64,000 nt of DNA from Cerasicoccus sp. TK19100 (GTDB taxonomy: Bacteria > Verrucomicrobiota > Verrucomicrobiia > Opitutales > Cerasicoccaceae), in NCBI RefSeq assembly GCF_027257155.1, contig NZ_JAPWDU010000002.1, positions 620,001-684,000 of the forward strand, given 5' to 3'. The notes beneath the pieces are model-generated. The model saw nothing but the letters and a program-made list of their open reading frames with translations, ran no database searches and had not been told where the DNA came from. The position numbers were made by a program, and so were the translations under genes. Numbering within the stretch: position 1 is the first letter of the stretch; the number at the start of each line of letters is the position of its first letter. Positions 1-64,000 of the stretch are shown here, piece by piece.

Positions 1-2027
1 TCGGGCGCGGTGTAAGGATCGTCAATGATGTCATCGGGATTGTAACCGGCTTCTTCATACACTTCGAAATCGAAGAGCGAATAGCCATAAGCACTGCCGC
101 GAGTAATGCCCTGCATACGCACGTAGCGGCCCGTTGCATCGAGTTCTAAGTCGTCGATTTGACCATTGCCGTTGGTAACGCTAAGCGCCGTCGTCCAATT
201 CTGTGCATCGTCGGAAACATCGATATTATAGGCGCTGCCGTAAGCCGTTTCCCAGCTCAGCAAGACGCGCTTGAAATTATAAACGGCGCCAAGGTCGATG
301 TAGATCCATTCATTGTCATTTTCGAGCGAGCCCCAGCGCGTGGCGCTGTCGCCGTCGTTTGCGAAGTCCGCAGCCAAACCAGCATCCTGACTCGATGACG
401 CCACAATGGGTTTACCAAAGGCCAAGTCGTCACCGTTGCCAACTTGCACCACTTCGACCGTCAGCACGAGGCCCTCGTAAACGGTAATCGTCAGCGGAAA
501 GCCACTCACGTTATTTCCCTGCGAATCCACCGCGCTGATGTCCAGATCGTTGTCTGGCCCGAGACTAACGAAGTCCTTGGTAACGGTGATCGTCGTGCCG
601 ATATCGTAATTAAGCACCCGGTCAACGATGAGGTTTTGCACGCGAATTTCGTTTTCGCTGTTGTTCGTATCAGGCGACAAGTTTAAGTCAATAAACTCGA
701 CGTAAGGGCCGACGAGCGGCACGTCAATCGGGCCGCCCGGCTCGACATTATCGTCGTCGAAATAAACTTCAAAATCCCACAGCGAGTAGCCATAAATCGT
801 GCCGCGCGTCACGCCCTGCACGCGCACATACTGCGCCGTGGTTTCGGCAAAAGTTACTTCGTCCAAGCCACCATCGCCATTGTTGATCGTGGCAACATCA
901 GTCCAGTTCGAAGCATCATCAGAAACCTGAATGATATAAGCCGAACCGAAAGCGGCTTCCCAGTTGAGCACGACGCGGTCAAAGGTCAGTGCGGCGCCAA
1001 GGTCGACGTAAATCCACTCCGTATCGGATTCCGCAGAAGCCCAACGCGTCAGGCTGTCCTCGTCGACCGCGGCATCCTTGGGCAGACCGACGGGATCAGC
1101 TTCCGAGGATGCGACTACGGTTTTGCCTGCGGCCAGATCACCACTGGGCTGCGGAGGGGATCCGTCATCACCATAAACTTCAAAGTCCCACAGCGAATAG
1201 CCCCACGGCGAACCACGCGTCACGCCCTGCATCCGGACGTAGCGGCCATCAGCAGGCGTTGCCAGAGTAATGTCATCCTCGCCGCCGTCGCCTGCAGTTT
1301 CGGTGTAAGCATCGGTCCAGTTCGTCGCATCATCGGACACCTGGATCACGTAGCCCGAGCCATAGGCAGCCTCCCAACGGAGCACCACGCGCTCGACGGA
1401 TTTCGTTTCGCCGAGATCGACATAAATCCATTCATCGTCCTCAAAGGAGCTGCCCCAACGCGTCGACGGATCGCCATCGGTGGCCAGTGCTTCGGTGTAA
1501 GCCCCCTCAAAACTAGAGGCATATGTGGGCTGGCCTTCGGCGAGGTCATCATTGCTGGGCGGTGGTTCGCTAACTTCGTCATAGATAGCAAACTCCCATA
1601 GCGAGTAGCCGTAGCCACTGCCGCGCTCCGTACCGTACATGCGCACGTAGCGTGCATCGGCACCGACGGTAATCGTGTCCGTGCCGCCGTTGCCATCGGT
1701 TATTTCCGCGACATCGCTCCATGTCGACGCGTCGTCTGAAGTTTGTATAAAGTAATGGGAGGCAAAAGCACCTTCCCAGACCAGCTCGACATCGCCAATG
1801 GATTGCACTGAGCCGAGGTCGATATAAATCCATTGCGGGTCCGACCAGTCGCTACCCCAGCGCGTGCCAAGGTTGCCGTCGTTCACTTCGGTCGTGGTCA
1901 ATCCAACTTGCGAGCTGGATGCGGTCGCGGGCTGATTTAGCGCCAGATTGGTTTGCCCGCTGGCGACGGACGCAGCGAGCAACGAAAGAGCGCCAAGGCC
2001 CGGTTTAAATATACGAGAATAATTCAT
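1..2027 (-). CDS. Secreted multi-discoidin (F5/8C) protein, 3' end cut by window edge
   Basis: An open frame on the minus strand runs from ATG at 2027 off the left edge, so the C-terminus is missing. Residues 1 to about 24 form a signal peptide (MNYSRIF, then a hydrophobic core ending ASVASGQ). Four F5/8 type C (discoidin, CBM32-like) modules follow at about residues 25-155, 160-290, 296-425 and 531-665, each with the recurring ATRWGS, DLG, VSDD..W and YVR.QG.TRG.. YGYSL..FE.Y signatures. A spacer without discoidin signatures lies at about 429-530. Such modules bind carbohydrate at the cell surface. No catalytic domain is seen in the part available; one may lie beyond the edge. It follows the GH81 gene in the same direction after a terminator, so it may have its own promoter or depend on read-through. 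The modules closely resemble those at the C-terminus of the GH81 protein. Confidence 0.85.
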   Translation of the reverse strand, partial: MNYSRIFKPGLGALSLLAASVASGQTNLALNQPATASSSQVGLTTTEVNDGNLGTRWGSDWSDPQWIYIDLGSVQSIGDVELVWEGAFASHYFIQTSDDASTWSDVAEITDGNGGTDTITVGADARYVRMYGTERGSGYGYSLWEFAIYDEVSEPPPSNDDLAEGQPTYASSFEGAYTEALATDGDPSTRWGSSFEDDEWIYVDLGETKSVERVVLRWEAAYGSGYVIQVSDDATNWTDAYTETAGDGGEDDITLATPADGRYVRMQGVTRGSPWGYSLWDFEVYGDDGSPPQPSGDLAAGKTVVASSEADPVGLPKDAAVDEDSLTRWASAESDTEWIYVDLGAALTFDRVVLNWEAAFGSAYIIQVSDDASNWTDVATINNGDGGLDEVTFAETTAQYVRVQGVTRGTIYGYSLWDFEVYFDDDNVEPGGPIDVPLVGPYVEFIDLNLSPDTNNSENEIRVQNLIVDRVLNYDIGTTITVTKDFVSLGPDNDLDISAVDSQGNNVSGFPLTITVYEGLVLTVEVVQVGNGDDLAFGKPIVASSSQDAGLAADFANDGDSATRWGSLENDNEWIYIDLGAVYNFKRVLLSWETAYGSAYNIDVSDDAQNWTTALSVTNGNGQIDDLELDATGRYVRMQGITRGSAYGYSLFDFEVYEEAGYNPDDIIDDPYTAP

Positions 2028-2058
2028 CACAGTTGAGGGGGATCAGGGTTGGGTTGGG

Positions 2059-2098
2059 AAAAAGGCGGGGCCTCCATTGGGGAGGTAGGCCCCGCCTT
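2059..2098 (-). terminator. Rho-independent terminator after the GH81 gene
   Basis: On the minus strand, a GC-rich stem (GGCGGGGCC on one side, GGCCCCGCC on the other, with a paired CC TCC/GGAGG inner part) is followed directly by TTTTT. It sits about 40 bp past the stop of the GH81 gene and before the next minus-strand gene, so it should end or attenuate GH81 transcription. Confidence 0.85.
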
Positions 2099-2139
2099 GT
2101 AATTCATTTCCAGAGAGTCATTACTTTGCGTTGCAAAGC

Positions 2140-5100
2140 TTAATAGACTTCAAACTCCCACAGCGAGTAGCCCCATGGCGTAGCGCGGTCGATTCCGAGC
2201 ATGCGCACGTAGCGACCACTGCCGGAGACCGACAAATCGTCTTCACCGCCGTCGCCGTTGGTGACTTCGATCAAGTCGCTCCAAGTCGAGGCGTCATTGG
2301 ATACCTGAATCTTGTAATGCAATCCATAGGCACCTTCCCAGTTCAGCACGACTTGGGAAATTGTCTGCGTAGAGCCGAGGTCCACGTAGACCCATTCATC
2401 GTCTTCGAACTCACTGGACCAGCGGGTGCCGCCATCACCATCGACTGCAGCATCGGCAATGTAAGCGCCCTCATTGGAAGAGGCGAACGCGGGCTGACCT
2501 TCGGCCAAATTGCCACCCGGAGGCGGTGGTGTGCCTTGCGCGTAGATCTCGAACTCCCAAAGCGAATAGCCCCAGCCGGTGGCACGGGTGACGCCCTGCA
2601 TGCGAACGTAGCGGCCACTGGTGCCAACGGGAAGATCGTCTTCTCCGCCGTCACCACCAGTTACGCTGACTGCGTTACTGAAGTTCGTTCCGTCGTCGGA
2701 TAGTTGGATGTGGTAAGCCGAACCATAGGCACCTTCCCAACGCAGGATGACGGAATCAATGTAGGTCGATGCGCCCAGGTCGACGGTGATGTATTCATCG
2801 TCTTCAAACGCAGATGACCAACGCGTAGCCAGGCTTTCGTCGATCGCGGCAGAAGCCGACATCGCGCCGTTTTCTTCCGACGATGCGGTAGCCGTTCCGT
2901 TTGGCGCTACGTTTACATACGCGCCACCACCGGACACATTAACCGTGGCCGTATCGGCGAGCGAGCCCCCACCAGCCACCGTGCCCGTGAAAGTCGCAGT
3001 GACCGTAAACGGGCCGCCTTCCTGGGTCGCGGTGTAAACACCGTTGACGTCAATATTGCCGGTGTCAGCAGACCAGTTTATCTGGCTCGTTTCGCCGCCG
3101 TTCCAATTCGCATCGAACACGTAGGCATCGAAGTCCGTGGACATACCGTTGAGCAAATCCACGTCGGTCGGGTTCAGGAACAACTGTGCGCCTTCGATGG
3201 CGTCAGCACCCTCCGAACCGTAAACCTCGAACTCAAAGAACGAATAACCGTAGTCGAGCGCACGGTCGATACCCTGGAAGCGAACGTAGCGTGCGCTGGC
3301 TTCAACGGCGAGATTGTCGTCATTGGCATTCGCTTTTTCCACGGTCAGAATCGTAGTCCAGTTCGCGCCATCGTCGGAAACTTGCAGCTCATATTCGCTG
3401 GCATAGGCACCTTCCCAATCGATCACGATGCGCTCAATGTCGAAGGTGACGCCCAAGTCGACCTGGAACCATTCATCGTCGTTGCCATGTGCGCTTTCCC
3501 AACGGGTCGCGGCATTTTCATCGACGGCCAGTGGCGCTTCGCCCGGAGGACCAACGGCGCTCGAAGCTGTAGCGGTCTTACCAGCAGCCACGTTTTGTAG
3601 CGGCGGATGCACGGCAAACAGCGCGGTCTGCGATGCATTGCCATTGTCGGCAATCACGTAGTAAGCACCCGTTGTTCCGTTGGAGGTGAACACGCCATTG
3701 GCATCAATCGAGCCGCCACCATCGACAGCCCACACGAGGCCCACGAGGTCCACTGGGTCGCCGTATTGGTCGAGGCCCGCAGCAGAGAATGTCTGCGTGC
3801 TGCTAGCTTCGACGCGGGCGAACTCCGGCGTAATGGCGATGTCTGCCAGGTAAGGCGCGTCGCCCACACGGAACGTATAAGTTTCCTGCAAACCATCGGC
3901 GGTGACCGTGACCACTACCGGGTCGGCATTCGACGTGGCGGTAAACAGCCCTGCCCCGTTGATCGAGCCGCCGGCATTTACCGACCAGCTAACATTGGTC
4001 AGCTGATGTGTGGCTTCGTATTGGTCGAAACCGGTTACGGAGAACTGCACCGTGGAGCCAGGTGTAAACGTAGCGGCCGGATTCGATGCAGAGATTTGCA
4101 ACGAGTTCAACGCTTGGTCGAGCTTGTGCTGCACGACCTTTTTCGCCGGGACCGGGAACGATCCAATGACCGCACCGCTGGTGCTATAAACCGTGGCGGT
4201 TTGCTCGACGTTGCTCGGGTTGTAAACCGCGTAGCTATAAACGCCGGTCGACGGATTGTAGAAGACCTGGCTGGTCGGGATGTCCGTGTAACGATCGTAA
4301 ACGATGTGGCCCAGCGAACGGAGCGCGTGCGTGTAGTAATAAGTGAGGCCGCTGGTGTCGTTGGCGATGCCGATCGGGTGACCGTCCGCATAGAACTCGT
4401 CCATGAGCTCAGCAACGAGGTTCGCATCGTAGTGCGCCATATAGCCAAGGATTACATTTCCGAGTCCCACGCCCCAGTCACCGATGACCTTCTTAGCCTG
4501 CTCGGTATCAACGCCGCTTTGGTAGTTGAGCACCTCAAACTCCCACTTGTCCTCGAGGTAATTTACATCGTAGGTGTAGTTCGTGTAGAGGTAATCATAC
4601 ATCGGCCAACCTTCGAGCGGCTGACCAATGGTCGGCGGCACGAGGTTCGGATAGTTCGCCAGTGTGCCGGCGGACCAGATCGTCGGGTCAAGCGTGATGG
4701 CACCATCGGGCTCCACGGTGAAGCTCAACTGACCATTCACGTAAAGCGGGTTGCCACTTTGCGCGAGCGTGTAGGTCGGGTTGTGATCGTAGGCCAGCTT
4801 GATCGCACCAGCAAACTTCGCCAGCGCGCCAGCGGTGTCGCCGTTGTGCCATTCGGTTTGCGCAGGTGCGAGGTTGTAGTCGCGGATAACACCACGGGCA
4901 GCACCAGCCATGGTCGGCACGCGGTCTTGAATCATGGAGTTCATTTGCGACTTCGCAAAGGCCGGATCTTCACCCATATATGCGAGGCCAGGCTGAATCG
5001 GCAGCCACTGGATGCCATACATCCAGCCAGGATCGCCACTAAAGAATGTCGCATACGCGGTGCCGCTGTCGAAGACGATGCCCGCATACTCATGGCCGTA

Positions 5101-7413
5101 TTCCACCGGGAAGGTACTGCCGTCGCCGAGAACAGGATTCGTGGCATCGGGATTGCCGTGGTAGTCGGTCCAGTATTCTTTGATCGCAAGGCGTTCAATC
5201 GCGTAGCCCATGGCACCAGCGGCGGTCATGTCGCTATCGTTCATGGCTTGGCCAAGCAAGAAGAGACCGCACCAGGATTGAATCGACTCAGAGCTCGACT
5301 CCTGGTTATTGCCGTTGCCCGCGCTGGTGCCACCCGCATAAGAATGGCCGTGCCAAGGGTCAAAGGTACGCAAGAACGGGAAGTCTGTATCGTTGCGATC
5401 CCAGTTGGCATATTGCTTGGCAACGAGGGTTACCATCTCGCCGTAGTCAGCAAGAAACTGCGGATCTTGCAACCCAAGCAGCGCGGCCGAACGCGTGAAG
5501 TAACCGTAGTGGAAATGGTGGTCAGTGAACTGCGATGAACCGTAGGATTCGTTAAAGCCAACCAACGCTTTGTAGCCGTCGTAACGGGCAAAGTATTTTT
5601 CCGTTTCGACGCCGTCGTAGGTGAACCAATCTTCCAGCGCAGTCGTCAGAGAAGCCTTAAGCGCTTCGACATGATCCGTGCCGAGGTCGGCCGCGATGGT
5701 CATGTAGTCGCCGTATTGCGTGAGGCTCTTGCCGCCCCAGTAGGTGTCACCGCCGTAGTCGGTCTTGGTGGCATACTGGTCGAGGTAGAATTCCATGCGC
5801 TCGGGTGAGTAATCATGTGTCCCACCGATCTGAGTTGGGGCCGGCAGATTCGGCAAAATGCCCGTGAACGGGAAGTCGATCTGCGCGGTGTTCGAGGCCG
5901 TTAGCTTCAGCTTACCACGCGGGGTCGTATAACTGTCGCCGGTGAAACTGAGGTTGTTATCCGTCTCGCGATAGTGATGCGGAATCCAACCCTGCAAGAC
6001 TGTCGTATTGCCGCCTTTGAGCGCTTGCGCGGTGACGTTCCAATTCGTGCGGACAAAGCCGCCAGCCGGATTGTAAGTCCAGTTCATCGCGGTGTCGCGC
6101 GGGATCGCATAGGCATAGGCGTCGAAGGCACCGAGCGCGGTGTAGCTCGGCAACGCACTGACAACTAAGTAGCTGCCACTGCCGAAGTTAACCAGCAGTT
6201 CGCCATTGGCGTCTTCGAACGTCGTGCCATCAGGAGCGTGCAAGCCAAAGGACCGGCCCTGCACTTCCACCGAAATTGCCGCGCCGGTGTATGGCAGCGC
6301 AATCACGTTGCCCGCGGCATCACGGAAAACGGCGGAGGCGTCGATGGTGAGCAGCGGAGAAACGCCGGTCGCTTCCACCCAGACAAACGGCAGGCCATGG
6401 CCCATCGTTACGTCGTAGTAGGCGTTGGCGTTTTGCTCCAGGCGCATTTGCACATGCCAGTCGGACCAATCCAAGGCGACCGCGCTGGCGGGCGCAAAGT
6501 CGGTGCTGAATTTTACCGCCGGGTCCGCGTCATTCGTCATGACGATCTGATCAGCCATGATGTGGCCCCAGCCACCGGTGACGTTGTCAATGACTTCGAC
6601 GTAGGCGGATTGCCCGTTGAACTCGGACACGTCCCATGTTTGCCACGCGAGGTTTTCCGAGTTCACGCCTGTAGCTGCGCGGACGACATTACCGCCGACC
6701 ACGAGTCGAACTTCCGCGGCGCCGGGGTGATTTCCACCACCGACCAACGCGTGAATGTATTGCGCATTCACGGTGAAGGTTGGCGAGGTCAGCGCCCCCG
6801 TTGAACCATCGCCCCCGTGGAAGGAATTCGCTAACCCGGCGCCGTTGAAGTTCGTAACTAAGGATTGTCCGGAAACGGAACCCGCTGCCGGTCCGCTGCC
6901 AAAGGCCGTGCCGGTGGTGCTCCAACCGGATGGCCAGCCAGCGCCTTCAAAATCGGCGAGTATGGTATCACCCGGTCCAAGAACGATAGAAGCCTGCCCG
7001 CCGACAGCGATCGGAAACTCCGTCAGCATGTCGGTGCCCGAGGCAGAAAACTCGATGGGAAAATAGACATTTACTCCCGACGCATTGGTCTGCACCGAAA
7101 GCGGGTAAGGCCACATATTGCCGGAGTATTGGTTAAAAATCAGATCCGTCCACCAGTCGTTGGTCGGCACAGGCTCACCGGCCTTGGACGGGTGGATGTA
7201 GAGTTGGCGGTTCAGGAAGGCGGTGACGAGATCGATGTCTTCGCCGCCGACGATGTCTTCATGCTCGGGCGTATATTCCGCGTAGCTGCCAGCGCCAACG
7301 GGCACCGCTTGCTGCGCGTGAAGATAAGCCAACTGAGCTAGCGTAAGAGCTGTCGTCGCCGCGGCAAAGCGGCCCAGAAAGCTCCAATGCGGGGTGCACA
7401 GTAGTCTTTTCAT
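2140..7413 (-). CDS. GH81 endo-beta-1,3-glucanase with inserted lectin-like domain and C-terminal Ig and discoidin modules
   Basis: Secreted endo-hydrolase expected to cut beta-1,3-glucan (laminarin, curdlan) outside the cell. An N-terminal signal segment (about 1-34) is followed by the GH81 start (PTNDWWTDLIF, 83-93). The family signatures are clear: DHHFHYGYF at 631-639 holds the likely general acid Asp631, and NNQESSSES at 702-710 holds Glu705 and Glu709, spaced as in characterised GH81 enzymes. At about 147-297 a domain rich in NSFHGGDGSTG, GGGNHPG and DNVTGGWGHI motifs is inserted; it resembles the lectin-like domain usually attached to GH32 enzymes. After the catalytic part come two bacterial Ig-like domains (about 1103-1265) and three F5/8C modules (from about 1271, 1496 and 1634), with another Ig-like stretch between the first two. 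At 1757 aa it is far longer than a minimal GH81. A regulon operator lies 51 bp upstream of the ATG, and the leader is C-rich with no Shine-Dalgarno sequence. Confidence 0.92.
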   Translation of the reverse strand: MKRLLCTPHWSFLGRFAAATTALTLAQLAYLHAQQAVPVGAGSYAEYTPEHEDIVGGEDIDLVTAFLNRQLYIHPSKAGEPVPTNDWWTDLIFNQYSGNMWPYPLSVQTNASGVNVYFPIEFSASGTDMLTEFPIAVGGQASIVLGPGDTILADFEGAGWPSGWSTTGTAFGSGPAAGSVSGQSLVTNFNGAGLANSFHGGDGSTGALTSPTFTVNAQYIHALVGGGNHPGAAEVRLVVGGNVVRAATGVNSENLAWQTWDVSEFNGQSAYVEVIDNVTGGWGHIMADQIVMTNDADPAVKFSTDFAPASAVALDWSDWHVQMRLEQNANAYYDVTMGHGLPFVWVEATGVSPLLTIDASAVFRDAAGNVIALPYTGAAISVEVQGRSFGLHAPDGTTFEDANGELLVNFGSGSYLVVSALPSYTALGAFDAYAYAIPRDTAMNWTYNPAGGFVRTNWNVTAQALKGGNTTVLQGWIPHHYRETDNNLSFTGDSYTTPRGKLKLTASNTAQIDFPFTGILPNLPAPTQIGGTHDYSPERMEFYLDQYATKTDYGGDTYWGGKSLTQYGDYMTIAADLGTDHVEALKASLTTALEDWFTYDGVETEKYFARYDGYKALVGFNESYGSSQFTDHHFHYGYFTRSAALLGLQDPQFLADYGEMVTLVAKQYANWDRNDTDFPFLRTFDPWHGHSYAGGTSAGNGNNQESSSESIQSWCGLFLLGQAMNDSDMTAAGAMGYAIERLAIKEYWTDYHGNPDATNPVLGDGSTFPVEYGHEYAGIVFDSGTAYATFFSGDPGWMYGIQWLPIQPGLAYMGEDPAFAKSQMNSMIQDRVPTMAGAARGVIRDYNLAPAQTEWHNGDTAGALAKFAGAIKLAYDHNPTYTLAQSGNPLYVNGQLSFTVEPDGAITLDPTIWSAGTLANYPNLVPPTIGQPLEGWPMYDYLYTNYTYDVNYLEDKWEFEVLNYQSGVDTEQAKKVIGDWGVGLGNVILGYMAHYDANLVAELMDEFYADGHPIGIANDTSGLTYYYTHALRSLGHIVYDRYTDIPTSQVFYNPSTGVYSYAVYNPSNVEQTATVYSTSGAVIGSFPVPAKKVVQHKLDQALNSLQISASNPAATFTPGSTVQFSVTGFDQYEATHQLTNVSWSVNAGGSINGAGLFTATSNADPVVVTVTADGLQETYTFRVGDAPYLADIAITPEFARVEASSTQTFSAAGLDQYGDPVDLVGLVWAVDGGGSIDANGVFTSNGTTGAYYVIADNGNASQTALFAVHPPLQNVAAGKTATASSAVGPPGEAPLAVDENAATRWESAHGNDDEWFQVDLGVTFDIERIVIDWEGAYASEYELQVSDDGANWTTILTVEKANANDDNLAVEASARYVRFQGIDRALDYGYSFFEFEVYGSEGADAIEGAQLFLNPTDVDLLNGMSTDFDAYVFDANWNGGETSQINWSADTGNIDVNGVYTATQEGGPFTVTATFTGTVAGGGSLADTATVNVSGGGAYVNVAPNGTATASSEENGAMSASAAIDESLATRWSSAFEDDEYITVDLGASTYIDSVILRWEGAYGSAYHIQLSDDGTNFSNAVSVTGGDGGEDDLPVGTSGRYVRMQGVTRATGWGYSLWEFEIYAQGTPPPPGGNLAEGQPAFASSNEGAYIADAAVDGDGGTRWSSEFEDDEWVYVDLGSTQTISQVVLNWEGAYGLHYKIQVSNDASTWSDLIEVTNGDGGEDDLSVSGSGRYVRMLGIDRATPWGYSLWEFEVY

Positions 7414-7463
7414 AATTATGGGGGGTTGTGGGTTGGGGATACCGGCCGAGAAGCCGCTATTTA

Positions 7464-7479
7464 TTGCAATTTAATGCAA
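7464..7479. promoter_or_regulatory. Putative LacI-family operator upstream of GH81
   Basis: TTGCAATTTAATGCAA, an inverted repeat (TTGCA, 6 nt, TGCAA) that can also be read as TGCAA repeated at 10-bp spacing. It is identical to the site at 31514-31529 and ends 51 bp before the GH81 ATG. Confidence 0.72.
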
Positions 7480-7531
7480 TTACTTGGGTAAAATTTTTAG
7501 CGATAGGTGAACGCTGAGAGGTCGCCAGGCG

Positions 7532-10500
7532 TTAGTGGGTTTCCGCGACGAATCGGAAAAACAGCCCGTCACCGAGTGCACCATCCGGCGGGATCAGCAG
7601 CAGGTTGCCACTTTGGGGGTCACTTAATAATTCATAGCCAGTGGTTAAAGTCCACGAGCCGAATGCGGGTCTGCTGGCGACAACGGTCCAAGACTCCGGA
7701 GACAAATCTTCAGACGCTTCCCATGCGATCGCCACATTGTTCAGCGGCTCGGCGATGCGTAGGTTAATGCCGCCCTGCCCTGGCTCAATGCGGACAATCG
7801 CGATCACGCCCTCGCTAGTCGCGTTAGACTGCAAGGTGTATTCCAGCAGATTGGCCAGACCATCACGGTCGTAGTCGCTATCAGGGTCAGCTGCGGTCGT
7901 GCCCGACTCCGCGCCAAAGGTTTCGTCGCGCCAAAGTTGATACGCGGACAGTTGCTGAATCCAGTCGCGGATGATTGCCTGGTCATTCAAGTCCATCGGA
8001 TCATTCGGGCGCATGCGATCGCCAACCTGCGGGTGATCGGAATTGATTTTTTCCATCAGATAGCTGCGCTCGGGGGAGCCAGGCTCAACCAACTTGATGC
8101 CGGGTGCCTCGACACTGAGTTTGTTAACCAACTCCGTGAAGCTCGCCGAGGGCTGCAAGTCAAGACCACCGCTGTTGGTGGCAATGTCGTTGTGACAGCC
8201 GATGCAATTCGCAGTTAGAATCGGTTGCACATCGTTGATGAAGCTAACATTCGGCGTCTCGGCGATACCAGAAAGATCATCAGTATCGGTTCCTCCATCG
8301 AAAAGCCCCAAAGTAATGACACGCTCTGCCAAGTCAGCGTCGTTCACCGTTTCGGTGACCAAGATGCGCCCATAAACACTCGCGCCGCGATCACCCGTTG
8401 TGTCGAGGGTGAACTCAGCATCACCATCACCTGAAGCAATCGGAAAATAGAAGTAACCGAGGTCATCCGCGTTCAGCCGGTGGTTAACACCCGTCGGCGC
8501 AAATGGCGTAGCCGGAAGAAAATCGCGCGCTCCAGGAACCGGATAGGGAACGCGGTTAGCGCCGGTGCTAAGCCCGATGTCAACCGCTGCCGGATCACCG
8601 CGCGTATCCAACACCCGTCCGGCCAGAGCCGTATCTGAAAAGTACAAATCCAGGTCGACATCGGCACCGTTATCCAAATCAACGGCGAAGCCCCGCGTAA
8701 TCGCAGCCAAGCCTTGCGGCAGGCCATCATCGGCGACGATCACCATCGCTGGCCCGGTCAGCGCCGCATTGATCGCCAAGTTGATGCTAGCGCCCGCAGG
8801 GATCGTCAGCGCATTGGAATCCGTCCCGCTGCCACCGGTGATTGCGGCTGGCGTTACGGCATCGGCTTGGAAGAATGTCAACTCAATGTCGTCGCTCATC
8901 GTATTGCCCGACCCGCTACTGGCGTCAAAAATATCGCCACTAATCGTAATGCTAGGTGACTCAAAAACTGAAATCTCCTGCTCAGCGGTATCGGTTAGCG
9001 TGAGCGCATTCGACACGGTCAGGCTCACCGAATAAACACCCGCATTCGCGAACGTATGTTGTGGACTTGGCTGGGTGGAAGTGGAGCCATCATCAAAATC
9101 CCATGCCCATGAAGCTACAGTGGAATCAGGTGCCGTCGACTGATCAGTGAAGCTGACAGTTAACGGTGCTGCGCCACTGTTGGCTGAGGCCGTAAAGCTT
9201 GCCGTCGGTGGCTCACCTCCTTGAAAACGAATGCGCCCGATTTCATAACCGTTGCCCAAGGAATCGCCCTGATTGGAATCCGTATAGTAAAGCGCACCAT
9301 CGGGCCCCAGCTCGAAGGCGACCATGCTCGCTGGTGGGTTGGTCAGAAAAGCACCGCCATTGTCCGCCGCAATCGGTGTCAAAGTATCTAGCTCGGCCCC
9401 GGTCAGTGTCCAACGACGGATTTCCTGGCCATAGCGCGCCTGGTAAATCGTCGGGCCTTCCGGTGCAAAGGGTCCATCGCGCACAATGATTAGCCCCGTT
9501 GCGGAAGGGCTGTGAGTGCGCATAACGGTTCTCTTTCCATCGGCGGACGAGGTCGTAAACTCATCCGGCCAACCACCATCGGCACCCTTTTCGATGCGCA
9601 CCAAGCGGTCCGTGCCATCACCGTTTTCCGAAAGATACATGACGTCGTCAATTGGGGCGGCAGGATCGAACACAAAGCGAAACGCGTTGCGAAAACCGTG
9701 CGCCCAAATGCGTGACCTGACCGAGTTTGGATTACCATCGTAGAATGGATTGTCCGCTAAGCCCAGGCCTGTGGCCGGATCTACTCGGAGAATCTTTCCG
9801 TTGTAGAGGTCCATGTCATCAACGACGTAGCGGTTACCATCGTCGCCAAGCATCACGTAAAGCGCATAGGGATCGCTTGGGTGAAACTGGAGATCGCCTG
9901 CGTTGTGTACGTTGGTTTCGTTGGGCAGTTCGGAGAGTAAAATAACTTCCGAGCCCGATACCATTTGCGTGAAAGTTTCATCGACCGTAATGCGCGACAG
10001 GCGCTGATCATTCGAGGTCGAGTAGAACAGGTAAATGTAGCGATTGTTGGCGAAATCCGGATCCAGGCGCATGCCCAGCAAACCACGCTCGCCATTGGTA
10101 TTCACCACCGAAGATATATCCGCGACGACAACCGGCGGCGTAAAATCTCCACCGCCGCCACCAAGCTGTTGACGCACCATGCTGGCGCTTTCCCATTCGA
10201 CTTCGAGGTTCTCGCCACCTCCGTTTTCGAAGAACTCAACGACAACGGAGTGTTGCCCCGCTGATAAATTAATCGTGCCCTGCTCTTCGTTGTTGCCATG
10301 CAAACCGTCGTTATCGACGACCTCGACACCGTCGACCAATAAGCGACTACCGTCATCCGAGGTTGTGTAGAAAGTGTAGTCACCAGCGATGGAGATATCC
10401 AATGTCGCAGTAAAACGGAATGCAAAGTTGTCGTCCTGCAAACGATTCTCGAGGTCGAAGCCGGTTGCCGTTCCACTTGCGATTGGCGTGAGGCTGTCAA

Positions 10501-10813
10501 AGTCCGGTAGCTCATTCCACGTCCCCTCAAAATACTGATAGGAAATGGTAATTTCCGGACCATCGCTCGGCTCTAGAACGAGCAAACGGCCCTGCTTCTC
10601 GATCACGTATAGGCGGCCTTCGTCGTCAAACTCCAACGAGATCACGCCGTTGCCGCTGTAGATCGTTTCCGTAACGAAATTCGGGTCGGAGAATGCCGCA
10701 TGAAGCGACGAATGGCCGGTAAATCCCGTTACCGTGCCGAGGGCCGCGATAAGGCCAAGGATGTTGAAAGCGGAGCCAGCGCGTTGGCTGATTTTTTGGA
10801 GAGTCTTATTCAC
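7532..10813 (-). CDS. PQQ-type glucose/sorbosone dehydrogenase-like protein fused to PA14, PKD and cytochrome c modules
   Basis: Exported mosaic protein of 1093 aa. A hydrophobic N-terminus (about 15-40) leads into a GSDH-type beta-propeller (EFDDEGRLYVIEKQGRLLVL; ERGLLGMRLDPDF; LGDDGNRYVVDDMDLYNGKILRVDP; SRIWAHGFRNAFRF; LGPDGALYYTDS), the fold of soluble PQQ-dependent aldose dehydrogenases. A PA14 domain (about 90-215, TTSDDGSRLLVDG) interrupts the first propeller part. A PKD domain follows (about 545-630), then a beta-rich stretch, then a cytochrome c-like segment with heme motif CIGCH at 870-874 and a possible Met ligand in GDRMRP (Met934). The family oxidises sugars to lactones and passes electrons to an acceptor; the fused heme could be that acceptor (inference). 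The start is GTG at 10813 with a C-rich leader; no early in-frame ATG exists. A regulon operator lies 53 bp upstream. Confidence 0.83.
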   Translation of the reverse strand: MNKTLQKISQRAGSAFNILGLIAALGTVTGFTGHSSLHAAFSDPNFVTETIYSGNGVISLEFDDEGRLYVIEKQGRLLVLEPSDGPEITISYQYFEGTWNELPDFDSLTPIASGTATGFDLENRLQDDNFAFRFTATLDISIAGDYTFYTTSDDGSRLLVDGVEVVDNDGLHGNNEEQGTINLSAGQHSVVVEFFENGGGENLEVEWESASMVRQQLGGGGGDFTPPVVVADISSVVNTNGERGLLGMRLDPDFANNRYIYLFYSTSNDQRLSRITVDETFTQMVSGSEVILLSELPNETNVHNAGDLQFHPSDPYALYVMLGDDGNRYVVDDMDLYNGKILRVDPATGLGLADNPFYDGNPNSVRSRIWAHGFRNAFRFVFDPAAPIDDVMYLSENGDGTDRLVRIEKGADGGWPDEFTTSSADGKRTVMRTHSPSATGLIIVRDGPFAPEGPTIYQARYGQEIRRWTLTGAELDTLTPIAADNGGAFLTNPPASMVAFELGPDGALYYTDSNQGDSLGNGYEIGRIRFQGGEPPTASFTASANSGAAPLTVSFTDQSTAPDSTVASWAWDFDDGSTSTQPSPQHTFANAGVYSVSLTVSNALTLTDTAEQEISVFESPSITISGDIFDASSGSGNTMSDDIELTFFQADAVTPAAITGGSGTDSNALTIPAGASINLAINAALTGPAMVIVADDGLPQGLAAITRGFAVDLDNGADVDLDLYFSDTALAGRVLDTRGDPAAVDIGLSTGANRVPYPVPGARDFLPATPFAPTGVNHRLNADDLGYFYFPIASGDGDAEFTLDTTGDRGASVYGRILVTETVNDADLAERVITLGLFDGGTDTDDLSGIAETPNVSFINDVQPILTANCIGCHNDIATNSGGLDLQPSASFTELVNKLSVEAPGIKLVEPGSPERSYLMEKINSDHPQVGDRMRPNDPMDLNDQAIIRDWIQQLSAYQLWRDETFGAESGTTAADPDSDYDRDGLANLLEYTLQSNATSEGVIAIVRIEPGQGGINLRIAEPLNNVAIAWEASEDLSPESWTVVASRPAFGSWTLTTGYELLSDPQSGNLLLIPPDGALGDGLFFRFVAETH

Positions 10814-10865
10814 GGGAGGTTGGGTTGAGCGGTATGCGGGGTAATGGCCTACTCGTTTATCTATT

Positions 10866-10881
10866 TTGCAATTAAATGCAA
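10866..10881. promoter_or_regulatory. Putative LacI-family operator upstream of the sugar dehydrogenase
   Basis: TTGCAATTAAATGCAA, one base different from the GH81 copy, 53 bp upstream of the GTG start of the dehydrogenase. It is followed by CTAAAA, a flank shared with the copies at 12754 and 21812. Confidence 0.68.
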
Positions 10882-11054
10882 CTAAAAGTTTTGAACGCCC
10901 AGGATTGAGACATTAAGAATTCGCTAAATCCCGCTAACAAGGGCGTGATTCAGACAAAAGAATTTTCCCTCATTTTAGGCTGACTGACAAACAATCTGCA
11001 GAAATCAACGCGTTCCGATCTACCCAAAGACCATACAAAACCACGGACTTTGAG

Positions 11055-12539
11055 CTACGCCGCCCACTTCCATTTGGGATCGCGAATGATCTTAAGGCAC
11101 TCCTCCACCGTGTAACCCCGTTTGGCAGCCTGCTGGACTTCAGCCAAATACTTTTGCCACAGCTTGGCTTCCTTTTCATTGGGCTGATATGCATTATCGC
11201 AGGCCACGCCCTGCCCCATGAGCAGCGCATAAAATCCTTCCAGACCGTAGGAATTCGTCGGGTGCAGCAAGTAACTCCGGCAAGCCTGGCTTGGTCCATT
11301 GTCCCGAAAGAAATCGACCAGTTGCTTGGCCCCACCGAGTTCGACATGGTCACGGCAATGCTGCCAAAAGGGCGTGTTCTTCGCAGTGTTAAACGCATAA
11401 TGAACCGCCAGAAAATCACGTACATCATCCCATGCATCCGCATTGGCGCGGTTATGAATGTCGATAAAGCTCGGTGTCGGCCGCCGTTGGGTTTCCTTCA
11501 GAACCACCGCCAAGCTGCGCGCCTGATAGCAAAGCACATGAATAGCAGTCGCCTCCAGCGGCTCCACGAACCCTGAAGCATTGCCCACGGCAACCACATT
11601 ACCAGCCCAGGAACGCTCATGCCTACCCGAACGAAACGGCACGAGGCGCGGCTCTCTGGTTACCTTGGGATTCTTCGCGAGAAACTCAGCCTTTGCATCG
11701 TCGTCCGAGATAAATTTCGAGCAGAATACATAGCCGCGATTGATGAAATGCTCGTGCTCAATGCGCCAGCACCATCCTGCATCCATCGCCTCGGCGGTGG
11801 TATATGGAGCAATGGGTTCGCCATCACGCTCCCAACCACTGATCAATGCACGATCGCAAAACAATGTCTTCGAATAGTCCGCCCAAGGCTCACGCAACAC
11901 CTTGGAGATTAATTCCGCGCGAAAGCCTGATGCATCGATAAACAAGTCCGCCTCCAGGCGGGTGCCGTCCTCTAGCAGCAGCGTTCTTACTTGTCCGTCC
12001 GATTGCTCAATTGAAGCCAGGTCACCAGTTAGCAGCTCGATTCCCAGGGATCGCGCCACCCCCTCAAGCCATTGGACCAACTTGGCATTTTCGATATGAA
12101 ATGCATGCGGCATCGACATATCCGGTGCACCATTGTGCTGTCTGAGGAATGCCTTGTTTGCATGCATGCAAGCAGAGATACGCCCCGTGGGCTCGGCCAT
12201 GTTTTTTATGTAAAAACCGGCGCTGCGCTCGAGTTCATTGAACTTTAAATCGATCTCATTTCCAAAGGTGTAATAGAAGTTCGAGCCCTCCCCCCATAGA
12301 AACCGGATACCGAGTTTCCACGTCGGGCTAACTTCTTTGTAGAACTTCCGCGGACTGAATTCCAGGAATTTAAAAAAGTGGTTGGAGAACTCAACCGTCG
12401 TCCCCTCACCCACACCAATGATCCCAATTTTTTGGCTGTGCACCAGTTGGATATCCAGCATTGGAAGCTTTCGCTTCAAAGTTACCGCGGTGAGCAGTCC
12501 AGCGGTTCCGCCGCCGAGAACAATGACCTTCTCAATCAT
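11055..12539 (-). CDS. Tryptophan halogenase-family flavoprotein
   Basis: A 494-aa flavin-dependent halogenase homologue. The N-terminal FAD-binding fold shows GGGTAG at 9-14, followed by GVGEGT (42-47) typical of tryptophan 7-halogenase relatives. Lys75 in PTWKLGIRF is placed like the active-site lysine of PrnA and RebH. The family WxWxIP motif appears as WCWRIE (256-261), losing the proline. Relatives of this type occur in glycan-utilisation loci of Xanthomonas and Caulobacter, where their substrate is unknown; halogenation of free tryptophan here is not supported by any neighbour. The gene is divergent from the PEP-CTERM gene across 263 bp, and the operator in that gap lies about 215 bp upstream of its ATG. 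No flavin reductase gene is nearby. The leader is C-rich (ATCCCCACATCTACCC), without a Shine-Dalgarno sequence. Confidence 0.85.
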   Translation of the reverse strand: MIEKVIVLGGGTAGLLTAVTLKRKLPMLDIQLVHSQKIGIIGVGEGTTVEFSNHFFKFLEFSPRKFYKEVSPTWKLGIRFLWGEGSNFYYTFGNEIDLKFNELERSAGFYIKNMAEPTGRISACMHANKAFLRQHNGAPDMSMPHAFHIENAKLVQWLEGVARSLGIELLTGDLASIEQSDGQVRTLLLEDGTRLEADLFIDASGFRAELISKVLREPWADYSKTLFCDRALISGWERDGEPIAPYTTAEAMDAGWCWRIEHEHFINRGYVFCSKFISDDDAKAEFLAKNPKVTREPRLVPFRSGRHERSWAGNVVAVGNASGFVEPLEATAIHVLCYQARSLAVVLKETQRRPTPSFIDIHNRANADAWDDVRDFLAVHYAFNTAKNTPFWQHCRDHVELGGAKQLVDFFRDNGPSQACRSYLLHPTNSYGLEGFYALLMGQGVACDNAYQPNEKEAKLWQKYLAEVQQAAKRGYTVEECLKIIRDPKWKWAA

Positions 12540-12753
12540 ACAGGGTAGATGTGGGGATTATAGAAACGTGCTAAAGAATCAGCGGAAATTTTCCTTAGAA
12601 GTTCAAGCGATTAAGTCGATAATTAGCATCATAAAGCGAACTAGCTCAAAGATCTCACCCCAATACACCCCGAGTATTACCCGCATTAATTCCACCCCGA
12701 AGAGATTTCTTTTCACAATATTTTTCCGAAAATGGATTGACTAAATCACATCC

Positions 12754-12769
12754 ATGCAATTTCATGCAA
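12754..12769. promoter_or_regulatory. Putative LacI-family operator upstream of the PEP-CTERM gene
   Basis: ATGCAATTTCATGCAA, followed by CTAAAC, 34 bp before the ATG of the PEP-CTERM gene and within the gap shared with the divergent halogenase gene. Confidence 0.62.
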
Positions 12770-12802
12770 CTAAACTCTTACCTCTCCCAATACACATAAG
12801 CA

Positions 12803-13723
12803 ATGAATACTCCTAGAAACATCCCCTTACTAACCGCTGCAGCAATTCTTTCGGGCAGCATCACCGCACAAGCCACCGACATCACTTGGGACGGCGGAGG
12901 CGGTGACGGTTTATACCTGACTCCTGCCAACTGGAGCACTGACACCGTTCCAAACCTGACTGGACCAGATAATGCGTTCCTGAACGCATCCGCTCAATAC
13001 GATCCAGGCGGCGATCTACTCATACAAGGAGGTAGTACTCTGACGATTCAAGACGGAGGCAACTGGGAGCAAATTAATGGTATTGCCTGGATCAAAACCC
13101 AGGGTGGCAATCTTATCATTGAAGAAGGGGGTGTCTTCAACACAGGCACTTCGCAAAACATGGAAAGAGACGCCACTACCTCAATTACCGTGAATGGCAC
13201 ACTAATTTATGGCGCAGCAGCTGGCAACTTTATATACAATCCGGCTACTTTTGGGTCCTTCTCTCTCGCCAGCAATGCCAACTTTTCAGTTGGCGCAGAA
13301 TTTCAGCCGGCTGTAGATTTTACATTCAATAGCGGTGTAACCTATACGGGCGGAAGCGTGATGGCAGCGCAAGCTTCGGATGTGGTCGTAACAATCAACG
13401 GATCAGATTTAACATTAGTAGATAACGGGCCATCAGTTGCTGGTTTGTATGGCTTCAATGGCACAACAAGCTACCTTGACTTCACCACAGCTGGCGGCAC
13501 CATCACCCTGTCCAACGTCGATAGCGCCACGGAAGTAGAAACTGCGATCAACACCGGCCTGTATCGCTACCAAGGTGCAATCGATCCAACCAACATCACC
13601 TTTACCGACCTCGGTGGTGGTGACTACATCATCAGCGCGACGACCGTTCCAGAGCCATCTACCTATGCGCTTCTGCTCGGTACGATGACCCTCAGTCTGC
13701 TGATCATTCGTCGCCGCAAGTAA
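12803..13723 (+). CDS. PEP-CTERM sorted surface protein, autotransporter-repeat-like
   Basis: A 306-aa exported protein with signal peptide (about 1-25, ending TAQA) and a beta-rich body with repeated short units such as GGSTLTIQDGG and GGNLIIEEGGVFNTG, typical of beta-helical surface proteins. The C-terminus is a complete PEP-CTERM signal: VPEPSTYALLLG, a hydrophobic stretch, then IIRRRK. Such proteins are processed by exosortase and placed in the envelope or exopolymer layer. No enzymatic motif is seen. It is preceded by a regulon operator 34 bp upstream and followed by a strong terminator, so it is probably transcribed alone. A structural or glucan-binding role at the surface is only an inference from context. 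Confidence 0.87.
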   Translation: MNTPRNIPLLTAAAILSGSITAQATDITWDGGGGDGLYLTPANWSTDTVPNLTGPDNAFLNASAQYDPGGDLLIQGGSTLTIQDGGNWEQINGIAWIKTQGGNLIIEEGGVFNTGTSQNMERDATTSITVNGTLIYGAAAGNFIYNPATFGSFSLASNANFSVGAEFQPAVDFTFNSGVTYTGGSVMAAQASDVVVTINGSDLTLVDNGPSVAGLYGFNGTTSYLDFTTAGGTITLSNVDSATEVETAINTGLYRYQGAIDPTNITFTDLGGGDYIISATTVPEPSTYALLLGTMTLSLLIIRRRK

Positions 13724-13743
13724 AGTTTCCAAATAACTTTTTC

Positions 13744-13778
13744 AAAACCGTTGAGTTAAGGCCCAACGGTTTTTTTTG
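13744..13778 (+). terminator. Rho-independent terminator after the PEP-CTERM gene
   Basis: Stem AACCGTTG/CAACGGTT with a 10-nt loop and a run of eight T, starting about 20 bp after the stop codon. Confidence 0.9.
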
Positions 13779-14005
13779 TGCTTGGATACAGTAGTGGTAT
13801 TCGCGCGAAAAAGGTGTGCGACTTGAATAGCTTTCAATAAATCCTCACGGGGATAAGCTTGTAAAGCTTTGCGGCGCAAAGTTTCAACAGACAGAGCCCT
13901 ATTCATCATGTCGCTTAGCCCAAGAGCGCACCTTTCATTGCCTCAAGCAGAAAGCGTTGAAACATTATAACGTTCTCAGTGGTTCCAGCCTTCAAGAAGA
14001 TGGAC
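13779..14005. other. Intergenic stretch between two convergent terminators
   Basis: I see no gene or convincing signal here. A plus-strand frame that opens at 13957 is only the antisense shadow of the GH30 gene. Confidence 0.6.
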
Positions 14006-14037
14006 ACAAAAAAGCAGCGCCACGAACTGACGCTGCT
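14006..14037 (-). terminator. Rho-independent terminator of the glucan operon
   Basis: On the minus strand AGCAGCG, an 11-nt loop, CGCTGCT and a TTTTTT tract, about 25 bp past the GH30 stop. It marks the end of the four-gene operon that begins at 21757. Confidence 0.85.
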
Positions 14038-14061
14038 CTGCTTAAAATGTTTCCAATTGGG

Positions 14062-15555
14062 TTACTTGATCACCACCGTCTGGAGTGCTTGACCAGGGAT
14101 GAAAATCGACTTCTTCGCGCCGCTCATTTGCAGCTCATAGTTGATGTCTTCCTCGGTCGTATTGAAAACCGCAATTGCGATCGAGTTATCCGGATTCTTG
14201 AAGGCCGTGGCCATCAGCTTGTCGTCATGTCCGGTCAAATCCACACGTTGGGCTCCTGGGCGCATAAACCGGCTGAAGTGGGCAACGGCATAGAATAGCG
14301 GCGTGCGGTAGAACTCGTCTTTACCACTGTCGACCAGGATCGGAGCCAGGCAGAAATTACGCGCGTGGTTTGGTCCACCACGGGTGTTCAAGAACATGTT
14401 CCAGTCGACCCAACCAACCAAGTGATGATTAAAGCCGCCGATCATGTCGCGCGCATAGCGATAAAATGGGCGATACTTCGGGTGATTTACCTTGTCATCT
14501 TCAGCGGCCCAGTCGTAGCCCCAGTCAGTAGCCTCAGCGCGCCAATACCAGTCATCTTCCAACCAGGAACCAATTTCTTCGTGGTCGCCCACTGCGTCGA
14601 TACAGCCTTCACTGTGCAGAATTTGCTTGTTGGGAAATTCCTCATGCACCTTGTCCAAAGACCAGGCACTGTAATCGACGGTGCTCTGATACCAGTGCAC
14701 AGCCATGCCTGTCGTATAGCGCGATGCCTTGGAATCACCCAGTATTGCCTCGGCCCATTCTACAAGATGATCACCGCGATTCTGATCATAAGCCCAGATC
14801 TTCACATCTGGCGCATGCTTGGCAAGCGTCGGCCCCAGGTACTCGCCGATATAGTTCGCCATCTCATGCGCTGAGAAATGAACGCTCTCCCATTGGCTAC
14901 CATTACCCAGTGGTTCGTTGGCAGGTGTCACGCCCCAGATCGGGATTCCTTCTTTATCGTAAGCGTCGATATACTTGACCATGTAATCGGCAAAGGTCTG
15001 GTAATGCTCCCGCTTCAAGTGGCCACCGTTGTAAGCGTTATTGGTCTTCATCCAGGGTGGAGGTGTCCATGGCGAAGCGATAATGTTAAAATCAGCACCC
15101 GCGATGCCCTGCGCTTCCTTGATCATTGGCAGCAGATACTTGCGATCAGGCTCGATGGTAAAATGTTCCAGGTCCTTGTCACCCGGCACTGGCGCATAGG
15201 TGTAATTCGTCACTGAAAAATCGCAACTGGCGATGTGCGTACGAGTCAGCGAATAGCGGGCACCTGAAGGTGAGAAATAACTGCGTAGTGCGAGCTCTCG
15301 TTTCGTCTTGGACAACTCGCTGAGCACATGCGCCGCCGACTCGGTGAACGAGCCACCGATGCCGACTAGAGTCTGGTAAGTCTTGCTAGGATCGAGCTTC
15401 AGTGAATAGCTCGCCGCACCACTCGCATTGGCCTCGACTTTGTCCAGGCGATCTCCCTGCCGCGTTGTTTGATAAATTTCCATCTCAGCGCTGGCGCTCA
15501 ATGGAATCAGTAAGGTCGACGCCGACAGCGCCGCGATAGAGGTTAACTTTTTCAT
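14062..15555 (-). CDS. GH30 family glycoside hydrolase
   Basis: Exported retaining beta-glycosidase of 497 aa with signal peptide (about 1-23, ending SASA). The (beta/alpha)8 barrel has the GH30 signatures GIGGSFTES (65-73), SPWTPPPWMK (161-170), TPANEP with acid/base Glu214, and HSEGC with nucleophile Glu316, followed by the usual small C-terminal beta domain. Characterised GH30 members with this layout include glucosylceramidase-type beta-glucosidases and endo-beta-1,6-glucanases. In a beta-1,3-glucan locus, trimming of beta-1,6 branches of laminarin is the likeliest task, but this is inferred from context. It is last in an operon with the GH2-like enzyme, the phosphorylase-like protein and the symporter, 6 bp after the symporter stop. 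The leader holds CCAACCC and CTCCTTAG rather than a good Shine-Dalgarno sequence. Confidence 0.9.
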   Translation of the reverse strand: MKKLTSIAALSASTLLIPLSASAEMEIYQTTRQGDRLDKVEANASGAASYSLKLDPSKTYQTLVGIGGSFTESAAHVLSELSKTKRELALRSYFSPSGARYSLTRTHIASCDFSVTNYTYAPVPGDKDLEHFTIEPDRKYLLPMIKEAQGIAGADFNIIASPWTPPPWMKTNNAYNGGHLKREHYQTFADYMVKYIDAYDKEGIPIWGVTPANEPLGNGSQWESVHFSAHEMANYIGEYLGPTLAKHAPDVKIWAYDQNRGDHLVEWAEAILGDSKASRYTTGMAVHWYQSTVDYSAWSLDKVHEEFPNKQILHSEGCIDAVGDHEEIGSWLEDDWYWRAEATDWGYDWAAEDDKVNHPKYRPFYRYARDMIGGFNHHLVGWVDWNMFLNTRGGPNHARNFCLAPILVDSGKDEFYRTPLFYAVAHFSRFMRPGAQRVDLTGHDDKLMATAFKNPDNSIAIAVFNTTEEDINYELQMSGAKKSIFIPGQALQTVVIK

Positions 15556-15561
15556 TTTAAT

Positions 15562-16950
15562 CTAAGGAGTTACTGGGTTGGAAATTTCGCGGCGGACTTT
15601 AAGCTCGGCCTCAATGTCCGCGACTTCTTTATCGGTTAGTGGATACCAGAAAAGTATAATGCCGTTCGCCACTGCCAGCAATCCTGGCAGCACGGAAAAA
15701 AGTAATCGGATGCCATGGATTGCCTCCGGCGATTGCGCTTGGTTTGCCACGTAGCCGAAGTAGCCGAGCATCCAGCCGGAAAGGCCGCCGCCAATCGTCA
15801 GCCCCATTTTCTGGGCAAACATTGCGGCTGAAAACACAAGGCCCGTCGAACGCCGGCCAAAGCGCCATTCACCATAATCGGCAACATCTGTATAGATTGC
15901 CCAAACGAGTGCTGGAGTCGGCCCGGCTAGTAAACTACCCAGCGCATTGACCGCTAGCATCAACCCGAAATCTTCGGCGGGAATAAAATAAAACGTCAAC
16001 AGAGTAAGGCCATTGAGTAGCGTCAAAGCCATCAGCGAATTGCGCTTACCGAACGTTTTGCTAAACCAGGAGGTAAAGAAAATACCGATGATAAATGCGA
16101 TCGATCCCGAGGTAAGCATCAGGGATGTTTTGTCTAAAAACCAGAAAACCGGCGCACCATCATCCCCAACGTAATATTTGAAAAAATGCGCCGTCACTGC
16201 ACCCCGTACGGCGACATTGGACAAAGTCAGAATCGCCGCGATTACCATGATGATCCATGGCCGGTTGCGAAACAAAAACGCAATGTCCTGCTTAATGCTG
16301 GCACCGTTTTCATCCTGCGGTTTAATACGCTCTTTAGTCCAAACGAACGTTAACAGAAACAGGACAATAGCAACCACGGACAGCAACCCCATGGTCAGTT
16401 TAAATCCAAGCGCTTCATCCCCTCCTCCTAGTTCACGTACCAGTGGACGCACGCCAAGGGAGATCAATAGCGTTCCGGAAAACGCACCAACGAAACGATA
16501 GCTAGCCAGCTTCGTCCGCTCTTCAGAGCTAGGCGTCATGACACCCATCAGCGCCGAATAGGGCACATTAATCGCGGTGTAGACCATCATCAGGCCGATG
16601 TATGTCGCATAGGCATAAACAAGCTTGCCCATCTCGCTGAAGTCCGGGTTCGCAAAGCAAAGATAGCCCATTAGTCCGAAGGGAATCGACATCCATAAGA
16701 GATACGGACGGTATTTGCCCCAACGCGTATTCGTGCGGTCAGCAACTGCCCCCATCAACGGGTCATTGATCGCATCCCAGAAGCGCGCGGCAACGAACAT
16801 CACCCCCACTGCAGCAGGCGAAAGTCCAAACACATCCGTGTAGTAATACAGCAGGAAAATGTTTACAAACTGAAAGAAAATGTTCGATGCGGTATCGCCC
16901 AGCCCGTAGCCGACCTTCTCCCGAATCGATAGCTTTTCGATGTCACTCAT
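15562..16950 (-). CDS. GPH-family sugar:cation symporter (MFS)
   Basis: Twelve-helix inner-membrane transporter of the glycoside-pentoside-hexuronide family. Features seen are EKVGYGLGDTASNIFFQFVNIF at the N-terminus, ARFWDAINDPLMGAVADRT in the second loop (the family D..NDP motif), GKYRPYLLW, and a central cytoplasmic loop (TKERIKPQDENG). It probably brings glucan oligosaccharides or glucose across the inner membrane for the cytoplasmic phosphorylase-like enzyme encoded just before it. I place the start at ATG 16950, 20 bp past the upstream stop; a TTG at 16974 in the same frame would overlap that stop and adds an atypical NLHINSP extension. Neither start has a Shine-Dalgarno sequence. Substrate is not deducible from sequence alone. 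Confidence 0.88.
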   Translation of the reverse strand: MSDIEKLSIREKVGYGLGDTASNIFFQFVNIFLLYYYTDVFGLSPAAVGVMFVAARFWDAINDPLMGAVADRTNTRWGKYRPYLLWMSIPFGLMGYLCFANPDFSEMGKLVYAYATYIGLMMVYTAINVPYSALMGVMTPSSEERTKLASYRFVGAFSGTLLISLGVRPLVRELGGGDEALGFKLTMGLLSVVAIVLFLLTFVWTKERIKPQDENGASIKQDIAFLFRNRPWIIMVIAAILTLSNVAVRGAVTAHFFKYYVGDDGAPVFWFLDKTSLMLTSGSIAFIIGIFFTSWFSKTFGKRNSLMALTLLNGLTLLTFYFIPAEDFGLMLAVNALGSLLAGPTPALVWAIYTDVADYGEWRFGRRSTGLVFSAAMFAQKMGLTIGGGLSGWMLGYFGYVANQAQSPEAIHGIRLLFSVLPGLLAVANGIILFWYPLTDKEVADIEAELKVRREISNPVTP

Positions 16951-16970
16951 GGGGGAGTTTATGTGAAGAT

Positions 16971-19900
16971 TCAAGCAGGCAAGCGCACGACCAGATGATC
17001 GATACTGCCGGTGCGATCAATGATATCTGACGCAATGCCGCGCGGCAATTGATATCCGTTAACGACGGTTACCGAGCCATCCACGTAGCACACCTCAATA
17101 CGCGCGGTTGCACGGTCGGACTGTGCGTAAATGATCGGCGTTTGCGCGAGTGTGAACATCATGCCGCCAGCCGGCACATTGAGCCCACGCGTGATGCCAT
17201 CAGCGCCCAATACGCGACAACCAGTTTCTTTAGCGAGAAACTCTGAGTCGCGCATCACGCGCGGCTGAAAGCTGATACCTTGCTCACGATATTCTACGCC
17301 AAGCTCTGCAAATCTTGCCAGAATGCCTTCCTTCACCATGCCAGTGAGACCCGGCTGCTGGGCACCGGCATGCGCAGGCGTGTGTGAATATGCATCGGCA
17401 GAAAAGGCACCGTATTCATGCGGCGTTTTCCGGAAACCCAAGCCATTCTGGATCTCAAAGTAATGGTCCTTCAACGCCTCAAAATTCGTATCGCCAGCTC
17501 TTCCAGCAGCCACCGCTTTCTCACCTACAGCGAGCATCAGCTTCGACACCATGTGCCAGTAAATACTACCAAGCCCTTCGTAGGCAAACATTGATCCACT
17601 GCGCCCCGTAAAGGCTTGGTGGTTAAAAGTTGCTTCATACAAGTCCTGAACCGAACGGCGATCTTTGGCCACCATATCGGCCAGTTCACTTTGCGATGCT
17701 AAGCGATCCAGCGCCTTATCCAGTTCAAAGCGATTCGCCAAGTTGGAGTGAAAGCGGTAACAGCCTTCCGAAGCCGAGTATTCAATGATCGAGCGGTCGT
17801 CCCGCTCAACCAGCTTCGCGAGCAAGGGCATTTCCTCGACGGCGTCGGCAGGCACGCAATTCATCTCCAGGAAAGATGGTAACTCTTTGTCCGCATACAG
17901 TATGTAGCTATTCCGATGGGCGCAGTAAAGGCGACTGTTACGCAACTGCCTTAGCACAACCAGCGTCTCATCAGTGGAGAGCAGGCCAGCGCTTAGCATC
18001 GCAACTTGCCCTTCGAGCATTTCACCCAAATGAGCGACACTTGCCGTCTCCAAGTCGGTATCAATTCGGAGTGTGTTGTAGGAGTGGAACAATCCATCAC
18101 TACGCTGACTAGCCTGGAGCGTTGTCGAAATATGTGCCAGAGCTGCATCGATCCAGGTAATCACTTGCTCCGTGCTAACGTTACTTTGCGATCCAAAGTC
18201 ATTGCAATAAACCTGCTTACGGTAATGCTCTCCGGAACGGCCCAACTGAAAGAGCATGCGATAGCGGCTCTTGTCATCGTCTATGACATCAGCCGAATTG
18301 CTTTGTAGCGTTTCAGTCTGCGCTGCCATTAGACCAAGCAGCGCATCACTACACGCGTAGCTGGCATCCCCCTGCCCTACCACGCGCTTTAGAAAACTCA
18401 AATAGCGATACAGATAAGCGGTTGTTACGACCGACAAGCCCCACCCGGCCAGTGCATTATTTGCATCGTTCCATTCCGGACGCTGGGTATTCATCCAAAT
18501 GCCACCGCCGGGGCAAAAATTGCTTATCTTTACGAGCGCAGGGATCAGTAGCTTCTCCAGAAATCCTGCATGGCGTATTGCGCCGTTTGCGTCGTGGAGT
18601 AACTTCCCGTCCGCTCCCGCGTGCGCGACGCGCTCGGTGATCATCCGATCCTTTTCGACATCAAACTCGATTGAGTGATTCGGATCGCGTGCCAAATCAG
18701 CAAACGGCTTAAGTGCATACGGAATGTCGGTAAACACGTAGCCACCTTCACTCAACATACTTACCAATGCACCGCCGTTAAACTGCTCAGCGAACTCCAA
18801 CAGCTTGAGCAAATAAACGATCTGATGATCGCCCCAATAGCCAATCGTGGCCCAAGGGTCCTCTGGGTCAGGCTTTTCCCAATCCACGCCATCCGCCGTG
18901 ATTCGATACGGATTGTAGCCATCGGCCGTCGAGGCATTGAGGAACTTACGCAAAAAAGCTTCGTTGTATTGTGGGAAACTGAAGGCAAGCGCCTCCCAGT
19001 TTTGAAATATATCCCGCCAATTCCCTTCATAGCCGACAACATCGTCGCCACGTTCATCCTTCATCCGTAGCGTAAAAACATTCCAAGGGCGGCTCGGGTC
19101 GCCATGACGACGACTAAAAATGAGCGGCAGATGCTCCTGGCAAAGACGTAGCAAATCATCACTCGCTTCAGCACGTGCACGTTTCACCAACTCAGGATAT
19201 GCAATGCTGTCTGGCAGCGCATCAAGCCACTCGACTTCCTCCTGGCTTAGCGTCTTCTTGAATGTGCGCATCGATTTGATCAGTTGATGCTTATTCAACT
19301 GATAATTGTCCGCAAAGACGCCACCACGCATGATGTTGAAGAGCACATTGGAACGATGGTGCGAACAGTAGGAAGCGTCGCTGGTAACTTGTTGACCATC
19401 GGCAGACGCGATCAGTTGTTCCAAACGCTGACTTCCACGATCGATATCATCGCGGACGGCTTTCCAGAGCTTCTGTGGTTGCTTTAGTTGTTGGACGATA
19501 TCGGCTACAGCGGATTGAGTCTGATCAATCTCAGCAACCTGAGACCACTTAAACTTCCCGCTGGCCGGCAAACGAACCTGGCCAACATTGAAGTATGCAC
19601 CACGCGTCGCACGCACTTGAGGCCCTTCTGAGTTAGCTTCGCCTTTGAGAATTTTCTCAGCGGATTTCCGATGCGCAACAACCTTACTATCCGGCCATCC
19701 ATACGACCAAACCGTAGTTGCCAGCAACGACTCCATCGGTGCCGCTTCATCCGTTAGGCCCGAGGCCATGCGGTGAATTAGCAAACCATTTTCAGCATGA
19801 ATCTCGGTCAGCTTGTAAGCATCGCACAGACAACTGTAAGCATTCTGCGTGCGCACATCGAGGCCGGCTGGAAGAAAGTTTTCAATCCCATCCATGACCA

Positions 19901-20423
19901 TCAGCACGCGGTCTTCCGCAGTCAGGTTTTCCAGCTTCGCCGAGCGAATGAATCCATATTTTTCCGAGGTCCTAAGCCGGTAGCTGAAGCGCAAACCAAG
20001 ATCATTGTTTGTTTCTTCAAAAATGATTGAGTCACTATTGATGCTCTTCAGCAGGCGTCGCTCGATCTGGAAGAATTGAGCCATGTAAGGCATGAACGGT
20101 TCCCAGCGCTGGTCTTCACACAGGATAACGGTCCGAGGACCGGTGGTATTCCAGTTGTCCATGATCTTATCGACCGTGTAATATGGGAACAACGCGCGGT
20201 CCGGCGATTCGCGACCAGCGGTCAACGGCCCTTCACTGCTGGCAAAAAGCCAGTGATCCGTTGCGCTAACCATCGTCATAAAAAATGGCGGCATGGCCTC
20301 AGCATTATCGATGCAGCTAAAGCGCTCACCATCGATCATCACTGTAGCCGGCGCAGCATTGGTGATGGCAACACCGTTATCCTGCACCCCCATCTTGGGG
20401 GAAAGAACCGTTTCAGAAATCAT
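16971..20423 (-). CDS. Large (alpha/alpha)6 glycoside phosphorylase-like protein (GH94/GH149/GH161 type)
   Basis: A cytoplasmic protein of 1150 aa with no signal peptide. The motif RPEWNDANNAL (648-658) corresponds to the D/EWND motif of GH94-type phosphorylases, making Asp653 the likely general acid. GYEGNWRDIFQNWEAL, YWGDHQIVYLL and GRSGSMFAYEGLGSIYWHMVSKL are further conserved-looking blocks. The length exceeds cellobiose phosphorylase (about 800 aa) but fits GH149 and GH161 enzymes, which phosphorolyse beta-1,3-gluco-oligosaccharides to glucose-1-phosphate. Its position between an endo-glucanase-type gene and a sugar symporter supports that role. The exact GH family is inferred from size and context rather than proven. 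It lies 17 bp after the GH2-like gene and 20 bp before the symporter start. The leader CTACCCCCTGAAGTA is C-rich. Confidence 0.72.
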   Translation of the reverse strand: MISETVLSPKMGVQDNGVAITNAAPATVMIDGERFSCIDNAEAMPPFFMTMVSATDHWLFASSEGPLTAGRESPDRALFPYYTVDKIMDNWNTTGPRTVILCEDQRWEPFMPYMAQFFQIERRLLKSINSDSIIFEETNNDLGLRFSYRLRTSEKYGFIRSAKLENLTAEDRVLMVMDGIENFLPAGLDVRTQNAYSCLCDAYKLTEIHAENGLLIHRMASGLTDEAAPMESLLATTVWSYGWPDSKVVAHRKSAEKILKGEANSEGPQVRATRGAYFNVGQVRLPASGKFKWSQVAEIDQTQSAVADIVQQLKQPQKLWKAVRDDIDRGSQRLEQLIASADGQQVTSDASYCSHHRSNVLFNIMRGGVFADNYQLNKHQLIKSMRTFKKTLSQEEVEWLDALPDSIAYPELVKRARAEASDDLLRLCQEHLPLIFSRRHGDPSRPWNVFTLRMKDERGDDVVGYEGNWRDIFQNWEALAFSFPQYNEAFLRKFLNASTADGYNPYRITADGVDWEKPDPEDPWATIGYWGDHQIVYLLKLLEFAEQFNGGALVSMLSEGGYVFTDIPYALKPFADLARDPNHSIEFDVEKDRMITERVAHAGADGKLLHDANGAIRHAGFLEKLLIPALVKISNFCPGGGIWMNTQRPEWNDANNALAGWGLSVVTTAYLYRYLSFLKRVVGQGDASYACSDALLGLMAAQTETLQSNSADVIDDDKSRYRMLFQLGRSGEHYRKQVYCNDFGSQSNVSTEQVITWIDAALAHISTTLQASQRSDGLFHSYNTLRIDTDLETASVAHLGEMLEGQVAMLSAGLLSTDETLVVLRQLRNSRLYCAHRNSYILYADKELPSFLEMNCVPADAVEEMPLLAKLVERDDRSIIEYSASEGCYRFHSNLANRFELDKALDRLASQSELADMVAKDRRSVQDLYEATFNHQAFTGRSGSMFAYEGLGSIYWHMVSKLMLAVGEKAVAAGRAGDTNFEALKDHYFEIQNGLGFRKTPHEYGAFSADAYSHTPAHAGAQQPGLTGMVKEGILARFAELGVEYREQGISFQPRVMRDSEFLAKETGCRVLGADGITRGLNVPAGGMMFTLAQTPIIYAQSDRATARIEVCYVDGSVTVVNGYQLPRGIASDIIDRTGSIDHLVVRLPA

Positions 20424-20440
20424 TACTTCAGGGGGTAGAG

Positions 20441-21757
20441 TTACTCGACGTAGAATGGGAAATTCGCAGTGGCTGCGCCACCTTCCCCATCACGGATGTA
20501 AACAAAGAGACGATAGGCACCACTACGAGACGGCGCACGAAACTCGACCGATTCACCACCGTTGCGGGCAATCAATTCCGGGAATGAAGGTGGTACGGCT
20601 TCGGCATCGCCACCGGTCTTGCGATCCGTATTTTCCGCGGTAACCACCCATTCGATGTCCAAATTATCGCCGTCCGCATCCTCTACATCGACTTTGGCTT
20701 TCTGTGTTGTGCCACGCTTGATTCGCTTCTGATCAGCAGGTGAGGATAGGGAAATCAATTTCGGGCTACGGTTGTCCGGAAATTCGCCGTTCCAAGCGTA
20801 GCTCATGGCGTCGACCGTGCCGAGCTTTTCGCCGGTCGGCAGAAACATGCCATACCAAGTGGAGGTGGTTTCCTGCTTGTGGCTCCAAAGGAAGGCAAAC
20901 GTCCCCAGGCACATTCCCTGTCCGTCTTCGATGACACGCTTCTGTGTCGCAAAGTATGAGGCAGCCTTTTCGCGGCTGGTAGGCTCTATCGGCGCACCCC
21001 AGGATGTGTGCCCGACTTCCCAATGACCACTTGGACCAAATTCCGTTAGCATGAATGGCTTCTTCCAGCCTTGATCGACTAAGCCACTGCCCACGCCTGG
21101 AGCACTGGCGTAAGCATTCACGCCAAGCACATCAATCTCCGGGTAATACTTGATGATGTTCTTTACCTTTTCGCCGCCGATACCAGCGATAACTGTCATC
21201 ACCGGGTGATCCGGGTCTTCGTCTTTGACGAGCTTAGCCAGGTGGTTCAATTCCTTCCAAATGCGAATTTCGCTGCCGTCTGAAATCGGCCCTTCCATTT
21301 CGTTACCAAGGCCCCACATGAGCACGGCGGGGTGGTCTTTGTATCGGCGAACAGCATCTTCCACATCCTTGCGCTGCTTGCGGAGCTGCGACTGGTCCGT
21401 ATAATCAAACCCATGCCGCTCGTGGCCCAGCCAGATACCCACAACAACCTTCAGGCCAAGATCGTGGGCGTAATCGAGCAGTGGCTTGCCATCGATACGT
21501 TTCTCAAGCGACTCTACCCCCCAGGTACGGAAGCAGTTGCCGCCCATTTCCTTGAGCATTGGCAAATTATTATAGCCGCCAACGCCCTTTCCGAAAAATG
21601 GCTGACCATCAACCATCAGCTCAAAATGACTCGGCGAGGTTTCTTTTATCTCAACCTTGCTTTGAGAGAATAGTGGCGAAACGGCCAAGCTGAATCCGAC
21701 CATGGCCACGGCCAACGCCCTAAGTGGGAACCTTTGGGGTAACGAGTTTTGCTTCAT
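20441..21757 (-). CDS. GH2-type TIM-barrel glycoside hydrolase, first gene of the glucan operon
   Basis: Exported clan-A type glycosidase of 438 aa. With the start at ATG 21757 a good signal peptide is formed (cleavage near LFSQS). The barrel shows FFGKGVGGYNNLPMLKEMGG, RTWG, GNEMEG with likely acid/base Glu153, and LTEFGPSG with likely nucleophile Glu239. After about residue 345 comes a small beta domain (PKLISLSSPADQKRI to FPFYVE). The family is usually annotated as GH2 TIM barrel; I cannot assign a precise CAZy family. In this operon a role on beta-glucan is likely but not shown. A longer frame to ATG 21817 exists, but it spoils the signal peptide and starts inside an operator. Two operators lie immediately upstream, one only 8 bp from the ATG, so repression would block initiation directly. 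Confidence 0.8.
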   Translation of the reverse strand: MKQNSLPQRFPLRALAVAMVGFSLAVSPLFSQSKVEIKETSPSHFELMVDGQPFFGKGVGGYNNLPMLKEMGGNCFRTWGVESLEKRIDGKPLLDYAHDLGLKVVVGIWLGHERHGFDYTDQSQLRKQRKDVEDAVRRYKDHPAVLMWGLGNEMEGPISDGSEIRIWKELNHLAKLVKDEDPDHPVMTVIAGIGGEKVKNIIKYYPEIDVLGVNAYASAPGVGSGLVDQGWKKPFMLTEFGPSGHWEVGHTSWGAPIEPTSREKAASYFATQKRVIEDGQGMCLGTFAFLWSHKQETTSTWYGMFLPTGEKLGTVDAMSYAWNGEFPDNRSPKLISLSSPADQKRIKRGTTQKAKVDVEDADGDNLDIEWVVTAENTDRKTGGDAEAVPPSFPELIARNGGESVEFRAPSRSGAYRLFVYIRDGEGGAATANFPFYVE

Positions 21758-21764
21758 GCTTAAA

Positions 21765-21780
21765 TTGCATAGAATTGCAC
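21765..21780. promoter_or_regulatory. Putative LacI-family operator, proximal to the glucan operon
   Basis: Minus strand GTGCAATTCTATGCAA, ending 8 bp before the ATG of the GH2-like gene. It is one of two copies in the divergent gap with the regulator gene. Confidence 0.65.
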
Positions 21781-21811
21781 TGCTACATGTCAAGGCAAGA
21801 AAATGATTTAG

Positions 21812-21827
21812 TTGCATTAAATCGCAA
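21812..21827. promoter_or_regulatory. Putative LacI-family operator, proximal to the regulator gene
   Basis: Minus strand TTGCGATTTAATGCAA followed by CTAAAT, 35 bp before the ATG of the LacI-family gene and 55 bp before the GH2-like gene, so it could serve both autoregulation and operon control. Confidence 0.68.
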
Positions 21828-21861
21828 AATAGTTCAGCAAAATCCTACTACTTAATTGACT

Positions 21862-22926
21862 ATGAAACAAGTTAATCAGCAGGCGATTGCCGATGCCCTG
21901 GAACTCTCTCGCGCAACCGTGTCCCGTTGCTTCACCAACCACCCGGGGATCAACCCGGAGACGCGGGCGCGCGTATTTGAGCTAGCCTCACGGATGGGCT
22001 ACAACCACATCTCGATGCGCACCTCACGCACGGGAAACAAGCGCACGCGCCCCATCTTCGGCGTCCTAATCTGTTCCGACGAAGAGGAATACCATCGCAA
22101 GGACTACGAGAGCCCGGGACGCCTTCTCCTGAAAGGAGTTTCCGAGTATTGCCAACTCGCTAAAGTAGGTGTTTCCGTGCACTTCGTCGACCCCGACATC
22201 GAGTCCATTGAGCACCCGACTTACAAAGATCTATTCAACACCGTTGGACGCCACTGGTCTGGCCTTCTACTACTCTACCCATTCCCCAAGCCAGTGATCG
22301 ACGAGCTCCTCATCCGCATGCCGTGCGTCTCCCTGGTAGAGCAGCGCAACTCCGGGGAACTGGACTGCGTAGACGTCAACCACTACCAAGGCATCGCGCT
22401 CCTAATCAACAAGTTGCACAACATGGGCCATCGCCGCATCGGCTTTTACACCAAAGCTTATCCAACGGAAGCCAGTTGGTCACTGCGACGCTTCGGTGCC
22501 TACACTGAAAAGATGACCCAGCTCGACCTCCCCATCCTTGAGCGCGATTTAATCAACGCCCAACCGCGCAAGATGGTTTCACTGGCTGACAGCTTTGACC
22601 TCGCAGCCGAGCGAATTCGCGATGGCGTCACCGCCTATGTGTGCGCCGCCGACCACCAGGCGTACGATCTCATTCGCGAGCTCAATAAACGCGGTATCCG
22701 CACACCAGAAGATGTTTCCATAACCGGCTTCGATGGCATTCCCGCCCCGAAAGGTGCCCCAGAACTGAGCACTATACAGATCCCCTACCGCAACATCGGC
22801 TACGCTGCGGCCAAGCGACTAAACGACTTGCTTAAGAAGCGCTTTGGCCCTTCGCAACACATCCTGATGGGTTGTCAGTTTAGTGATGGCAACACGCTCA
22901 CTAAGCCACGCACGCAGGCCATCTAA
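21862..22926 (+). CDS. LacI-family transcriptional regulator
   Basis: A 354-aa sugar-responsive regulator. The N-terminal helix-turn-helix is QQAIADALELSRATVSRCFTNHPGINPETRARVFELASRMGY in segments typical of LacI; the periplasmic-binding-protein-like sensor domain runs from about 65, with GHRRIGFY and SITGFDG motifs near its core. An ungapped alignment of the hinge region with E. coli LacI puts Arg where the conserved hinge Leu56 normally sits, so minor-groove contact may differ. I chose ATG 21862; a TTG six bases upstream is less likely. The gene is divergent from the glucan operon, with two operators in the gap. The same 16-bp motif recurs upstream of seven neighbouring start codons, making this the probable regulator of the whole left region. 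Confidence 0.92.
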   Translation: MKQVNQQAIADALELSRATVSRCFTNHPGINPETRARVFELASRMGYNHISMRTSRTGNKRTRPIFGVLICSDEEEYHRKDYESPGRLLLKGVSEYCQLAKVGVSVHFVDPDIESIEHPTYKDLFNTVGRHWSGLLLLYPFPKPVIDELLIRMPCVSLVEQRNSGELDCVDVNHYQGIALLINKLHNMGHRRIGFYTKAYPTEASWSLRRFGAYTEKMTQLDLPILERDLINAQPRKMVSLADSFDLAAERIRDGVTAYVCAADHQAYDLIRELNKRGIRTPEDVSITGFDGIPAPKGAPELSTIQIPYRNIGYAAAKRLNDLLKKRFGPSQHILMGCQFSDGNTLTKPRTQAI

Positions 22927-23068
22927 CCAAAGCCAAGCATGGGCTTTAGAATCAATCTCCACACTAAAGCCAAATTTGATTACGACGATAAATACCTATC
23001 GGCGGAGAACTTCATGCAATCTTCGCCCACCCGACATGCACTCTCCCCATCCCCCTCTCGGACAAAGA

Positions 23069-23084
23069 TTGCAGTCTCATGCAA
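23069..23084. promoter_or_regulatory. Possible distal operator upstream of the TPR/pseudopilin operon
   Basis: TTGCAGTCTCATGCAA retains the TTGCA-6 nt-TGCAA arms but has a different spacer from the other copies. It is 103 bp before the ATG at 23187. Confidence 0.45.
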
Positions 23085-23125
23085 CATTCACACATTGCAC
23101 TAGAGTGAGCATTTTCTTACAAAAA

Positions 23126-23141
23126 TTGCATTAAATTGTAT
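23126..23141. promoter_or_regulatory. Putative LacI-family operator upstream of the TPR/pseudopilin operon
   Basis: Minus strand ATACAATTTAATGCAA, with the left arm degenerate. It lies 46 bp before the ATG at 23187. Confidence 0.55.
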
Positions 23142-23186
23142 AAATTAACTTGACCATAAACGACGACTCATTCAATTGCTTTTACT

Positions 23187-23681
23187 ATGAACAACCGTTA
23201 CCCGTTGAAAACTTTTCTCACAATCACGCTCGCAAGCCTCATGCTTGCGTTATCCGCGTCCGCACAAGACGCGCCGGCAACAACTCCAGCGGCCGATTAT
23301 GGTGACTTCAGCTCCGCAACGCTGACATCGAAAGCATGGGATGCCTTGGGCCAGAAAAACTATGCACTTGCGATCGACTTCGCCAGCAAGTGCATCGAGA
23401 TGTATTCTTCCCAAGCCACCGAGATGCAAGCCGGCCTAACCGAACCCGCGCCCAAAGAAACTGCTTCCTCCCTCTGGGCACTGAACGATGTGGGCACTTG
23501 CCTCTTCATTCGCGGTCAGGCCTACGAAGCGCAGGGCGAGTCCAAGCTGGCACTCGCAGACTACAAGAAACTCGTCGCAGACATGTCCTTCGCTCAAACG
23601 TGGGACCCCAAAGGCTGGTTCTGGCGCCCATCTGATGCCGCCAAGCAGCGCATTACAGTGGTAGAATTCGAAGCGCTTTAA
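23187..23681 (+). CDS. Small exported TPR-like protein
   Basis: A 164-aa protein with a clear signal peptide (about 1-26, ending SASAQ). The body is helical with tetratricopeptide-like pairs: KAWDALGQKNYALAIDFASKC and RGQAYEAQGESKLALADYKKLV. Short exported proteins of this kind are often labelled beta-glucanase precursor in Verrucomicrobiota genomes, but nothing here indicates catalysis; protein-protein interaction is more likely. It is first in a plus-strand set with the pseudopilin-like protein at 23786 and the secreted protein at 27484, and has operator-like sites 46 and 103 bp upstream, linking it to the glucan regulon. A strong hairpin separates it from the next gene. Confidence 0.75.
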   Translation: MNNRYPLKTFLTITLASLMLALSASAQDAPATTPAADYGDFSSATLTSKAWDALGQKNYALAIDFASKCIEMYSSQATEMQAGLTEPAPKETASSLWALNDVGTCLFIRGQAYEAQGESKLALADYKKLVADMSFAQTWDPKGWFWRPSDAAKQRITVVEFEAL

Positions 23682-23693
23682 CGCTTTGCTCGC

Positions 23694-23741
23694 CCGGCGG
23701 TTTGGCGCGTTATTTTCGCGACAAACCGCCGGTGCTTTATT
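23694..23741 (+). terminator. Hairpin between the TPR gene and the pseudopilin-like gene
   Basis: An 11-bp perfect stem (CCGGCGGTTTG/CAAACCGCCGG) with an inner GCGCG/CGCG pairing, followed by a mixed tail TGCTTTATTATT. The tail is weak, so it may only attenuate transcription into the downstream gene or protect the upstream message. Confidence 0.6.
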
Positions 23742-23785
23742 ATTCTCGTATCGCAATTTACAGTTGGCGCACCGACTACCACCCC

Positions 23786-26700
23786 ATGAAAACTACCCCC
23801 CGCAGCCCCACGGACCACACTAAGCCCCTCCGCTCTCCTCCTGGAAAGCCCGGCTTTGCACTGGTCATCTCGTTGACGCTCATGTCGCTCATTATCTTGT
23901 TGGTCATCTCCATGGCCACGCTGGTCAAGGTTGAGCTAAGCACTGAGTTACATACCCAAAACCAATCTTTGGCCCGGCAGAATGCACTGTTCGGCCTGCA
24001 GGTGGCAATCGGGCAACTTCAGCAGCAGATGGGCCCGGATAAGCGGGTTTCCGCCACTGCCTCCATCCTGGACATCACTCCCGAAGACGCAAATTTCGAT
24101 GACTCGGAGGCCGCACCCAATGTCCGCCAGCCCCACTGGACCGGCGTATGGAACAGCCTCGACTGGGATCGCTCTTCCAACCGAGAAGACTCACCGAGCC
24201 TTCCTAAAGCCTCAGACGGCAAACCCAATGAATTTCGCGGTTGGCTGGTTTCTGGTTTCAGCAACACTCAATTAACTGGTGCAGAAATGATTGGGCAAGC
24301 CACGAGCTTCGACCCCGATGCTGATGACTCCATCCTTCTCGTTGGCGAGGGTACCGTGGGTCAAACGACTACCCCACGCAGTGATTTTGTTTACGCCACG
24401 CGTGAAGTGTTGCAGACTGAAGACTGGAACCAGAGCGGCTTTGCCTACTGGGTAGGCGATGAGGGCGTTAAAGCGCCGATTAACGGCGAGTCTATTGAAG
24501 ATGCCAACGTCAGCCTCGAAAAGCTCAATGCAATCAGCTCAAACAGTCGCGCCAATCTGCGTGCACTCAAGGACTGGTCCGAGCTGGACTATGAAACGTT
24601 GAATCCGTCGACCATCTATAGCCACGACATCCTAAAGCTGTCAGCCGTGCGCGAGTTGAACAACAGCGAGGCCTACCAGGGAAAATTTCACGATGTCAGC
24701 CCCTACAGCAGTGGCATGTTAATCGACACGCGCAACGGCGGATTTCGCAAAGACCTCAGTCTGTCCTTTTCCCAAGAAGACCTACCCGAAGCGTTTGTGG
24801 ATGAAACCGGAAACCCCAGAAAGATGTTCTACCTCGGCTCAGAGGCAAACCCGACCATCAGTGGTCCTGGCTGGGACTACGTAAAGCGCTTCCACAATCG
24901 CTATCAGATTCTCGAATCACACGTTAACGCCGCGCCCAGTTTTGACATTTTGGATGTGCGCTCGGAGGTTCACCAAAGCTTGGCCCCGAACAAAAAGGGC
25001 GACACACCTTTACCCGTTTTAGTTCGCTACCAATATGTATTCTCCCTTTACCAGGGCTACAATACATATGATGGTCTACCCTACGATCCGGAAGAACAGG
25101 AGCTCGATGGCAAAGGCTCCGGCAAAGGCCCCGCTACGACGGACTATCAGAGCAACGAGAAAATAGTCTACCTGATGGTGACGCCGATTTACTACGTTTG
25201 GAATCCATATAACGTAACCATCGAAATGCCCAAGGGCAAAGACAGCTCCCTAAATCTGCTTCCTTCATTTCCCGACATTGAATTTTCGTTCGATGGTGGA
25301 GCGAGATTCAAGGAGATTGACCAAATCTTTGAGTTCTATGTTGGCGAATTGGTTTCCCTGAACACGCCTAATCACGAGCTTGAGGACGCCATCATCATTC
25401 CCCCGGGCGAGATGAGGCTGATCACCCTCAGCAAGGCTAATAACAGATTCGATGAGTATAAAAATAAGCTTTGGGTAAACTGGTCTGATCGCGACGTGTT
25501 TTGGGGTGACGCCGCCGGCGGCAATAGCTGGCGCGCACAAAATTCGACAACGAATTTCAGCGAAAGCACCATGGGACTCTTCTCGCCCACTCTGCTTCCC
25601 AGTGTGCAAAATCCAGGTTTGAAATCCGCACCGGACACCAAGCTTTTAGCAAGTGGAAACAGCGACATTCATGTCCGCATCAAAGACAGCGAGAGCAAAT
25701 TTCTCTTTAAGGTCAATGTTGGCGGCGAAGGCGGCAATCGCCAGAATGCAGGCGTATTCCACGTCAACTCGTCCGACCCGATGTCGACCAATTATCACTC
25801 CTCTGAGTACATTCATGACGAAACCATCAGCCTCGGTTCCCTGCCCGAAATCATTGACAGCAACTACAACTTCACTGGCCTGAGCCCCCTCTTCAGCATG
25901 ACATTCGATGTGCGCGCTTTCGATGAACAAGAAGGCCTGGGAAAACCCGGACTCTTCACCGACCCAACGAATGGCCACTTCTACACCGAGACCGTAACGG
26001 AAGCCGCCATGGCAGTTGCGCCGTTTAATTTTGCCTTCGAAAGTGACGCTGCTTCAGGCGATTACTTGCAATTTGACCCGAATACTTCGCGCGCATTTTT
26101 CCGCTCCGGCCTGGACTTAGTCTACTCCAACGTCGCCAAGGAACTCCCCGTTAGCCCAATGCTGTCGTTGGGGCAGTTGGAACACGCGCCCCTTGGCCGT
26201 GATTACGACCATCTAGTCTACCAATACACGGAATGGGGTAGCGAATCGACGCCACCTTCCAAATTGCAACCCAGCGATCCGCGTCGCCGCGATATGGCAC
26301 CGGTTTACAACCGGGCCGTCGGCAACGGGTATCTGCACCCAATGATCGCAGCAGACGAAGTTTGGAACGGTGCCTATAATGTCGACCGCTCATACTTTCT
26401 CAACGACACCCTTTTCGATAGTTATTTTTTCAGCGGCCTGGCCAATAACGGCGGCCCCTTTGCCCCAAATGCAAAAACGGGTGACCAATTATTGGACGAT
26501 CTGCTGGAAGGCGATTACGAGCTACTCAATCCGGCCTACTCGCTCAATCTCACTGACGGCGAAACCCTCGAATCCATTGCATCCAGCATCGGCGAAACTT
26601 CCGGCGATGAGTATCTGCGCCTCGCTGCGTTCCTGGCAGTCAACGGCGCTTTCAATATCAACTCAACATCGGTTGATGCCTGGGCGGCGATGCTCTCCGC

Positions 26701-27466
26701 CTCACGAGGTAAAACAGTGATCTACACCGATGCGTCTGACGGTGAGATCAAAGAAGACAATGACGCGCTGCGCACTCCAATCATCTCCAAGACATTTCCT
26801 TCCGGGGCGTCGGCCGATAGCCAGAGTAATTACAACTCGGCAAACGCATCATTGTGGAGCGGCTACCGCGCACTGACCGACGAGCAAATCCACGAATTGG
26901 CCGAGCAAATCGTAGCCCAAGTCAAAGCGCGCGGCCCCTTCCTTTCTCTCGGACAATTCTTAAATCGCGAGGTCTCAAACCGGAATGACTTCAACCGCAC
27001 AGGCGGCGTTCAAGCTGCGATCGACAAGACTACAATTAACATCAGCGCAGACAACGTATCCATTAGCGATGCACTCAAGGCGCGATTCGATTCCAGCGAA
27101 GTCACCGAATCGGATATCCAGGATTTAGTGGGCGTAGAATCTCCTCATGCGCTGTTGGGCGATCGCAATGAAGGTCTGCCCGGATACATCACGCAAGCAG
27201 AACTCCTCAAGCCAATTATGCCCGTGCTGAGCGCACGCTCGGAGACCTTTCTTATACGCGCTTACGGCGATGTTCGTAACGCCGATGGCGTAGTGGCTGA
27301 GGCGTGGTGCGAAGCGGTAGTCCAGCGCAAACCGAATTACGTGAATCCAGAAGATCCCACATCACCGCAACCATGGGAGCTTCCGGAGGCAGACACTCCA
27401 GCGGACACGTTTGGACGCGAATTTGAAATCGTGAGCTTTCGCTGGTTAGCCAAGGACGAAGTTTAA
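23786..27466 (+). CDS. Verru_Chthon cassette protein A-like giant pseudopilin
   Basis: A 1226-aa protein with a type IV pilin-like N-terminus: short basic leader, then KPG|FALVISLTLMSLIILLVISM, where cleavage by prepilin peptidase after Gly23 is expected, followed by a membrane helix and a very large exported domain. No Glu is found at position +5, as in GspK/PilX-type minor pseudopilins. Size and layout match the Verrucomicrobia-specific Verru_Chthon cassette protein A family. Normally such proteins are encoded with B, C and D partners; none is present here. I start it at ATG 23786; a longer frame from 23702 would begin inside the preceding hairpin. It lies 18 bp upstream of the next secreted protein gene. 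Function is unknown; a substrate-induced surface filament tip or secretion component is a guess. Confidence 0.8.
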   Translation: MKTTPRSPTDHTKPLRSPPGKPGFALVISLTLMSLIILLVISMATLVKVELSTELHTQNQSLARQNALFGLQVAIGQLQQQMGPDKRVSATASILDITPEDANFDDSEAAPNVRQPHWTGVWNSLDWDRSSNREDSPSLPKASDGKPNEFRGWLVSGFSNTQLTGAEMIGQATSFDPDADDSILLVGEGTVGQTTTPRSDFVYATREVLQTEDWNQSGFAYWVGDEGVKAPINGESIEDANVSLEKLNAISSNSRANLRALKDWSELDYETLNPSTIYSHDILKLSAVRELNNSEAYQGKFHDVSPYSSGMLIDTRNGGFRKDLSLSFSQEDLPEAFVDETGNPRKMFYLGSEANPTISGPGWDYVKRFHNRYQILESHVNAAPSFDILDVRSEVHQSLAPNKKGDTPLPVLVRYQYVFSLYQGYNTYDGLPYDPEEQELDGKGSGKGPATTDYQSNEKIVYLMVTPIYYVWNPYNVTIEMPKGKDSSLNLLPSFPDIEFSFDGGARFKEIDQIFEFYVGELVSLNTPNHELEDAIIIPPGEMRLITLSKANNRFDEYKNKLWVNWSDRDVFWGDAAGGNSWRAQNSTTNFSESTMGLFSPTLLPSVQNPGLKSAPDTKLLASGNSDIHVRIKDSESKFLFKVNVGGEGGNRQNAGVFHVNSSDPMSTNYHSSEYIHDETISLGSLPEIIDSNYNFTGLSPLFSMTFDVRAFDEQEGLGKPGLFTDPTNGHFYTETVTEAAMAVAPFNFAFESDAASGDYLQFDPNTSRAFFRSGLDLVYSNVAKELPVSPMLSLGQLEHAPLGRDYDHLVYQYTEWGSESTPPSKLQPSDPRRRDMAPVYNRAVGNGYLHPMIAADEVWNGAYNVDRSYFLNDTLFDSYFFSGLANNGGPFAPNAKTGDQLLDDLLEGDYELLNPAYSLNLTDGETLESIASSIGETSGDEYLRLAAFLAVNGAFNINSTSVDAWAAMLSASRGKTVIYTDASDGEIKEDNDALRTPIISKTFPSGASADSQSNYNSANASLWSGYRALTDEQIHELAEQIVAQVKARGPFLSLGQFLNREVSNRNDFNRTGGVQAAIDKTTINISADNVSISDALKARFDSSEVTESDIQDLVGVESPHALLGDRNEGLPGYITQAELLKPIMPVLSARSETFLIRAYGDVRNADGVVAEAWCEAVVQRKPNYVNPEDPTSPQPWELPEADTPADTFGREFEIVSFRWLAKDEV

Positions 27467-27483
27467 ACCACACGTCTTGATTA

Positions 27484-28143
27484 ATGAATTTTTCTAAAAC
27501 CACATCACTCCTTCTTGTCGGCGCAATCGGCTTTTGCGGCTCATTGATCGCGGATAACTTTCGCGTCGTCAGCCTGTCGCAGATCCCCAACTTAGCCAGC
27601 TTGGAATACCCTAATGGCGACGAGGTAACAACCGTCCCGGTATCCATTTCCAGCTTCTCCAAGCCGATGCCCATCCCCCAGAGCCGGGAACTGGCGCTGT
27701 ATGACAAGGCTCCCCTCCCCAACGAGGAGAAACGGCCGATTCTTAATCTAAAATTCCCCAAGAGCGCGGGTGATGTCATCGTTCTGTTGAAGGCCGTGCA
27801 GACAGCTCAAGGTCCAACCTATCGCTACGAAATCCTCGATGACTCGTCTTCGGCCTTTCCCGCAGGATCTGTATTTATCTGCAATTATATGCCGGAATCG
27901 GTGATCATTCGTCTGGGCGACAAGCAGGTGCTAGTCGACTCCAATGACCGCAGCGTCGTGCCTCTGGCCAAACAAGAGCAACCCTTCGATGACGGCGTTG
28001 CCTTTGCCGCAGAGATTGATGGACATGGCCGTGTATTTTCCACGAGCTCATGGTATTTGGTGCCTAGCATGAAGATCTTTTGCGTCATCTATAAAGACGA
28101 CCACGGGCAGCCCAAAATTAGGCGCATTCGACTTACTTCTTAA
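27484..28143 (+). CDS. Secreted protein of unknown function, partner of the pseudopilin-like gene
   Basis: A 219-aa protein with a hydrophobic export signal (about 9-23, LLLVGAIGFCGSLIA). The rest is beta-rich, with no catalytic motif that I recognise; the C-terminus ends KIRRIRLTS. It begins 18 bp after the Verru_Chthon A-like gene and ends at a terminator, so the two are almost certainly cotranscribed and likely act together at the envelope. I do not recognise the family with certainty. Confidence 0.7.
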   Translation: MNFSKTTSLLLVGAIGFCGSLIADNFRVVSLSQIPNLASLEYPNGDEVTTVPVSISSFSKPMPIPQSRELALYDKAPLPNEEKRPILNLKFPKSAGDVIVLLKAVQTAQGPTYRYEILDDSSSAFPAGSVFICNYMPESVIIRLGDKQVLVDSNDRSVVPLAKQEQPFDDGVAFAAEIDGHGRVFSTSSWYLVPSMKIFCVIYKDDHGQPKIRRIRLTS

Positions 28144-28163
28144 GCTTGGCAAAGGACGATAAA

Positions 28164-28196
28164 GAACGGCGGGGAACGATACCTCGCCGTTTTTAT
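28164..28196 (+). terminator. Rho-independent terminator ending the TPR/pseudopilin operon
   Basis: Stem AACGGCGGGG paired with CCTCGCCGTT (one G-T pair), 7-nt loop, then TTTTA. Starts about 20 bp after the stop codon at 28143. Confidence 0.82.
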
Positions 28197-28344
28197 TGGC
28201 CGAAAGAAAGGCCGTGTATGCGATCTGTCACTCATGCAACAGAACCCATGCTCCTCGCGCCTAGCTAGACACACACAACCACAAGGCCTGTGTGGTCCAT
28301 ATGCTGGCTAAAGCACGCTAGCTTGGCAAAGGAGCTACCCTCTT

Positions 28345-30267
28345 CTACCAGAAGATCACGTATAGCGCCAACGTCGCGACCACGACAACGCATCCCCAGA
28401 ACTTGGCGGATTTCGAGCTCTCCATTTCGATCTGCTCATTCACGGGCATTGTCACTGGCTCCTTCAGAGGGTTAACCAAGGTCAACACCAGCAGCACTGT
28501 GCACACAACGCCGAAGCAGATGGCCATCCGGTTCAAGAAGGCGATTTCTGGGGCTACCATTTTTAGCCCACCATAAAGCAAGAAATTTAACAAAATACCC
28601 AGCCAGCCTGCGTAGCGCGGGCATCGCTTCGCGAGAAAGCCAAACAGGAAGACCGCGAGTATACCCGGACTGAGAAAGCCCTGAAACTCCTGAATAAAGT
28701 TGTAGATCCCACCGAATTGTGGGCTTCCCAGATTGGGTGCGATGAATCCTGCCACCAGCACAAACAACACCACAAACACCCGGCCAGCACGGACCAATTC
28801 ACCCTGGCTCGCTTTGCCGCGCACCTTGTCATAGATGTCCATGGTCGCAATCGTCGAAGCCGAGTTTAGCATTGAGGCAAGCGATGAAACAACGGCACCA
28901 AAAATCGCCGCCAACACGAACCAGGCGATGCCGGGCTTCAGCAAATTTCGCAGCAAGGTGGGGAACGCCGAGTCGTAATCATAGCCCGCCAACGCCACGC
29001 CGATCTTCCCCGGGTCGGCTTGGCTGAGCAATTCTGCGTTCACCACATGCCAATTACTTTGCGATGCAGAGTTATCCAACTCATTATTCAGCAATCCCGC
29101 ATTATGCTGCACGACTAGTTGGGCTTCAGCCGGATTGAGCCGCGCGAATTCTTCGCTGAACGGAATGAGCACATCCTGCCTTGCCTCGACCATGGCCAGA
29201 ATGGGCGCGTTTTTAACCGCCGCTTGTTCGCGGAGATCATCCGCAAATAAATGAAACGCTAATATGCCGGGAATCACCACAATAAAGGGAATCAGCAGCT
29301 TGAGCCCGGCCGCGAACACGATCCCTTTCTGCCCCTCGGCCAAAGACTTCGAGCCCAGCGTCCGCTGCATGATGTATTGGTTCAAGCCCCAGTAGAAAAA
29401 GTTCGGTATCCAAAGACCAATAATCAATGCCGTCCAGGGGATTGAAGCATCGTCGCTGGGCCGAATCATGTGCATTTTCCCACCCGCCCCATTCTCGCCG
29501 GTTACGGCGGGGCCATCGGTCAGATGAAATAAGCGCGCGATAGGACCCGCCTGCTCCAGGTCTTCCAAAGTCGCCGGCGATGTGTGTACCTTGTTCGCCA
29601 TCAGTTTTTCCGCAGGCATTTCGCCCAGTGTTTGGAATGCGAAAAACATCACCATCGCACCGCCAAGGATCAGCGCCGATCCCCATATCAAGTCCGTCCA
29701 GGCACAAGCCTTCAATCCTCCGATAAACACATAAGCTGCCGCAGCAATGGCGATGATCCAGCAGCCAACGGTCAAGTTACCCAAGTCCAAGCCGAGCAGC
29801 GACACGTCGACAAAGAACACACTGATCACTTTTGCCCCCGAATAAATAACGGATGCCGTCGGCACGCCAACGAGGATCACCATCGTCGCCACGGCCATGA
29901 TCATGCGCGACAGCAAGCCGTAACGATACTCAAGAAACTCCGGCACCGTGTAGATACCGCAACGCAGCAAACGGGGCAAAAATAGAAACGCAATGACCAC
30001 GAGCGTGATCGCTGCCATCCATTCATACGAAGCGATAGCCAGGCCGAGCCAGTCGGCTGCCTGCCCGCTCATGCCCACAAATTGCTCGGTGGAAATATTT
30101 GCTGCGATCAGCGAAAAACCGACCAGCCACCAGGACAGACCACGGCCCGCCAAAAAATAGTCGCTGGCATCCTTCGGCGCTTCGCCAGGATCGCGGCTTT
30201 TCCAAAGGCCGAAGCCGATGACGCCAATTACGGACACAAAGAAGAGAATGATATCAAGCGTACTCAT
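28345..30267 (-). CDS. SSS-family sodium:sugar symporter (SGLT-like)
   Basis: A 640-aa inner-membrane protein of the solute:sodium symporter family, with about 14 hydrophobic segments. Typical blocks are DASDYFLAGRGLSWWLVGFSLIAANISTEQFVGMSG, FLPRLLRCGIYTVPEFLEYRYG and the later AIFGAVVSSLASMLNSASTIATMDIYDK, all characteristic of SGLT-type sugar transporters. Between two helices lies an unusually long hydrophilic loop of about 90 residues (around 330-420). It probably takes up a monosaccharide or small oligosaccharide with sodium. It follows the TonB-like PA14 protein by 33 bp in the same direction, so both are expected to share the operator at 31514. The substrate cannot be read from the sequence; the regulon suggests a glucan product. 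Confidence 0.88.
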   Translation of the reverse strand: MSTLDIILFFVSVIGVIGFGLWKSRDPGEAPKDASDYFLAGRGLSWWLVGFSLIAANISTEQFVGMSGQAADWLGLAIASYEWMAAITLVVIAFLFLPRLLRCGIYTVPEFLEYRYGLLSRMIMAVATMVILVGVPTASVIYSGAKVISVFFVDVSLLGLDLGNLTVGCWIIAIAAAAYVFIGGLKACAWTDLIWGSALILGGAMVMFFAFQTLGEMPAEKLMANKVHTSPATLEDLEQAGPIARLFHLTDGPAVTGENGAGGKMHMIRPSDDASIPWTALIIGLWIPNFFYWGLNQYIMQRTLGSKSLAEGQKGIVFAAGLKLLIPFIVVIPGILAFHLFADDLREQAAVKNAPILAMVEARQDVLIPFSEEFARLNPAEAQLVVQHNAGLLNNELDNSASQSNWHVVNAELLSQADPGKIGVALAGYDYDSAFPTLLRNLLKPGIAWFVLAAIFGAVVSSLASMLNSASTIATMDIYDKVRGKASQGELVRAGRVFVVLFVLVAGFIAPNLGSPQFGGIYNFIQEFQGFLSPGILAVFLFGFLAKRCPRYAGWLGILLNFLLYGGLKMVAPEIAFLNRMAICFGVVCTVLLVLTLVNPLKEPVTMPVNEQIEMESSKSAKFWGCVVVVATLALYVIFW

Positions 30268-30300
30268 GATATTGAAATGGGAGAATATTGTCCGCGGGCT

Positions 30301-31422
30301 TTACTGGATGCGCGCGAAACTGGGCCCTTTCAGGCTCATCAGGGACTGCTCATGGCCTATCTCCGCCATGAGCTGCTGCTCGAAACCGGGCGGCAGCGGA
30401 GTCATCTTAAAGATCGGCAAAATCGGTCGTCCATCCTGGGCTTTTGGATACTCTTTGTCTTTTTCCTCAACGAGAAGATAGGTCGAGAAATGACCGCCCG
30501 GCTCTTCACCAATGAGGATTTCTATCTTTAGCTTGCGGCCTTCCTGCACATTAATCCAGTCGCCCACCGCGAGTGAGCCATTGCCAATATTATACTTCCG
30601 GTTCAGCTCGGGCTCACTCGATTCCCAGTCGGTGTAATTACGCGGGTGAAACGAACCATCGAGCACGATGCGGCCATTGACCCTGACGATTAATACATCG
30701 TCGGCGAATCCCCAGAAGCGCAGCTTTCCGCTAAAAGGCGGCGTGATCTGGCCTTCATAATGCGCCAGCCATTGCGAGGGCTGCACCTCCTCCGCCACCC
30801 CAAACGCAGCGGGTGCCTGATCAGCCATCCGGTGCGGTATCAAAAGCGTTGAAGCATACAGCTTGCGGTCTGCCTGATAAAAACGCTTGAGCTGCCCCAT
30901 CGGCCAGGAGCCGGTCGCATAGCGGCGCACAAACTCCTTGTAGTCCGTCGATCGTGGCTCACGGTTGGGCGACTGCTTGAGATCGAAGAAAGCCCCGGCC
31001 AAGTCAAAACCGCCCGACTGCGTGTTGCCGAACAAAGACTCCAGCGTTAGCTTGGGCATCTCCTGCTGAATCGCGAGGCCGCCCCCGCCAAAGCCACCGA
31101 AACCCACGCGGCTGTCCACGGAAGGCATGCTGATATCGACCGAATCAAGGTCGGTCATTTTAATGTCCTTCACCGCGATACGCGACTTGGTTGGCCGCAT
31201 CATGTCATTTCGAAGAGAGACCGGAAACCGCTGAGGCGGTGGCGGCGGAGCTACCTCTGGCGGTGCCTCCAGCTCCGGCGGCGCGGACTTTGCGTTCTCC
31301 CAAATGATGACACTACCCAGCACCACCAAGCCCAATAAATGGGCAAGAAAACTAACGACTAGAACTACGTAAACGGGTTTGCGGTTTTTGGGCTTACTCA
31401 TGGGGTGCAAGCGAAGAGCCAT
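30301..31422 (-). CDS. TonB-like N-terminus joined to a PA14-like domain
   Basis: A 373-aa single-pass membrane protein. A short cytoplasmic N-terminus (KPKNRK) precedes a membrane helix (about 17-42), then a proline-rich segment (ELEAPPEVAPPPPPQRFP), an arrangement like TonB. Instead of a TonB C-terminal domain, the periplasmic part (about 175-340) contains a PA14-like beta fold: WLAHYEGQITPPFSGKLRFWGFADDVLIVRVNG. PA14 domains bind carbohydrate, so this may be a periplasmic sugar-binding anchor. It precedes the SSS symporter by 33 bp, and a perfect copy of the operator lies 92 bp upstream. ATG 31401 (MSKPKNRK) is an equally possible start. No TonB gene sits beside the distant exbB-exbD pair, but I would not call this a TonB without a C-terminal domain match. 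Confidence 0.68.
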   Translation of the reverse strand: MALRLHPMSKPKNRKPVYVVLVVSFLAHLLGLVVLGSVIIWENAKSAPPELEAPPEVAPPPPPQRFPVSLRNDMMRPTKSRIAVKDIKMTDLDSVDISMPSVDSRVGFGGFGGGGLAIQQEMPKLTLESLFGNTQSGGFDLAGAFFDLKQSPNREPRSTDYKEFVRRYATGSWPMGQLKRFYQADRKLYASTLLIPHRMADQAPAAFGVAEEVQPSQWLAHYEGQITPPFSGKLRFWGFADDVLIVRVNGRIVLDGSFHPRNYTDWESSEPELNRKYNIGNGSLAVGDWINVQEGRKLKIEILIGEEPGGHFSTYLLVEEKDKEYPKAQDGRPILPIFKMTPLPPGFEQQLMAEIGHEQSLMSLKGPSFARIQ

Positions 31423-31773
31423 GCGAGGGGTTTTAGAAAACGGACGCTGAAAGTATAAATCTCCAACACTCTTAACTCATTTGAGTCCTGAATCGCCCGT
31501 GAAGCAAGCAAAATTGCAATTTAATGCAATTTTACAGTACCATGCAACCCTTCCCCTCCCATAAATTCGCTCCCCAAAAGTTCGATCTCAGGACAAGGTA
31601 GGTCAGGCGCGACACATCCATTTCTTCCTGCACACCAATGGCGACCTACTTCGACATCGTTCACGAGACGCGAAAGGTCAGCTGGGATTGCCATGGAAAT
31701 TGAAGAACACCTCTTTTTCACGAATTAGCGGCTGACAAGATTGCCGACATCAGCAAGTATGGATAACGCATAA
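31423..31773. other. Divergent intergenic region with operator
   Basis: Between the TonB-like gene (minus) and the TPR membrane gene (plus). Its only recognised signal is the operator at 31514-31529. A 66-codon minus-strand frame (31521-31721) overlaps the operator and shows no protein-like features, so I do not call it. Confidence 0.6.
31514..31529. promoter_or_regulatory. Putative LacI-family operator upstream of the TonB-like/SSS operon
   Basis: TTGCAATTTAATGCAA, identical over 18 bp (including the next TT) to the copy upstream of GH81, 92 bp before the ATG at 31422. Confidence 0.7.
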
Positions 31774-33870
31774 ATGGACGATAACCCGAGCAAGCTACGA
31801 TACATTTTCTGGTTGATAGGCAACTGGTTCGCCGACATCTGGCATTTCCTGCGCTTTGGCCTGCGCGATGGCTTCATCCGCTTACTCGATACACTGGACC
31901 ATACCTGGCATGAGATTACCAGTTGGTTTGGCTCCGGCCGCGAACGGGCCAAAGCCGCTCAGGCGGATCGACGGGAGCAGGCTGAACGCATGAGAATGGG
32001 CCTACTGGCGAGTATGGCCGTCATTTGGGATTTTATCCTCTGGCTCATCCGGGCCCCCTTTCGCTTCGTTGCCTGGCTGTGGAAGCTGTTTCAAATCATG
32101 CGGGAAATGTCCTTCCGCGCAGCCTGTGCGGAAGCCTGGGGCAGCTACCGGGAGCTGGTCGATCGGGCACTAGACCATGGGATGCTCCTGCTTTACCGTT
32201 TCCTCGATACACGCTGGTGGGTAAAGCTCTGCCTGAGCGTCATTTTCATCAGCGGCATGGCGGCAGTTATTTTCGGCCCATGGGCGATTCGCTACAGTAA
32301 GGAGATCCGCAGCCAATCGATGCTCGAAGAGGCGCTGGCGCTGCGCGAGGAGGGCCTGACAGAAAAAGCATTTTGGAAAAGCCGCGCCGCGGCGATGCTG
32401 GCCCTCGACAACGAAGAGGCGCTCGACCTGATCATCGAACTATCCGAAGAACTTCGCTCCCCGGAGACTCTCTGGTGGGTAGAGCGCAAGGCAAAGCAAG
32501 AGAATTACACTGAGGAATCGCTAGCAAAAGTCATTGAAATTGCCGCATATCTGCAAAGCCCTCAGGCGGGCACGAAGTACCTCAGCATGCTGCAGGAGCG
32601 CTATCCCGACAGCGATCAAATCACAGAAGGTCAGCTACGACTGCTGATGTCTGTAGGGCGCCGCTTGGAGGCGATCAAGCTCGCCCAACAAGCCTTCAAA
32701 CGCGGTGAAGACGGCCCCATGGTGCACGAAGTCCTAACCACTAACCTCATCAACACCAACGAGCCCGGCGCAATCGAGCGCACGCGGAAGCACCTCCAGG
32801 AAAATCTTTATCGCACGGATGAATCCGGCTACGCGCTCCAGCGCCTCATCCTCTCAAATGCGCGCACGTTGTCTGATGAAGTCCGCGAAAGCATCGATTA
32901 CTCCCGGCTGATCGAAGCCCTGCGCCAACAGGAAGAAGTCGAAAGCGTTTACATCGCCATCGCAGTCTGCCTGGCCATGGAGGAGGGCCTGATCTCCAGG
33001 CAGCAGGCCATAGACGCCCTCTTGGCTGAGTATGACGCCCAAGAATACAGTGAGCAACTGGACGCCATTAAAATTGCCTGCCATTTTGGCCTTTACGAAA
33101 TACTGGACCAAGCCGAGGAAGACCAATCTGCGCCGATCAACTTTCGCATCGAAAGACTGCTTCTCGGCGCAGAGCCTGACCTCGCCGCAGCCATGGCCCT
33201 CGCAGAGAGCTCAGCTGCTGAATTGAGCCCGATGGATCGTGACTTCTGGCGCGCCATTTTCGCCGGAGAACAAGGAGACTTCCAGCGGTATTCATTCCTC
33301 CTGCAGCAGAGTATCGACTTCGCCACTGAGCCGGGCGATTTGGATTACATGCAGCGCATCATCACGGCAATTGGCACGCCGGACCAAAAAATGGAGTTCT
33401 ACAATCTGCTCTTTCGTTATTTTCCGGGCAATCCAGTCACCACGATTCAGAGCATTGACTACGCCTACCGGCACGGCACGGACGAAAACGTCAGCAAACT
33501 CATCCAGCAAATGCCAATCGATTCGCTCAAGCAATATCCCTCCAACCAGCTTTTCCTGATCTACCTAAAAGCACTCTATCAGCGAGATCTGGATGCCTGC
33601 CGCATCCAGGGCGAGCGACTGGTCATGGAATATCCAACCGATGCCCTATACTACGTAGTGCTTGCGTTTACCTACGTGCAGTCCGGCCAACCGGAGCTAG
33701 CGCGTGAGTTGCTCGGCACGATTCCACCTACGGGATACGAAATCATGCCCCCATTTGTTCGGCTAAGCCTTGCCGCAACTGGCTATACCGATGCCCTCCC
33801 CGCGCCAGAGGCCCTGTATCAGGATCGAGAACGTGAGCTGGCCATGAAGCTACGCCCTCTGGCAAACTAA
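31774..33870 (+). CDS. TPR-repeat inner-membrane protein of unknown function
   Basis: A 698-aa protein. The N-terminal third has amphipathic, Trp/Phe-rich segments (RYIFWLIGNWFADIWHFLRFG; WDFILWLIRAPFRFVAWLWKLFQ) and one strong membrane helix (about 151-172, WVKLCLSVIFISGMAAVIFGPWAI). The remainder, probably exposed to the periplasm, is all-helical with TPR/alpha-solenoid repeats, for example EALALREEGLTEKAFWKSRAAAMLALDNEEA and AFTYVQSGQPELARELLGTIPP. It is probably a scaffold protein; no enzyme motif is visible. DUF456 follows 9 bp downstream, so they are likely cotranscribed. It is not obviously part of the glucan regulon, although the divergent operator lies 245 bp upstream. Confidence 0.75.
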   Translation: MDDNPSKLRYIFWLIGNWFADIWHFLRFGLRDGFIRLLDTLDHTWHEITSWFGSGRERAKAAQADRREQAERMRMGLLASMAVIWDFILWLIRAPFRFVAWLWKLFQIMREMSFRAACAEAWGSYRELVDRALDHGMLLLYRFLDTRWWVKLCLSVIFISGMAAVIFGPWAIRYSKEIRSQSMLEEALALREEGLTEKAFWKSRAAAMLALDNEEALDLIIELSEELRSPETLWWVERKAKQENYTEESLAKVIEIAAYLQSPQAGTKYLSMLQERYPDSDQITEGQLRLLMSVGRRLEAIKLAQQAFKRGEDGPMVHEVLTTNLINTNEPGAIERTRKHLQENLYRTDESGYALQRLILSNARTLSDEVRESIDYSRLIEALRQQEEVESVYIAIAVCLAMEEGLISRQQAIDALLAEYDAQEYSEQLDAIKIACHFGLYEILDQAEEDQSAPINFRIERLLLGAEPDLAAAMALAESSAAELSPMDRDFWRAIFAGEQGDFQRYSFLLQQSIDFATEPGDLDYMQRIITAIGTPDQKMEFYNLLFRYFPGNPVTTIQSIDYAYRHGTDENVSKLIQQMPIDSLKQYPSNQLFLIYLKALYQRDLDACRIQGERLVMEYPTDALYYVVLAFTYVQSGQPELARELLGTIPPTGYEIMPPFVRLSLAATGYTDALPAPEALYQDRERELAMKLRPLAN

Positions 33871-33879
33871 ACGTTCATC

Positions 33880-34404
33880 ATGGAAATTGAACACCATTGG
33901 CTCGCGCTCAGCGTGACCTTCCTGATTTTCCTTATCGGGCTGCTAGGCTCGCTGCTGCCGGTGATTCCTGGCTGCTTCGTGGTCTGGCTTGGCGCGTTGA
34001 TTTACTGGCTTTGGGTGCCCGAGGGCGGCGTTGGGCTGGTCTATATTTTGAGCACAGCCGGGCTCGTCATCCTGGCGCAGTTATTGGATTTCATCGCAAG
34101 CTACTACGGCGCTCGAAAATTCGGTGGCACTTGGCGCGGCGGCGTTGGCGCATTGCTCGGGGCAATCTTCGGTCCGCTGCTTTTGTCCCTGATTCCAGGC
34201 ATTGGCACGATCGCAGGCCTGATCCTGGGGCCGATCATTGGTGCCGTGCTTGGTGAGCTGTCCGCCGGGCGCACCTTTAAAGAAGGGGGCAAGGCCGGTT
34301 TTGGCACCGTCGTCGGTGGGCTGGTTTCCTTCGCGATGAAGTTTGCTATCGCCGTTGCAATGATCGGCTGGTTCTGCTTCGAGGTATTCTTTACGCGCCC
34401 CTAG
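33880..34404 (+). CDS. DUF456 family small membrane protein
   Basis: A 174-aa integral membrane protein with about five hydrophobic segments and glycine-rich stretches typical of DUF456: LLGSLLPVIPGCFVVWLGALIYW at the N-terminus, YYGARKFGGTWRGGVGALLGAIFGPLLL in the centre, and a final GWFCFEVFF helix. Function in the family is unknown. It is 9 bp after the TPR protein gene and its 3' end overlaps the convergent gene by 4 bp. Confidence 0.85.
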   Translation: MEIEHHWLALSVTFLIFLIGLLGSLLPVIPGCFVVWLGALIYWLWVPEGGVGLVYILSTAGLVILAQLLDFIASYYGARKFGGTWRGGVGALLGAIFGPLLLSLIPGIGTIAGLILGPIIGAVLGELSAGRTFKEGGKAGFGTVVGGLVSFAMKFAIAVAMIGWFCFEVFFTRP

Positions 34405-34898
34405 CGAACCTCCGGGTCGACCTCGAACTTCCCGCCGCCAAAGCACTTTACGGCGAAAATTACGATCCACAACAAGCCGTAAGCCAGCCCTAGAATGACG
34501 CCGAGATCAACGATCCCGCGCCAAGGCTGAGGCAGCTGGCGGACGAGAATAATCAGGATGATGATGCCGGTCGTCAGGCTCCAGGTCACTATTTTGCGCT
34601 TCTTGGTCGCATGGAAAAACGCCATGCAAAACAGTGGTGCCAGCAGCACGTGCAGTGGCTTCGGGTTCTCCGAAAGGTATTTGGCTCGCGCGACCACTCG
34701 CGGAGAAAATTGCTTCTGAAAGCCGCGATAGCCCTCGCCGACCAGCATAAAGACCGACCAGCCAATCGTGATCAGCCATTGGAAAAGTGTCAACTGGTCG
34801 GAATACGCCTCGACCACGTAGGGCGTCAGGCGGAACACCGCGCTGCCAATGATGCAAAAGACGCCGCCAAGGCCCCAAAATATCGCCAGGTATCGCAT
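34401..34898 (-). CDS. Small integral membrane protein of unknown function
   Basis: A 165-aa protein with four likely membrane helices: ILAIFWGLGGVFCIIGSAVF-like N-terminus, LTLFQWLITIGWSVFMLV, VTWSLTTGIIILIILV and VILGLAYGLLWIVIFAV. Between helices two and three lies a basic segment (GYRGFQKQFSPRVVARAKYL). No known family is recognised. It is 8 bp downstream of coaD and probably cotranscribed with it. It overlaps DUF456 tail-to-tail by 4 bp. Confidence 0.7.
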   Translation of the reverse strand: MRYLAIFWGLGGVFCIIGSAVFRLTPYVVEAYSDQLTLFQWLITIGWSVFMLVGEGYRGFQKQFSPRVVARAKYLSENPKPLHVLLAPLFCMAFFHATKKRKIVTWSLTTGIIILIILVRQLPQPWRGIVDLGVILGLAYGLLWIVIFAVKCFGGGKFEVDPEVR

Positions 34899-34906
34899 GC
34901 GCCCGG

Positions 34907-35395
34907 TTACGCCTGAGAGGGGTATTTTTCGCGCAGAGCTTCCATCGCGCGGGCTGGCACAAAGTGCTCAATACGGTCGACATCGAAGTTCGCCACGGCT
35001 TTCACAATGTTGGAGCTCGTGTAGAAATACTCCTGGTTGGGCATGAGGAAAATTGTCTCAATATCGTCGGCAAGGTGTCGGTTCATCTGCGCCATTTGAA
35101 ACTCGTATTCGAAGTCGGAAATCGCCCGCAAGCCACGCACCAGCGCCACCGCGCCCAGGCTCCGAGCGAAATCAACCGTCAGGCCTTGAAGCAACTGGAC
35201 GCTGACTCCGGGCATCTCGGCGGTAATTTCCTTCACCAGTGCCACGCGTTCATCCAGCGTAAAAATCGGGCTCTTGGGATCGTTGGGGGCCACCGCCACC
35301 ACAACTTCGTCGAAGAGTAGCTTGGCTCGTGCGAGCACGTCGAGGTGCCCATTGGTGATGGGATCAAAAGTGCCTGGGTAGATAGCGCGGCGCAT
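34907..35395 (-). CDS. coaD: Phosphopantetheine adenylyltransferase
   Basis: A 162-aa enzyme of coenzyme A synthesis, transferring AMP from ATP to 4'-phosphopantetheine to give dephospho-CoA. The nucleotidyltransferase signature YPGTFDPITNGH (6-17) is complete, as are the family blocks VRGLRAISDFEYEFQMAQMN and the C-terminal YFYTSSNIVKAVANF. Length is normal for bacterial CoaD. It is transcribed together with the small membrane protein 8 bp downstream. Assignment is secure. Confidence 0.97.
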   Translation of the reverse strand: MRRAIYPGTFDPITNGHLDVLARAKLLFDEVVVAVAPNDPKSPIFTLDERVALVKEITAEMPGVSVQLLQGLTVDFARSLGAVALVRGLRAISDFEYEFQMAQMNRHLADDIETIFLMPNQEYFYTSSNIVKAVANFDVDRIEHFVPARAMEALREKYPSQA

Positions 35396-35564
35396 AGCAA
35401 GAGCATGCCCCGCCCTTTACGCGAATCAAGGAAATAGCGGCGCAGTAAACTCACCGCATCCCCCCCAGCAACCTACCGCTAAAGAGGCCCTACTCCTCGC
35501 CACCCCGCATCGCAGATTCATTTTAAACTTTAACCCGTCGCGCCGTGCCTATTTCCTCCCAGCC

Positions 35565-36323
35565 ATGGCACGCTTGAAAGACATCGTCGAATACTGTGAT
35601 CAACGCACGCACCGCGAAGAGATTAAAGACTTCCCAGGTGCCATGAACGGCCTGCAATTCGAGAACCACGGCGACGTGGGTAAAGTCGGTGCTGCGGTCG
35701 ACGCCGGCCTCATCCCCTTTGAAATGGCGGCCGATAAAGGGATCGATTTCCTAATCGTTCACCACGGCATGTTCTGGAACAAACCTGCGCCGATCGTTGG
35801 CCAGCTCCGCAAAAAACTCCTCGTGCTCTTGGCCAACAACATCGCCGTTTACAGCTCACACCTGCCGCTGGACTGCCATCCGCAGATCGGCAACAACGCC
35901 ATCCTTGCGCGCAAGCTCGGCCTCAAGGTCGATGGCGGCTTCGTTCGCTACGAGGGGCACGATATCGCCGTGACCGCCCCGGCGACTGACGGCCACCGCG
36001 ACCACCTCAAGGACAAGCTGCAAAAGCTGTTCCCCGACACCCTGACGTGCATCGAAGCCGGCCCGGCCAACATCCGCCGCGTGGGCATCCTCACTGGCAG
36101 CGGTCGCTCAGCGATCCCCGAGCTGAAAAGCCGCGGCATCGATACCTTCATCACCGGCGAGCTCAAGCAGGAGCATTTTAACATCGCCCAGGAGGAGGAG
36201 ATCAACCTCTACCTCGGCGGCCACTACGCCACGGAAACGTTTGGCGTCAGCGCTCTCGCTGCCGATGTTGCGGAAAAGTTCAGCCTCGACTGGGAGTTCA
36301 TCGACACCGGTTGTCCGCTTTAG
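35565..36323 (+). CDS. Nif3-like dinuclear metal center protein
   Basis: A 252-aa cytoplasmic protein of the Nif3/YbgI (GTP cyclohydrolase 1 type 2 homologue) family, which forms toroidal hexamers with a two-metal site. The metal-binding residues are in FLIVHHGMFW (His66, His67), the SHLPLDCHP block near 100, and GGHYATETFG near the C-terminus. The short form lacks the inserted PII-like domain. The biological reaction of the family is not settled. The leader is pyrimidine-rich (TTTCCTCCCAGCC before ATG). Confidence 0.92.
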   Translation: MARLKDIVEYCDQRTHREEIKDFPGAMNGLQFENHGDVGKVGAAVDAGLIPFEMAADKGIDFLIVHHGMFWNKPAPIVGQLRKKLLVLLANNIAVYSSHLPLDCHPQIGNNAILARKLGLKVDGGFVRYEGHDIAVTAPATDGHRDHLKDKLQKLFPDTLTCIEAGPANIRRVGILTGSGRSAIPELKSRGIDTFITGELKQEHFNIAQEEEINLYLGGHYATETFGVSALAADVAEKFSLDWEFIDTGCPL

Positions 36324-36342
36324 CCGCTCGCGTAGCGAGGGA

Positions 36343-36478
36343 GATTAAAGGAAAAAGATTAAAGATTAAAGTTCGGCCAGAAAGCTATGTTAAGACGGTA
36401 AGTCAGTTGAATTGAATGAGCCCTTAGCTGTTTAAAATACGCCCACCCTTTTTCCTTTTTCCTTTAATCTTTTTCCTC
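36343..36478. repeat. Paired complementary low-complexity arms between nif3-like gene and aroQ
   Basis: Left arm 36343-36371 is built from GATTAAAG and GAAAAA units; right arm 36448-36478 is built from CTTTTTCC and CTTTAATC, its imperfect complement. They are separated by about 76 bp and end a few bases before the aroQ ATG. The same design, with the same words, recurs at 41231-41340. Confidence 0.75.
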
Positions 36479-36490
36479 TACCTTCCCCTC

Positions 36491-36940
36491 ATGAAATTCG
36501 GCATCCTCAACGGCCCCAACCTGAACCGACTCGGCAAACGCGAGCCCGCCATCTACGGTTCGCAGACGCTGGCTGACCTCGAAGACCTGATTGAGGCCAA
36601 GGCCGAGGAGCTTGGTGTGGTTGTCGATTGCTTCCAGTCCAACCACGAGGGCGACATGGTCGAGAAGATCCACCATTGGGCGGAGGACAAGTTTGACGGC
36701 TTCGTGCTCAATGGTGCCGCCTACACCCACACCTCCGTTGCCCTGCGTGACGCCATCGCCAGCAGCGATCTGGCCTTCGTCGAAGTCCACATTTCCAATA
36801 TCTACGCGCGCGAGGAATTTCGCAAGCACTCCTACACCGCGCCTCTGGCCAAGGGCGTCATCACCGGCCTCGGCCTCAACGGCTACCTCTACGCCCTCGA
36901 TTGGCTGGCCAAGCATCCCAGCGCACCGGACTTGGTTTAG
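36491..36940 (+). CDS. aroQ: Type II 3-dehydroquinate dehydratase
   Basis: A 149-aa shikimate-pathway enzyme converting 3-dehydroquinate to 3-dehydroshikimate; the active form is a dodecamer. Family signatures are ILNGPNLNRLGKREPAIYG with the catalytic Tyr22, NGAAYTHTSVALRDA, and EVHISN with catalytic His100. Length is typical. A CT-rich leader (CCTCTACCTTCCCCTC) precedes the ATG in place of a Shine-Dalgarno sequence. The GNAT gene starts 15 bp downstream. Confidence 0.96.
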   Translation: MKFGILNGPNLNRLGKREPAIYGSQTLADLEDLIEAKAEELGVVVDCFQSNHEGDMVEKIHHWAEDKFDGFVLNGAAYTHTSVALRDAIASSDLAFVEVHISNIYAREEFRKHSYTAPLAKGVITGLGLNGYLYALDWLAKHPSAPDLV

Positions 36941-36955
36941 ACCAAAGTCACATCC

Positions 36956-37585
36956 ATGGGCTGGCTGAAGGATATATTTGATACGCGCTACCCCTGGAAG
37001 CACTCCCGGGTGCGTCAAAGAATTCTCCCGCTGACATTTCGCCCCGCGCTCAACGAAGAAGACTTCGCCTTCTGCGAAAGTCTGCATGAGAAAAATATCC
37101 CACATGGCGTCCCTAAGGGGCATCTGCCGATCTATCAGGATTCGCTGCGTAGCGGCATGACGTTAACGCTCATTGCCGAGCATAATTCCACCCCGGTTGC
37201 GACATGCGGGGTGCATTGGTGTAATGAAAATGTTCTGGGCTTCGCGTATGGGTTGGTTCACCCGGACTATCACGGCAAAGGCATCGGCACCACCATGAGC
37301 TTTGCCCGTTTCGGCCTACCGCCAATCAACCGGGATCCTTTCCTCATCACGCTTTGCGCGCTCGAAACATCGCTGACTTTTTACCAATCACTGGGCTTTA
37401 AATTTCTCTGCCGTGAGGATGCGCAGGACCACCGCTTTTGCCGCGCCGACATCAACCCATTCACTGCGGAGCTAGTCGCCTACTCACGCGACCTGCTGAA
37501 CGAGGCTGGCGCTGAAGTTCAGTGGGACGCCTATAACATTCCCGTGGCGGAAGAAACGAAAGAAATGATTCTCGCCGAAGAGTAA
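36956..37585 (+). CDS. GNAT-family N-acetyltransferase
   Basis: A 209-aa acyltransferase-fold protein. The GNAT acetyl-CoA binding loop is seen as VHPDYHGKGIGTTM (100-113), preceded by the strand GFAYGLV and followed by LCALETSLTFYQSLGFKFLCRE, the usual C-terminal strand-helix. The acceptor substrate is unknown. It lies 15 bp after aroQ and is probably cotranscribed, but the functional link is unclear. Confidence 0.82.
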   Translation: MGWLKDIFDTRYPWKHSRVRQRILPLTFRPALNEEDFAFCESLHEKNIPHGVPKGHLPIYQDSLRSGMTLTLIAEHNSTPVATCGVHWCNENVLGFAYGLVHPDYHGKGIGTTMSFARFGLPPINRDPFLITLCALETSLTFYQSLGFKFLCREDAQDHRFCRADINPFTAELVAYSRDLLNEAGAEVQWDAYNIPVAEETKEMILAEE

Positions 37586-37654
37586 CAACTTGCCAGGGTG
37601 AAAAAGTTTTCGCCGCATGTCACACTTTCGGCGACTGGCTCGTCGTATCGGGTG

Positions 37655-38188
37655 ATGAAAACAATAGACACCGACCCAACCCTCGATCAAATCCGCGCAG
37701 GCCTCGACGCCTACTCCAACCAATACGATTACGACATCAGCTACATGCGGCACATGCTGGATCACCATCCGGAGGCGCTACAGGCGTTTCAGGGCGTAAT
37801 CGCACTGGCCAATTGCCGACAGCACGCACCGCTCGATGTTTTCTTCGTCGCCAAGCTGGCAGGCTTCAAACAGAGCGACTGCGGTGCCTGCCTGCAGTTG
37901 TCGATTCGGCTGGCACTGGAAGCCGGCGTCCGCCGGGAAGTCGTCGAAGCCGTGGTGCGCGGCAAGCCGCTGCCAGCCGAGCTGGAGGAGGTCACACGCT
38001 TCGTTTACTCGCTCGAAGAATACAACGCCGAGACGGACCAGCTCCGCGAAAGCCTGCGCAATAAGTATGGCGAGGCCGCGCTGATCGAGATCGCACTCGT
38101 GGTCACGGCAGCACACATGTTTCCTCGCACCAAGCGCGCACTCGGGTACTATGAGAGCTGTCATTTGATGCAATTCGATTTCGAGTAA
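37655..38188 (+). CDS. Carboxymuconolactone decarboxylase/AhpD-like protein
   Basis: A 177-aa helical protein of the CMD/AhpD superfamily. The redox motif CGAC (Cys76, Cys79) lies in SDCGACLQLSIRLALEAGV, and a second superfamily block FVAKLAGF precedes it. Family members with CxxC act as peroxide-related disulfide reductases or gamma-carboxymuconolactone decarboxylases. A GTG at 37598 in frame would add 19 residues without homology-like features; I take ATG 37655. The ECF sigma factor gene starts 4 bp after its stop. CMD proteins are the classical partners of ECF41 sigma factors, so this is probably the sigma factor's linked gene and target. Confidence 0.83.
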   Translation: MKTIDTDPTLDQIRAGLDAYSNQYDYDISYMRHMLDHHPEALQAFQGVIALANCRQHAPLDVFFVAKLAGFKQSDCGACLQLSIRLALEAGVRREVVEAVVRGKPLPAELEEVTRFVYSLEEYNAETDQLRESLRNKYGEAALIEIALVVTAAHMFPRTKRALGYYESCHLMQFDFE

Positions 38189-38192
38189 AGCC

Positions 38193-39068
38193 ATGGACGG
38201 CGATCAATTTGAACAATACCGCTCCTCCATCGAGGGCCTGGCCTATCGCATGCTGGGCTCTCGCGTGGATGCGCAGGACATCGCTCAGGACACCTACTTG
38301 CGTTGGCAAAAACGCCCCCGGGGCGAGCTGCGTTCCGAGAAATCCTGGCTGCTGAAAACCGCTTCCCGGCTCGCTCTGGATCGCCTGAAGTCCGCTCAGC
38401 GCAACCGCGAAACCTACGTCGGCCCCTGGCTGCCCGAGCCTTGGCTCATCGAGGAATCCGCCCCCGACCAGCAGGCCATGCTCGACGACACCGTAACCAT
38501 CGCACTGATGATCGCTATGGAGCGCCTCAGCCCGGCCGAGCGCGCGGCCTTCCTGCTCCACGATGTATTCGGACTGACCTTCGACGAGATTGCCGAGGCC
38601 CTGGGTAAATCGACCGTCGCCTGTCGCCAGCTCGCCTCGCGTGGCCGGGCGTCCATCCGCGACAAGCGCCCACGCTTCGACCTGAATCCCGCGCGACACC
38701 AGGCGCTGCTCGATGCCTTTCTGGCCGCCTGCAACGCAGGTGATCTGGCGGCGCTCAAAGATATGCTCGCGGAGGACGCCACCCTTGTCAGCGACAGTGG
38801 CGGTAAGGCGATTTCCGCACGCCGCGTCATCGAATCGCAGGATAAAGTCAGCCGCTTTTTTCAGGGCGTGTTCGCCAAGGCGCGCAGGCGCGGCGAACAG
38901 CGCGTGGCGCACTACGGCCATTTCAATGGCCTGCCGGCGCTCATGCTCGCGGATGCCGGCCAACCGCACTCTGCCTTCAGCCTGTCAATCGTCGATGGCA
39001 AGATCCAGAGCATCTACGTCCACCGCAATCCGGATAAGTTAGCGCTCTTGGGCAGCGTACCACGGTAA
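38193..39068 (+). CDS. ECF41-type (SigJ-like) RNA polymerase sigma factor with SnoaL-like C-terminal domain
   Basis: A 291-aa sigma factor. Sigma2 occupies about 1-70 (GLAYRMLGSRVDAQDIAQDTYLRW), sigma4 about 110-158 (LSPAERAAFLLHDVFGLTFDEIAEALGKS), and a SnoaL/NTF2-like domain about 165-285. The ECF41 hallmarks are both present: YVGPWLPEP (75-83) in the linker and NPDKL (279-283) near the C-terminus. In characterised ECF41 factors the C-terminal extension regulates activity instead of a separate anti-sigma factor. The gene is translationally close (4 bp) to the AhpD-like gene, the standard ECF41 genomic pairing. The inducing signal is unknown. Confidence 0.93.
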   Translation: MDGDQFEQYRSSIEGLAYRMLGSRVDAQDIAQDTYLRWQKRPRGELRSEKSWLLKTASRLALDRLKSAQRNRETYVGPWLPEPWLIEESAPDQQAMLDDTVTIALMIAMERLSPAERAAFLLHDVFGLTFDEIAEALGKSTVACRQLASRGRASIRDKRPRFDLNPARHQALLDAFLAACNAGDLAALKDMLAEDATLVSDSGGKAISARRVIESQDKVSRFFQGVFAKARRRGEQRVAHYGHFNGLPALMLADAGQPHSAFSLSIVDGKIQSIYVHRNPDKLALLGSVPR

Positions 39069-39138
39069 GCCGAGCGGACACGCAGCCCTCAGCAAAGTTG
39101 CCACAACGGGATTGCGCTAAACTGATGAGACCTTGGCC

Positions 39139-39339
39139 TTAGAAACGCGTTTGCGCGGGCTGGTCGTGGTAGTTCTGAAAACCGGAGGTGCGGATGCTTT
39201 GTTGCTCGGCTTCGCGGTCGGCTTGCTGCGCTTTCATCTTAGTGGAATAGTCCAGCTCTTGTTCGCTGGTTTCGAGGTTCGCGCAGCCGGTTAGCACCCA
39301 CACGGCGAGGAGCGTCGAAAGGAGGAGAAGGCGATGCAT
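39139..39339 (-). CDS. Small lipoprotein
   Basis: A 66-aa protein with a lipoprotein signal peptide: MHRLLLLSTLLAVWVLTGC, in which the lipobox LTGC sets the lipidated Cys at 19. The mature part of 47 residues is polar and Gln/Glu-rich, probably partly helical (ELDYSTKMKAQQADREAEQQS). Its function is unknown. It is 12 bp after pgpA in the same direction and may be cotranscribed with pgsA-pgpA. Confidence 0.72.
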   Translation of the reverse strand: MHRLLLLSTLLAVWVLTGCANLETSEQELDYSTKMKAQQADREAEQQSIRTSGFQNYHDQPAQTRF

Positions 39340-39351
39340 GACAGTGGATGG

Positions 39352-39879
39352 TTAAAGAATATACGGTCCGCCCAGCCATACCAGCAAGTGCAGGCAAATA
39401 CAAGTCGCCACCCCCGCGGCCAGATCGTCGGCAACAACGCCCAACCCGCCCGGCATGAATTGCAATTGCTTAATGCCCAGCGGCTTCAGGATGTCGAAAA
39501 GGCGGAACAGCCCAAAGCCCGCCAGCAGGATCAGCCATGCCCAGCCGCCCCAGGCGGCAATCTCAGGCTGCAAGCCGATAAAACACACCGGCAGTGCCAC
39601 GACTTCGTCGAGGATGATTTCGCCCGGGTCCCGCTTAAAGAGACGCTTTTCCGCCTCCCCGCAAAACGCGATGGAAAGATAAATCCACAGTGCCAGCATC
39701 AACAGATAGCCCAGCGGCGACAGTGGATAAAACATCACCGTGAAGAGGATCACCCCGGCCACCGAGCCATTGGTACCCGGCGCTTTGCCCAGGTAGCCCA
39801 GCGGGCCAAGCGTGGCCAGGTTCGTCACAATCGGGCTCGGCACAAACGCCGTCCAGGGATGCCATTTATCGGGGTTCAT
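39352..39879 (-). CDS. pgpA: Phosphatidylglycerophosphatase A
   Basis: A 175-aa membrane phosphatase that dephosphorylates phosphatidylglycerophosphate to phosphatidylglycerol. PgpA signatures are LGYLGKAPGTNGSVAG, DPGEIILDEVVALPV with metal-binding acidic residues, FRLFDILKPLG and PGGLGVVADDLAAG. Four or so membrane segments. The ATG abuts the stop codon of pgsA, the gene for the preceding enzyme in the pathway, so both steps are translated in tandem. Confidence 0.94.
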   Translation of the reverse strand: MNPDKWHPWTAFVPSPIVTNLATLGPLGYLGKAPGTNGSVAGVILFTVMFYPLSPLGYLLMLALWIYLSIAFCGEAEKRLFKRDPGEIILDEVVALPVCFIGLQPEIAAWGGWAWLILLAGFGLFRLFDILKPLGIKQLQFMPGGLGVVADDLAAGVATCICLHLLVWLGGPYIL

Positions 39880-40527
39880 CTATTTTACATGCTTGTCGCC
39901 ATCTTCCGGTGGCTTGAAGAGGAACCAGTATTTCACCAGATAGGTGCCACCGGATTGCACCGTCAGCCCAGTGGCAATGATGAAGAGCCCCATGCCAGCC
40001 CAGAAAAAGCCGTCGACAACGCCCTTGCTCGCGCCCATTTCCTGCGCGAGGGACAACACCAGCAGCAGAATGCTCGCTGCGAGAATTTGAAAGACGGTCT
40101 TGATCTTGCCGCCCTTCTCCGCCGCCAGCACCACGCCTCGACTCGCCGCCACCAAACGCAGCCCGGTGATGAGGAATTCCCGGCCGATGATCAGCAGCAC
40201 CAGAAAGAGGCTCCAGCGCGGCATGAAGCCCGGTATCGTGATCAGAATCACAAACATACCGACCATCAGCACCTTGTCCGCCAGTGCGTCCATCAGCTTG
40301 CCAAAGTCGGTGATCATATTAAAGCGGCGCGCCACCCAGCCGTCCGCCCAGTCCGTAATCGCCGCGATAATAAACAGCACCAGCGCCGACAGCTTAGCAT
40401 AGGGAAACTCCGCAAACAGCAGCGCCGCGATCACAAACAGGAACGCGATACGCGACAGGCTAAGCAGGTTAGGCAGATTCAAGGTTTCTAAAAAATTGGA
40501 GTTTCCGGCGGGCACTGATCGCGCCAC
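39880..40527 (-). CDS. pgsA: CDP-diacylglycerol--glycerol-3-phosphate 3-phosphatidyltransferase
   Basis: An inner-membrane CDP-alcohol phosphotransferase that makes phosphatidylglycerophosphate. The family motif is intact: Asp59, Asp62-Gly63, Ala66-Arg67, Gly76, Asp80, Asp84 in ITDWADGWVARRF...GKLMDALADK. Several membrane helices follow. The start is uncertain: GTG 40527 gives 215 aa, while TTG 40482 would give MNLPNLLSLSRI, the more usual PgsA N-terminus. pgpA starts right at its stop codon. Confidence 0.93.
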   Translation of the reverse strand: MARSVPAGNSNFLETLNLPNLLSLSRIAFLFVIAALLFAEFPYAKLSALVLFIIAAITDWADGWVARRFNMITDFGKLMDALADKVLMVGMFVILITIPGFMPRWSLFLVLLIIGREFLITGLRLVAASRGVVLAAEKGGKIKTVFQILAASILLLVLSLAQEMGASKGVVDGFFWAGMGLFIIATGLTVQSGGTYLVKYWFLFKPPEDGDKHVK

Positions 40528-40660
40528 AAACCCGCCACACTAGACAAGCCCATTCGGTGCCCAAGCCAAAAATATAGGAATCGCTCAAAACCCGCCCGCA
40601 TCACGCTTCGGCGAAAATTTTCATTGCTAGCCGGGCGTTGAGGGTCAATGTCCCTACTCC

Positions 40661-41236
40661 ATGACCAATTTACTGCAAGGAGCGGGATGGTTTCTCTATC
40701 CGCTGGCGCTGTGTTCAATATTGATGGTGTTCATCCTCGTGGAACGTCTCGTGGCACTGCGCAGTTCGAAGATCCTCCCGAAGTCGATCGTCGATAGCTT
40801 CGTCAAGGGCGACGTGCTGGAGCTCGAGGGCGACCACGACTCAACCGCAGGCCGCATTCTATTCTTCTACCAGCTCAACCGGCCGGACCCCGAGGCGCTC
40901 AAGGCCTTCGCCTCGCTGGAAACCGCCCGCCTCGAGCGCGGCATGTTCATCCTCGACATCGTTGTCGGTGCCGCGCCGCTCCTCGGCCTGCTCGGCACGG
41001 TGACGGGCCTCATCGACGTCTTCAGCGGCATCGACCCCAGCTCCGGCATGCCCGACCCGACTCAATTCATGCAAGGCATCGCCATGGCGCTGACCACCAC
41101 CATGCTCGGCCTGTCCATCGCGATCCCGGCCCTCGTCGGCGCCAGTTATTTAAACCGCCGCGTCGACCTCCTCACCGCGCAACTCTTCGTCGGCGTCGAG
41201 CGCATGGTGGATCTGGCCAAGGGCCAGAAAGATTAA
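40661..41236 (+). CDS. exbB: ExbB/TolQ/MotA-type proton channel protein
   Basis: A 191-aa inner-membrane protein with three membrane helices: near the N-terminus (FLYPLALCSILMVFILVERLVAL), LDIVVGAAPLLGLLGTVTGLIDVF, and MALTTTMLGLSIAIPALVGASYL. The second and third helix motifs are those of ExbB/TolQ. With ExbD it forms the proton-driven motor that energises TonB-dependent receptors or the Tol system. Its stop codon lies inside the left arm of the intergenic repeat, and exbD follows 110 bp later. No tonB is adjacent; which receptor it serves is open, but the TonB-dependent receptor at 52805 is a candidate. Confidence 0.87.
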   Translation: MTNLLQGAGWFLYPLALCSILMVFILVERLVALRSSKILPKSIVDSFVKGDVLELEGDHDSTAGRILFFYQLNRPDPEALKAFASLETARLERGMFILDIVVGAAPLLGLLGTVTGLIDVFSGIDPSSGMPDPTQFMQGIAMALTTTMLGLSIAIPALVGASYLNRRVDLLTAQLFVGVERMVDLAKGQKD

Positions 41237-41340
41237 AGGAAAAAGATTAAAGGAAAAAGCGCCGACACGACGTTCATTCCTTTAGAGAATCCAACCCACC
41301 ACTCTGAAACTTTAATCTTTTTCCTTTTTACTTTTTTCTT
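41231..41340. repeat. Paired complementary low-complexity arms between exbB and exbD
   Basis: Left arm 41231-41259 is two units of GATTAAAGGAAAAA and includes the exbB stop codon. Right arm 41310-41340 (CTTTAATCTTTTTCC and onward) is its complement and ends just before the exbD ATG. The words match those of the element at 36343-36478. Confidence 0.78.
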
Positions 41341-41346
41341 CCTTCC

Positions 41347-41739
41347 ATGAAACGCCTCCGACCACGCCGCAAAGCCGAGATCAACATCGTGCCGTTGATC
41401 GACGTGTTGATCGTGCTCATTTTCTTCTTCCTGATGACGATGCAGTTCCGCAACATGAACGTGCTCAACATCACCCCGCCAAAAATGGAAACCGCCGGCA
41501 AAAGCGGCGAAGTTGAGCAGATCGTCATTGGCATCACCACCGAAGGAACCTTTTACCTGAACAACGAAATCGTCACTGAAGACGAGATCAAGTCGGCCTT
41601 CACCGAGGCCGCCCGCCAGGAAAACAAGCCCAACATCCTCGTCCAGGCCGATGAGGACGTCCCGCTCAAGCACGTAACGTTCGTCATGGACGAATCGCGC
41701 AAGGTCGAGCTGGGCAAAGTCCGCCTGCAAGCACGTTAA
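41347..41739 (+). CDS. exbD: ExbD/TolR-type biopolymer transport protein
   Basis: A 130-aa protein with a basic cytoplasmic start (MKRLRPRRKAEINIVPLIDV), one membrane helix (about 15-34) containing the conserved Asp19 of the proton path, and a periplasmic domain (about 45-130) ending KVELGKVRLQAR. It partners ExbB encoded upstream. The gene is followed by a terminator, so exbB-exbD form a two-gene unit without tonB. Confidence 0.88.
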   Translation: MKRLRPRRKAEINIVPLIDVLIVLIFFFLMTMQFRNMNVLNITPPKMETAGKSGEVEQIVIGITTEGTFYLNNEIVTEDEIKSAFTEAARQENKPNILVQADEDVPLKHVTFVMDESRKVELGKVRLQAR

Positions 41740-41778
41740 GCAGTCGCCCACCCTACGAAGGAAACCTTTCCACCGAAA

Positions 41779-41805
41779 CATCCGCCTTTCCTGGCGGATT
41801 TTTTG
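41779..41805 (+). terminator. Rho-independent terminator after exbD
   Basis: Stem ATCCGCC/GGCGGAT with a 5-6 nt loop followed by TTTTT, about 40 bp past the exbD stop. Confidence 0.87.
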
Positions 41806-42114
41806 TGCCCCGACACCTCATCCAAGGCAGGCAGGCAGCAATGCCCAATCATCGAGGCAGAATTGCGGGCCATTCAGCCGGAATGAACAGGGTTTGCGGC
41901 AGATTGAAAGACGGTTTGGGCAGATTCAGGCAGATTGCATGAACCTGGCGAGTGGTTAAAGACAGATTCGAAATGAATTCGGCAAGCGTGGCGGACTTAG
42001 ACAAATTTCTCCCGCTACAAAGTACATTGCTATGCGGTTTGCCTAACTTTTCGTCCCGTAAGCAAGACGCGAAGCGTCACCCACCCAACTTGAATATAAT
42101 TCTCGAATTGGTAG

Positions 42115-42136
42115 GGACGGTTGCCCTCAACCGTCC
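42115..42136. repeat. Short perfect hairpin in the gene-poor region
   Basis: GGACGGTTG, loop CCCT, CAACCGTCC. There is no T tract, so it is not a standard terminator. It could be a fragment of a dispersed intergenic repeat. Confidence 0.55.
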
Positions 42137-42296
42137 GTTGCCGCCAGTTGGCCGCCCCACATAAACACCTGGCTTGGCGCTCGGCCCTAACGCCCACGCT
42201 TAAACATGTCTTGCTGCGACGACTCATTCTTGCGCCTGCATCACTCAAACTGCACGCCAATGACACATCAATGCCACTATTGGCGCCATACATTTG

Positions 42297-42443
42297 AATG
42301 GCCGAGCCATAAATCTGACTTTCCTTGCAATACAGGCGTCTAGACGAGCAATTCAGACGAATGGACGAGCCATATATTCAAGTGGACGAGCAATAAATTC
42401 GAGTGGACGAGCCATAATTTTGACTGGCAGAGCTCTATTTTCG
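42297..42443. repeat. 21-bp tandem repeat array, seven units
   Basis: Units start at 42297, 42318, 42339, 42360, 42381, 42402 and 42423. Units 4 to 6 share TGGACGAGC(C/A)ATA and an AT-rich tail; unit 2 is degenerate. The period is exact, with no unique spacers, so it is not a CRISPR array. A frame through it would encode a seven-residue GRAI-type repeat. Confidence 0.85.
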
Positions 42444-42659
42444 CGCCCTGAAAGCTGCTTGCCGACTGGTTTTGCACGCATTGCGCGGCCGGCAAGCCCG
42501 TTGTTTCGAGCCACCGCACAGCGAGAGCACCCACGCCGCCCATTGGTGGCCGTCGGCGCGGCCACGGCGCCTTAGTATTGCTCTAAAGATAAATATTTAT
42601 GCATTTTTTGCCTTTAAAAATAAATAAAACCTGTTCTAATACGCTCAACCCCGTTACTC

Positions 42660-43196
42660 ATGGCCTCCAACGAAACCACCCTCGATTTCTCCGTCGTTCG
42701 CGATATGCGCAAGCGCGCCGGCATGACGCTGGAGGACGTTTCCAAGCTCTGCGGCATCACCATTGCCGGCCTTTCCAAACTGGAGCGAAACCAGAACATG
42801 ATCGAGCTCGACACCCTTTACCGCCTCGCGCGGGTGTTTGGCCTCTCCGCGACCGATCTGCTCAACCTCGCCGAGTCCTGCTCCGCCACCAAAAAAGATC
42901 AGGAGAGCTACATTTCCGGCCCATTCGACTTCGACCGTGTCGACTTCAAGGGCATCCAGTGCTACCACGCCACGGCCAAGGCCGGTGCCCAGCTCTCCAA
43001 GCCCGAGGCCCACGGCGACGACTTTGAAATCTGCTGGCTCAAGTCCGGCAAAATGCAGATCAACCTCCCCCGCGAAAAGCACCTCCTCGAGCCCGGCCAG
43101 GCGCTCAAATTCGACGCCGCCCTCGAGCACACCTACGAGATCCTCGAAGACAGCGAGATCACCATCATCCACCTCAACAAATCCCACCGCTTCTAA
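42660..43196 (+). CDS. XRE-family regulator with C-terminal cupin domain
   Basis: A 178-aa DNA-binding regulator. The XRE helix-turn-helix spans about 10-66 (MRKRAGMTLEDVSKLCGITIAGLSKLERNQNMIELDTLYRLARVFG in sections). A cupin beta-barrel covers about 105-175 (EICWLKSGKMQINLPREKHLLEPGQALKFDA). In this family the cupin binds a small-molecule ligand. It is the first gene before a seven-gene uronide catabolic series, 78 bp upstream of GH88, so it is the likely local regulator. Confidence 0.88.
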   Translation: MASNETTLDFSVVRDMRKRAGMTLEDVSKLCGITIAGLSKLERNQNMIELDTLYRLARVFGLSATDLLNLAESCSATKKDQESYISGPFDFDRVDFKGIQCYHATAKAGAQLSKPEAHGDDFEICWLKSGKMQINLPREKHLLEPGQALKFDAALEHTYEILEDSEITIIHLNKSHRF

Positions 43197-43220
43197 ACCA
43201 CCCCCGCAACCTCCCCACCC

Positions 43221-43266
43221 TCGAACCCTTACGAACTTTCGAACCCTACGAACCTTTCGAACATTT
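43221..43266. repeat. CGAACC-type low-complexity leader before GH88
   Basis: Four or five degenerate copies of a TTCGAACC/TACGAACC word run up to the GH88 start codon. The same word makes up the spacers before the genes at 44751 and, degenerate, 46407. Confidence 0.65.
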
Positions 43267-43274
43267 AAAATCCC

Positions 43275-44648
43275 ATGATCGACCTAAAATCCGCTCCCGA
43301 ACTCAAGTCTCTCGAGCCGCAGCTCAATCAATTCTTCAACTTGGCCAAGACCAAGATCAATGCCATCGACGCCGAATACGACGACGCCAAGGGCTCGCCG
43401 GTTTTCACCGTTGAAGGCAAATACACCACCCGCGGTTGGACCGAGTGGACCGAAGGTTTCCGCTACGGCATTTCCGTGCTCCACTTTGACGCCACGGGCG
43501 ACGAGGAAAGCCTCGCCTCCGGCCGCAAGCGCACCGTCGACAAGATGGCCAACCACGTGAGCCACATCGGCGTGCACGACCACGGCTTCAACAACCTGTC
43601 GACTTACGGTAATCTGCGCCGCCTCATGCTCGAAGGCCGCATCCCCGAGAATGTTTGGGAGCGCAATTTCTACGAGCTCGCGATTAAGGTATCCGGCGCG
43701 GTGCAGGCTGCCCGTTGGACCAATCGCCAGGGCGGCGGCTTCATCCACTCGTTCAACGGACCGCACTCGCTCTTCGTCGACACGATCCGCAGTTGCCGCA
43801 TCCTCATGGTCGCGCACCGCCTCGGCCATGTGCTGATGGGCGAAGGCGACAAGCCGATCAACCTGCTCGACCGCGCGCTCCAGCACATAGAGTCCACCGC
43901 GAAGTACAGCGTGTTCTACGGCGAAGGCCGCGACAGCTACGACGAGCGCGGGCGCACGACGCACGAAGCGATCTTCAACACCAAGGACGGCGCCTACCGC
44001 TGCCCCAACAGCCAGCAGGGTTACACCGGGTTCTCCACGTGGACCCGTGGTCAGTCCTGGGCAATCGTCGGCTTCGCCGAAGAGCTGGAGCTGCTCAAGG
44101 AATTCTCCGACGAAGAGCTCGCCGAGTTCGGTGGCCGCGAAGCCATCGAAGGCATGATGCTCAAGGCCGCCACCGCAACCGCCGACCACTGCATCGAAAA
44201 CACGCCGGTCTGCGGCATTCCTTACTGGGACACCGGCGCGCCGAAGCTGCACTTGCTCGGTGATTACATGGACCGCCCGGCCGATCCTTACAACGCCTAC
44301 GAGCCGGTCGACAGCTCCGCCGCCGCGATCAGTGCACAAGGCATGTTCCGCCTCGGCAAATACTTCGAAGCCAAGGGCGACGCCACTAGCGCCGAGAAAT
44401 ACACCAAGGCCGGCATCAAGATGGCGTCCAGCCTCTTCAGCGAGCCTTACCTCTCGACCGATCCGAAGCACCACGGCCTCATCCTGCACTCCATTTACCA
44501 CGAGCCCAACGGCTGGGACCACAAGCCCGAAGCCGGCAAGGCCGCCCGTGGCGAGTCCTCCATGTGGGGCGACTACCACGCGATGGAGCTCGCGGTCTAC
44601 CTGCAGCGCCTGATTAACGAAAAGCCTTATTATACGTTCTTCGCTTAA
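43275..44648 (+). CDS. GH88 unsaturated uronyl hydrolase
   Basis: A 457-aa (alpha/alpha)6-barrel enzyme without signal peptide, so probably cytoplasmic. GH88 hydrolases release the 4,5-unsaturated uronic acid left at the non-reducing end after polysaccharide lyase action, by hydration of the double bond. Expected catalytic acids are Asp102 (GVHDHGFNN) and Asp169 (SLFVDTIRS). Further family blocks are FSTWTRGQSWAIVGFA, PVDSSAAAISAQGMF and GESSMWGDYHAMELAVYLQRL. It starts a dense operon of sugar-acid enzymes ending with a KDPG-type aldolase, and a sulfatase faces it downstream; the substrate is therefore likely a fragment of a sulfated uronate polymer such as ulvan or a glycosaminoglycan. The lyase itself is not in the window. 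Confidence 0.88.
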   Translation: MIDLKSAPELKSLEPQLNQFFNLAKTKINAIDAEYDDAKGSPVFTVEGKYTTRGWTEWTEGFRYGISVLHFDATGDEESLASGRKRTVDKMANHVSHIGVHDHGFNNLSTYGNLRRLMLEGRIPENVWERNFYELAIKVSGAVQAARWTNRQGGGFIHSFNGPHSLFVDTIRSCRILMVAHRLGHVLMGEGDKPINLLDRALQHIESTAKYSVFYGEGRDSYDERGRTTHEAIFNTKDGAYRCPNSQQGYTGFSTWTRGQSWAIVGFAEELELLKEFSDEELAEFGGREAIEGMMLKAATATADHCIENTPVCGIPYWDTGAPKLHLLGDYMDRPADPYNAYEPVDSSAAAISAQGMFRLGKYFEAKGDATSAEKYTKAGIKMASSLFSEPYLSTDPKHHGLILHSIYHEPNGWDHKPEAGKAARGESSMWGDYHAMELAVYLQRLINEKPYYTFFA

Positions 44649-44649
44649 G

Positions 44650-44746
44650 GCGGAAAACGTTCGAAAGTTCGGAGGTGTGAAGGTTCGAAAGTATAGAACC
44701 AGAGCCCTGCAAAAACCTTCGAACCTTCTAACATTCAAACCTTCGA
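44650..44746. repeat. Paired complementary TTCGAA-rich arms between GH88 and the next gene
   Basis: The left part (44659-44700) carries GTTCGAAAGTTCGGAGG and GAAGGTTCGAAAG words; the right part (44716-44746) carries CCTTCGAACCTTC and CCTTCGAACC, their complement. It starts just after a stop codon and ends just before a start codon, like the A/G-T/C elements at 36343 and 41231. Confidence 0.72.
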
Positions 44747-44750
44747 ACCT

Positions 44751-45512
44751 ATGTTAAAAACCGGCCTAACCTCCATCACCTTCCGTCCGCTGTCCGTCGA
44801 TGAAATCATCGCGCTCGTTAAAGAGTGTGGCATCGACGGCATTGAATGGGGCGGCGACGTCCACGCCAAGCCCGGCGAAATCGAAGTCGCCCACGAAATC
44901 AAATCCAAGTGCGACGCTGCTGGCATCGACTGCCAGTCGTATGGTTCGTATTACCGTTGCGATATCGAAGCTGGTGACTTCGATGGCGACCTCGCCACCG
45001 CGCAAGCATTGGGCGCTACGGTGGTTCGCGTTTGGGCTGGCCGCAAGGGCTCCAATGACGCCGACGCGTCTTACCGCGCCGAGGTGGCCGAATCGCTGCG
45101 CAAGGCCGTCACTGCGGCAAGAGCGGCGGGCATCACCATTGGCCTCGAATACCACGGCGGCACTTTGACCGACACGCAGGCTTCCGCGCATCAGCTCCTC
45201 GCCGAAGTTGGCCTGCCCGAGCTGAAGCTTTACTGGCAGCCGCGCTCCGGCGGCACGTTGGAAGACGACCTCGTCCAGCTCAAAGCCGCCCTGCCTCATC
45301 TCGCCCACGTCCATTGCTTCCACTGGGGCCCCGGCGGCTGGAGTGACAAGCTGCCGCTCGCTGACGGCATCGCCCCGTGGACCGAATACCTGAAGCTCAT
45401 CAAGCAGGCCGAAGGCGACCGCTACATCATCACGGAATTCGTCGCCGGCGACACGCCCGACCAATTCCGCGACGACGCCAAGATCCTCAAGCAACTCGTC
45501 GCCGACGCTTAA
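44751..45512 (+). CDS. Sugar phosphate isomerase/epimerase-like TIM-barrel protein (first copy)
   Basis: A 253-aa cytoplasmic protein of the xylose isomerase-like TIM-barrel family. Visible motifs are CGIDGIEWGGDVHA at the second strand, ARAAGITIGLEYHGGTLTD with likely metal-binding Glu and His, and HVHCFHWGPGG; the family uses a divalent metal for sugar isomerisation or epimerisation. It may process the ring-opened keto-uronate released by GH88, in place of KduI, but the reaction cannot be read from sequence. It is one of two such genes side by side, only distantly similar to each other. Confidence 0.8.
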   Translation: MLKTGLTSITFRPLSVDEIIALVKECGIDGIEWGGDVHAKPGEIEVAHEIKSKCDAAGIDCQSYGSYYRCDIEAGDFDGDLATAQALGATVVRVWAGRKGSNDADASYRAEVAESLRKAVTAARAAGITIGLEYHGGTLTDTQASAHQLLAEVGLPELKLYWQPRSGGTLEDDLVQLKAALPHLAHVHCFHWGPGGWSDKLPLADGIAPWTEYLKLIKQAEGDRYIITEFVAGDTPDQFRDDAKILKQLVADA

Positions 45513-45555
45513 TTCCCCACGCTCGCGAACTCGTAACTCATAACTCGCAACTTTC

Positions 45556-46368
45556 ATGGACAACCTCGACCGACTTGCCATCCACACGATGACCACCAAG
45601 CCCTGGGACCTCCCCACGGCTTGCGCCAAGTATTCCGCCGCCGGCGTGCCCGGCGTCGGCCTCTGGCGCCAATGGCTCGACGGCCGCCCACTGGCCGAGT
45701 CCAAACAAATGCTCGACGACCACGGCCTCAAGGCGGTGTCGCTCGTTCGCAGCGGCTTTTATCCGTATCTCAACGCCGCCGAAAAGCAGGCTGCCTACGA
45801 TGACAACATCAAGGCACTCGACGAAGCTGCCGCCGTGGGCGCGCCACAAGTCGTGCTGGTCTGCGGCGCCAAGCCCGAACTGAGCATCACCGAGAACCGC
45901 AAGCAGATCACCGAAGGCATTGGCTCGCTGATCGACCACGCAAGCAAGGTCGGCGTGAAGCTTTCCATCGAGCCCCTGCACCCGATGTATGCCGACTGCC
46001 GCAGCGCAGTCAACACCATCGGCCAGTGCAATGACATGATCGACCAACTCGGCGACGAGTGGGTAGGCATCGCGGCCGACGTTTACCACATCTGGTGGGA
46101 CCCGCAGCTCGAGCAGGAAATCAAGCGCGCGGGCAAGCGCATTATAGGGTTCCACGTATGCGACTGGATGACCCCCACCGCCGACATGCTCAACGACCGT
46201 GGCCTGATGGGCGAAGGCTGCATAAATAACCGTGGCATCCGCGAGCTTGTTGAAGCCGCAGGTTTCGACGGCCCGATCGAAGTCGAAGTCTTCTCCACCC
46301 GCCACTGGGCAACTGACCAAGACGAGTATCTCGAAAAAATCATCAGCGCTTACAAAACCCACGTCTAA
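45556..46368 (+). CDS. Sugar phosphate isomerase/epimerase-like TIM-barrel protein (second copy)
   Basis: A 270-aa protein of the same xylose isomerase-like TIM-barrel superfamily. Motifs are [19 protein letters not shown] with a likely metal-binding Glu, the strand [23 protein letters not shown] and the C-terminal [12 protein letters not shown]. It is clearly a different subfamily from the preceding gene (hydroxypyruvate isomerase- or myo-inosose-type resemblance). It sits 43 bp after the first copy, in the same operon. A role in the same uronide route is inferred from position. Confidence 0.8.
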
Positions 46369-46406
46369 ACCTTCCAACTTCCAACCTCCAAACATTCGAA
46401 CTTAAA

Positions 46407-47558
46407 ATGAAAACACACACCATCGGCATCATCATGAACGGCGTCACCGGACGCATGGGCACCAACCAGCATCTGCTTCGTTCCATCGACGCGATCATCA
46501 AGCAAGGCGGCGTTAAGGTCTCCCCGACCGAAGTCATCATGCCCGATCCGATCCTTGTCGGCCGCAATGAAGTAAAGCTCAAGACGCTCATTGAGAAGAC
46601 CTCGGTCACCAAGTACACAACAGACTTGGACAGCGTCATGAATGATCCGGCCTACCCGATCTACTTCGACGCCCAAAGCACGCTGCGCCGCTTCGACGCC
46701 GTCAAGCAGGCCGCTGCCGCAGGCAAGCACGTTTACTGTGAAAAGCCGACCGCCATCACCACCGAAGACGCGCACAAGCTTTACGAAATTTGCCGCGACG
46801 CCGGCGTGAAGAACGGTGTGGTTCAAGATAAGCTCTGGCTGCCCGGCCTCGTGAAGGCCAAGCGCCTCATGGAAAACGGCTTCTTCGGCGACATCATGTC
46901 CGTCCGCGGCGAGTTCGGCTACTGGGTCTTCGAAGGCCACACCGTGCCGCCCCAGCGCCCGTCCTGGAACTATCGTAAGGAAGACGGCGGCGGCATGATC
47001 ATCGACATGCTTTGCCATTGGCGTTACGTCATCGACAACCTCTTTGGCCCGGTAAAGGCAGTGTCCTGCCTCGCCGCAACGCACATCCCCGAGCGCATCG
47101 ACGAAGAAGGCAAGCCCTACAAGTGCACCGCTGACGACTCCGCCTACTCAACCTTCGAGCTGGAAAACGGCGTCGTCTGCCACTTCAACTCATCTTGGAA
47201 TGTTCGCGTCCGCCGCGACGACCTGCTGACCATGCAAATCGACGGCACCAAGGGCAGCGCGATCGTCGGCCTGCGCGACGTTTGGACCCAGCACTATGGC
47301 AACACGCCACGCCCGGTCTGGAATCCCGACATCGAAAACCCGATCAACTTCTTCGACGGCTGGCAGAAAGTTCCGGAACAGGAAACCTACGACAACGCTT
47401 TCAAGATTCAGTGGGAAATGTTCCTACGCCACGTGGTGCTCGACGAGCCGTTCCGCTGGAACCTGCTCGAAGGCGCCAAGGGTGTGCAGCTTGCTGAATA
47501 TGGTTTGAAGAGCAGCGAGGAGCGTCGCTGGTTGGAACTGCCGGAACTGAAGGCCTAG
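46407..47558 (+). CDS. Gfo/Idh/MocA-family NAD(P)-dependent oxidoreductase
   Basis: A 383-aa sugar oxidoreductase. The Rossmann part has [15 protein letters not shown] near the N-terminus, an unusual nucleotide loop, and the family CEKP motif with Lys113. The catalytic-domain block [23 protein letters not shown] holds the conserved His. Members oxidise or reduce sugar hydroxyls with NAD(P). It is longer in the N-terminal domain than typical members because of a [19 protein letters not shown] insertion. It is in the uronide operon, 2 bp before the SDR gene. A contribution to oxidation or reduction of a keto-sugar acid is likely. Confidence 0.85.
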
Positions 47559-47560
47559 TC

Positions 47561-48334
47561 ATGAGCAAGCCTGTAGCATTCATCACTGGCGGCAGCCGAG
47601 GCATTGGCTTCGGTTGCGCCGCCAAGCTTGCTGAACTCGGGTTCAACGTCGCCATCAATGGGATGCGTGATGAGTCCGCGGTTTCTGAGCCGATCGAAGC
47701 ACTAAAGGCGCTCGGTGCCGAGGTGCTTTACTGCCAGGGCGACATCGGTTCCGCCGATGCACGCGCTGCGATGCTCGGTAAGATCAAGGAACGCTTCGGC
47801 AAGCTCAACGTCCTCGTGAACAACGCGGGCGTGGCGCCGAAGGAGCGTAAGGATATCCTGGAAGCGACCGAGGAAAGCTTCGACTACGTCGTCGGCACCA
47901 ACGTCAAGGGTCCCTACTTCCTGAGCCAAGCTGCGGCCAACTGGATGATCGAGCAAAAGGCCGCCGCGCCGGACGAGTTCTTTACGATCATCAACGTGGG
48001 CTCCATCTCGGCAACCGTTGTTTCGACCAACCGCGGTGAGTATTGCGTGTCCAAGGCGGGCATCGCGATGATGTCGCAGCTCTTTGCCGCCCGTCTCGGT
48101 GAGTATGACATTCCGGTTTACGAAATTCGCCCGGGCGTCATCAAGACCGACATGACTAGTGGCGTGACTGATAAGTATGATAAGCTCATCGGCGATGGCC
48201 TTTGCGTTACCAAGCGCTGGGGTTTCCCGGAAGACATCGGCAAGGCCGTGGGTTCGCTCGCCAAGGGTGACTTCCCCTACTCGACCGGTCAGGTAATCAT
48301 GATTGACGGCGCCTTGACGATGCCACGTCTTTAA
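47561..48334 (+). CDS. Short-chain dehydrogenase/reductase
   Basis: A 257-aa classical SDR. Nucleotide loop TGGSRGIG (9-16), NNAG (87-90), catalytic Ser148, and Tyr161-x3-Lys165 in EYCVSKAG are all intact. It is often annotated as 3-ketoacyl-ACP reductase, but in this operon a sugar-acid substrate is likely, for example a KduD-like step producing or consuming 2-keto-3-deoxygluconate. It starts 2 bp after the oxidoreductase stop. Confidence 0.87.
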   Translation: MSKPVAFITGGSRGIGFGCAAKLAELGFNVAINGMRDESAVSEPIEALKALGAEVLYCQGDIGSADARAAMLGKIKERFGKLNVLVNNAGVAPKERKDILEATEESFDYVVGTNVKGPYFLSQAAANWMIEQKAAAPDEFFTIINVGSISATVVSTNRGEYCVSKAGIAMMSQLFAARLGEYDIPVYEIRPGVIKTDMTSGVTDKYDKLIGDGLCVTKRWGFPEDIGKAVGSLAKGDFPYSTGQVIMIDGALTMPRL

Positions 48335-48352
48335 TATGGAAAGATTAAAGCC

Positions 48353-48979
48353 ATGGTAAATCTAGAACAATTCCCTGTCATTCCGGTCATCGTCATCGAT
48401 CACGCTGACGACGCTGAACCGCTTGCTGATGCTCTGCTCAAAGGCGGCCTGAACATTATCGAGGTCACTTTCCGCACTGCGGCGGCAGCAGACGCCATTG
48501 AGCGCATTGCGAACAAGTTTCCGGAAATGCTCGTTGGCGCCGGCACCGTAGTCACTCACGAACAGGCCCAACGCGCGATCAACGCGGGCAGCAAGTTTGG
48601 CCTGGCACCAGGCACCGACCCCGACACCATCGCATACTTCAAGGGCAAGAACGTCCCGTTCATCCCAGGCGTCATGACGCCGTCGGACATTCAAGCGGCC
48701 TACAAGGCGGGCTGTGAGCGGCTGAAGTTCTTCCCGGCAGGCGCAGCGGGCGGCCCCAAGCTGCTCAAGGCGATGTCCGCTCCTTATGGAAACCTCGGCA
48801 TCAAGTTCTGCCCCACGGGCGGCGTGTCTTTGGACAACATGCTGGAGTATTTATCGATGAAGGAAGTTTTCGCCATCGGCGGTTCCTGGCTCGCGACGAA
48901 GGATCAAATCGCCAACAAGGATTGGTCCGGCATCACCCAACAAGTGAAGGAAGCGCTCGCCAAGGCGGCTGAAGCGTAG
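48353..48979 (+). CDS. eda: KDPG/KHG-type bifunctional aldolase
   Basis: A 208-aa class I aldolase of the KDPG/KHG family, cleaving 2-keto-3-deoxy-6-phosphogluconate (or a related keto-deoxy acid) into pyruvate and an aldehyde. Catalytic residues are Glu37 in NIIEVTFRT, Arg41, and Schiff-base Lys125 in CERLKFFPA; GAGTVVT and FIPGVMTPS are family motifs. It closes the uronide operon before a bidirectional terminator. No KDG kinase gene is found in the window, so either the kinase is elsewhere or the substrate is unphosphorylated. Confidence 0.92.
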   Translation: MVNLEQFPVIPVIVIDHADDAEPLADALLKGGLNIIEVTFRTAAAADAIERIANKFPEMLVGAGTVVTHEQAQRAINAGSKFGLAPGTDPDTIAYFKGKNVPFIPGVMTPSDIQAAYKAGCERLKFFPAGAAGGPKLLKAMSAPYGNLGIKFCPTGGVSLDNMLEYLSMKEVFAIGGSWLATKDQIANKDWSGITQQVKEALAKAAEA

Positions 48980-49000
48980 TCCAACTTTTTAAATAAACAC

Positions 49001-49033
49001 CAAAGCGCCCGGGCCATTCACCCGGGCGCTTTG
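49001..49033. terminator. Bidirectional terminator between eda and the sulfatase
   Basis: Perfect 13-bp palindrome arms CAAAGCGCCCGGG and CCCGGGCGCTTTG with a 7-nt loop. Both convergent transcripts read a short T-containing tail. Confidence 0.85.
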
Positions 49034-49062
49034 TTGGGCAAAGTTACTTTGTCTTGCAGAGT

Positions 49063-50574
49063 TTATGTGCCTGGCTCCACCACGCCATGCTTCGCGGCAA
49101 GGCGGTCAGCGGCTTCGGCACGACCGGTATCACGCAACCGCTGTAGATAGGCTACGGGGTCGGTCTTTGAGTGCAACGATCCGCCTTCGCTAAGCACGGT
49201 GTCCAGCGGGTCGATATCGAAGCGGGACTTGTTCATCATCTCTTCCTTCCACTGCGCGATCATGGCCTTGCCCTTTTCGACCAACTCCGGTTGCGAGTCG
49301 GCGAGGTTGTTTTGCTCGTGGGGATCATTGGCCAGATCGAAGAGCATCAGGTCCGGATAGTCATGCCAAGAGTCGTGATACGTCTCGATACAGATATAGT
49401 CGTCCCAACGAGCCGCCCGCTGGCAGCACCAAGCCGCCTGCGAGACCACCAGGTTTTCACGGTGCGCCTTGTTGGGGCTGTTTAAATTCTGCGAGAAGCC
49501 TTGTCCATCCCACTCCTCAGGCACTTCCATACCGGCAAGCTCCAGCGAGGTCGCGGCCATGTCGATAGAATACATCAGGCGATCATCGGACTCGCCTGCA
49601 CGGCTGTCCGTAACGCCTGGCCAGCGCACAATCATCGGTATATTGCAGGTAAACTGATCGGCGGTTTGGTGGTCACCATACACGTTCAGCTCGCCAAGGT
49701 TTTCCCCGTGATCGGCGGAGATAATGATCGCCGTGTTATCATAAAGCCCCTGCTCCTTCAGTGACTGAATAATCTGGCAAACATAGCGGTCGGCGTAGGC
49801 CACGCCGCAGTCATAACCGTCGAACATCGCGCGCGCCTCCTTCATGCTTTTAATCGAGTCCGGCTGACGCAGTGCAACCGCGTCACGCCCATTATACATC
49901 CATTTCGGTTTTGGGAAATAATCGTTCACCTCTTGCGCGGAGTGCGGCCCGGCCTGTAGCCAATGTTTCTGGCGCACCTCTTCATCATACCAAGCGGGCA
50001 ACGGCTCATTCGCAAACGGATTACCGAAGTCCACCGGCGTTCGGTACGGCGTATGCGGGTCCCAAACATTGAGCCACATGAAGAACGGTTTATCGCCCTT
50101 GTTGGATTGAGCGGCATTGCGCTCAATCCAATCAGTGACCTGTGGCGCGATGACATCCGCCGTCTCTTGGCCTCCGCCGCCGGTGTTATGAATTTCCATG
50201 AACCCTGCGTACCAATGCCACGCGCCATGCCGCTGTGCAAACGGACTGAACGCCACCGTGTGGTAGCCCTTGTTCTGAAATTGACTGGCCCAGTTTGGCT
50301 GCGTCATGTTGCACGAGAACTGACGATCCTCGCCCCATATGAATGGCTGTGACGCGACGCCTCCGTGATTGATCACCCCCGTATGAATGCCAAAGCGCCC
50401 TGTCGTCATCGCAGTGCGGCTAGGCAGGCAGGGCGCATCCGGTGCATAGCAGTTGGTGAAGCGCACGCCCTCTGCGGCAATGGCGTCGAGATTCGGGCTG
50501 GTCTTGCGAAGGTAGCCATAGCAGCCGAGATGGTCGGGCCGCAACGAGTCGATATCGATGTAGAGAATGTTCAT
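49063..50574 (-). CDS. Type I sulfatase
   Basis: A 503-aa arylsulfatase-superfamily enzyme. The formylglycine motif is CLPSRTAMTTGR with Cys49 as the modified residue; the metal site begins at DIDSLRPDHLGCYG and continues in SADHGENLG. It removes sulfate esters from a sugar. No signal peptide is seen, so it may act in the cytoplasm on imported oligosaccharides, as does GH88 nearby. It overlaps the IclR gene stop by ATGA, so the two are translationally coupled. Dependence on a formylglycine-generating enzyme is expected; none is in the window. Confidence 0.92.
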   Translation of the reverse strand: MNILYIDIDSLRPDHLGCYGYLRKTSPNLDAIAAEGVRFTNCYAPDAPCLPSRTAMTTGRFGIHTGVINHGGVASQPFIWGEDRQFSCNMTQPNWASQFQNKGYHTVAFSPFAQRHGAWHWYAGFMEIHNTGGGGQETADVIAPQVTDWIERNAAQSNKGDKPFFMWLNVWDPHTPYRTPVDFGNPFANEPLPAWYDEEVRQKHWLQAGPHSAQEVNDYFPKPKWMYNGRDAVALRQPDSIKSMKEARAMFDGYDCGVAYADRYVCQIIQSLKEQGLYDNTAIIISADHGENLGELNVYGDHQTADQFTCNIPMIVRWPGVTDSRAGESDDRLMYSIDMAATSLELAGMEVPEEWDGQGFSQNLNSPNKAHRENLVVSQAAWCCQRAARWDDYICIETYHDSWHDYPDLMLFDLANDPHEQNNLADSQPELVEKGKAMIAQWKEEMMNKSRFDIDPLDTVLSEGGSLHSKTDPVAYLQRLRDTGRAEAADRLAAKHGVVEPGT

Positions 50575-51314
50575 GGGATCGGGTTAGATTTTAGGGTTTT
50601 GATCAGGTGGGGCTTTTCCCGCTCGGCCAACGGTGTGAGTCGTTGAGCAATTGCAAGCACGCCAACAAGTGTGTCGCCATCGAGAATCGGGTAAGCAAAG
50701 CGCCGGTAGCCATATTCGTTAAAATCATTGTCCAGAGCCCAACCGCTTTCCCGCACTTCCGCGATGCGCTGTTGTGCGGTGCGCACGCTGACTTTCTTTT
50801 GGCGGCCTTCATTCCAGACCCACGACCCACTGCTGGGCACGGTCGTTTCCTGAAAGGCAAAGAAGATCAACGACGTCGCGTCGAGTTCCTGCAAATTCCG
50901 CTCAAAGCCAATACGGGCGCGCAGCGAGACCAGTTCGTTTTCCGGCTCAGCACGGTCACTCAGCACCAGTGTGTTTCGCTCCAGGCGGTAGAGCTCCACG
51001 CAGCAGTTCACATCGTTCGCCAACTTCGGTAAGCGGGTTCTTGCGCGCTCCAATACCTCCGACGCATCCGGCACGATCGGACAAAGCTTCTGCCGCGCCT
51101 GCCAGAGCTTGGAATCCTCACTGCGGCTCACGGCCCCATACGCCTCCAACGCCTGCAAATAGCGCAAGATCGACGACTTCGGCCATGAAGTTTTCTTGGC
51201 CAACAACTCCAATGAGCAGCGCCCATCACTGGCCAGTATTGCCAGTAAGTCCAAGCCTCGGGTTAAGGCCGGAGCCGAATCCGGCTTTATCGAGCTATCT
51301 ACTGCTACACTCAT
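50571..51314 (-). CDS. IclR-family transcriptional regulator
   Basis: A 247-aa regulator. The N-terminal winged helix-turn-helix (about 15-70) has ALTRGLDLLAILASDGRCSLELLAKKTSWPKSSILRYLQAL; the C-terminal effector domain includes DNDFNEYGYRRFAYPILDGDTLVGVLAIAQRL. It overlaps the sulfatase gene by 4 bp (ATGA), so it probably controls its own operon with the sulfatase, and perhaps the facing GH88 operon. Effectors of this family are often sugar acids such as KDG (KdgR), which fits this locus. Confidence 0.88.
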   Translation of the reverse strand: MSVAVDSSIKPDSAPALTRGLDLLAILASDGRCSLELLAKKTSWPKSSILRYLQALEAYGAVSRSEDSKLWQARQKLCPIVPDASEVLERARTRLPKLANDVNCCVELYRLERNTLVLSDRAEPENELVSLRARIGFERNLQELDATSLIFFAFQETTVPSSGSWVWNEGRQKKVSVRTAQQRIAEVRESGWALDNDFNEYGYRRFAYPILDGDTLVGVLAIAQRLTPLAEREKPHLIKTLKSNPIP

Positions 51315-51682
51315 GTTCTATATTTGAAATTTATTGTTCTTTATATAAAACACAGGCCGCAGTTCAAGGCCATTGTGAAATTGAAAGCACTGGCTAATTT
51401 GAGCTGCTTAAGTTCTCGCCGGTGGCATCAACCAATGGATATAGACTGTAGGTTTTACGCTGTAGGCTTTGAGCTGGATAGCTTCTCAATCTCGGCGGAT
51501 GAGATGAACTGACAATGGATGGCGTCGGCTGGAATTTCCAGCAATCAGGTCATTGTTACCGGCAGTGATAACGCTCCAGAATACGTGTGCGATGGCATGC
51601 AAGGACAACCAACGGGAAATCAAATTAATAAAGAAGGGTTGCCAGCGTCGGTGTTCTCGACTGCCGTAAGTTATCCTGAGCA
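51315..51682. other. Intergenic region between iclR-like gene and arfB
   Basis: No gene is supported. A 62-codon plus-strand frame at 51324-51512 has no start signal and no recognisable features. The first 50 bp are AT-rich and probably hold the regulator's promoter. Confidence 0.55.
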
Positions 51683-52093
51683 ATGCTAAAACTGTCCGCC
51701 AGAGTCACGATCCCCGCGCACGAAATCCAGTGGAACATGGTGCGTGCGCAGGGTCCCGGTGGGCAGCACGTTAATAAAACCTCGACGGCAGTGCAGCTGT
51801 TTTTCGACATAAAGGCGTCCTCCCTGCCCGACTATTACAAGGAGCGGCTGCTCAAGCTGAATGACTACCGCATTACCGATGGCGGCAAGGTCGTCATCAA
51901 AGTACAGGACTCACGCTCACAGGAAGCGAATCGGCATCTGGCGCTGGAGCGACTGCGGTTATTCATCATGGACGCAATGAAGGTCGAAAAAAAGCGTCGC
52001 CCGACCAAGCCAACCCGCGGCTCGCAGAAGCGCCGGATCGAGAAGAAAAAGCAACAAGGCGAAAAGAAGGCGCTTCGCCGCAAGCTGGATTAA
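51683..52093 (+). CDS. arfB: Alternative ribosome-rescue factor ArfB (YaeJ-type)
   Basis: A 136-aa class I release-factor-like peptidyl-tRNA hydrolase that rescues stalled ribosomes. The GGQ motif (Gly26-Gly27-Gln28) lies in RAQGPGGQHVNKTSTAVQL, and the basic C-terminal tail (KKRRPTKPTRGSQKRRIEKKKQQGEKKALRRKLD in sections) is that needed for binding the mRNA channel. Domain 2 of normal release factors is absent. It overlaps the convergent response regulator gene by 4 bp. Confidence 0.95.
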   Translation: MLKLSARVTIPAHEIQWNMVRAQGPGGQHVNKTSTAVQLFFDIKASSLPDYYKERLLKLNDYRITDGGKVVIKVQDSRSQEANRHLALERLRLFIMDAMKVEKKRRPTKPTRGSQKRRIEKKKQQGEKKALRRKLD

Positions 52094-52737
52094 TTATCAA
52101 TTTGGGCGCTCTCGTCGATGTCCCAAAACCCTTGAGCAATACCATAGCGCATGAGCTCGGTAGTGGCGTGCAGCTCAAGTTTTTTCATGATGTTACGCCG
52201 ATGCCAGCGCACCGTCTTATCACTTAGATTGATCATCACACCGATGGTAGAGTCGTCCAAGCCCTTCGAAAATAATGGCAGCAGCTCCAGTTCCTTGTTG
52301 CTTAATATTTTGTGAAACGCTAAGGGATTCTTGCGTATCTCATCCCTGACTTGCGAGAAGGACTCCGAGAAATACGGTTCGCCGCGAGAAATCGCATCCA
52401 ACGCATCCATGACAGTTTCCAGCTCATCATTGAACTTATTGACGTATCCGTGCACGCCGGATTTCAACAATCGAAAAACTGTTACACTATCCAGCTTGGC
52501 AGATAGGGCTAAAACCCTTAATGATGACTGCTCCTCAATTAAAGTTTCCGCAACCGATATCCCATCCGGCTCAGGAATCCGAATATCCAACAACAGAATT
52601 TCAGGTTGAGTCGCACGGCATACGTCCAATGCTTCCTGACCACTTCCAGCCTCCCCCACGACCTCATATTTTTCGCTGCACATCTTAACGATCAACTGGC
52701 GGAATAAACTCTGGTCCTCAACAACGACAACTCTCAT
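52090..52737 (-). CDS. NarL/FixJ-type response regulator
   Basis: A 215-aa two-component regulator. The receiver (about 1-120) has the acidic pair Glu7-Asp8, phospho-acceptor Asp51 in LLLDIRIP, and a Lys at the KF position (VNKFND). The LuxR-type helix-turn-helix is at about 142-205 (LSNKELELLPLFSKGLDDSTIGVMINLSDKTVRWHRRNIMKKL). No kinase adjoins it, but the hybrid kinase at 56685 lacks an output domain, so the two are plausible partners. It is divergent from the TonB-dependent receptor across 67 bp and likely controls it. Confidence 0.9.
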   Translation of the reverse strand: MRVVVVEDQSLFRQLIVKMCSEKYEVVGEAGSGQEALDVCRATQPEILLLDIRIPEPDGISVAETLIEEQSSLRVLALSAKLDSVTVFRLLKSGVHGYVNKFNDELETVMDALDAISRGEPYFSESFSQVRDEIRKNPLAFHKILSNKELELLPLFSKGLDDSTIGVMINLSDKTVRWHRRNIMKKLELHATTELMRYGIAQGFWDIDESAQIDN

Positions 52738-52804
52738 ATGCGCTTAATATGGTGTTAACCTTAGACGGTTACAAGAAAGAGCGCTATTTTTTCTCGTTAC
52801 TGCA

Positions 52805-55537
52805 ATGATTAAAAATTTTAACCTGCTAATCCGTATTTCAGCACTGCTGCCTCTCGTTGTGGGGCATTCAGGGCTACAAGGGCAGGAAGAATCCCCCGAC
52901 TACAGTGATTCAACCGAAGTCGATACACTTGAGCCAGTATACATGTTTGGGTCTCTTTTTACCCCTCATCAAGTCGACACTAAAGAGCCGATTACATTTC
53001 TATCCCCTGAAGACATAGAGTTGATGGGAGTTCAACGTCCCATCGAAGCCTTGCGCCTCCAACCGATGATGTTCGGTGCCATGAATACTGAAAATGACAG
53101 CAATGGCGGCACCGGATCGGCCTCGCCCAACATTCATGGCCTCGGCACGCTCCGCACATTAAACTTGATCAACGGACGGCGCGCTGGTGGCAACAGCGCC
53201 TTCAACCTGCAGCCTGGCGGCTTCGCCAACTACAACTTGATACCACAGGCTGCGATTGCCGGTATGGAAATCCTCCCCGAATCGGCGAGCACCACGTATG
53301 GCTCTGACGCCATAGCCGGCGCGATCAATGTGGACCTGATACGACGTTTTGAAGGAGTGCAGGTGTCCGGCCTTTACGGCGATACCACATCCGGCGGTGG
53401 CCAAACCCAACAGTATTCGCTCACCGGTGGCTTCTACCTCGACGAAGACACACACCTTACCCTCCTGGGAAGCTTTTACGATCAGCAGGTCATCTGGGCC
53501 AGAGACCGGAGCCTCTCTTCCACGACCGATTTCCGCTCCCGTGGGGGCACCAATCGCGGCAGCAGCACTTTCTCCGGGCGCGCAAATCTTCGCGTTGGCG
53601 GAAATCCGGTTCAGAGCGTCCTCGCACCCGGCGTCGATTTTCCCACATCCGGTGCAAGCTACGTCCCCTACAATCAGAGCACCGACGCATTTAACTACAA
53701 CCAGTATGCGCCGGTCATTCCCGCGTTGGAGATTGCCAATGGATACGCCGCGCTAGAGCACGAGTTGTCAGAACAGATAACGCTCTATGGCGACTTCCTC
53801 TACGCATACAGCAATCAAGACAACGGCCTGGCACCGGCCCCCTGGAGCGCATCGAATGCCCCTGGGCTGCTCACAGCGGTTCGCGCTAGCCCACATACGC
53901 CCGTGGCACCGACGGATGTGCTTGATGTTAGCTACCGCAATTTTGAAGAAGGTAACCTCCTGACGCAGTTCACGCGAAACGCCTTTCGCGTAGTGGGTGG
54001 CGCACGCGGGATTGTCGACGATCGCTGGGAATGGGACAGCGCGTTACTCTATACTCAAACCGATTTTAAAGCCAACATCAGCGGTATCTCCGACGCCAGG
54101 CTACTCATCCCCCATATCAATAGCGGGCTCTTCAACCCCTATGCGCGATCCGTCACGGGTGTGAATGGTGGCATTGCCTTTGATAACGCCACTGCGCTGA
54201 ACGCCGCTTCAATTAAGGCTCGAGACGAGTTCTACGAGAATCTGTTTTCCTATGACGCCACCGTTTCCGGTGAAGTCTTTAAACTTCCGGCAGGCAGTCT
54301 CACCAGCGCCGTCGGGGCAGAGATACGTTATGAAAGCATTGACGCCACCCCGGACCCGATCTGGGGAACCCGGCAAAACCTGGGGGGAACGGGATACGCC
54401 AGCCCGTTTTCCGGAAAGCGCGAAGTCTTTGCCTTGTTTAATGAAAACCGCATTCCGCTCATTTCCAGCGAGCAGAAGATTACTGGCATCCACCAGTTGG
54501 ACCTCAGCATCGGGCTGCGCTACGAAAATTTCTCCGATCAGGGCGACGATCCCATCACCAACCTGCAGGCCAATAACCGCTACGACAACTTTTCCTGGGA
54601 GGCCGCCATTCAGTTAAAGCCGATTGAGAGTGTCACGCTACGCGGTTCCTACAGCACTGGTTTCCGTGCCCCCACCTTGTTTGAATCCTACGCCAGCGAT
54701 GTTTTCGACTTTCCTATTTTGGTGGACCCAACCGGTGCCACTCCTCCCGGCACACCAATCCCAACACTGGTCCGAGGCAATCCCAACCTAGACCCGGAGA
54801 CCTCGCAGAGCTGGAATGCCTCCGCCGAATGGCAACCGGAACCTGTGCCCGGCCTCACGCTTCGCGCCACCTACTACTATGTAAATGTAGACGATGCTAT
54901 CGCCAATGGCGCACAATTCACCCTCGATAACGATCCCTCCAATGTCATTCGTCGGCCGGACGGAACCGTGGCTCTGGTTAACTCCAAATTTTTCAATGCC
55001 TCCAGCCTGACCACCCAAGGCATGGACTACACCATCGAGTATGAACGCCCATTGAGCACCGCAGTAAGCATGGTCACCACGCTGAGCGTGAACCAAGTTA
55101 TTTCGTACGAAGCGGTCGTGCCTGGCGTGGGAAACATCGACTTCGCTGGCAACTATATTGACAAGCGCTCCAATAATCTGAGCCCGGGCGCGATCCCAAA
55201 GTGGCGCGGTCTATACACGCTGTTTTTCTTTGTTTATGACGCTTCCCTTGGCGCTACGGTGCAATACATCGGCTCCTACAACGATGACTCAAGCTTTACC
55301 GCCGGTAACCAGCCGCGACGGGTGTCCGATTACGCAACACTCAACTTGGTAGCAACCTATGAGTTCAAGGATAGCGGCAGTGCCCTTCTCAACGGAAGCA
55401 CCGTTGCCATAGGGGTAGATAATGTCTTTAACAGCAGCCCCCCATTTGCCGCCGGTGCGTTTGCCGACGGCTACGACACGTCACTCTACTCGATTCAAAA
55501 CCGCTTCATCTACGGATCGATCAGTAAAAAGTTCTAA
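52805..55537 (+). CDS. TonB-dependent outer-membrane receptor
   Basis: A 910-aa outer-membrane receptor. After a signal peptide (ending near LQGQ, residue 27) comes a short linker that may hold the TonB box (TEVDTLEPVYMFG), the plug domain (about 60-180: IRPIEALRLQP-like block, ATYGSDAIAGAINVDL-type motif) and a 22-strand barrel ending in FIYGSISKKF with terminal Phe. It lacks the SusC N-terminal extension, and no SusD follows, so it is a stand-alone TBDR of the siderophore/peptide type. It is divergent from the response regulator and convergent with the YcaO gene (16 bp between stops). Its ligand may be the putative modified peptide or its metal complex (inference). Confidence 0.93.
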   Translation: MIKNFNLLIRISALLPLVVGHSGLQGQEESPDYSDSTEVDTLEPVYMFGSLFTPHQVDTKEPITFLSPEDIELMGVQRPIEALRLQPMMFGAMNTENDSNGGTGSASPNIHGLGTLRTLNLINGRRAGGNSAFNLQPGGFANYNLIPQAAIAGMEILPESASTTYGSDAIAGAINVDLIRRFEGVQVSGLYGDTTSGGGQTQQYSLTGGFYLDEDTHLTLLGSFYDQQVIWARDRSLSSTTDFRSRGGTNRGSSTFSGRANLRVGGNPVQSVLAPGVDFPTSGASYVPYNQSTDAFNYNQYAPVIPALEIANGYAALEHELSEQITLYGDFLYAYSNQDNGLAPAPWSASNAPGLLTAVRASPHTPVAPTDVLDVSYRNFEEGNLLTQFTRNAFRVVGGARGIVDDRWEWDSALLYTQTDFKANISGISDARLLIPHINSGLFNPYARSVTGVNGGIAFDNATALNAASIKARDEFYENLFSYDATVSGEVFKLPAGSLTSAVGAEIRYESIDATPDPIWGTRQNLGGTGYASPFSGKREVFALFNENRIPLISSEQKITGIHQLDLSIGLRYENFSDQGDDPITNLQANNRYDNFSWEAAIQLKPIESVTLRGSYSTGFRAPTLFESYASDVFDFPILVDPTGATPPGTPIPTLVRGNPNLDPETSQSWNASAEWQPEPVPGLTLRATYYYVNVDDAIANGAQFTLDNDPSNVIRRPDGTVALVNSKFFNASSLTTQGMDYTIEYERPLSTAVSMVTTLSVNQVISYEAVVPGVGNIDFAGNYIDKRSNNLSPGAIPKWRGLYTLFFFVYDASLGATVQYIGSYNDDSSFTAGNQPRRVSDYATLNLVATYEFKDSGSALLNGSTVAIGVDNVFNSSPPFAAGAFADGYDTSLYSIQNRFIYGSISKKF

Positions 55538-55553
55538 CGGCAAGCGGACCCAA

Positions 55554-56441
55554 TTACCAAAAGAAATAGTCGGCTCTGTCGCTCGCGAATTCACGGTTCG
55601 GCTGCTCGTAGACCACGCGCCAAACGGTTACGTATTGATCCCAAGGCCCCTTAACCTTACGATCAATCAGGACTTTGGGCTTGGTGGACCATTTTCCAGC
55701 CGGACGGCTCTCCATGCGCTTGATTAATTCAGTGAACCCATCCGGACGCGAGTAGAACAATGCCCGCTTTTCAAACAAATGCTGCGACTGCTGGACATAT
55801 TCGAGATCAATGGACTCATGCTTTTGATAGTGTTCTTTAATGATGTTCGCCATGCGGTGCATTTCCACCGCTGCGCGCCAACAGGCATCCCCCTCTTTAT
55901 TCGCTAACCCGAAACCGTAAGTATAAAATCGCTCCTCCACGAATTGCCAGAGCAGTACCACCACATGGTCGCTGATAGGATTCTCCAATTGGATAGCGCG
56001 AATCCCTGGGTATGGATCGCCCAATGCAGTGTAGTCAAGATGCCCCTCCCACCACAGGATCAAAATATGGCGCTCAATTGCCTCACGCTCGGCCGACTGC
56101 CGGGCACCCTTGTCGAACAAACCTGGAAATGCGCCCATTCCATTTGAGGTCGGATCATAGTCAAAGCCGTATTCGCTGACGTTATTTAACTTACACTCAC
56201 GAAACGCCCACCTTTCCAGGGCTTCAGAGACGGCGCGAAACCTGGCAGTCGTCGGATCGGATGCGGAACCAACACCATCCGGATACGGCTGATCGATACG
56301 CAACTCATCCCGCAGGAAACCGGCTGCGGAATATTGCTCCCGTCCCAAAATTACCTCAATGCCGACCTCCATTGATTTGATCGGCCCTCCATCCTTGGAC
56401 ATGACATCCCGATATTTGATCGGGGCTAAGTTCATGTTCAT
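55554..56441 (-). CDS. Compact stand-alone YcaO-domain protein
   Basis: A 295-aa YcaO-superfamily protein, shorter than the usual 400 or more. The ATP-grasping motifs are present: SEALER (residues 72-77, from SDPTTARFRAVSEALERWAF), PTSNGMGA (97-104), REAIER (119-124) and GLANKEGDACWRAAVEMHRM. YcaO enzymes activate a peptide backbone amide with ATP to form azolines or thioamides in ribosomal peptides, or act on other amides. No partner E1-like protein, dehydrogenase or TfuA homologue is seen. The start is taken at ATG 56441 (another ATG at 56435); a TTG at 56489 would translate through a strong hairpin. A 39-codon ORF with Shine-Dalgarno sequence lies directly upstream on the same strand. Confidence 0.82.
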   Translation of the reverse strand: MNMNLAPIKYRDVMSKDGGPIKSMEVGIEVILGREQYSAAGFLRDELRIDQPYPDGVGSASDPTTARFRAVSEALERWAFRECKLNNVSEYGFDYDPTSNGMGAFPGLFDKGARQSAEREAIERHILILWWEGHLDYTALGDPYPGIRAIQLENPISDHVVVLLWQFVEERFYTYGFGLANKEGDACWRAAVEMHRMANIIKEHYQKHESIDLEYVQQSQHLFEKRALFYSRPDGFTELIKRMESRPAGKWSTKPKVLIDRKVKGPWDQYVTVWRVVYEQPNREFASDRADYFFW

Positions 56442-56456
56442 AGTATTAAACAATAA

Positions 56457-56487
56457 GCGTGCCGCTTCCGACAGGAAAGCGACACGC
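56457..56487 (-). terminator. Hairpin between the small ORF and the YcaO gene (attenuator candidate)
   Basis: On the minus strand GCGTGTCGCTTTCC, loop TGTC, GGAAGCGGCACGC with one mismatch and one bulge, followed by TTATTGTTTAAT. The tail is T-rich but interrupted, which suggests partial termination, leaving the small ORF transcribed more than YcaO. The YcaO ATG lies 16 bp beyond it. Confidence 0.6.
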
Positions 56488-56525
56488 AAAAAAGTAGTGA
56501 TTAGTATTGGGGAGATTTTTGATGA

Positions 56526-56645
56526 CTAAACTTCGCAGGGGTATGAGGGCCAAGCCTTCGTTTGCATTTTATCCATCGAAGACTGAGAGCGGAGCCCAAC
56601 GTTGTAAGTAATCGTTGAGATAATGGATACTATTGCTTTTTTCAT
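56526..56645 (-). CDS. 39-aa ORF, putative precursor peptide for the YcaO enzyme
   Basis: This ORF is too short for routine gene calls. It starts with ATG 56645, preceded by TAAGGA at the Shine-Dalgarno position, which is rare among neighbouring genes. The product begins MKKAIVSIISTITYNVGLR, has a Ser/Met-rich middle, and ends KAWPSYPCEV followed by TAG. The N-terminal part could be a leader and the C-terminal part, with Trp, Pro, Ser, Tyr and a single Cys37, a core. A YcaO target would be Cys37, Ser34 or a nearby backbone amide. The gene is followed by an attenuator-like hairpin and the YcaO gene, the usual order in ribosomal peptide clusters. It could instead be a chance ORF or a leader peptide; no homologue is known to me. 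Confidence 0.55.
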   Translation of the reverse strand: MKKAIVSIISTITYNVGLRSQSSMDKMQTKAWPSYPCEV

Positions 56646-56684
56646 GATTCCTTAGTTACTTGATATTAACGAAGTAATCCCGTT

Positions 56685-59600
56685 TTGAGATCACAACTTA
56701 GCATAATCGAAAACTTGAAAATACTCCAAGTATTCAAACCCCTCAAATTTGGGTGGTTCGCTTTAATATTATTCTATTCTGTAGTCTGTGTAGAAGCTGA
56801 GCTAATCGGCTCTCCTCCCATCAAAACTTACACGCCCAACGAATACTTGGCCAAAGGGCACAACTGGGCCTTCACCCAAGACCGCGAAGGCCGAATTTAC
56901 ACCGGAAACGACGCAGGAATACTGCAGTATGATGGTGTCAATTGGCGCTTATTTCCTCTGCCTTTCAGCATTTTCGACTTATTCTATGATTCTGAAAATC
57001 GTATCTGGGTGTCAGGTGTTAATGCGATGGGATATGTCGAGTTACAATCCGGAGTAATGTCGAAATACGTCCCGGTGGCAGAGGAAATCCACCAGGACTT
57101 AGGTGAGATTTGGAACATCACCAAAATAGGCAATACCATCTATGGCACCGCCCAAGGCAGCATCATCGAATATGATGGCAAAAACCTCACACGTCACAAC
57201 CTGCCAAACACGAACCGCCTGACCAGTGCAACTGATCAGCAAGCGCTCTACATCAGCCAAAATGAAATCGGCTTACATATCTTAAAACCCGGCGAAGAAA
57301 TGGTAACCATTACCGGGGGCAAAGCAGACGTTGCCAGGGTCCACTCTGAATTCATCTCCGCACAAGGCACACACATTTTTGCAACATTTCGGAACGGCTT
57401 GCTAGAGCTAAAGGACGACGCTCTCGTCCCTTGGAATCACGAGCTGCAAGAGCTGCTAAACGGAACGAACTGCTATAAATCGCTACAATTAGACGACGGC
57501 AGGATACTCATCGCAACCCACCAATCAGGCGTCTTGCTAATCTCTCCCGATGGCGAATCTTTAGGCCAAATTACCGAGGAAGACGGCCTGCTCAGTAACT
57601 TCGTCATCAACATGTTTCAGGATATGGACGGCTCGATTTGGATTGCGCATGAGATCGGTCTTAGCCTGCTCGACCTGCTTTCGCCTTACACCATTTTGAA
57701 TGAACGCAACGGCCTGGCCACGAATATTGTTTACAGCCTGGAACAACAGGATAACCGGCTTCTGGCTGGCACGGCAAATGGGTGCATGGAATTCGAACCA
57801 CCTACCGAAAATAACCTTAATGGCTCATGGAAGCTCTTGGGCGAGGAGAACTCGGGTATTTGGCACATCGCCAAGACATCTCGCGGTCCATTGATTGCAG
57901 AGAATGACGGCTTCGGTCTCCTTACCGAAAATCAGCTAAAGACGGTTCTCTCCCTTGGCCATGAAGGCATCTATGCCACCACTATCACCCATAACGATCA
58001 GGAGTATATCCTGGCCACACAACGGCGCCAGTTGCATATTTGCCAATGGCAAGGCCAAGAGCTGCTGGTCCGTAAATCAATCGATGCCCCGGGCCCGCTC
58101 TGGACGATTGTTAACTTTGAAGATGAGGTCTATCTGGGCTCAGTGGCCAACGGCGTGCTGAGAGTAAGCCAAGAGGCGTTCTTCTCCGATGAGCCTGTAT
58201 TACTGGATAGCTTTCTGGACAGCCTCACGAATGCGCAATCATGGGGCTACTTCATCAAGCTTGCGCGCGGCGTTGTACTCCTGACTAATTCTGGCCTCCA
58301 TTACCGGGCCAACAACAGCGACGACTGGCAACGCGTCCCGGGCAGCCCCAAAACATATGGGGCCAATCCGTATGCCGTCAATTTTTACCAAAGCTCAGAT
58401 TCGAAGCTGTGGATCAGCTACCTAGAGGACAAAGGCTATCAGTTTGCTCAAGTGAACTGGTCGGAAGACTCCCTCCGACCATTAGTGAGCCGCATACCCG
58501 TGGAAGGCTTGAAAGAGCTCAACGAAATCCACAGCCTACTTGTCGATGAAGATACTTCGGTTGCTTGGTTTGGCGGCAGTGGTGGGATCGTGCGCGAAAG
58601 GAGCGTGGGTAGCAAACCAGACTATTCAGAACGCGCTCCCATCATCACCGACTCCGAAATCGCTGGGCAAAGCACCGGCACTCGCAACGAATTTAAATTC
58701 CCGGTAAAGCTGGCCACATTTAACTTTGCGCTACCATACTACGGTGCCAAGGAGGTTTCCTATCGCACACGCATGGCGGGCCAAAGTGACGACTGGAGCC
58801 AAGCGACGACCAACACCTTCAAAGAGTTCACAAACTTGGCCGAGGGCGAGTATGCATTCCAGGTCCAGGCCCTACTCGATGGCGTTCCCCTGCCCTCTAT
58901 CGCGAGTCATTCATTCCGCATCCTCCCCCCTTGGTATCGCACTTGGGGCGCGTTTATTCTTTATCTACTTGGTGCGATTGCCTTGGCCTACTTGCTGGTT
59001 TATTTCCGCACCCGCAGCCTGCAACGAGCCAATGTGATGCTGGAAGAAGCCGTCCGCAACCGGACCGTCGAATTGGAAAAAACCAACGTCAGGCTCGCCC
59101 AGGCCAATACCGCAAAAAACCGCTTCCTGGCAAATGTCAGCCATGAGATTCGCAACCCCATGAATGGGATCGTGGGCCTGGCGCATCTACTGCTCGAAGA
59201 TGGCCGGCCAGCCGAAAAGCGGCGACTCACCCACCTGCTCAGTACATCAGAGCACCTGAAGGTGCTGCTTGATGGCTTATTGGATTTTGCCGCAATCGAG
59301 AATGGACAGGTCCGCCTGCAAAAGACGACCTTTTCCCTGGAGACGCTCTTGGACGAGCTCGAATCACTACACCAGCGCCTCGCACTAGACAAAGGCATCG
59401 AGCTAATCGTTGAAAAACGCTTTGAAAGTTGCCCCGAACTTTATGGAGACGTGGGTAAGCTACGGCAAATCCTCTACAATCTAACCTCCAACGCCATCAA
59501 GTTTACCGGCGAAGGCAGCGTCACCGTTCGTGCCTTTACCCAACACGATAAGAGCCACAACAAAACCGAGCTGTATTTCGAAATCGAAGACACCGGCAAT

Positions 59601-60560
59601 GGCATTCGCCCGGAAGACCAAAAGCGCATCTTTGAGCAATTCAATCGGGGCGCGAATACCAATTCGCAAATCAAAGGCATCGGCTTGGGCCTATCCATCG
59701 CGGATCGCCTGGCCAAGCTGCTCGACGGAGCCTTGGAGCTAGATACCCAATACGACAATGGGGCGCGCTTCACTCTGCGCCTTCAGTTACCCTTTGCCGA
59801 CCAGAGCACCTCACCCGAGAACGGGGACGACTCCAGTTGCGCAGAAAGCCTGAAGGGTTTGCAGGCTTTGGTTATTGAAGATGAGTCATATAACCAAATC
59901 GTGGTCGAAGGACTACTCAAACGCGAATCCGTAAAAGTGACGCTGGCGAGCTCTGCCGAAGAAGGCATCAAGGAATTCGTCAAGCACAACTGGGACTTCG
60001 TGCTGGTGGATATCAACCTGCCCGGAGCCAGCGGTATTGAATTCGCACGCATGGTTCGCGATGCCGCTGAAAAAGCAGAAACACCGCTGATCGCGATGAG
60101 CGCCTATGTTGCCGACTTTGACCGGGAGGAAATGATCAAGGCCGGCATCACCGGTTTCGTCCCCAAACCATTTACACCGGAAGAGCTCACCAATGCCATC
60201 CAGGCTAAAACCCAATCAGCCTTACCTAGCCTGACGAAAGCGAAGAAGGATAAGGTATCGCTCATGAAATACATTGCCGGGGATGACGCCAACAGGCTCA
60301 AAGATCTTCAAAAAGAATTACACGAGAGCCTTCAGAGTTATTGCGAGAAATTGACCAAAGCCATGCAGTCCAACGACCTTGAGAGCGCCCGATTGCTCCT
60401 CCACGACATGGCACCGCTGATCCGGCTAACACAGGACGACCACCTGATCCACTTGACCGAAACCCTACATAATCTCGTGCACGAGGGTGACTTTAAAGGA
60501 TTCGAGCAGGTTTTTGCTGAATTCGTATCCGAGTGCGGCAAACTGGCACCGGAGGAGTAA
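56685..60560 (+). CDS. Hybrid sensor histidine kinase with beta-propeller sensor, receiver and Hpt-like domain
   Basis: A 1291-aa membrane sensor. After an N-terminal signal helix (about 22-37) comes a large exported sensor with propeller repeats (TQDREGRIYTGNDAGILQYDG; MFQDMDGSIWIAHEIGLSLLD) and a Y_Y_Y domain (about 690-745). One membrane helix (about 755-775) leads to a coiled coil, HisKA with His820 in ANVSHEIRNPMNG, HATPase (TSNAIKFTGEG; DTGNGIRPEDQKRIFEQF; GIGLGLSIADRLAKLL), a receiver with Asp1109 in LVDINLPGASG, and an Hpt-like bundle (LLLHDMAPLIRL). There is no DNA-binding domain, unlike classical hybrid two-component sugar sensors, so a separate regulator such as 52090 is needed. 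The start is TTG 56685 (or TTG 56715); no early ATG. It is divergent from the small ORF with only 40 bp between. Confidence 0.88.
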   Translation: MRSQLSIIENLKILQVFKPLKFGWFALILFYSVVCVEAELIGSPPIKTYTPNEYLAKGHNWAFTQDREGRIYTGNDAGILQYDGVNWRLFPLPFSIFDLFYDSENRIWVSGVNAMGYVELQSGVMSKYVPVAEEIHQDLGEIWNITKIGNTIYGTAQGSIIEYDGKNLTRHNLPNTNRLTSATDQQALYISQNEIGLHILKPGEEMVTITGGKADVARVHSEFISAQGTHIFATFRNGLLELKDDALVPWNHELQELLNGTNCYKSLQLDDGRILIATHQSGVLLISPDGESLGQITEEDGLLSNFVINMFQDMDGSIWIAHEIGLSLLDLLSPYTILNERNGLATNIVYSLEQQDNRLLAGTANGCMEFEPPTENNLNGSWKLLGEENSGIWHIAKTSRGPLIAENDGFGLLTENQLKTVLSLGHEGIYATTITHNDQEYILATQRRQLHICQWQGQELLVRKSIDAPGPLWTIVNFEDEVYLGSVANGVLRVSQEAFFSDEPVLLDSFLDSLTNAQSWGYFIKLARGVVLLTNSGLHYRANNSDDWQRVPGSPKTYGANPYAVNFYQSSDSKLWISYLEDKGYQFAQVNWSEDSLRPLVSRIPVEGLKELNEIHSLLVDEDTSVAWFGGSGGIVRERSVGSKPDYSERAPIITDSEIAGQSTGTRNEFKFPVKLATFNFALPYYGAKEVSYRTRMAGQSDDWSQATTNTFKEFTNLAEGEYAFQVQALLDGVPLPSIASHSFRILPPWYRTWGAFILYLLGAIALAYLLVYFRTRSLQRANVMLEEAVRNRTVELEKTNVRLAQANTAKNRFLANVSHEIRNPMNGIVGLAHLLLEDGRPAEKRRLTHLLSTSEHLKVLLDGLLDFAAIENGQVRLQKTTFSLETLLDELESLHQRLALDKGIELIVEKRFESCPELYGDVGKLRQILYNLTSNAIKFTGEGSVTVRAFTQHDKSHNKTELYFEIEDTGNGIRPEDQKRIFEQFNRGANTNSQIKGIGLGLSIADRLAKLLDGALELDTQYDNGARFTLRLQLPFADQSTSPENGDDSSCAESLKGLQALVIEDESYNQIVVEGLLKRESVKVTLASSAEEGIKEFVKHNWDFVLVDINLPGASGIEFARMVRDAAEKAETPLIAMSAYVADFDREEMIKAGITGFVPKPFTPEELTNAIQAKTQSALPSLTKAKKDKVSLMKYIAGDDANRLKDLQKELHESLQSYCEKLTKAMQSNDLESARLLLHDMAPLIRLTQDDHLIHLTETLHNLVHEGDFKGFEQVFAEFVSECGKLAPEE

Positions 60561-60627
60561 CGTTCAATGACTGAATTCGCAATCAGCGATCGCCAGCACG
60601 CAGTGTTCTGGCATCACCCAATCGCAA

Positions 60628-61065
60628 TCAAATAACGTACCGTTTAATCAACTGAGCAACTTCGTCAATGCCCTCGGCGATCCAGATAACGCCGCGCGTC
60701 ATTAAATCATCGCCCTTGCTAATTTGCGAATAGTCCAGCACCCAAAGAGGCTCAACTGTCTCTAAGCGAATACGATATGCCGAAAGAAGATGGATCAGTT
60801 TATCAGCCTGATCCAGGTTCGCCATATAACCTTGCTGATCCGAAGGCATGATTCGCGAGACCCAATCATCTAGCGTCTTAATACCTTGGAAACAATTAAC
60901 ATAAGCCGACCCATCTGGCTGAAAATGGAAACGACGATAATCTGCATCTAATTCATAGGTAACAGACTCTAGTATTCCTTCTGACTGGAATATCTGGCGA
61001 TGCTTATAAAATTCCATCATTTGAACGATTGACCCTATAATCTCGCGCCAACGTTCATATAACAA
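60628..61065 (-). CDS. Small protein of unknown function
   Basis: A 145-aa cytoplasmic protein beginning at TTG 61065 or at one of the two ATG codons at 61020 and 61017. It is mixed alpha/beta in appearance, with ESVTYELDADYRRFHFQPDGSAYVNCF as a beta-like core and IDEVAQLIKRYVI as a C-terminal helix. I do not recognise a family. It is convergent with the hybrid kinase gene (67 bp between stops). Base composition is AT-richer than the genes to its right. A link to the YcaO unit is possible only by position. Confidence 0.55.
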   Translation of the reverse strand: MLYERWREIIGSIVQMMEFYKHRQIFQSEGILESVTYELDADYRRFHFQPDGSAYVNCFQGIKTLDDWVSRIMPSDQQGYMANLDQADKLIHLLSAYRIRLETVEPLWVLDYSQISKGDDLMTRGVIWIAEGIDEVAQLIKRYVI

Positions 61066-61418
61066 CTTGCCAATTCCAGCAAAAATACGGGTTTTAATAA
61101 ATTGACTATTTAGCTCAATTAAAGTAACAAATATAACTAAATTTAAGACAATTTATTCACTAACATCTTTTGCGGTTATTAATAGCTAAATATCAATTAC
61201 GCAAAAATGATCGGTTGATTAAGCTAGCATTAATATTAATCAAATAATTACTAGGCTGTTTCATTTTTTACAAGTAATAATAACCAGATTCCCTTGCATA
61301 ATGCAAAATGCAAGCACAACGCATAGTAAAATCACCGCATGGCAGCACACATTAAGAATGGGGCTTGAAATTCCCGGCGAATCCCCCAGGCTAACGTGTT
61401 TTATAACGCACGTATCCC
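61066..61418. other. AT-rich intergenic region
   Basis: Strongly AT-rich stretch with no gene seen. It contains TTGCATAATGCAAAATGCAAG at 61294-61314, with TGCA words at 7-bp spacing. This recalls the left-side operator words but has a different geometry. The region likely holds the promoter of the gene at 61419. Confidence 0.55.
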
Positions 61419-63482
61419 ATGAAGAAACTGACCCCCTTCCTCGTTCTCCTTATCCTATCGTTCACTGGTCTTAGCGCCGCCCCTGACGCCCAGAAGAATC
61501 TCGATGGTGCCCTGAACTATCTAAAGAGCCAAAACGTCGGCTACGGTGAACAGTTCTGCTGGTTCGTCCACTTTAACGGAGATCTGTGGGTCGAAGGTTA
61601 CAAGGCATACGGCGACCCGCAGTGGATTGACGCAGGCGAAGAATTTTTCGACTACGCCATCAGCAAGATGCAAAAAGACCCCGACGGCTACCCCGGCTGG
61701 ATCGGTCCCGAGATCGGACAGGAGAAAAAGAAGGGCCTCACGCATCACACCGACACCGTCGTCGGCGACTCCGTCGTTATGGTAGACATACTCGGCTGGG
61801 CGGAGACCGTTCTCAAGGACCCCGCCCTCAAATCCAAATACGGTGCCAAGGCCAACGAATACGTCCAGCTCGCCGAAACCGTCCTATGGGAAAAGTTCAA
61901 CCACCGCGGCCAATACTACACCGATGCTGCAGGCTGGGTCAGCTACCCGACCTATTCCAAGATGGTCCGCCTCTCCGACGGCGAGTGGGAAGAGTTTCCC
62001 GGCCGCGTTATCTCCAACAACCTCAACAAACACTACGACCTCGCGCACGGCTTGCTCAGGCTTTATCGCATCACGGGCAAGGAAGAATACAAGGAGCGCG
62101 CCAAAGCCGTTTTCGGACGCGCCAAAAGCATGTTCCGCTACTACAAGGACGACGACCGCTACGTCTGGAATTTCTGGATGCCCCACGGCCCCTACGACAT
62201 CGAGGGCCAGGCCCCGCGCAGTTGGGTCAGCGTCCACCATCAGCGCGCTGGCTACCAGGCCGGTGAGGCAAAAATGTTCGTCGAAGCCTACGACACCGGC
62301 ATCGTCTTCACCGAGGAGGACATCGACCGCATCGGCCGCACCAACGAATGGATGGGCAAGAAGGGCTGGGTTAACGCCGAGGGCGGCACGGCCGGCACCA
62401 TCTGGCCTTCCCTCACCCGCTTCAACGACTGGGTCAAGCAAACCTACGAAACCAAGACCCTCCCCAGTGGCAAAGGCGACCGCGGCCAGATTACCCGCGA
62501 TTATTATAACAAAGTCCTCAAAGACGAAGGCCCTGGCTGGCTCTATCGCCAGCCCGCCCCCGGCGACATCACCGACGTCCCGCTCAAAGACGGGGAAAAT
62601 CTTTCGATGACGGTCATCATCCCCAACAAGATCGAGCTCATCAACGACGACCGCGTGCAACTGGCCACCAAGACGCGCACCGCGGGCGACCTCAAGATCG
62701 AGCTCATGGACAAAGACGCGAAAACCGTCTACGGCACCATTTACGAGAACACCCACAACGACGGCGGCCAGTTCGACTCCCCCCTCTGGGACGGCTCCAT
62801 CGAGGGCAAGGGCAAGCCCAACCCCGGCCAATATACCGTCCGCTGGACCTTTAATGGCGACGTCCGCACCGAGCCCGTCTTCATCGTCCAGGGCGAGAAG
62901 CGCGACGACGCCGAGTCCACCGCCATGAAGCCCGGGCAGAGCTACTCCGAGTCCTTCGAGGGCAAGCTCAACGACCGCTGGTCTGGCAAAGACATGGAGA
63001 CCTCCTACGACCACGCCCACTCCGGCGACAAGTCCCTCAAGGTCCCCCGCGAGGCCGAGTTCCTATTCGGCGAGAAAAAGCGCGACGACCTCCCCGCCAA
63101 AATCAGCCTCTGGGTCTACGACTCCGGCGGCAACACCAAGAGCGGCAACGGCATCGGCTGGGGCGTGGAAACCGCCCTCGGCGACAAGTTCGTCTTCCGC
63201 CAGGCCTGGCGCCCCTACCTCAACGGCGCCGACCGCCTCGCCTGGTTTAACACCGCTGAAAACGCCTGGTTCACCCCACACCCCAGCGTCGGCCGCACCT
63301 CCGGCTGGTCCCACTGGGTCTTCGACTTCTCCACCACCCCCGCCACCATCACCAAGGACGGCAAACGCGTCGCCGGCATCGACGACAAGTGGCTCCCCAA
63401 GGGTGCCATCGCCCTCTACCTGACCAACGGCGCCACCGGCCCCCTCTACATCGACGACGTCACCGTCGAATACCCCCAATAA
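61419..63482 (+). CDS. Secreted protein with helical-barrel-like N-terminal part and beta C-terminal part, function unknown
   Basis: A 687-aa exported protein (signal peptide about 1-20, LSFTGLSAA). Residues 25-370 are helical and resemble an (alpha/alpha)-toroid glycan-active fold (YGEQFCWFVHFNGDLWVEGYKAYGDPQWIDAGEEFFDYAIS; HHTDTVVGDSVVMVDILGWAETVL; SNNLNKHYDLAHGLLRLYRITGKEEY). Residues about 400-500 look like an immunoglobulin-type domain (PNKIELINDDRVQLATKTRTAGDLKIELMD) and about 510-687 like a concanavalin-type jelly roll ending YIDDVTVEYPQ. A carbohydrate-related role, such as lyase or hydrolase, is plausible; no catalytic motif is certain. The 3' half uses almost only C- or G-ending codons and is more GC-rich than the 5' neighbours. 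Confidence 0.72.
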   Translation: MKKLTPFLVLLILSFTGLSAAPDAQKNLDGALNYLKSQNVGYGEQFCWFVHFNGDLWVEGYKAYGDPQWIDAGEEFFDYAISKMQKDPDGYPGWIGPEIGQEKKKGLTHHTDTVVGDSVVMVDILGWAETVLKDPALKSKYGAKANEYVQLAETVLWEKFNHRGQYYTDAAGWVSYPTYSKMVRLSDGEWEEFPGRVISNNLNKHYDLAHGLLRLYRITGKEEYKERAKAVFGRAKSMFRYYKDDDRYVWNFWMPHGPYDIEGQAPRSWVSVHHQRAGYQAGEAKMFVEAYDTGIVFTEEDIDRIGRTNEWMGKKGWVNAEGGTAGTIWPSLTRFNDWVKQTYETKTLPSGKGDRGQITRDYYNKVLKDEGPGWLYRQPAPGDITDVPLKDGENLSMTVIIPNKIELINDDRVQLATKTRTAGDLKIELMDKDAKTVYGTIYENTHNDGGQFDSPLWDGSIEGKGKPNPGQYTVRWTFNGDVRTEPVFIVQGEKRDDAESTAMKPGQSYSESFEGKLNDRWSGKDMETSYDHAHSGDKSLKVPREAEFLFGEKKRDDLPAKISLWVYDSGGNTKSGNGIGWGVETALGDKFVFRQAWRPYLNGADRLAWFNTAENAWFTPHPSVGRTSGWSHWVFDFSTTPATITKDGKRVAGIDDKWLPKGAIALYLTNGATGPLYIDDVTVEYPQ

Positions 63483-63625
63483 CACCCCCACGCCCAATGT
63501 TCAGCAGCGTGGCGGAACGCGAATCTCCGTGTTCGCATACCTACCTACCACTTCCATCCAGATTGTCAGGCACAACTCCCCACCAAGCACACTAAATCCA
63601 AGGTAGCACAACTGTGCCTGTCGCC

Positions 63626-64000
63626 CTAAGCCGCCTTCGCCTTGGCCCGGCGACGCCACAGGAACAGCCCGAGCCCCGCAAAGCCGGCGATGGCCATGTA
63701 TGTCGAAGGCTCAGGGATCACCGCCACGCCCCCCACGGATGTAGGGGCGCTCAGGGCATTGGCAACCGGACCTGCAATTACTGAATCACCGGTAAAGCTA
63801 AGCCCATTGAGCGCAGGATTCATTCCGGGGTCTGTCGTTGTGTTCAAGTATGTGCCTGGTAGAAAGGTAATCGTCTGACCACTATTAATTGTTATGCCAT
63901 TAAAAGAAATATAGCCGTCATTAGCCGATAAGGCTAAGAGGTCAGTCCCAAAATTATCAAACAAGGCGGCGTCCGAAGTGAATTGAATGGGGCCGGCGTC
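63626..64000 (-). CDS. PEP-CTERM sorted protein, 5' end beyond window
   Basis: The last 124 codons of a minus-strand gene that is still open at the right edge. The visible part is beta-rich (NGITINSGQTITFLPGTYLN) and ends in a complete PEP-CTERM signal: VIPEPSTYMAIAGFAGLGLFLW then RRRAKAKAA. It is an exosortase-processed surface protein. A TTG at 63964 is inside the frame and is unlikely to be the start, since the frame continues through 64000. Confidence 0.85.
   Translation of the reverse strand, partial: DAGPIQFTSDAALFDNFGTDLLALSANDGYISFNGITINSGQTITFLPGTYLNTTTDPGMNPALNGLSFTGDSVIAGPVANALSAPTSVGGVAVIPEPSTYMAIAGFAGLGLFLWRRRAKAKAA

Follow-up and report, generated by a model that had tools for sequence, protein, structure and literature searches.

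A compact YcaO enzyme, a short precursor peptide and phosphorelay genes at a conserved locus of Verrucomicrobiota

The window, a 64,000-nucleotide stretch from a genome of Cerasicoccus (Verrucomicrobiota; nearest named relatives C. frondis, C. maritimus and C. arenae), carries a compact YcaO gene with a 39-codon open reading frame (ORF) upstream, together with genes for a TonB-dependent receptor, a NarL-type response regulator and a hybrid histidine kinase (Table 1). The original prediction had listed exactly this set, and ORF and Pfam analysis found all of its members present. The stop codon of the short ORF lies 84 nt from the YcaO gene on the same strand. The kinase gene, whose called start is the TTG at 56685, is divergent from the short ORF, the receptor gene is convergent with the YcaO gene, and the regulator gene is in turn divergent from the receptor gene. 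A search of a plasmid collection returned no match.

Table 1. Genes and sequence features of the YcaO locus, in window coordinates.
Feature	Coordinates	Strand	Remarks
NarL/LuxR-type response regulator, 215 aa, proposed kinase partner	52090..52737	(-)	Pfam REC and GerE
TonB-dependent receptor, accessory, lineage-specific	52805..55537	(+)	Pfam
YcaO enzyme, compact and divergent, 295 aa	56441..55554	(-)	Stop codon 55554-55556; Pfam YcaO
Precursor peptide gene, 39 aa MKKAIVSIISTITYNVGLRSQSSMDKMQTKAWPSYPCEV	56645..56526	(-)	CTAAGGAATC 5' of ATG
Predicted core AWPSYPCEV of the precursor	56529..56555	(-)	C-terminal end; residues putatively modified
Candidate cis-regulatory element TGATCTCAAAACGGGATT	56676..56693	(-)	Between precursor and kinase genes
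Hybrid histidine kinase, 1291 aa	56685..60560	(+)	Pfam two-component-regulator propeller, Y_Y_Y, HisKA, HATPase, REC; Hpt-like tail
Hpt-like C-terminal domain of the kinase	60222..60557	(+)	Invariant His

The match of the window enzyme to the Pfam YcaO model (E = 5.7e-5, 23 bits) falls slightly under the curated cut-off of 25.7 bits, and 26 of 30 family members match this model (PF02624) individually, with a best E value of 9e-10. When the 30 members are aligned, the SEAxERW-type and ExxER (xxEAxER) motifs are invariant, the Glu-rich ExxER of the ATP/Mg site occurring twice; S72, E73, E76 and E123 are invariant, and R77 and E120 nearly so. Other YcaO proteins of the phylum (L145 and L150) possess both motifs in a comparable setting, as in 'AAAIGEAWERIAF' and 'TTNGLACGHKFDVALDRAVREVVERDSLMLVWL' of L150 versus 'FRAVSEALERWAF' and 'TSNGMGAFPGLFDKGARQSAEREAIERHILILWW' of the window enzyme. 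Because the profile matches extend to 26/30 members and the motifs are common to other YcaOs of the phylum, we regard the window protein, on sequence grounds, as a member of a compact, divergent YcaO family. Profile-profile alignment of the family to further YcaO proteins of Verrucomicrobiota was partial and limited to the two motifs, owing to a poor automatic choice of template ORFs. An AlphaFold model built on a 4-sequence alignment reached a pLDDT of 43.5, its Foldseek matches being noise, and searches of the PDB with the enzyme, by sequence and by profile, yielded no match. The absence of an E1-like partner, already remarked upon in the prediction, was borne out: neither this protein nor Ocin-ThiF, traits of LAP/TOMM clusters, occurs among the window neighbours scanned, and the kinase and regulator are the only genes conserved within 8 kb across loci. 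Likewise, TfuA, a trait of thioamidated RiPPs, was not found adjoining YcaO, and there is no conserved second biosynthetic gene.

The deep search for this enzyme family was confined to Verrucomicrobiota and covered 273 genomes of the same order, a sample of 384 genomes from the class and another of 387 from the phylum. The family occurs in 27/273 genomes of the order, and all matches in the class and phylum samples fall within that order too; among sampled genomes, it is thus found only in a single order. The carriers include marine and soil bacteria. Genus g79 carries the gene in 11 of 13 genomes, one copy of which is decayed, with several in-frame stops (L128, contig C1 of G848, about 7538-8155). 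At L042, L045 and L054, a protein of 143-166 aa is encoded directly 3' of YcaO on the same strand (a receiver-domain protein at L045), and the YcaO sub-family of these loci lacks the usual YFFW C-terminus.

The original prediction was staked on conservation of the small ORF in relatives that have the YcaO gene. Exact translation revealed a small same-strand ORF upstream of YcaO in every one of the 38 intact YcaO loci that make up our locus set. Most of the encoded peptides span 50-62 residues and begin with MK or MN, followed by a hydrophobic stretch and an [AVTS]-x-A site preceding A, E, D or Q (e.g. MNSLNRLVLGFVSSLLLAAGFTRAADRLDPM... at L043), and the leaders in most relatives are usually signal-peptide-like, of the Sec type as judged from these features. 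The lack of a dedicated exporter, which the prediction had counted as a peculiarity, is therefore less of an obstacle for most relatives, where a Sec-type signal peptide serving as precursor leader offers a simple route. The leaders of Cerasicoccaceae and of genus g35 display no clear signal peptidase site, which makes the export route uncertain in these two groups. The C-terminal cores are short, hypervariable and rich in Cys, Ser and Thr, often with PC or C (TAPCTMPCE, GTLPCG, SCALPCGNG); Cys itself is scarce, frequently a single residue and sometimes none (L061, L034, L053). A conserved leader joined to a variable core, in a gene beside a modifying enzyme, is the trait of a RiPP locus, and it was recognized in 38/38 loci and in alignments of close pairs. 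Four genomes contain tandem core repeats, namely DTCTWPCED three times at L035, GCAQLPCYHRDF three times at L038 and L048, and AFCDTVCNF four times at L051; precursors with three or four cores arranged in this way may each give rise to several peptides. The Cerasicoccaceae precursors are shorter than those of most relatives (39-40 aa in 5/5 loci) and all five end in P[ST]x[PG][CT]E[VI], so that two core positions are invariably occupied by Ser, Thr or Cys. These are the residues on which cyclizing YcaOs act.

Taken by itself, the window ORF comprises just 39 codons next to a weakly matching YcaO, and it could be a chance ORF or a regulatory leader, with the enzyme modifying some other protein. 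Beyond the conservation in 38/38 loci, four Cerasicoccus genomes preserve precursor length, with pN/pS of 0.35-0.55 in frame versus 0.82-2.14 in the other two frames, an in-frame signature by which we consider the 39-aa ORF to be coding. In addition, a scan of ORFs up to about 400 nt upstream with a simple signal-peptide score detected a signal-peptide-like ATG ORF at 30/38 YcaO genes and at 7/182 other genes of the same loci; since the loci are related by descent, these figures represent a contrast and not a probability from independent trials. Together with the cores repeated in tandem in four genomes, this evidence renders a chance or regulatory ORF scarcely credible. Chance-ORF and pseudogene readings were ruled out on the conservation, the coding signature and the upstream scan.

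The hybrid kinase is a constant neighbor of the precursor gene, divergently adjoining it in all 37 loci with sufficient contig, one of them split by a frameshift. Automatic detection accounted for 28 of the first 30 loci, the remaining two being L058, where the kinase is two ORFs with an apparent frameshift, and L054, which is cut by the contig end; 8/8 further loci also possess the kinase. These proteins range from 1220 to 1387 residues. The prediction had the hybrid kinase right and overlooked its Hpt-like tail, in which a His is conserved in 28/28 aligned kinases. Its AHRLLGH-like setting is typical of Hpt domains. Pfam support for Hpt is weak, as the tail of the relative at L044 matches with E = 0.0034, under the cut-off, and the window kinase tail has no Hpt match. 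The parts of a multistep phosphorelay are accordingly present as HisKA, HATPase, REC and a separate regulator by Pfam, and as the Hpt-like tail by its invariant His and weak Pfam match. Hybrid two-component systems of Bacteroides (HTCS) with Reg_prop/Y_Y_Y sensors also have a periplasmic propeller fused to kinase and receiver. The kinase described here resembles them in this fusion of propeller sensor, kinase and receiver, and differs in that it lacks a DNA-binding domain, carries the Hpt-like tail, is accompanied by a separate NarL-type regulator, and adjoins a peptide gene rather than glycan-use genes. In a tree of 52 kinase domains, 36 YcaO-linked kinases group with the kinase of G049, with the L098 kinase intruding and 14 unlinked kinases outside. 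The L098 kinase (8290-12351 on contig C59 of G003) is the sole member of the clade without a YcaO neighbor. Pairwise distances of YcaO and kinase correlate with r = 0.92 (36 loci), and the sequences thus point to one old association of kinase and YcaO that has been inherited as a unit. Mean identity across loci is 19% for the sensor, 37% for the kinase and 39% for YcaO, the sensor evolving much faster than the other two.

Most of the first 30 loci also contain a NarL-type regulator gene. Three Cerasicoccaceae without a nearby regulator encode an orthologue elsewhere in the genome, with identities of 87% (C. frondis), 86% (C. maritimus) and 57% (G083); other regulators in these genomes reach at most about 39%. 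An orthologue of the TonB receptor adjoins the regulator in G094, G104, G069 and G083, even where both lie away from the YcaO locus, and this regulator-paired receptor is 59-74% identical in the Cerasicoccaceae with an unlinked regulator. As the pairing with the receptor persists when the regulator is unlinked, the two form the stable pair in Cerasicoccaceae, and their place beside YcaO in the window and C. arenae is a matter of position only. Kinase, regulator and receptor occur as a trio, with YcaO and precursor, in G033; G049 has kept the three genes and has neither precursor nor YcaO. The G049 case (L136, 8400-9900 on contig C100) retains the receiver side while the signal side is missing. 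The receptor accompanies the regulator in Cerasicoccaceae and one other genus and is absent from most loci, for which reason we rejected it as a general requirement; it is a companion of the regulator in certain lineages only. The self-contained system that had been predicted, with receptor, regulator and kinase expected to co-occur, consequently holds in a narrower form: precursor, YcaO and phosphorelay constitute a well-supported self-contained unit (38/38 loci, the kinase always of the same kind and the regulator mostly present), from which the receptor drops out.

Partial NCBIfam matches of the TonB receptor are to heme and siderophore receptors, and Sec leaders, described as rare among bacterial RiPPs, are a feature of bufferins and other MNIO RiPPs (PMC12452194). 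The precursors at the YcaO loci share with those of bufferins a RiPP-type architecture, a Sec-type signal peptide and Cys-containing cores (PMC12452194), and the peptide might accordingly be a bufferin- or methanobactin-like metal buffer or metallophore under a metal-responsive kinase, with the Cerasicoccus receptor mediating re-uptake. We judge this improbable. MNIO and the DUF2063 partner, the traits of bufferins, are absent among the window neighbours, and a YcaO in their place is the sole enzyme conserved beside the precursor; moreover, the cores are Cys-poor and highly variable, unlike a conserved metal site, and most loci lack the receptor. The conserved sensor kinase and regulator are a further difference from bufferins.

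Many loci contain a palindrome between the divergent genes with the 7-2-7 layout of NarL sites, including TACCTTAATTCAGGTA (L036), TACCTAGATCTAGGTA (L039), TACCGGAATTCCGGTA (L037, L043), CACCTAATTTAAGGTG (L046) and CACCTTAATTCAGGTA (L055). In genus g79, 9/10 loci have CACCTAGATTCAGG between -111 and -115 relative to the precursor start, and it is kept within the divergent block described below. Matches to TACCT-N6-AGGTA at 8/10 positions or better occur in 17/38 precursor promoters versus 70/2610 control windows, and at 9/10 or better in 6/38 versus 4/2610, a contrast that is somewhat favourable because the consensus was derived from the same promoters. The regulator gene of G028, which lies on a contig other than that of the YcaO locus, is preceded at a distance of about 50 nt by this palindrome (TACCTAAATTTAGGTA), linking the regulator to the site. 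The palindrome is also found at non-promoter sites. In genus g79, ACCTAAATTTAGGT palindromes lie between genes outside the system, some of them convergent (L160-L168, L175), and these might represent hairpins or repeats and not operators. A genome-wide regulon based on the palindrome was dropped, since matches beyond the system are scattered and partly outside promoters. The Cerasicoccus element at 56676-56693 differs from the palindrome and overlaps the TTG called as the kinase start. It is nearly identical, and equally distant from the precursor, in three Cerasicoccus loci, with one copy in the window, and its Gibbs score (15.2) is slightly higher than that of shuffles (13.5-14.0); we treat it as a candidate cis-regulatory site.

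In genus g79, L056 (G195) and L057 (G201) form a closely related pair. Here the DNA is ~90% identical on both sides of a block of about 2.7 kb and only ~50% identical within it, and this block takes in the kinase sensor half, the precursor and the initial YcaO codons. At the protein level, the kinase is 95% and the sensor 38% identical, YcaO residues 1-62 are 49% identical versus 92% for the rest, and the precursor cores are unrelated. Two control kinases of the same build were compared between G195 and G201: one has 86% identity in the sensor and 90% in the kinase, and the other, which has no precursor, has 29% and 93%, respectively. The latter is found at L131/L132 (G195:C1:3243500-3251000 and G201:C12:1093500-1101000). 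Covariation of sensor and peptide is seen in L056/L057, but sensor replacement, which on these comparisons may be common among such hybrid kinases, is not diagnostic by itself, and we downgraded sensor/kinase divergence as proof of a pheromone. The L056/L057 locus is peculiar in having precursor and YcaO N-terminus in one block with the sensor. L038 and L048 call for further caution, as their cores are nearly identical although the sensors are only 73% identical.

These comparisons bear directly on the main rival to a signalling role, in which kinase and regulator sense another ligand (a glycan, stress or a metal) and the YcaO peptide is not that ligand but a regulated product, a small antibacterial or other effector that is secreted. 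These genomes encode many propeller/Y_Y_Y hybrid kinases, most of them without a precursor, which together with the sensor swap in the precursor-less control and the retention of kinase and regulator without the peptide in G049 is what an effector would lead one to expect. Conversely, the YcaO-linked kinase clade corresponds almost one-to-one with the precursor gene, the cores are hypervariable while the leaders are not, sensor and precursor diverge as a single block in L056/L057, and no immunity gene or other further gene is conserved in the neighbourhood. On balance, we consider an effector under a kinase with another ligand unlikely, if clearly less so than a metal buffer.

Building on the gene set, its conservation and co-inheritance, the operator-like element and the way sensor and precursor have diverged together in the L056/L057 pair, we propose, with a probability of roughly 0.6, that a peptide signal, modified by YcaO and exported via Sec, is produced by the locus and read by the adjacent kinase. 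The small ORF would encode a precursor with an N-terminal leader (a Sec signal peptide in most relatives) and a short variable C-terminal core bearing Cys, Thr or Ser, and the stand-alone YcaO would use ATP to activate a backbone amide in the core, giving a ring, an amidine or a thioamide. The peptide would then leave the cytoplasm via Sec and be cleaved, and the periplasmic propeller domain of the kinase would sense it. Phosphate would pass along a His-Asp-His(Hpt)-Asp route to the NarL-type regulator, which would bind the palindrome between the divergent genes and control precursor and YcaO. In Cerasicoccus, the regulator-paired TonB receptor may serve for re-uptake of the peptide or for its output. 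A further extension, to which we give even odds, would make this a new form of quorum sensing in Verrucomicrobiota, based on YcaO-modified, Sec-exported hypervariable pheromones and fast-evolving propeller kinases, with mutually exclusive communication types arising by exchange of the sensor-precursor-YcaO block.

Among known systems, the best reading by analogy is that the locus would work like ComQXPA of Bacillus, in which variation resides in the C-terminus of ComX and the N-terminal domain of ComP (PMC4008528), without being a member of that family. The likeness comprises a modifying enzyme, a short precursor with a variable C-terminus, a LuxR-type regulator and a variable N-terminal kinase sensor, variation being concentrated in signal and sensor as L056/L057 mirrors; it is one of functional pattern rather than of established homology of precursor or sensor. 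Differences include a YcaO in place of the ComQ isoprenyl transferase, the Gram-negative host, the Sec-type leader, the divergent gene order, and a hybrid kinase with propeller sensor, REC and Hpt-like tail. The stand-alone YcaOs of bottromycin biosynthesis form a thiazoline or macroamidine without a partner, and the loci of bottromycin and streptamidine also place a stand-alone YcaO beside a short precursor that gene callers miss (PMC8442711). The present locus departs from these in its small YcaO (about 295 aa), the lack of any other conserved tailoring gene, the signal-peptide-like leader and the dedicated phosphorelay. Each part is of a known kind, and the combination, along with a Sec-type leader on a YcaO precursor, seems to be new; in the open-access literature, no description of such a locus was found, Verrucomicrobiota included. 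With a precursor of 39-60 codons and a YcaO under the Pfam cut-off, it is readily overlooked. Peptide signalling in Gram-negative bacteria is little known, and should the proposal hold, the RiPPs would gain a family with a leader resembling an ordinary Sec signal peptide, cell-cell signalling would join the functions of YcaO enzymes, and about 40 natural peptide-sensor pairs would be available for the study of how specificity evolves.

Finally, a 145-aa ORF with a very weak PAS-like match lies at the 3' end of the kinase gene in the window (60628-61065, minus strand), and a homologue occupies the equivalent place in C. arenae (L062).

Follow-up and report, generated by a model that had tools for sequence, protein, structure and literature searches.

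A short gene upstream of a divergent ycaO in Cerasicoccus, probable precursor of a ribosomally made, YcaO-modified peptide

A short reading frame upstream of ycaO

In the genome of Cerasicoccus sp. TK19100, an unannotated open reading frame (ORF) of 39 codons immediately precedes a small, divergent ycaO gene on the same strand. Is it a gene at all and, if so, what does its product do beside such an enzyme? The locus was analysed within a stretch of 64,000 nucleotides (NZ_JAPWDU010000002.1, positions 620,001 to 684,000), hereafter the window, whose numbering is used below. Its central elements are:

56526..56645, minus strand: probable precursor-peptide gene, 39 amino acids plus stop, supported by conservation in place and purifying selection
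56457..56487, minus strand: hairpin with a 13-bp stem (-21.1 kcal/mol) and TTATTGTTTA after it, in the space between precursor gene and ycaO, candidate attenuator
55554..56441, minus strand: small standalone YcaO-fold enzyme, 295 amino acids, likely start ATG 56441
56649..56653, minus strand: AAGGA, Shine-Dalgarno-like, 3 nt from the ATG, not conserved and probably incidental

The extent and length proposed by a sequence-only reading (56526-56645, 39 codons) match the ORF listing exactly; the strand, missing there, is minus. The listed peptide, read from an ATG at 56645 down to 56526, comprises 39 amino acids, MKKAIVSIISTITYNVGLRSQSSMDKMQTKAWPSYPCEV. Among its last nine residues, AWPSYPCEV, Pro occurs twice and Cys, Trp and Tyr once each, in agreement with the sequence-only reading.

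The genus sample consisted of four Cerasicoccus genomes including that of the window, and ycaO was present in all of them. The 39-codon frame was likewise intact and in place in 4/4 (the window's own and three others), and neither indels nor stop codons, the counter-evidence named by the sequence-only reading, were encountered in these close relatives. A fifth copy of 40 codons occurred upstream of ycaO in G004, a genome from another genus of the same family, Cerasicoccaceae. Protein identities of the other four Cerasicoccaceae copies to the window copy were 54, 64, 49 and 41%, and nucleotide identity ranged from 50 to 68% among the four Cerasicoccus copies. Codon substitutions over homologous loci, which that reading had suggested as a check, indicated purifying selection: pooled pN/pS over the four Cerasicoccus copies was 0.44, a value as low being reached by 0/2000 column shuffles (shuffled mean 1.0), and differences at codon positions 1, 2 and 3 amounted to 83, 65 and 144, respectively. 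Since these measures agree and the frame is kept in relatives, the window ORF is a protein-coding gene under purifying selection, and there is strong support for the proposal that ycaO is directly preceded by a genuine small gene missing from the annotation. A chance reading frame between genes, for which its shortness, lack of annotation and weak Shine-Dalgarno sequence might plead, is extremely improbable in view of the pN/pS value and of five genomes keeping the frame intact at the same place. Eight precursors, that of the window included, were scanned against Pfam and NCBIfam, and no match exceeded the model cut-off.

The Shine-Dalgarno sequence itself was of no help. An AAGGA does occur just ahead of the ATG, its end 3 nt before the start, and most starts of the window do lack such a sequence, as had been remarked (a 5-base Shine-Dalgarno-like motif preceded only 2/38 long non-overlapping ORFs). 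Yet the motif is uninformative as an argument for a gene, since 3.2% of all 2106 ATGs of the window also display it, a background level, and copies in relatives are devoid of AAGGA. It was consequently rejected as coding evidence.

A small enzyme with the YcaO fold

ATG 56441 was preferred as start of ycaO over TTG 56489, which was rejected because it lies upstream of the hairpin, the latter thus falling between both codons, and because homologues begin with MNLAP or similar. At the sequence level, the enzyme was only just recognizable: its match to the Pfam YcaO model (22.7 bits) remained under the cut-off of 25.7, which some of its relatives exceeded, and NCBIfam provided no match for it. 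Profile searches of PDB sequences with YcaO alignments found nothing either, the relation being visible in folds only. The AlphaFold2 model, built with 76 sequences, displayed a mean pLDDT of 94.7 and a pTM of 0.90. The top nine Foldseek matches (E <= 0.001) were all archaeal YcaO structures. With VIA-align, whose result covers only families on the VIA list, the 14 best rows were all YcaO-fold proteins, led by microcin B17 synthetase chain D (Z 16.9) and ending with TruD (Z 9.9), and the next, unrelated row came at Z 6.0. Two ExxER motifs were found, each residue being present in at least 75/76 sequences, together with a conserved FFW-like C-terminal ending; we take the ExxER residues to be tied to the ATP/nucleotide-binding glutamates of YcaO enzymes. 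As modelled, the downstream gene encodes a small YcaO enzyme without visible extra domain.

Precursor-ycaO loci in Opitutales

A scan of genome contigs confirmed 83 YcaO relatives, and 80 loci were kept, nearly all of which are labelled Opitutales, Opitutaceae or Verrucomicrobia. YcaO relatives occurred in 41/372 sampled genomes of the order and in 14/387 of the phylum, all of the latter belonging to the same order. Both parts of the anatomy of YcaO-dependent RiPPs were found: an enzyme with YcaO fold and twice ExxER and, next to it, a precursor with conserved leader and variable core, a precursor-like ORF being detected at 72/74 ycaO loci of the subfamily (those with at least 300 nt upstream). 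The exceptions by profile were L097 and L099. At L097, an ORF of another type lies between about 300 and 20 nt ahead of ycaO, and the repeat LAWEQPPGVPPxPGGGIIIK occurs twice in it. L099 corresponds to a YcaO relative in a Bacteriovoracaceae genome, with neither precursor nor kinase; transfer or another role of this YcaO is possible.

In all, 83 peptides were collected, including five added by position (three Cerasicoccus loci, the window and L016). The wider-family profile was based on 57 seeds picked from ORFs upstream of ycaO, so that there is some circularity in its specificity. About 21 other precursors are non-seeds, one of which (L044 7512-7637) is located downstream of ycaO. A match under E 0.01 at L061 2063-2242 was discarded as unrelated.

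Direct similarity of the window ORF to this wider profile was non-significant (6.3 bits, E = 6), and when 12,653 short ORFs were searched with a profile of the five Cerasicoccaceae ORFs, no member beyond these five came below E 0.01. Seven of the first 12 non-member matches of the five-ORF profile were nonetheless peptides from upstream of ycaO, against about 0.07 expected by simple proportion. Outside matches were found in Coraliomargarita (L033, E 0.071; L027, E 1.3) and in uncultured Opitutales (L031, E 0.73), as well as at L100 (E 1.5), where a PPTWPC string is the same as in C. frondis. Once a paralogue from G004 (see below) was added to the profile, a Coraliomargarita copy in L018 was reached at E 0.0027, in a smaller set. 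As the window ORF resembles other members only weakly in direct comparison, its connection to the wider family is based on position, intermediates and rank enrichment. With location and partner genes in common, it is likely, though not proven, to be homologous to the wider precursor family. It belongs to a family of small Opitutales peptides by position and, more weakly, by sequence.

Leader and core

Two parts were distinguished in the window peptide:

56559..56645, minus strand: leader, residues 1-29, with the TxxYNxGxR motif of Cerasicoccaceae copies, from alignment, also with the wider family
56529..56558, minus strand: presumed core, residues 30-39, KAWPSYPCEV, of inferred extent

These parts evolve differently. 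Most of the 83 peptides have a common leader of the type MK...R..LG..SSLLL..GF.RAA.RLDP, and across the wider family the C-terminus is variable, rich in Pro-Cys (CxxPC) and sometimes arranged in tandem repeats. Cys was present in 74/83 presumed cores and absent from 9/83; PC occurred in 50/83 (shuffled mean 12, maximum 21) and CxxPC in 24/83 (shuffled mean 0.5, maximum 3). Core repeats were observed at L089, L088, L093, L061 and L045, and several loci, e.g. L047, L051 and L036, have two precursors. The precursor at L089 6093-6323 displays three DTCTWPCED repeats and reached 19.8 bits with TIGR04114 (Cys-rich repeat), whose cut-off is 20. Cerasicoccus cores follow the pattern P-[ST]-x-P-[CT]-E-V, in which one position is occupied by either Cys or Thr, and the P-[ST] and P-[CT] pairs are retained in all four copies. 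Such a pattern would suit a YcaO substrate, without proving it.

A hydropathy of 2.0 over 12 residues was reached by 58/83 leaders versus 3.3% of 4813 background ORFs, the family median being 2.38, and 45/52 AA-type sites had A, T, V or S at -3, as in signal peptides. These features point to a likely Sec signal in the wider family. For the window's own peptide it is doubtful, since hydropathy is lower in Cerasicoccaceae leaders (0.81-1.57, the window member at 1.55) than in the others.

Partner genes

Three neighbours of the precursor-ycaO pair are relevant here:

56685..60560, plus strand: divergent hybrid histidine kinase (Reg_prop, Y_Y_Y, HisKA, HATPase, receiver), conserved neighbour
52805..55537, plus strand: TonB-dependent receptor, convergent with ycaO, family co-occurrence
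52090..52737, minus strand: LuxR-type response regulator, conserved partner

The true start of the kinase may lie downstream of the listed TTG. Among the 67 loci with enough room, a divergent hybrid kinase was found at 65, i.e. 60 under the strict definition (ORF of at least 700 amino acids beginning no more than 900 nt from ycaO) plus five split or overrun ORFs, L039 and L099 being without; tblastn with other limits yielded 62/71. A LuxR-type response regulator was nearby at 51/57 loci. Scanned kinases displayed Reg_prop, Y_Y_Y, HisKA, HATPase and receiver domains, some of them also Hpt, and scanned regulators a receiver and a LuxR-type HTH. The TonB receptor was near ycaO at only 4/57 loci (those with at least 3 kb downstream). 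Within Cerasicoccaceae, an orthologue of it was present in 6/6 genomes with ycaO and in 0/4 without, and it adjoins the regulator even where unlinked from ycaO. The conserved partners are thus the hybrid kinase, the response regulator and, in Cerasicoccaceae, also the TonB receptor.

G004 further harbours a second precursor paralogue (E 6.5e-7; L189 6844-6960, i.e. G004:C1:3736843-3736959, minus strand). It is located away from ycaO, with a TonB receptor (59% to that of the window) and a response regulator (57-58%) nearby. No dedicated exporter, protease, immunity gene or YcaO partner was found among the clusters of ORFs that recur in the flanks (up to 6.5 kb), as judged from scanned representatives.

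Two minor observations were made in these surroundings. At 13 loci, including L030, L048, L054, L056, L066, L072, L083, L094 and L098, a HATPase-domain protein (a second kinase-like gene) is encoded just downstream of ycaO. In C. frondis, the contig ends L208 (C13) and L024 (C6) both contain AGAGCACTTTTCATCTAGATTGGCCGA, which suggests that AGAGCACTTTTCATCTAGATTGGCCGA is a repeat at the break between TonB receptor and ycaO.

Possible functions of the peptide

We consider it highly probable that the window ORF codes for a precursor from which a YcaO-modified (RiPP-like) peptide of ribosomal origin is derived, and the 39-residue product is most likely the substrate of the adjacent enzyme. The YcaO enzyme would activate amides of the peptide backbone in the C-terminal core, the conserved Pro-Cys/Thr/Ser positions being its probable sites. 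The leader would serve for recognition and, in most members, would also be Sec-signal-like, the mature peptide presumably leaving the cytoplasm. The two-component system would regulate the pathway and may sense its product.

The gene had previously been called the leader gene of the YcaO transcript. Position and strand agree with this designation; precursor is nevertheless a better reading than regulatory leader. As a regulatory leader peptide (uORF), the ORF would govern by its translation the read-through of a hairpin, much as in amino-acid attenuation, the peptide itself being without role. A terminator-like hairpin does separate the two genes, and each of the four remaining Cerasicoccaceae copies has one in the same position (-21.0 to -30.4), comparable ones also occurring in Coraliomargarita and in L089, L088 and L093. 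This conservation favours a uORF, though covariation of the hairpin is weak, its score (pair counts, three Cerasicoccus copies) being reached by 61/500 shuffles. Yet selection acts on the peptide sequence, the C-termini display Pro-Cys motifs and tandem repeats instead of runs of one regulatory codon, the second G004 copy is not adjacent to ycaO, and at many other loci the precursor stop is only 3-45 nt from ycaO, which leaves no room for such a hairpin spacer. A uORF is therefore very improbable. For a precursor, the hairpin ahead of ycaO could set a ratio, the peptide being made in excess of the enzyme.

Two other roles concern the modified product. It might be a metallophore, binding copper or another metal outside the cell and re-entering through the TonB receptor while the kinase senses the supply of metal, in a methanobactin-like outline. 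Cys-rich cores fit this scheme, as do the receptor, which adjoins ycaO in the window and follows its distribution within Cerasicoccaceae, and the G004 paralogue beside a receptor. Nevertheless, the receptor's scarcity near ycaO in the wider set (4/57) and the replacement of Cys by Thr in 2/4 Cerasicoccus copies, which have no other core Cys, make it unlikely. The methanobactin precursor is modified by MbnB/MbnC-type enzymes, none of which was found among scanned neighbours. Known antibiotic RiPPs combine variable cores with YcaO chemistry, and the between-species core variability recorded here, along with the YcaO enzyme, would suit a bacteriocin or antibiotic directed against competitors, the two-component system merely timing its production. 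The recurrent partners are, however, a kinase and a regulator, with no exporter or immunity gene among recurrent neighbours, so that we regard an antibiotic as somewhat unlikely.

To return to the modified-peptide precursor, its gene neighbourhood suggests that the YcaO-modified peptide is wired to a two-component system and is perhaps an autoinducing signal. More specifically, but tentatively, it could be a pheromone of these Gram-negative Opitutales that would be exported, returned by TonB uptake where present and sensed by the kinase propeller, whereupon the LuxR-type regulator would activate the same operon. The near-constant pairing with a sensor kinase makes these loci suitable for testing whether Gram-negative bacteria use a modified peptide as a signal.

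Relation to known systems

The archaeal YcaO proteins giving the best Foldseek matches (PDB 6ci7, 6cib, 6peu and 6pe3) share the standalone YcaO fold at an identity of about 13-16%. They thioamidate methyl-CoM reductase, a large enzyme, whereas the substrate is probably a small peptide here. McbD of microcin B17 (6gos, 6gri) and heterocyclases (4v1v) have the same fold (VIA Z 15-17), and their substrates likewise have Cys/Ser/Thr-containing cores. Azoline-forming YcaO enzymes of this kind act with partner proteins or domains; in contrast, no such gene recurs at Opitutales loci. LAP clusters include an E1-like partner and often a flavin dehydrogenase, neither of which was found among window neighbours or scanned representatives of recurrent flanking clusters. 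Nisin is autoinducing, and its RiPP genes are tied to a two-component system, a linkage resembling that of the Opitutales loci, in which the product may be sensed. Unlike the latter, where none recurs, nisin has dedicated export, protease and immunity genes.

In thioamidated RiPPs, according to PMC8120280, YcaO is paired with an adjacent TfuA; domain scans of the neighbours gave no TfuA match. The streptamidine family of standalone-YcaO RiPPs, mined around ycaO genes in Actinobacteria and six Firmicutes according to the main text of PMC8442711, resembles ours by a short, mostly unannotated precursor beside a standalone YcaO. As far as that text describes it, it differs in leader, in the CxxPC core and in the kinase/regulator partners of Opitutales loci, and a term search of the same main text returned no Verrucomicrobia, Opitutales or histidine kinases. 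As described in PMC12452194, bufferins and further RiPPs modified by MNIO enzymes share Sec-like signal peptides, rare among bacterial RiPPs, and Cys motifs in their precursors. Their MNIO enzymes, mostly with partner proteins, contrast with the YcaO found here, which has no recurrent partner. In the portion of the open-licence literature consulted on YcaO, RiPPs, Opitutales/Verrucomicrobia and peptide signalling, no description of this precursor-YcaO family was found. The Opitutales family, beside its sensor-kinase gene, is apparently undescribed; compact, RiPP-like and with a leader and core of its own type, it is an addition to a phylum seldom named in the RiPP literature consulted.

Elements upstream of the precursor gene

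One conserved stretch precedes the precursor gene of the window:

56676..56694, minus strand: GTGATCTCAAAACGGGATT, upstream of the precursor gene, kept in C. frondis and, almost unchanged, in C. maritimus

From its conservation, GTGATCTCAAAACGGGATT is a possible promoter or operator. In the wider family, a palindrome TACC-N8-GGTA was found upstream of precursor genes in 26/74 regions versus 0.04 expected (Markov mean), e.g. at -65 in L046 and L084 and at -109, -87 and -65 in L070; in some upstream regions, it is thus arranged in tandem, 22 nt apart. The palindrome may be a site of a wider regulon, since it was not found in that form in the window's own upstream region and copies elsewhere lie near other genes. 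A narrower form occurred in 1-8 copies per genome in 9/10 MAGs searched, and by eye other copies were seen near regulators and TonB-receptor-like ORFs.
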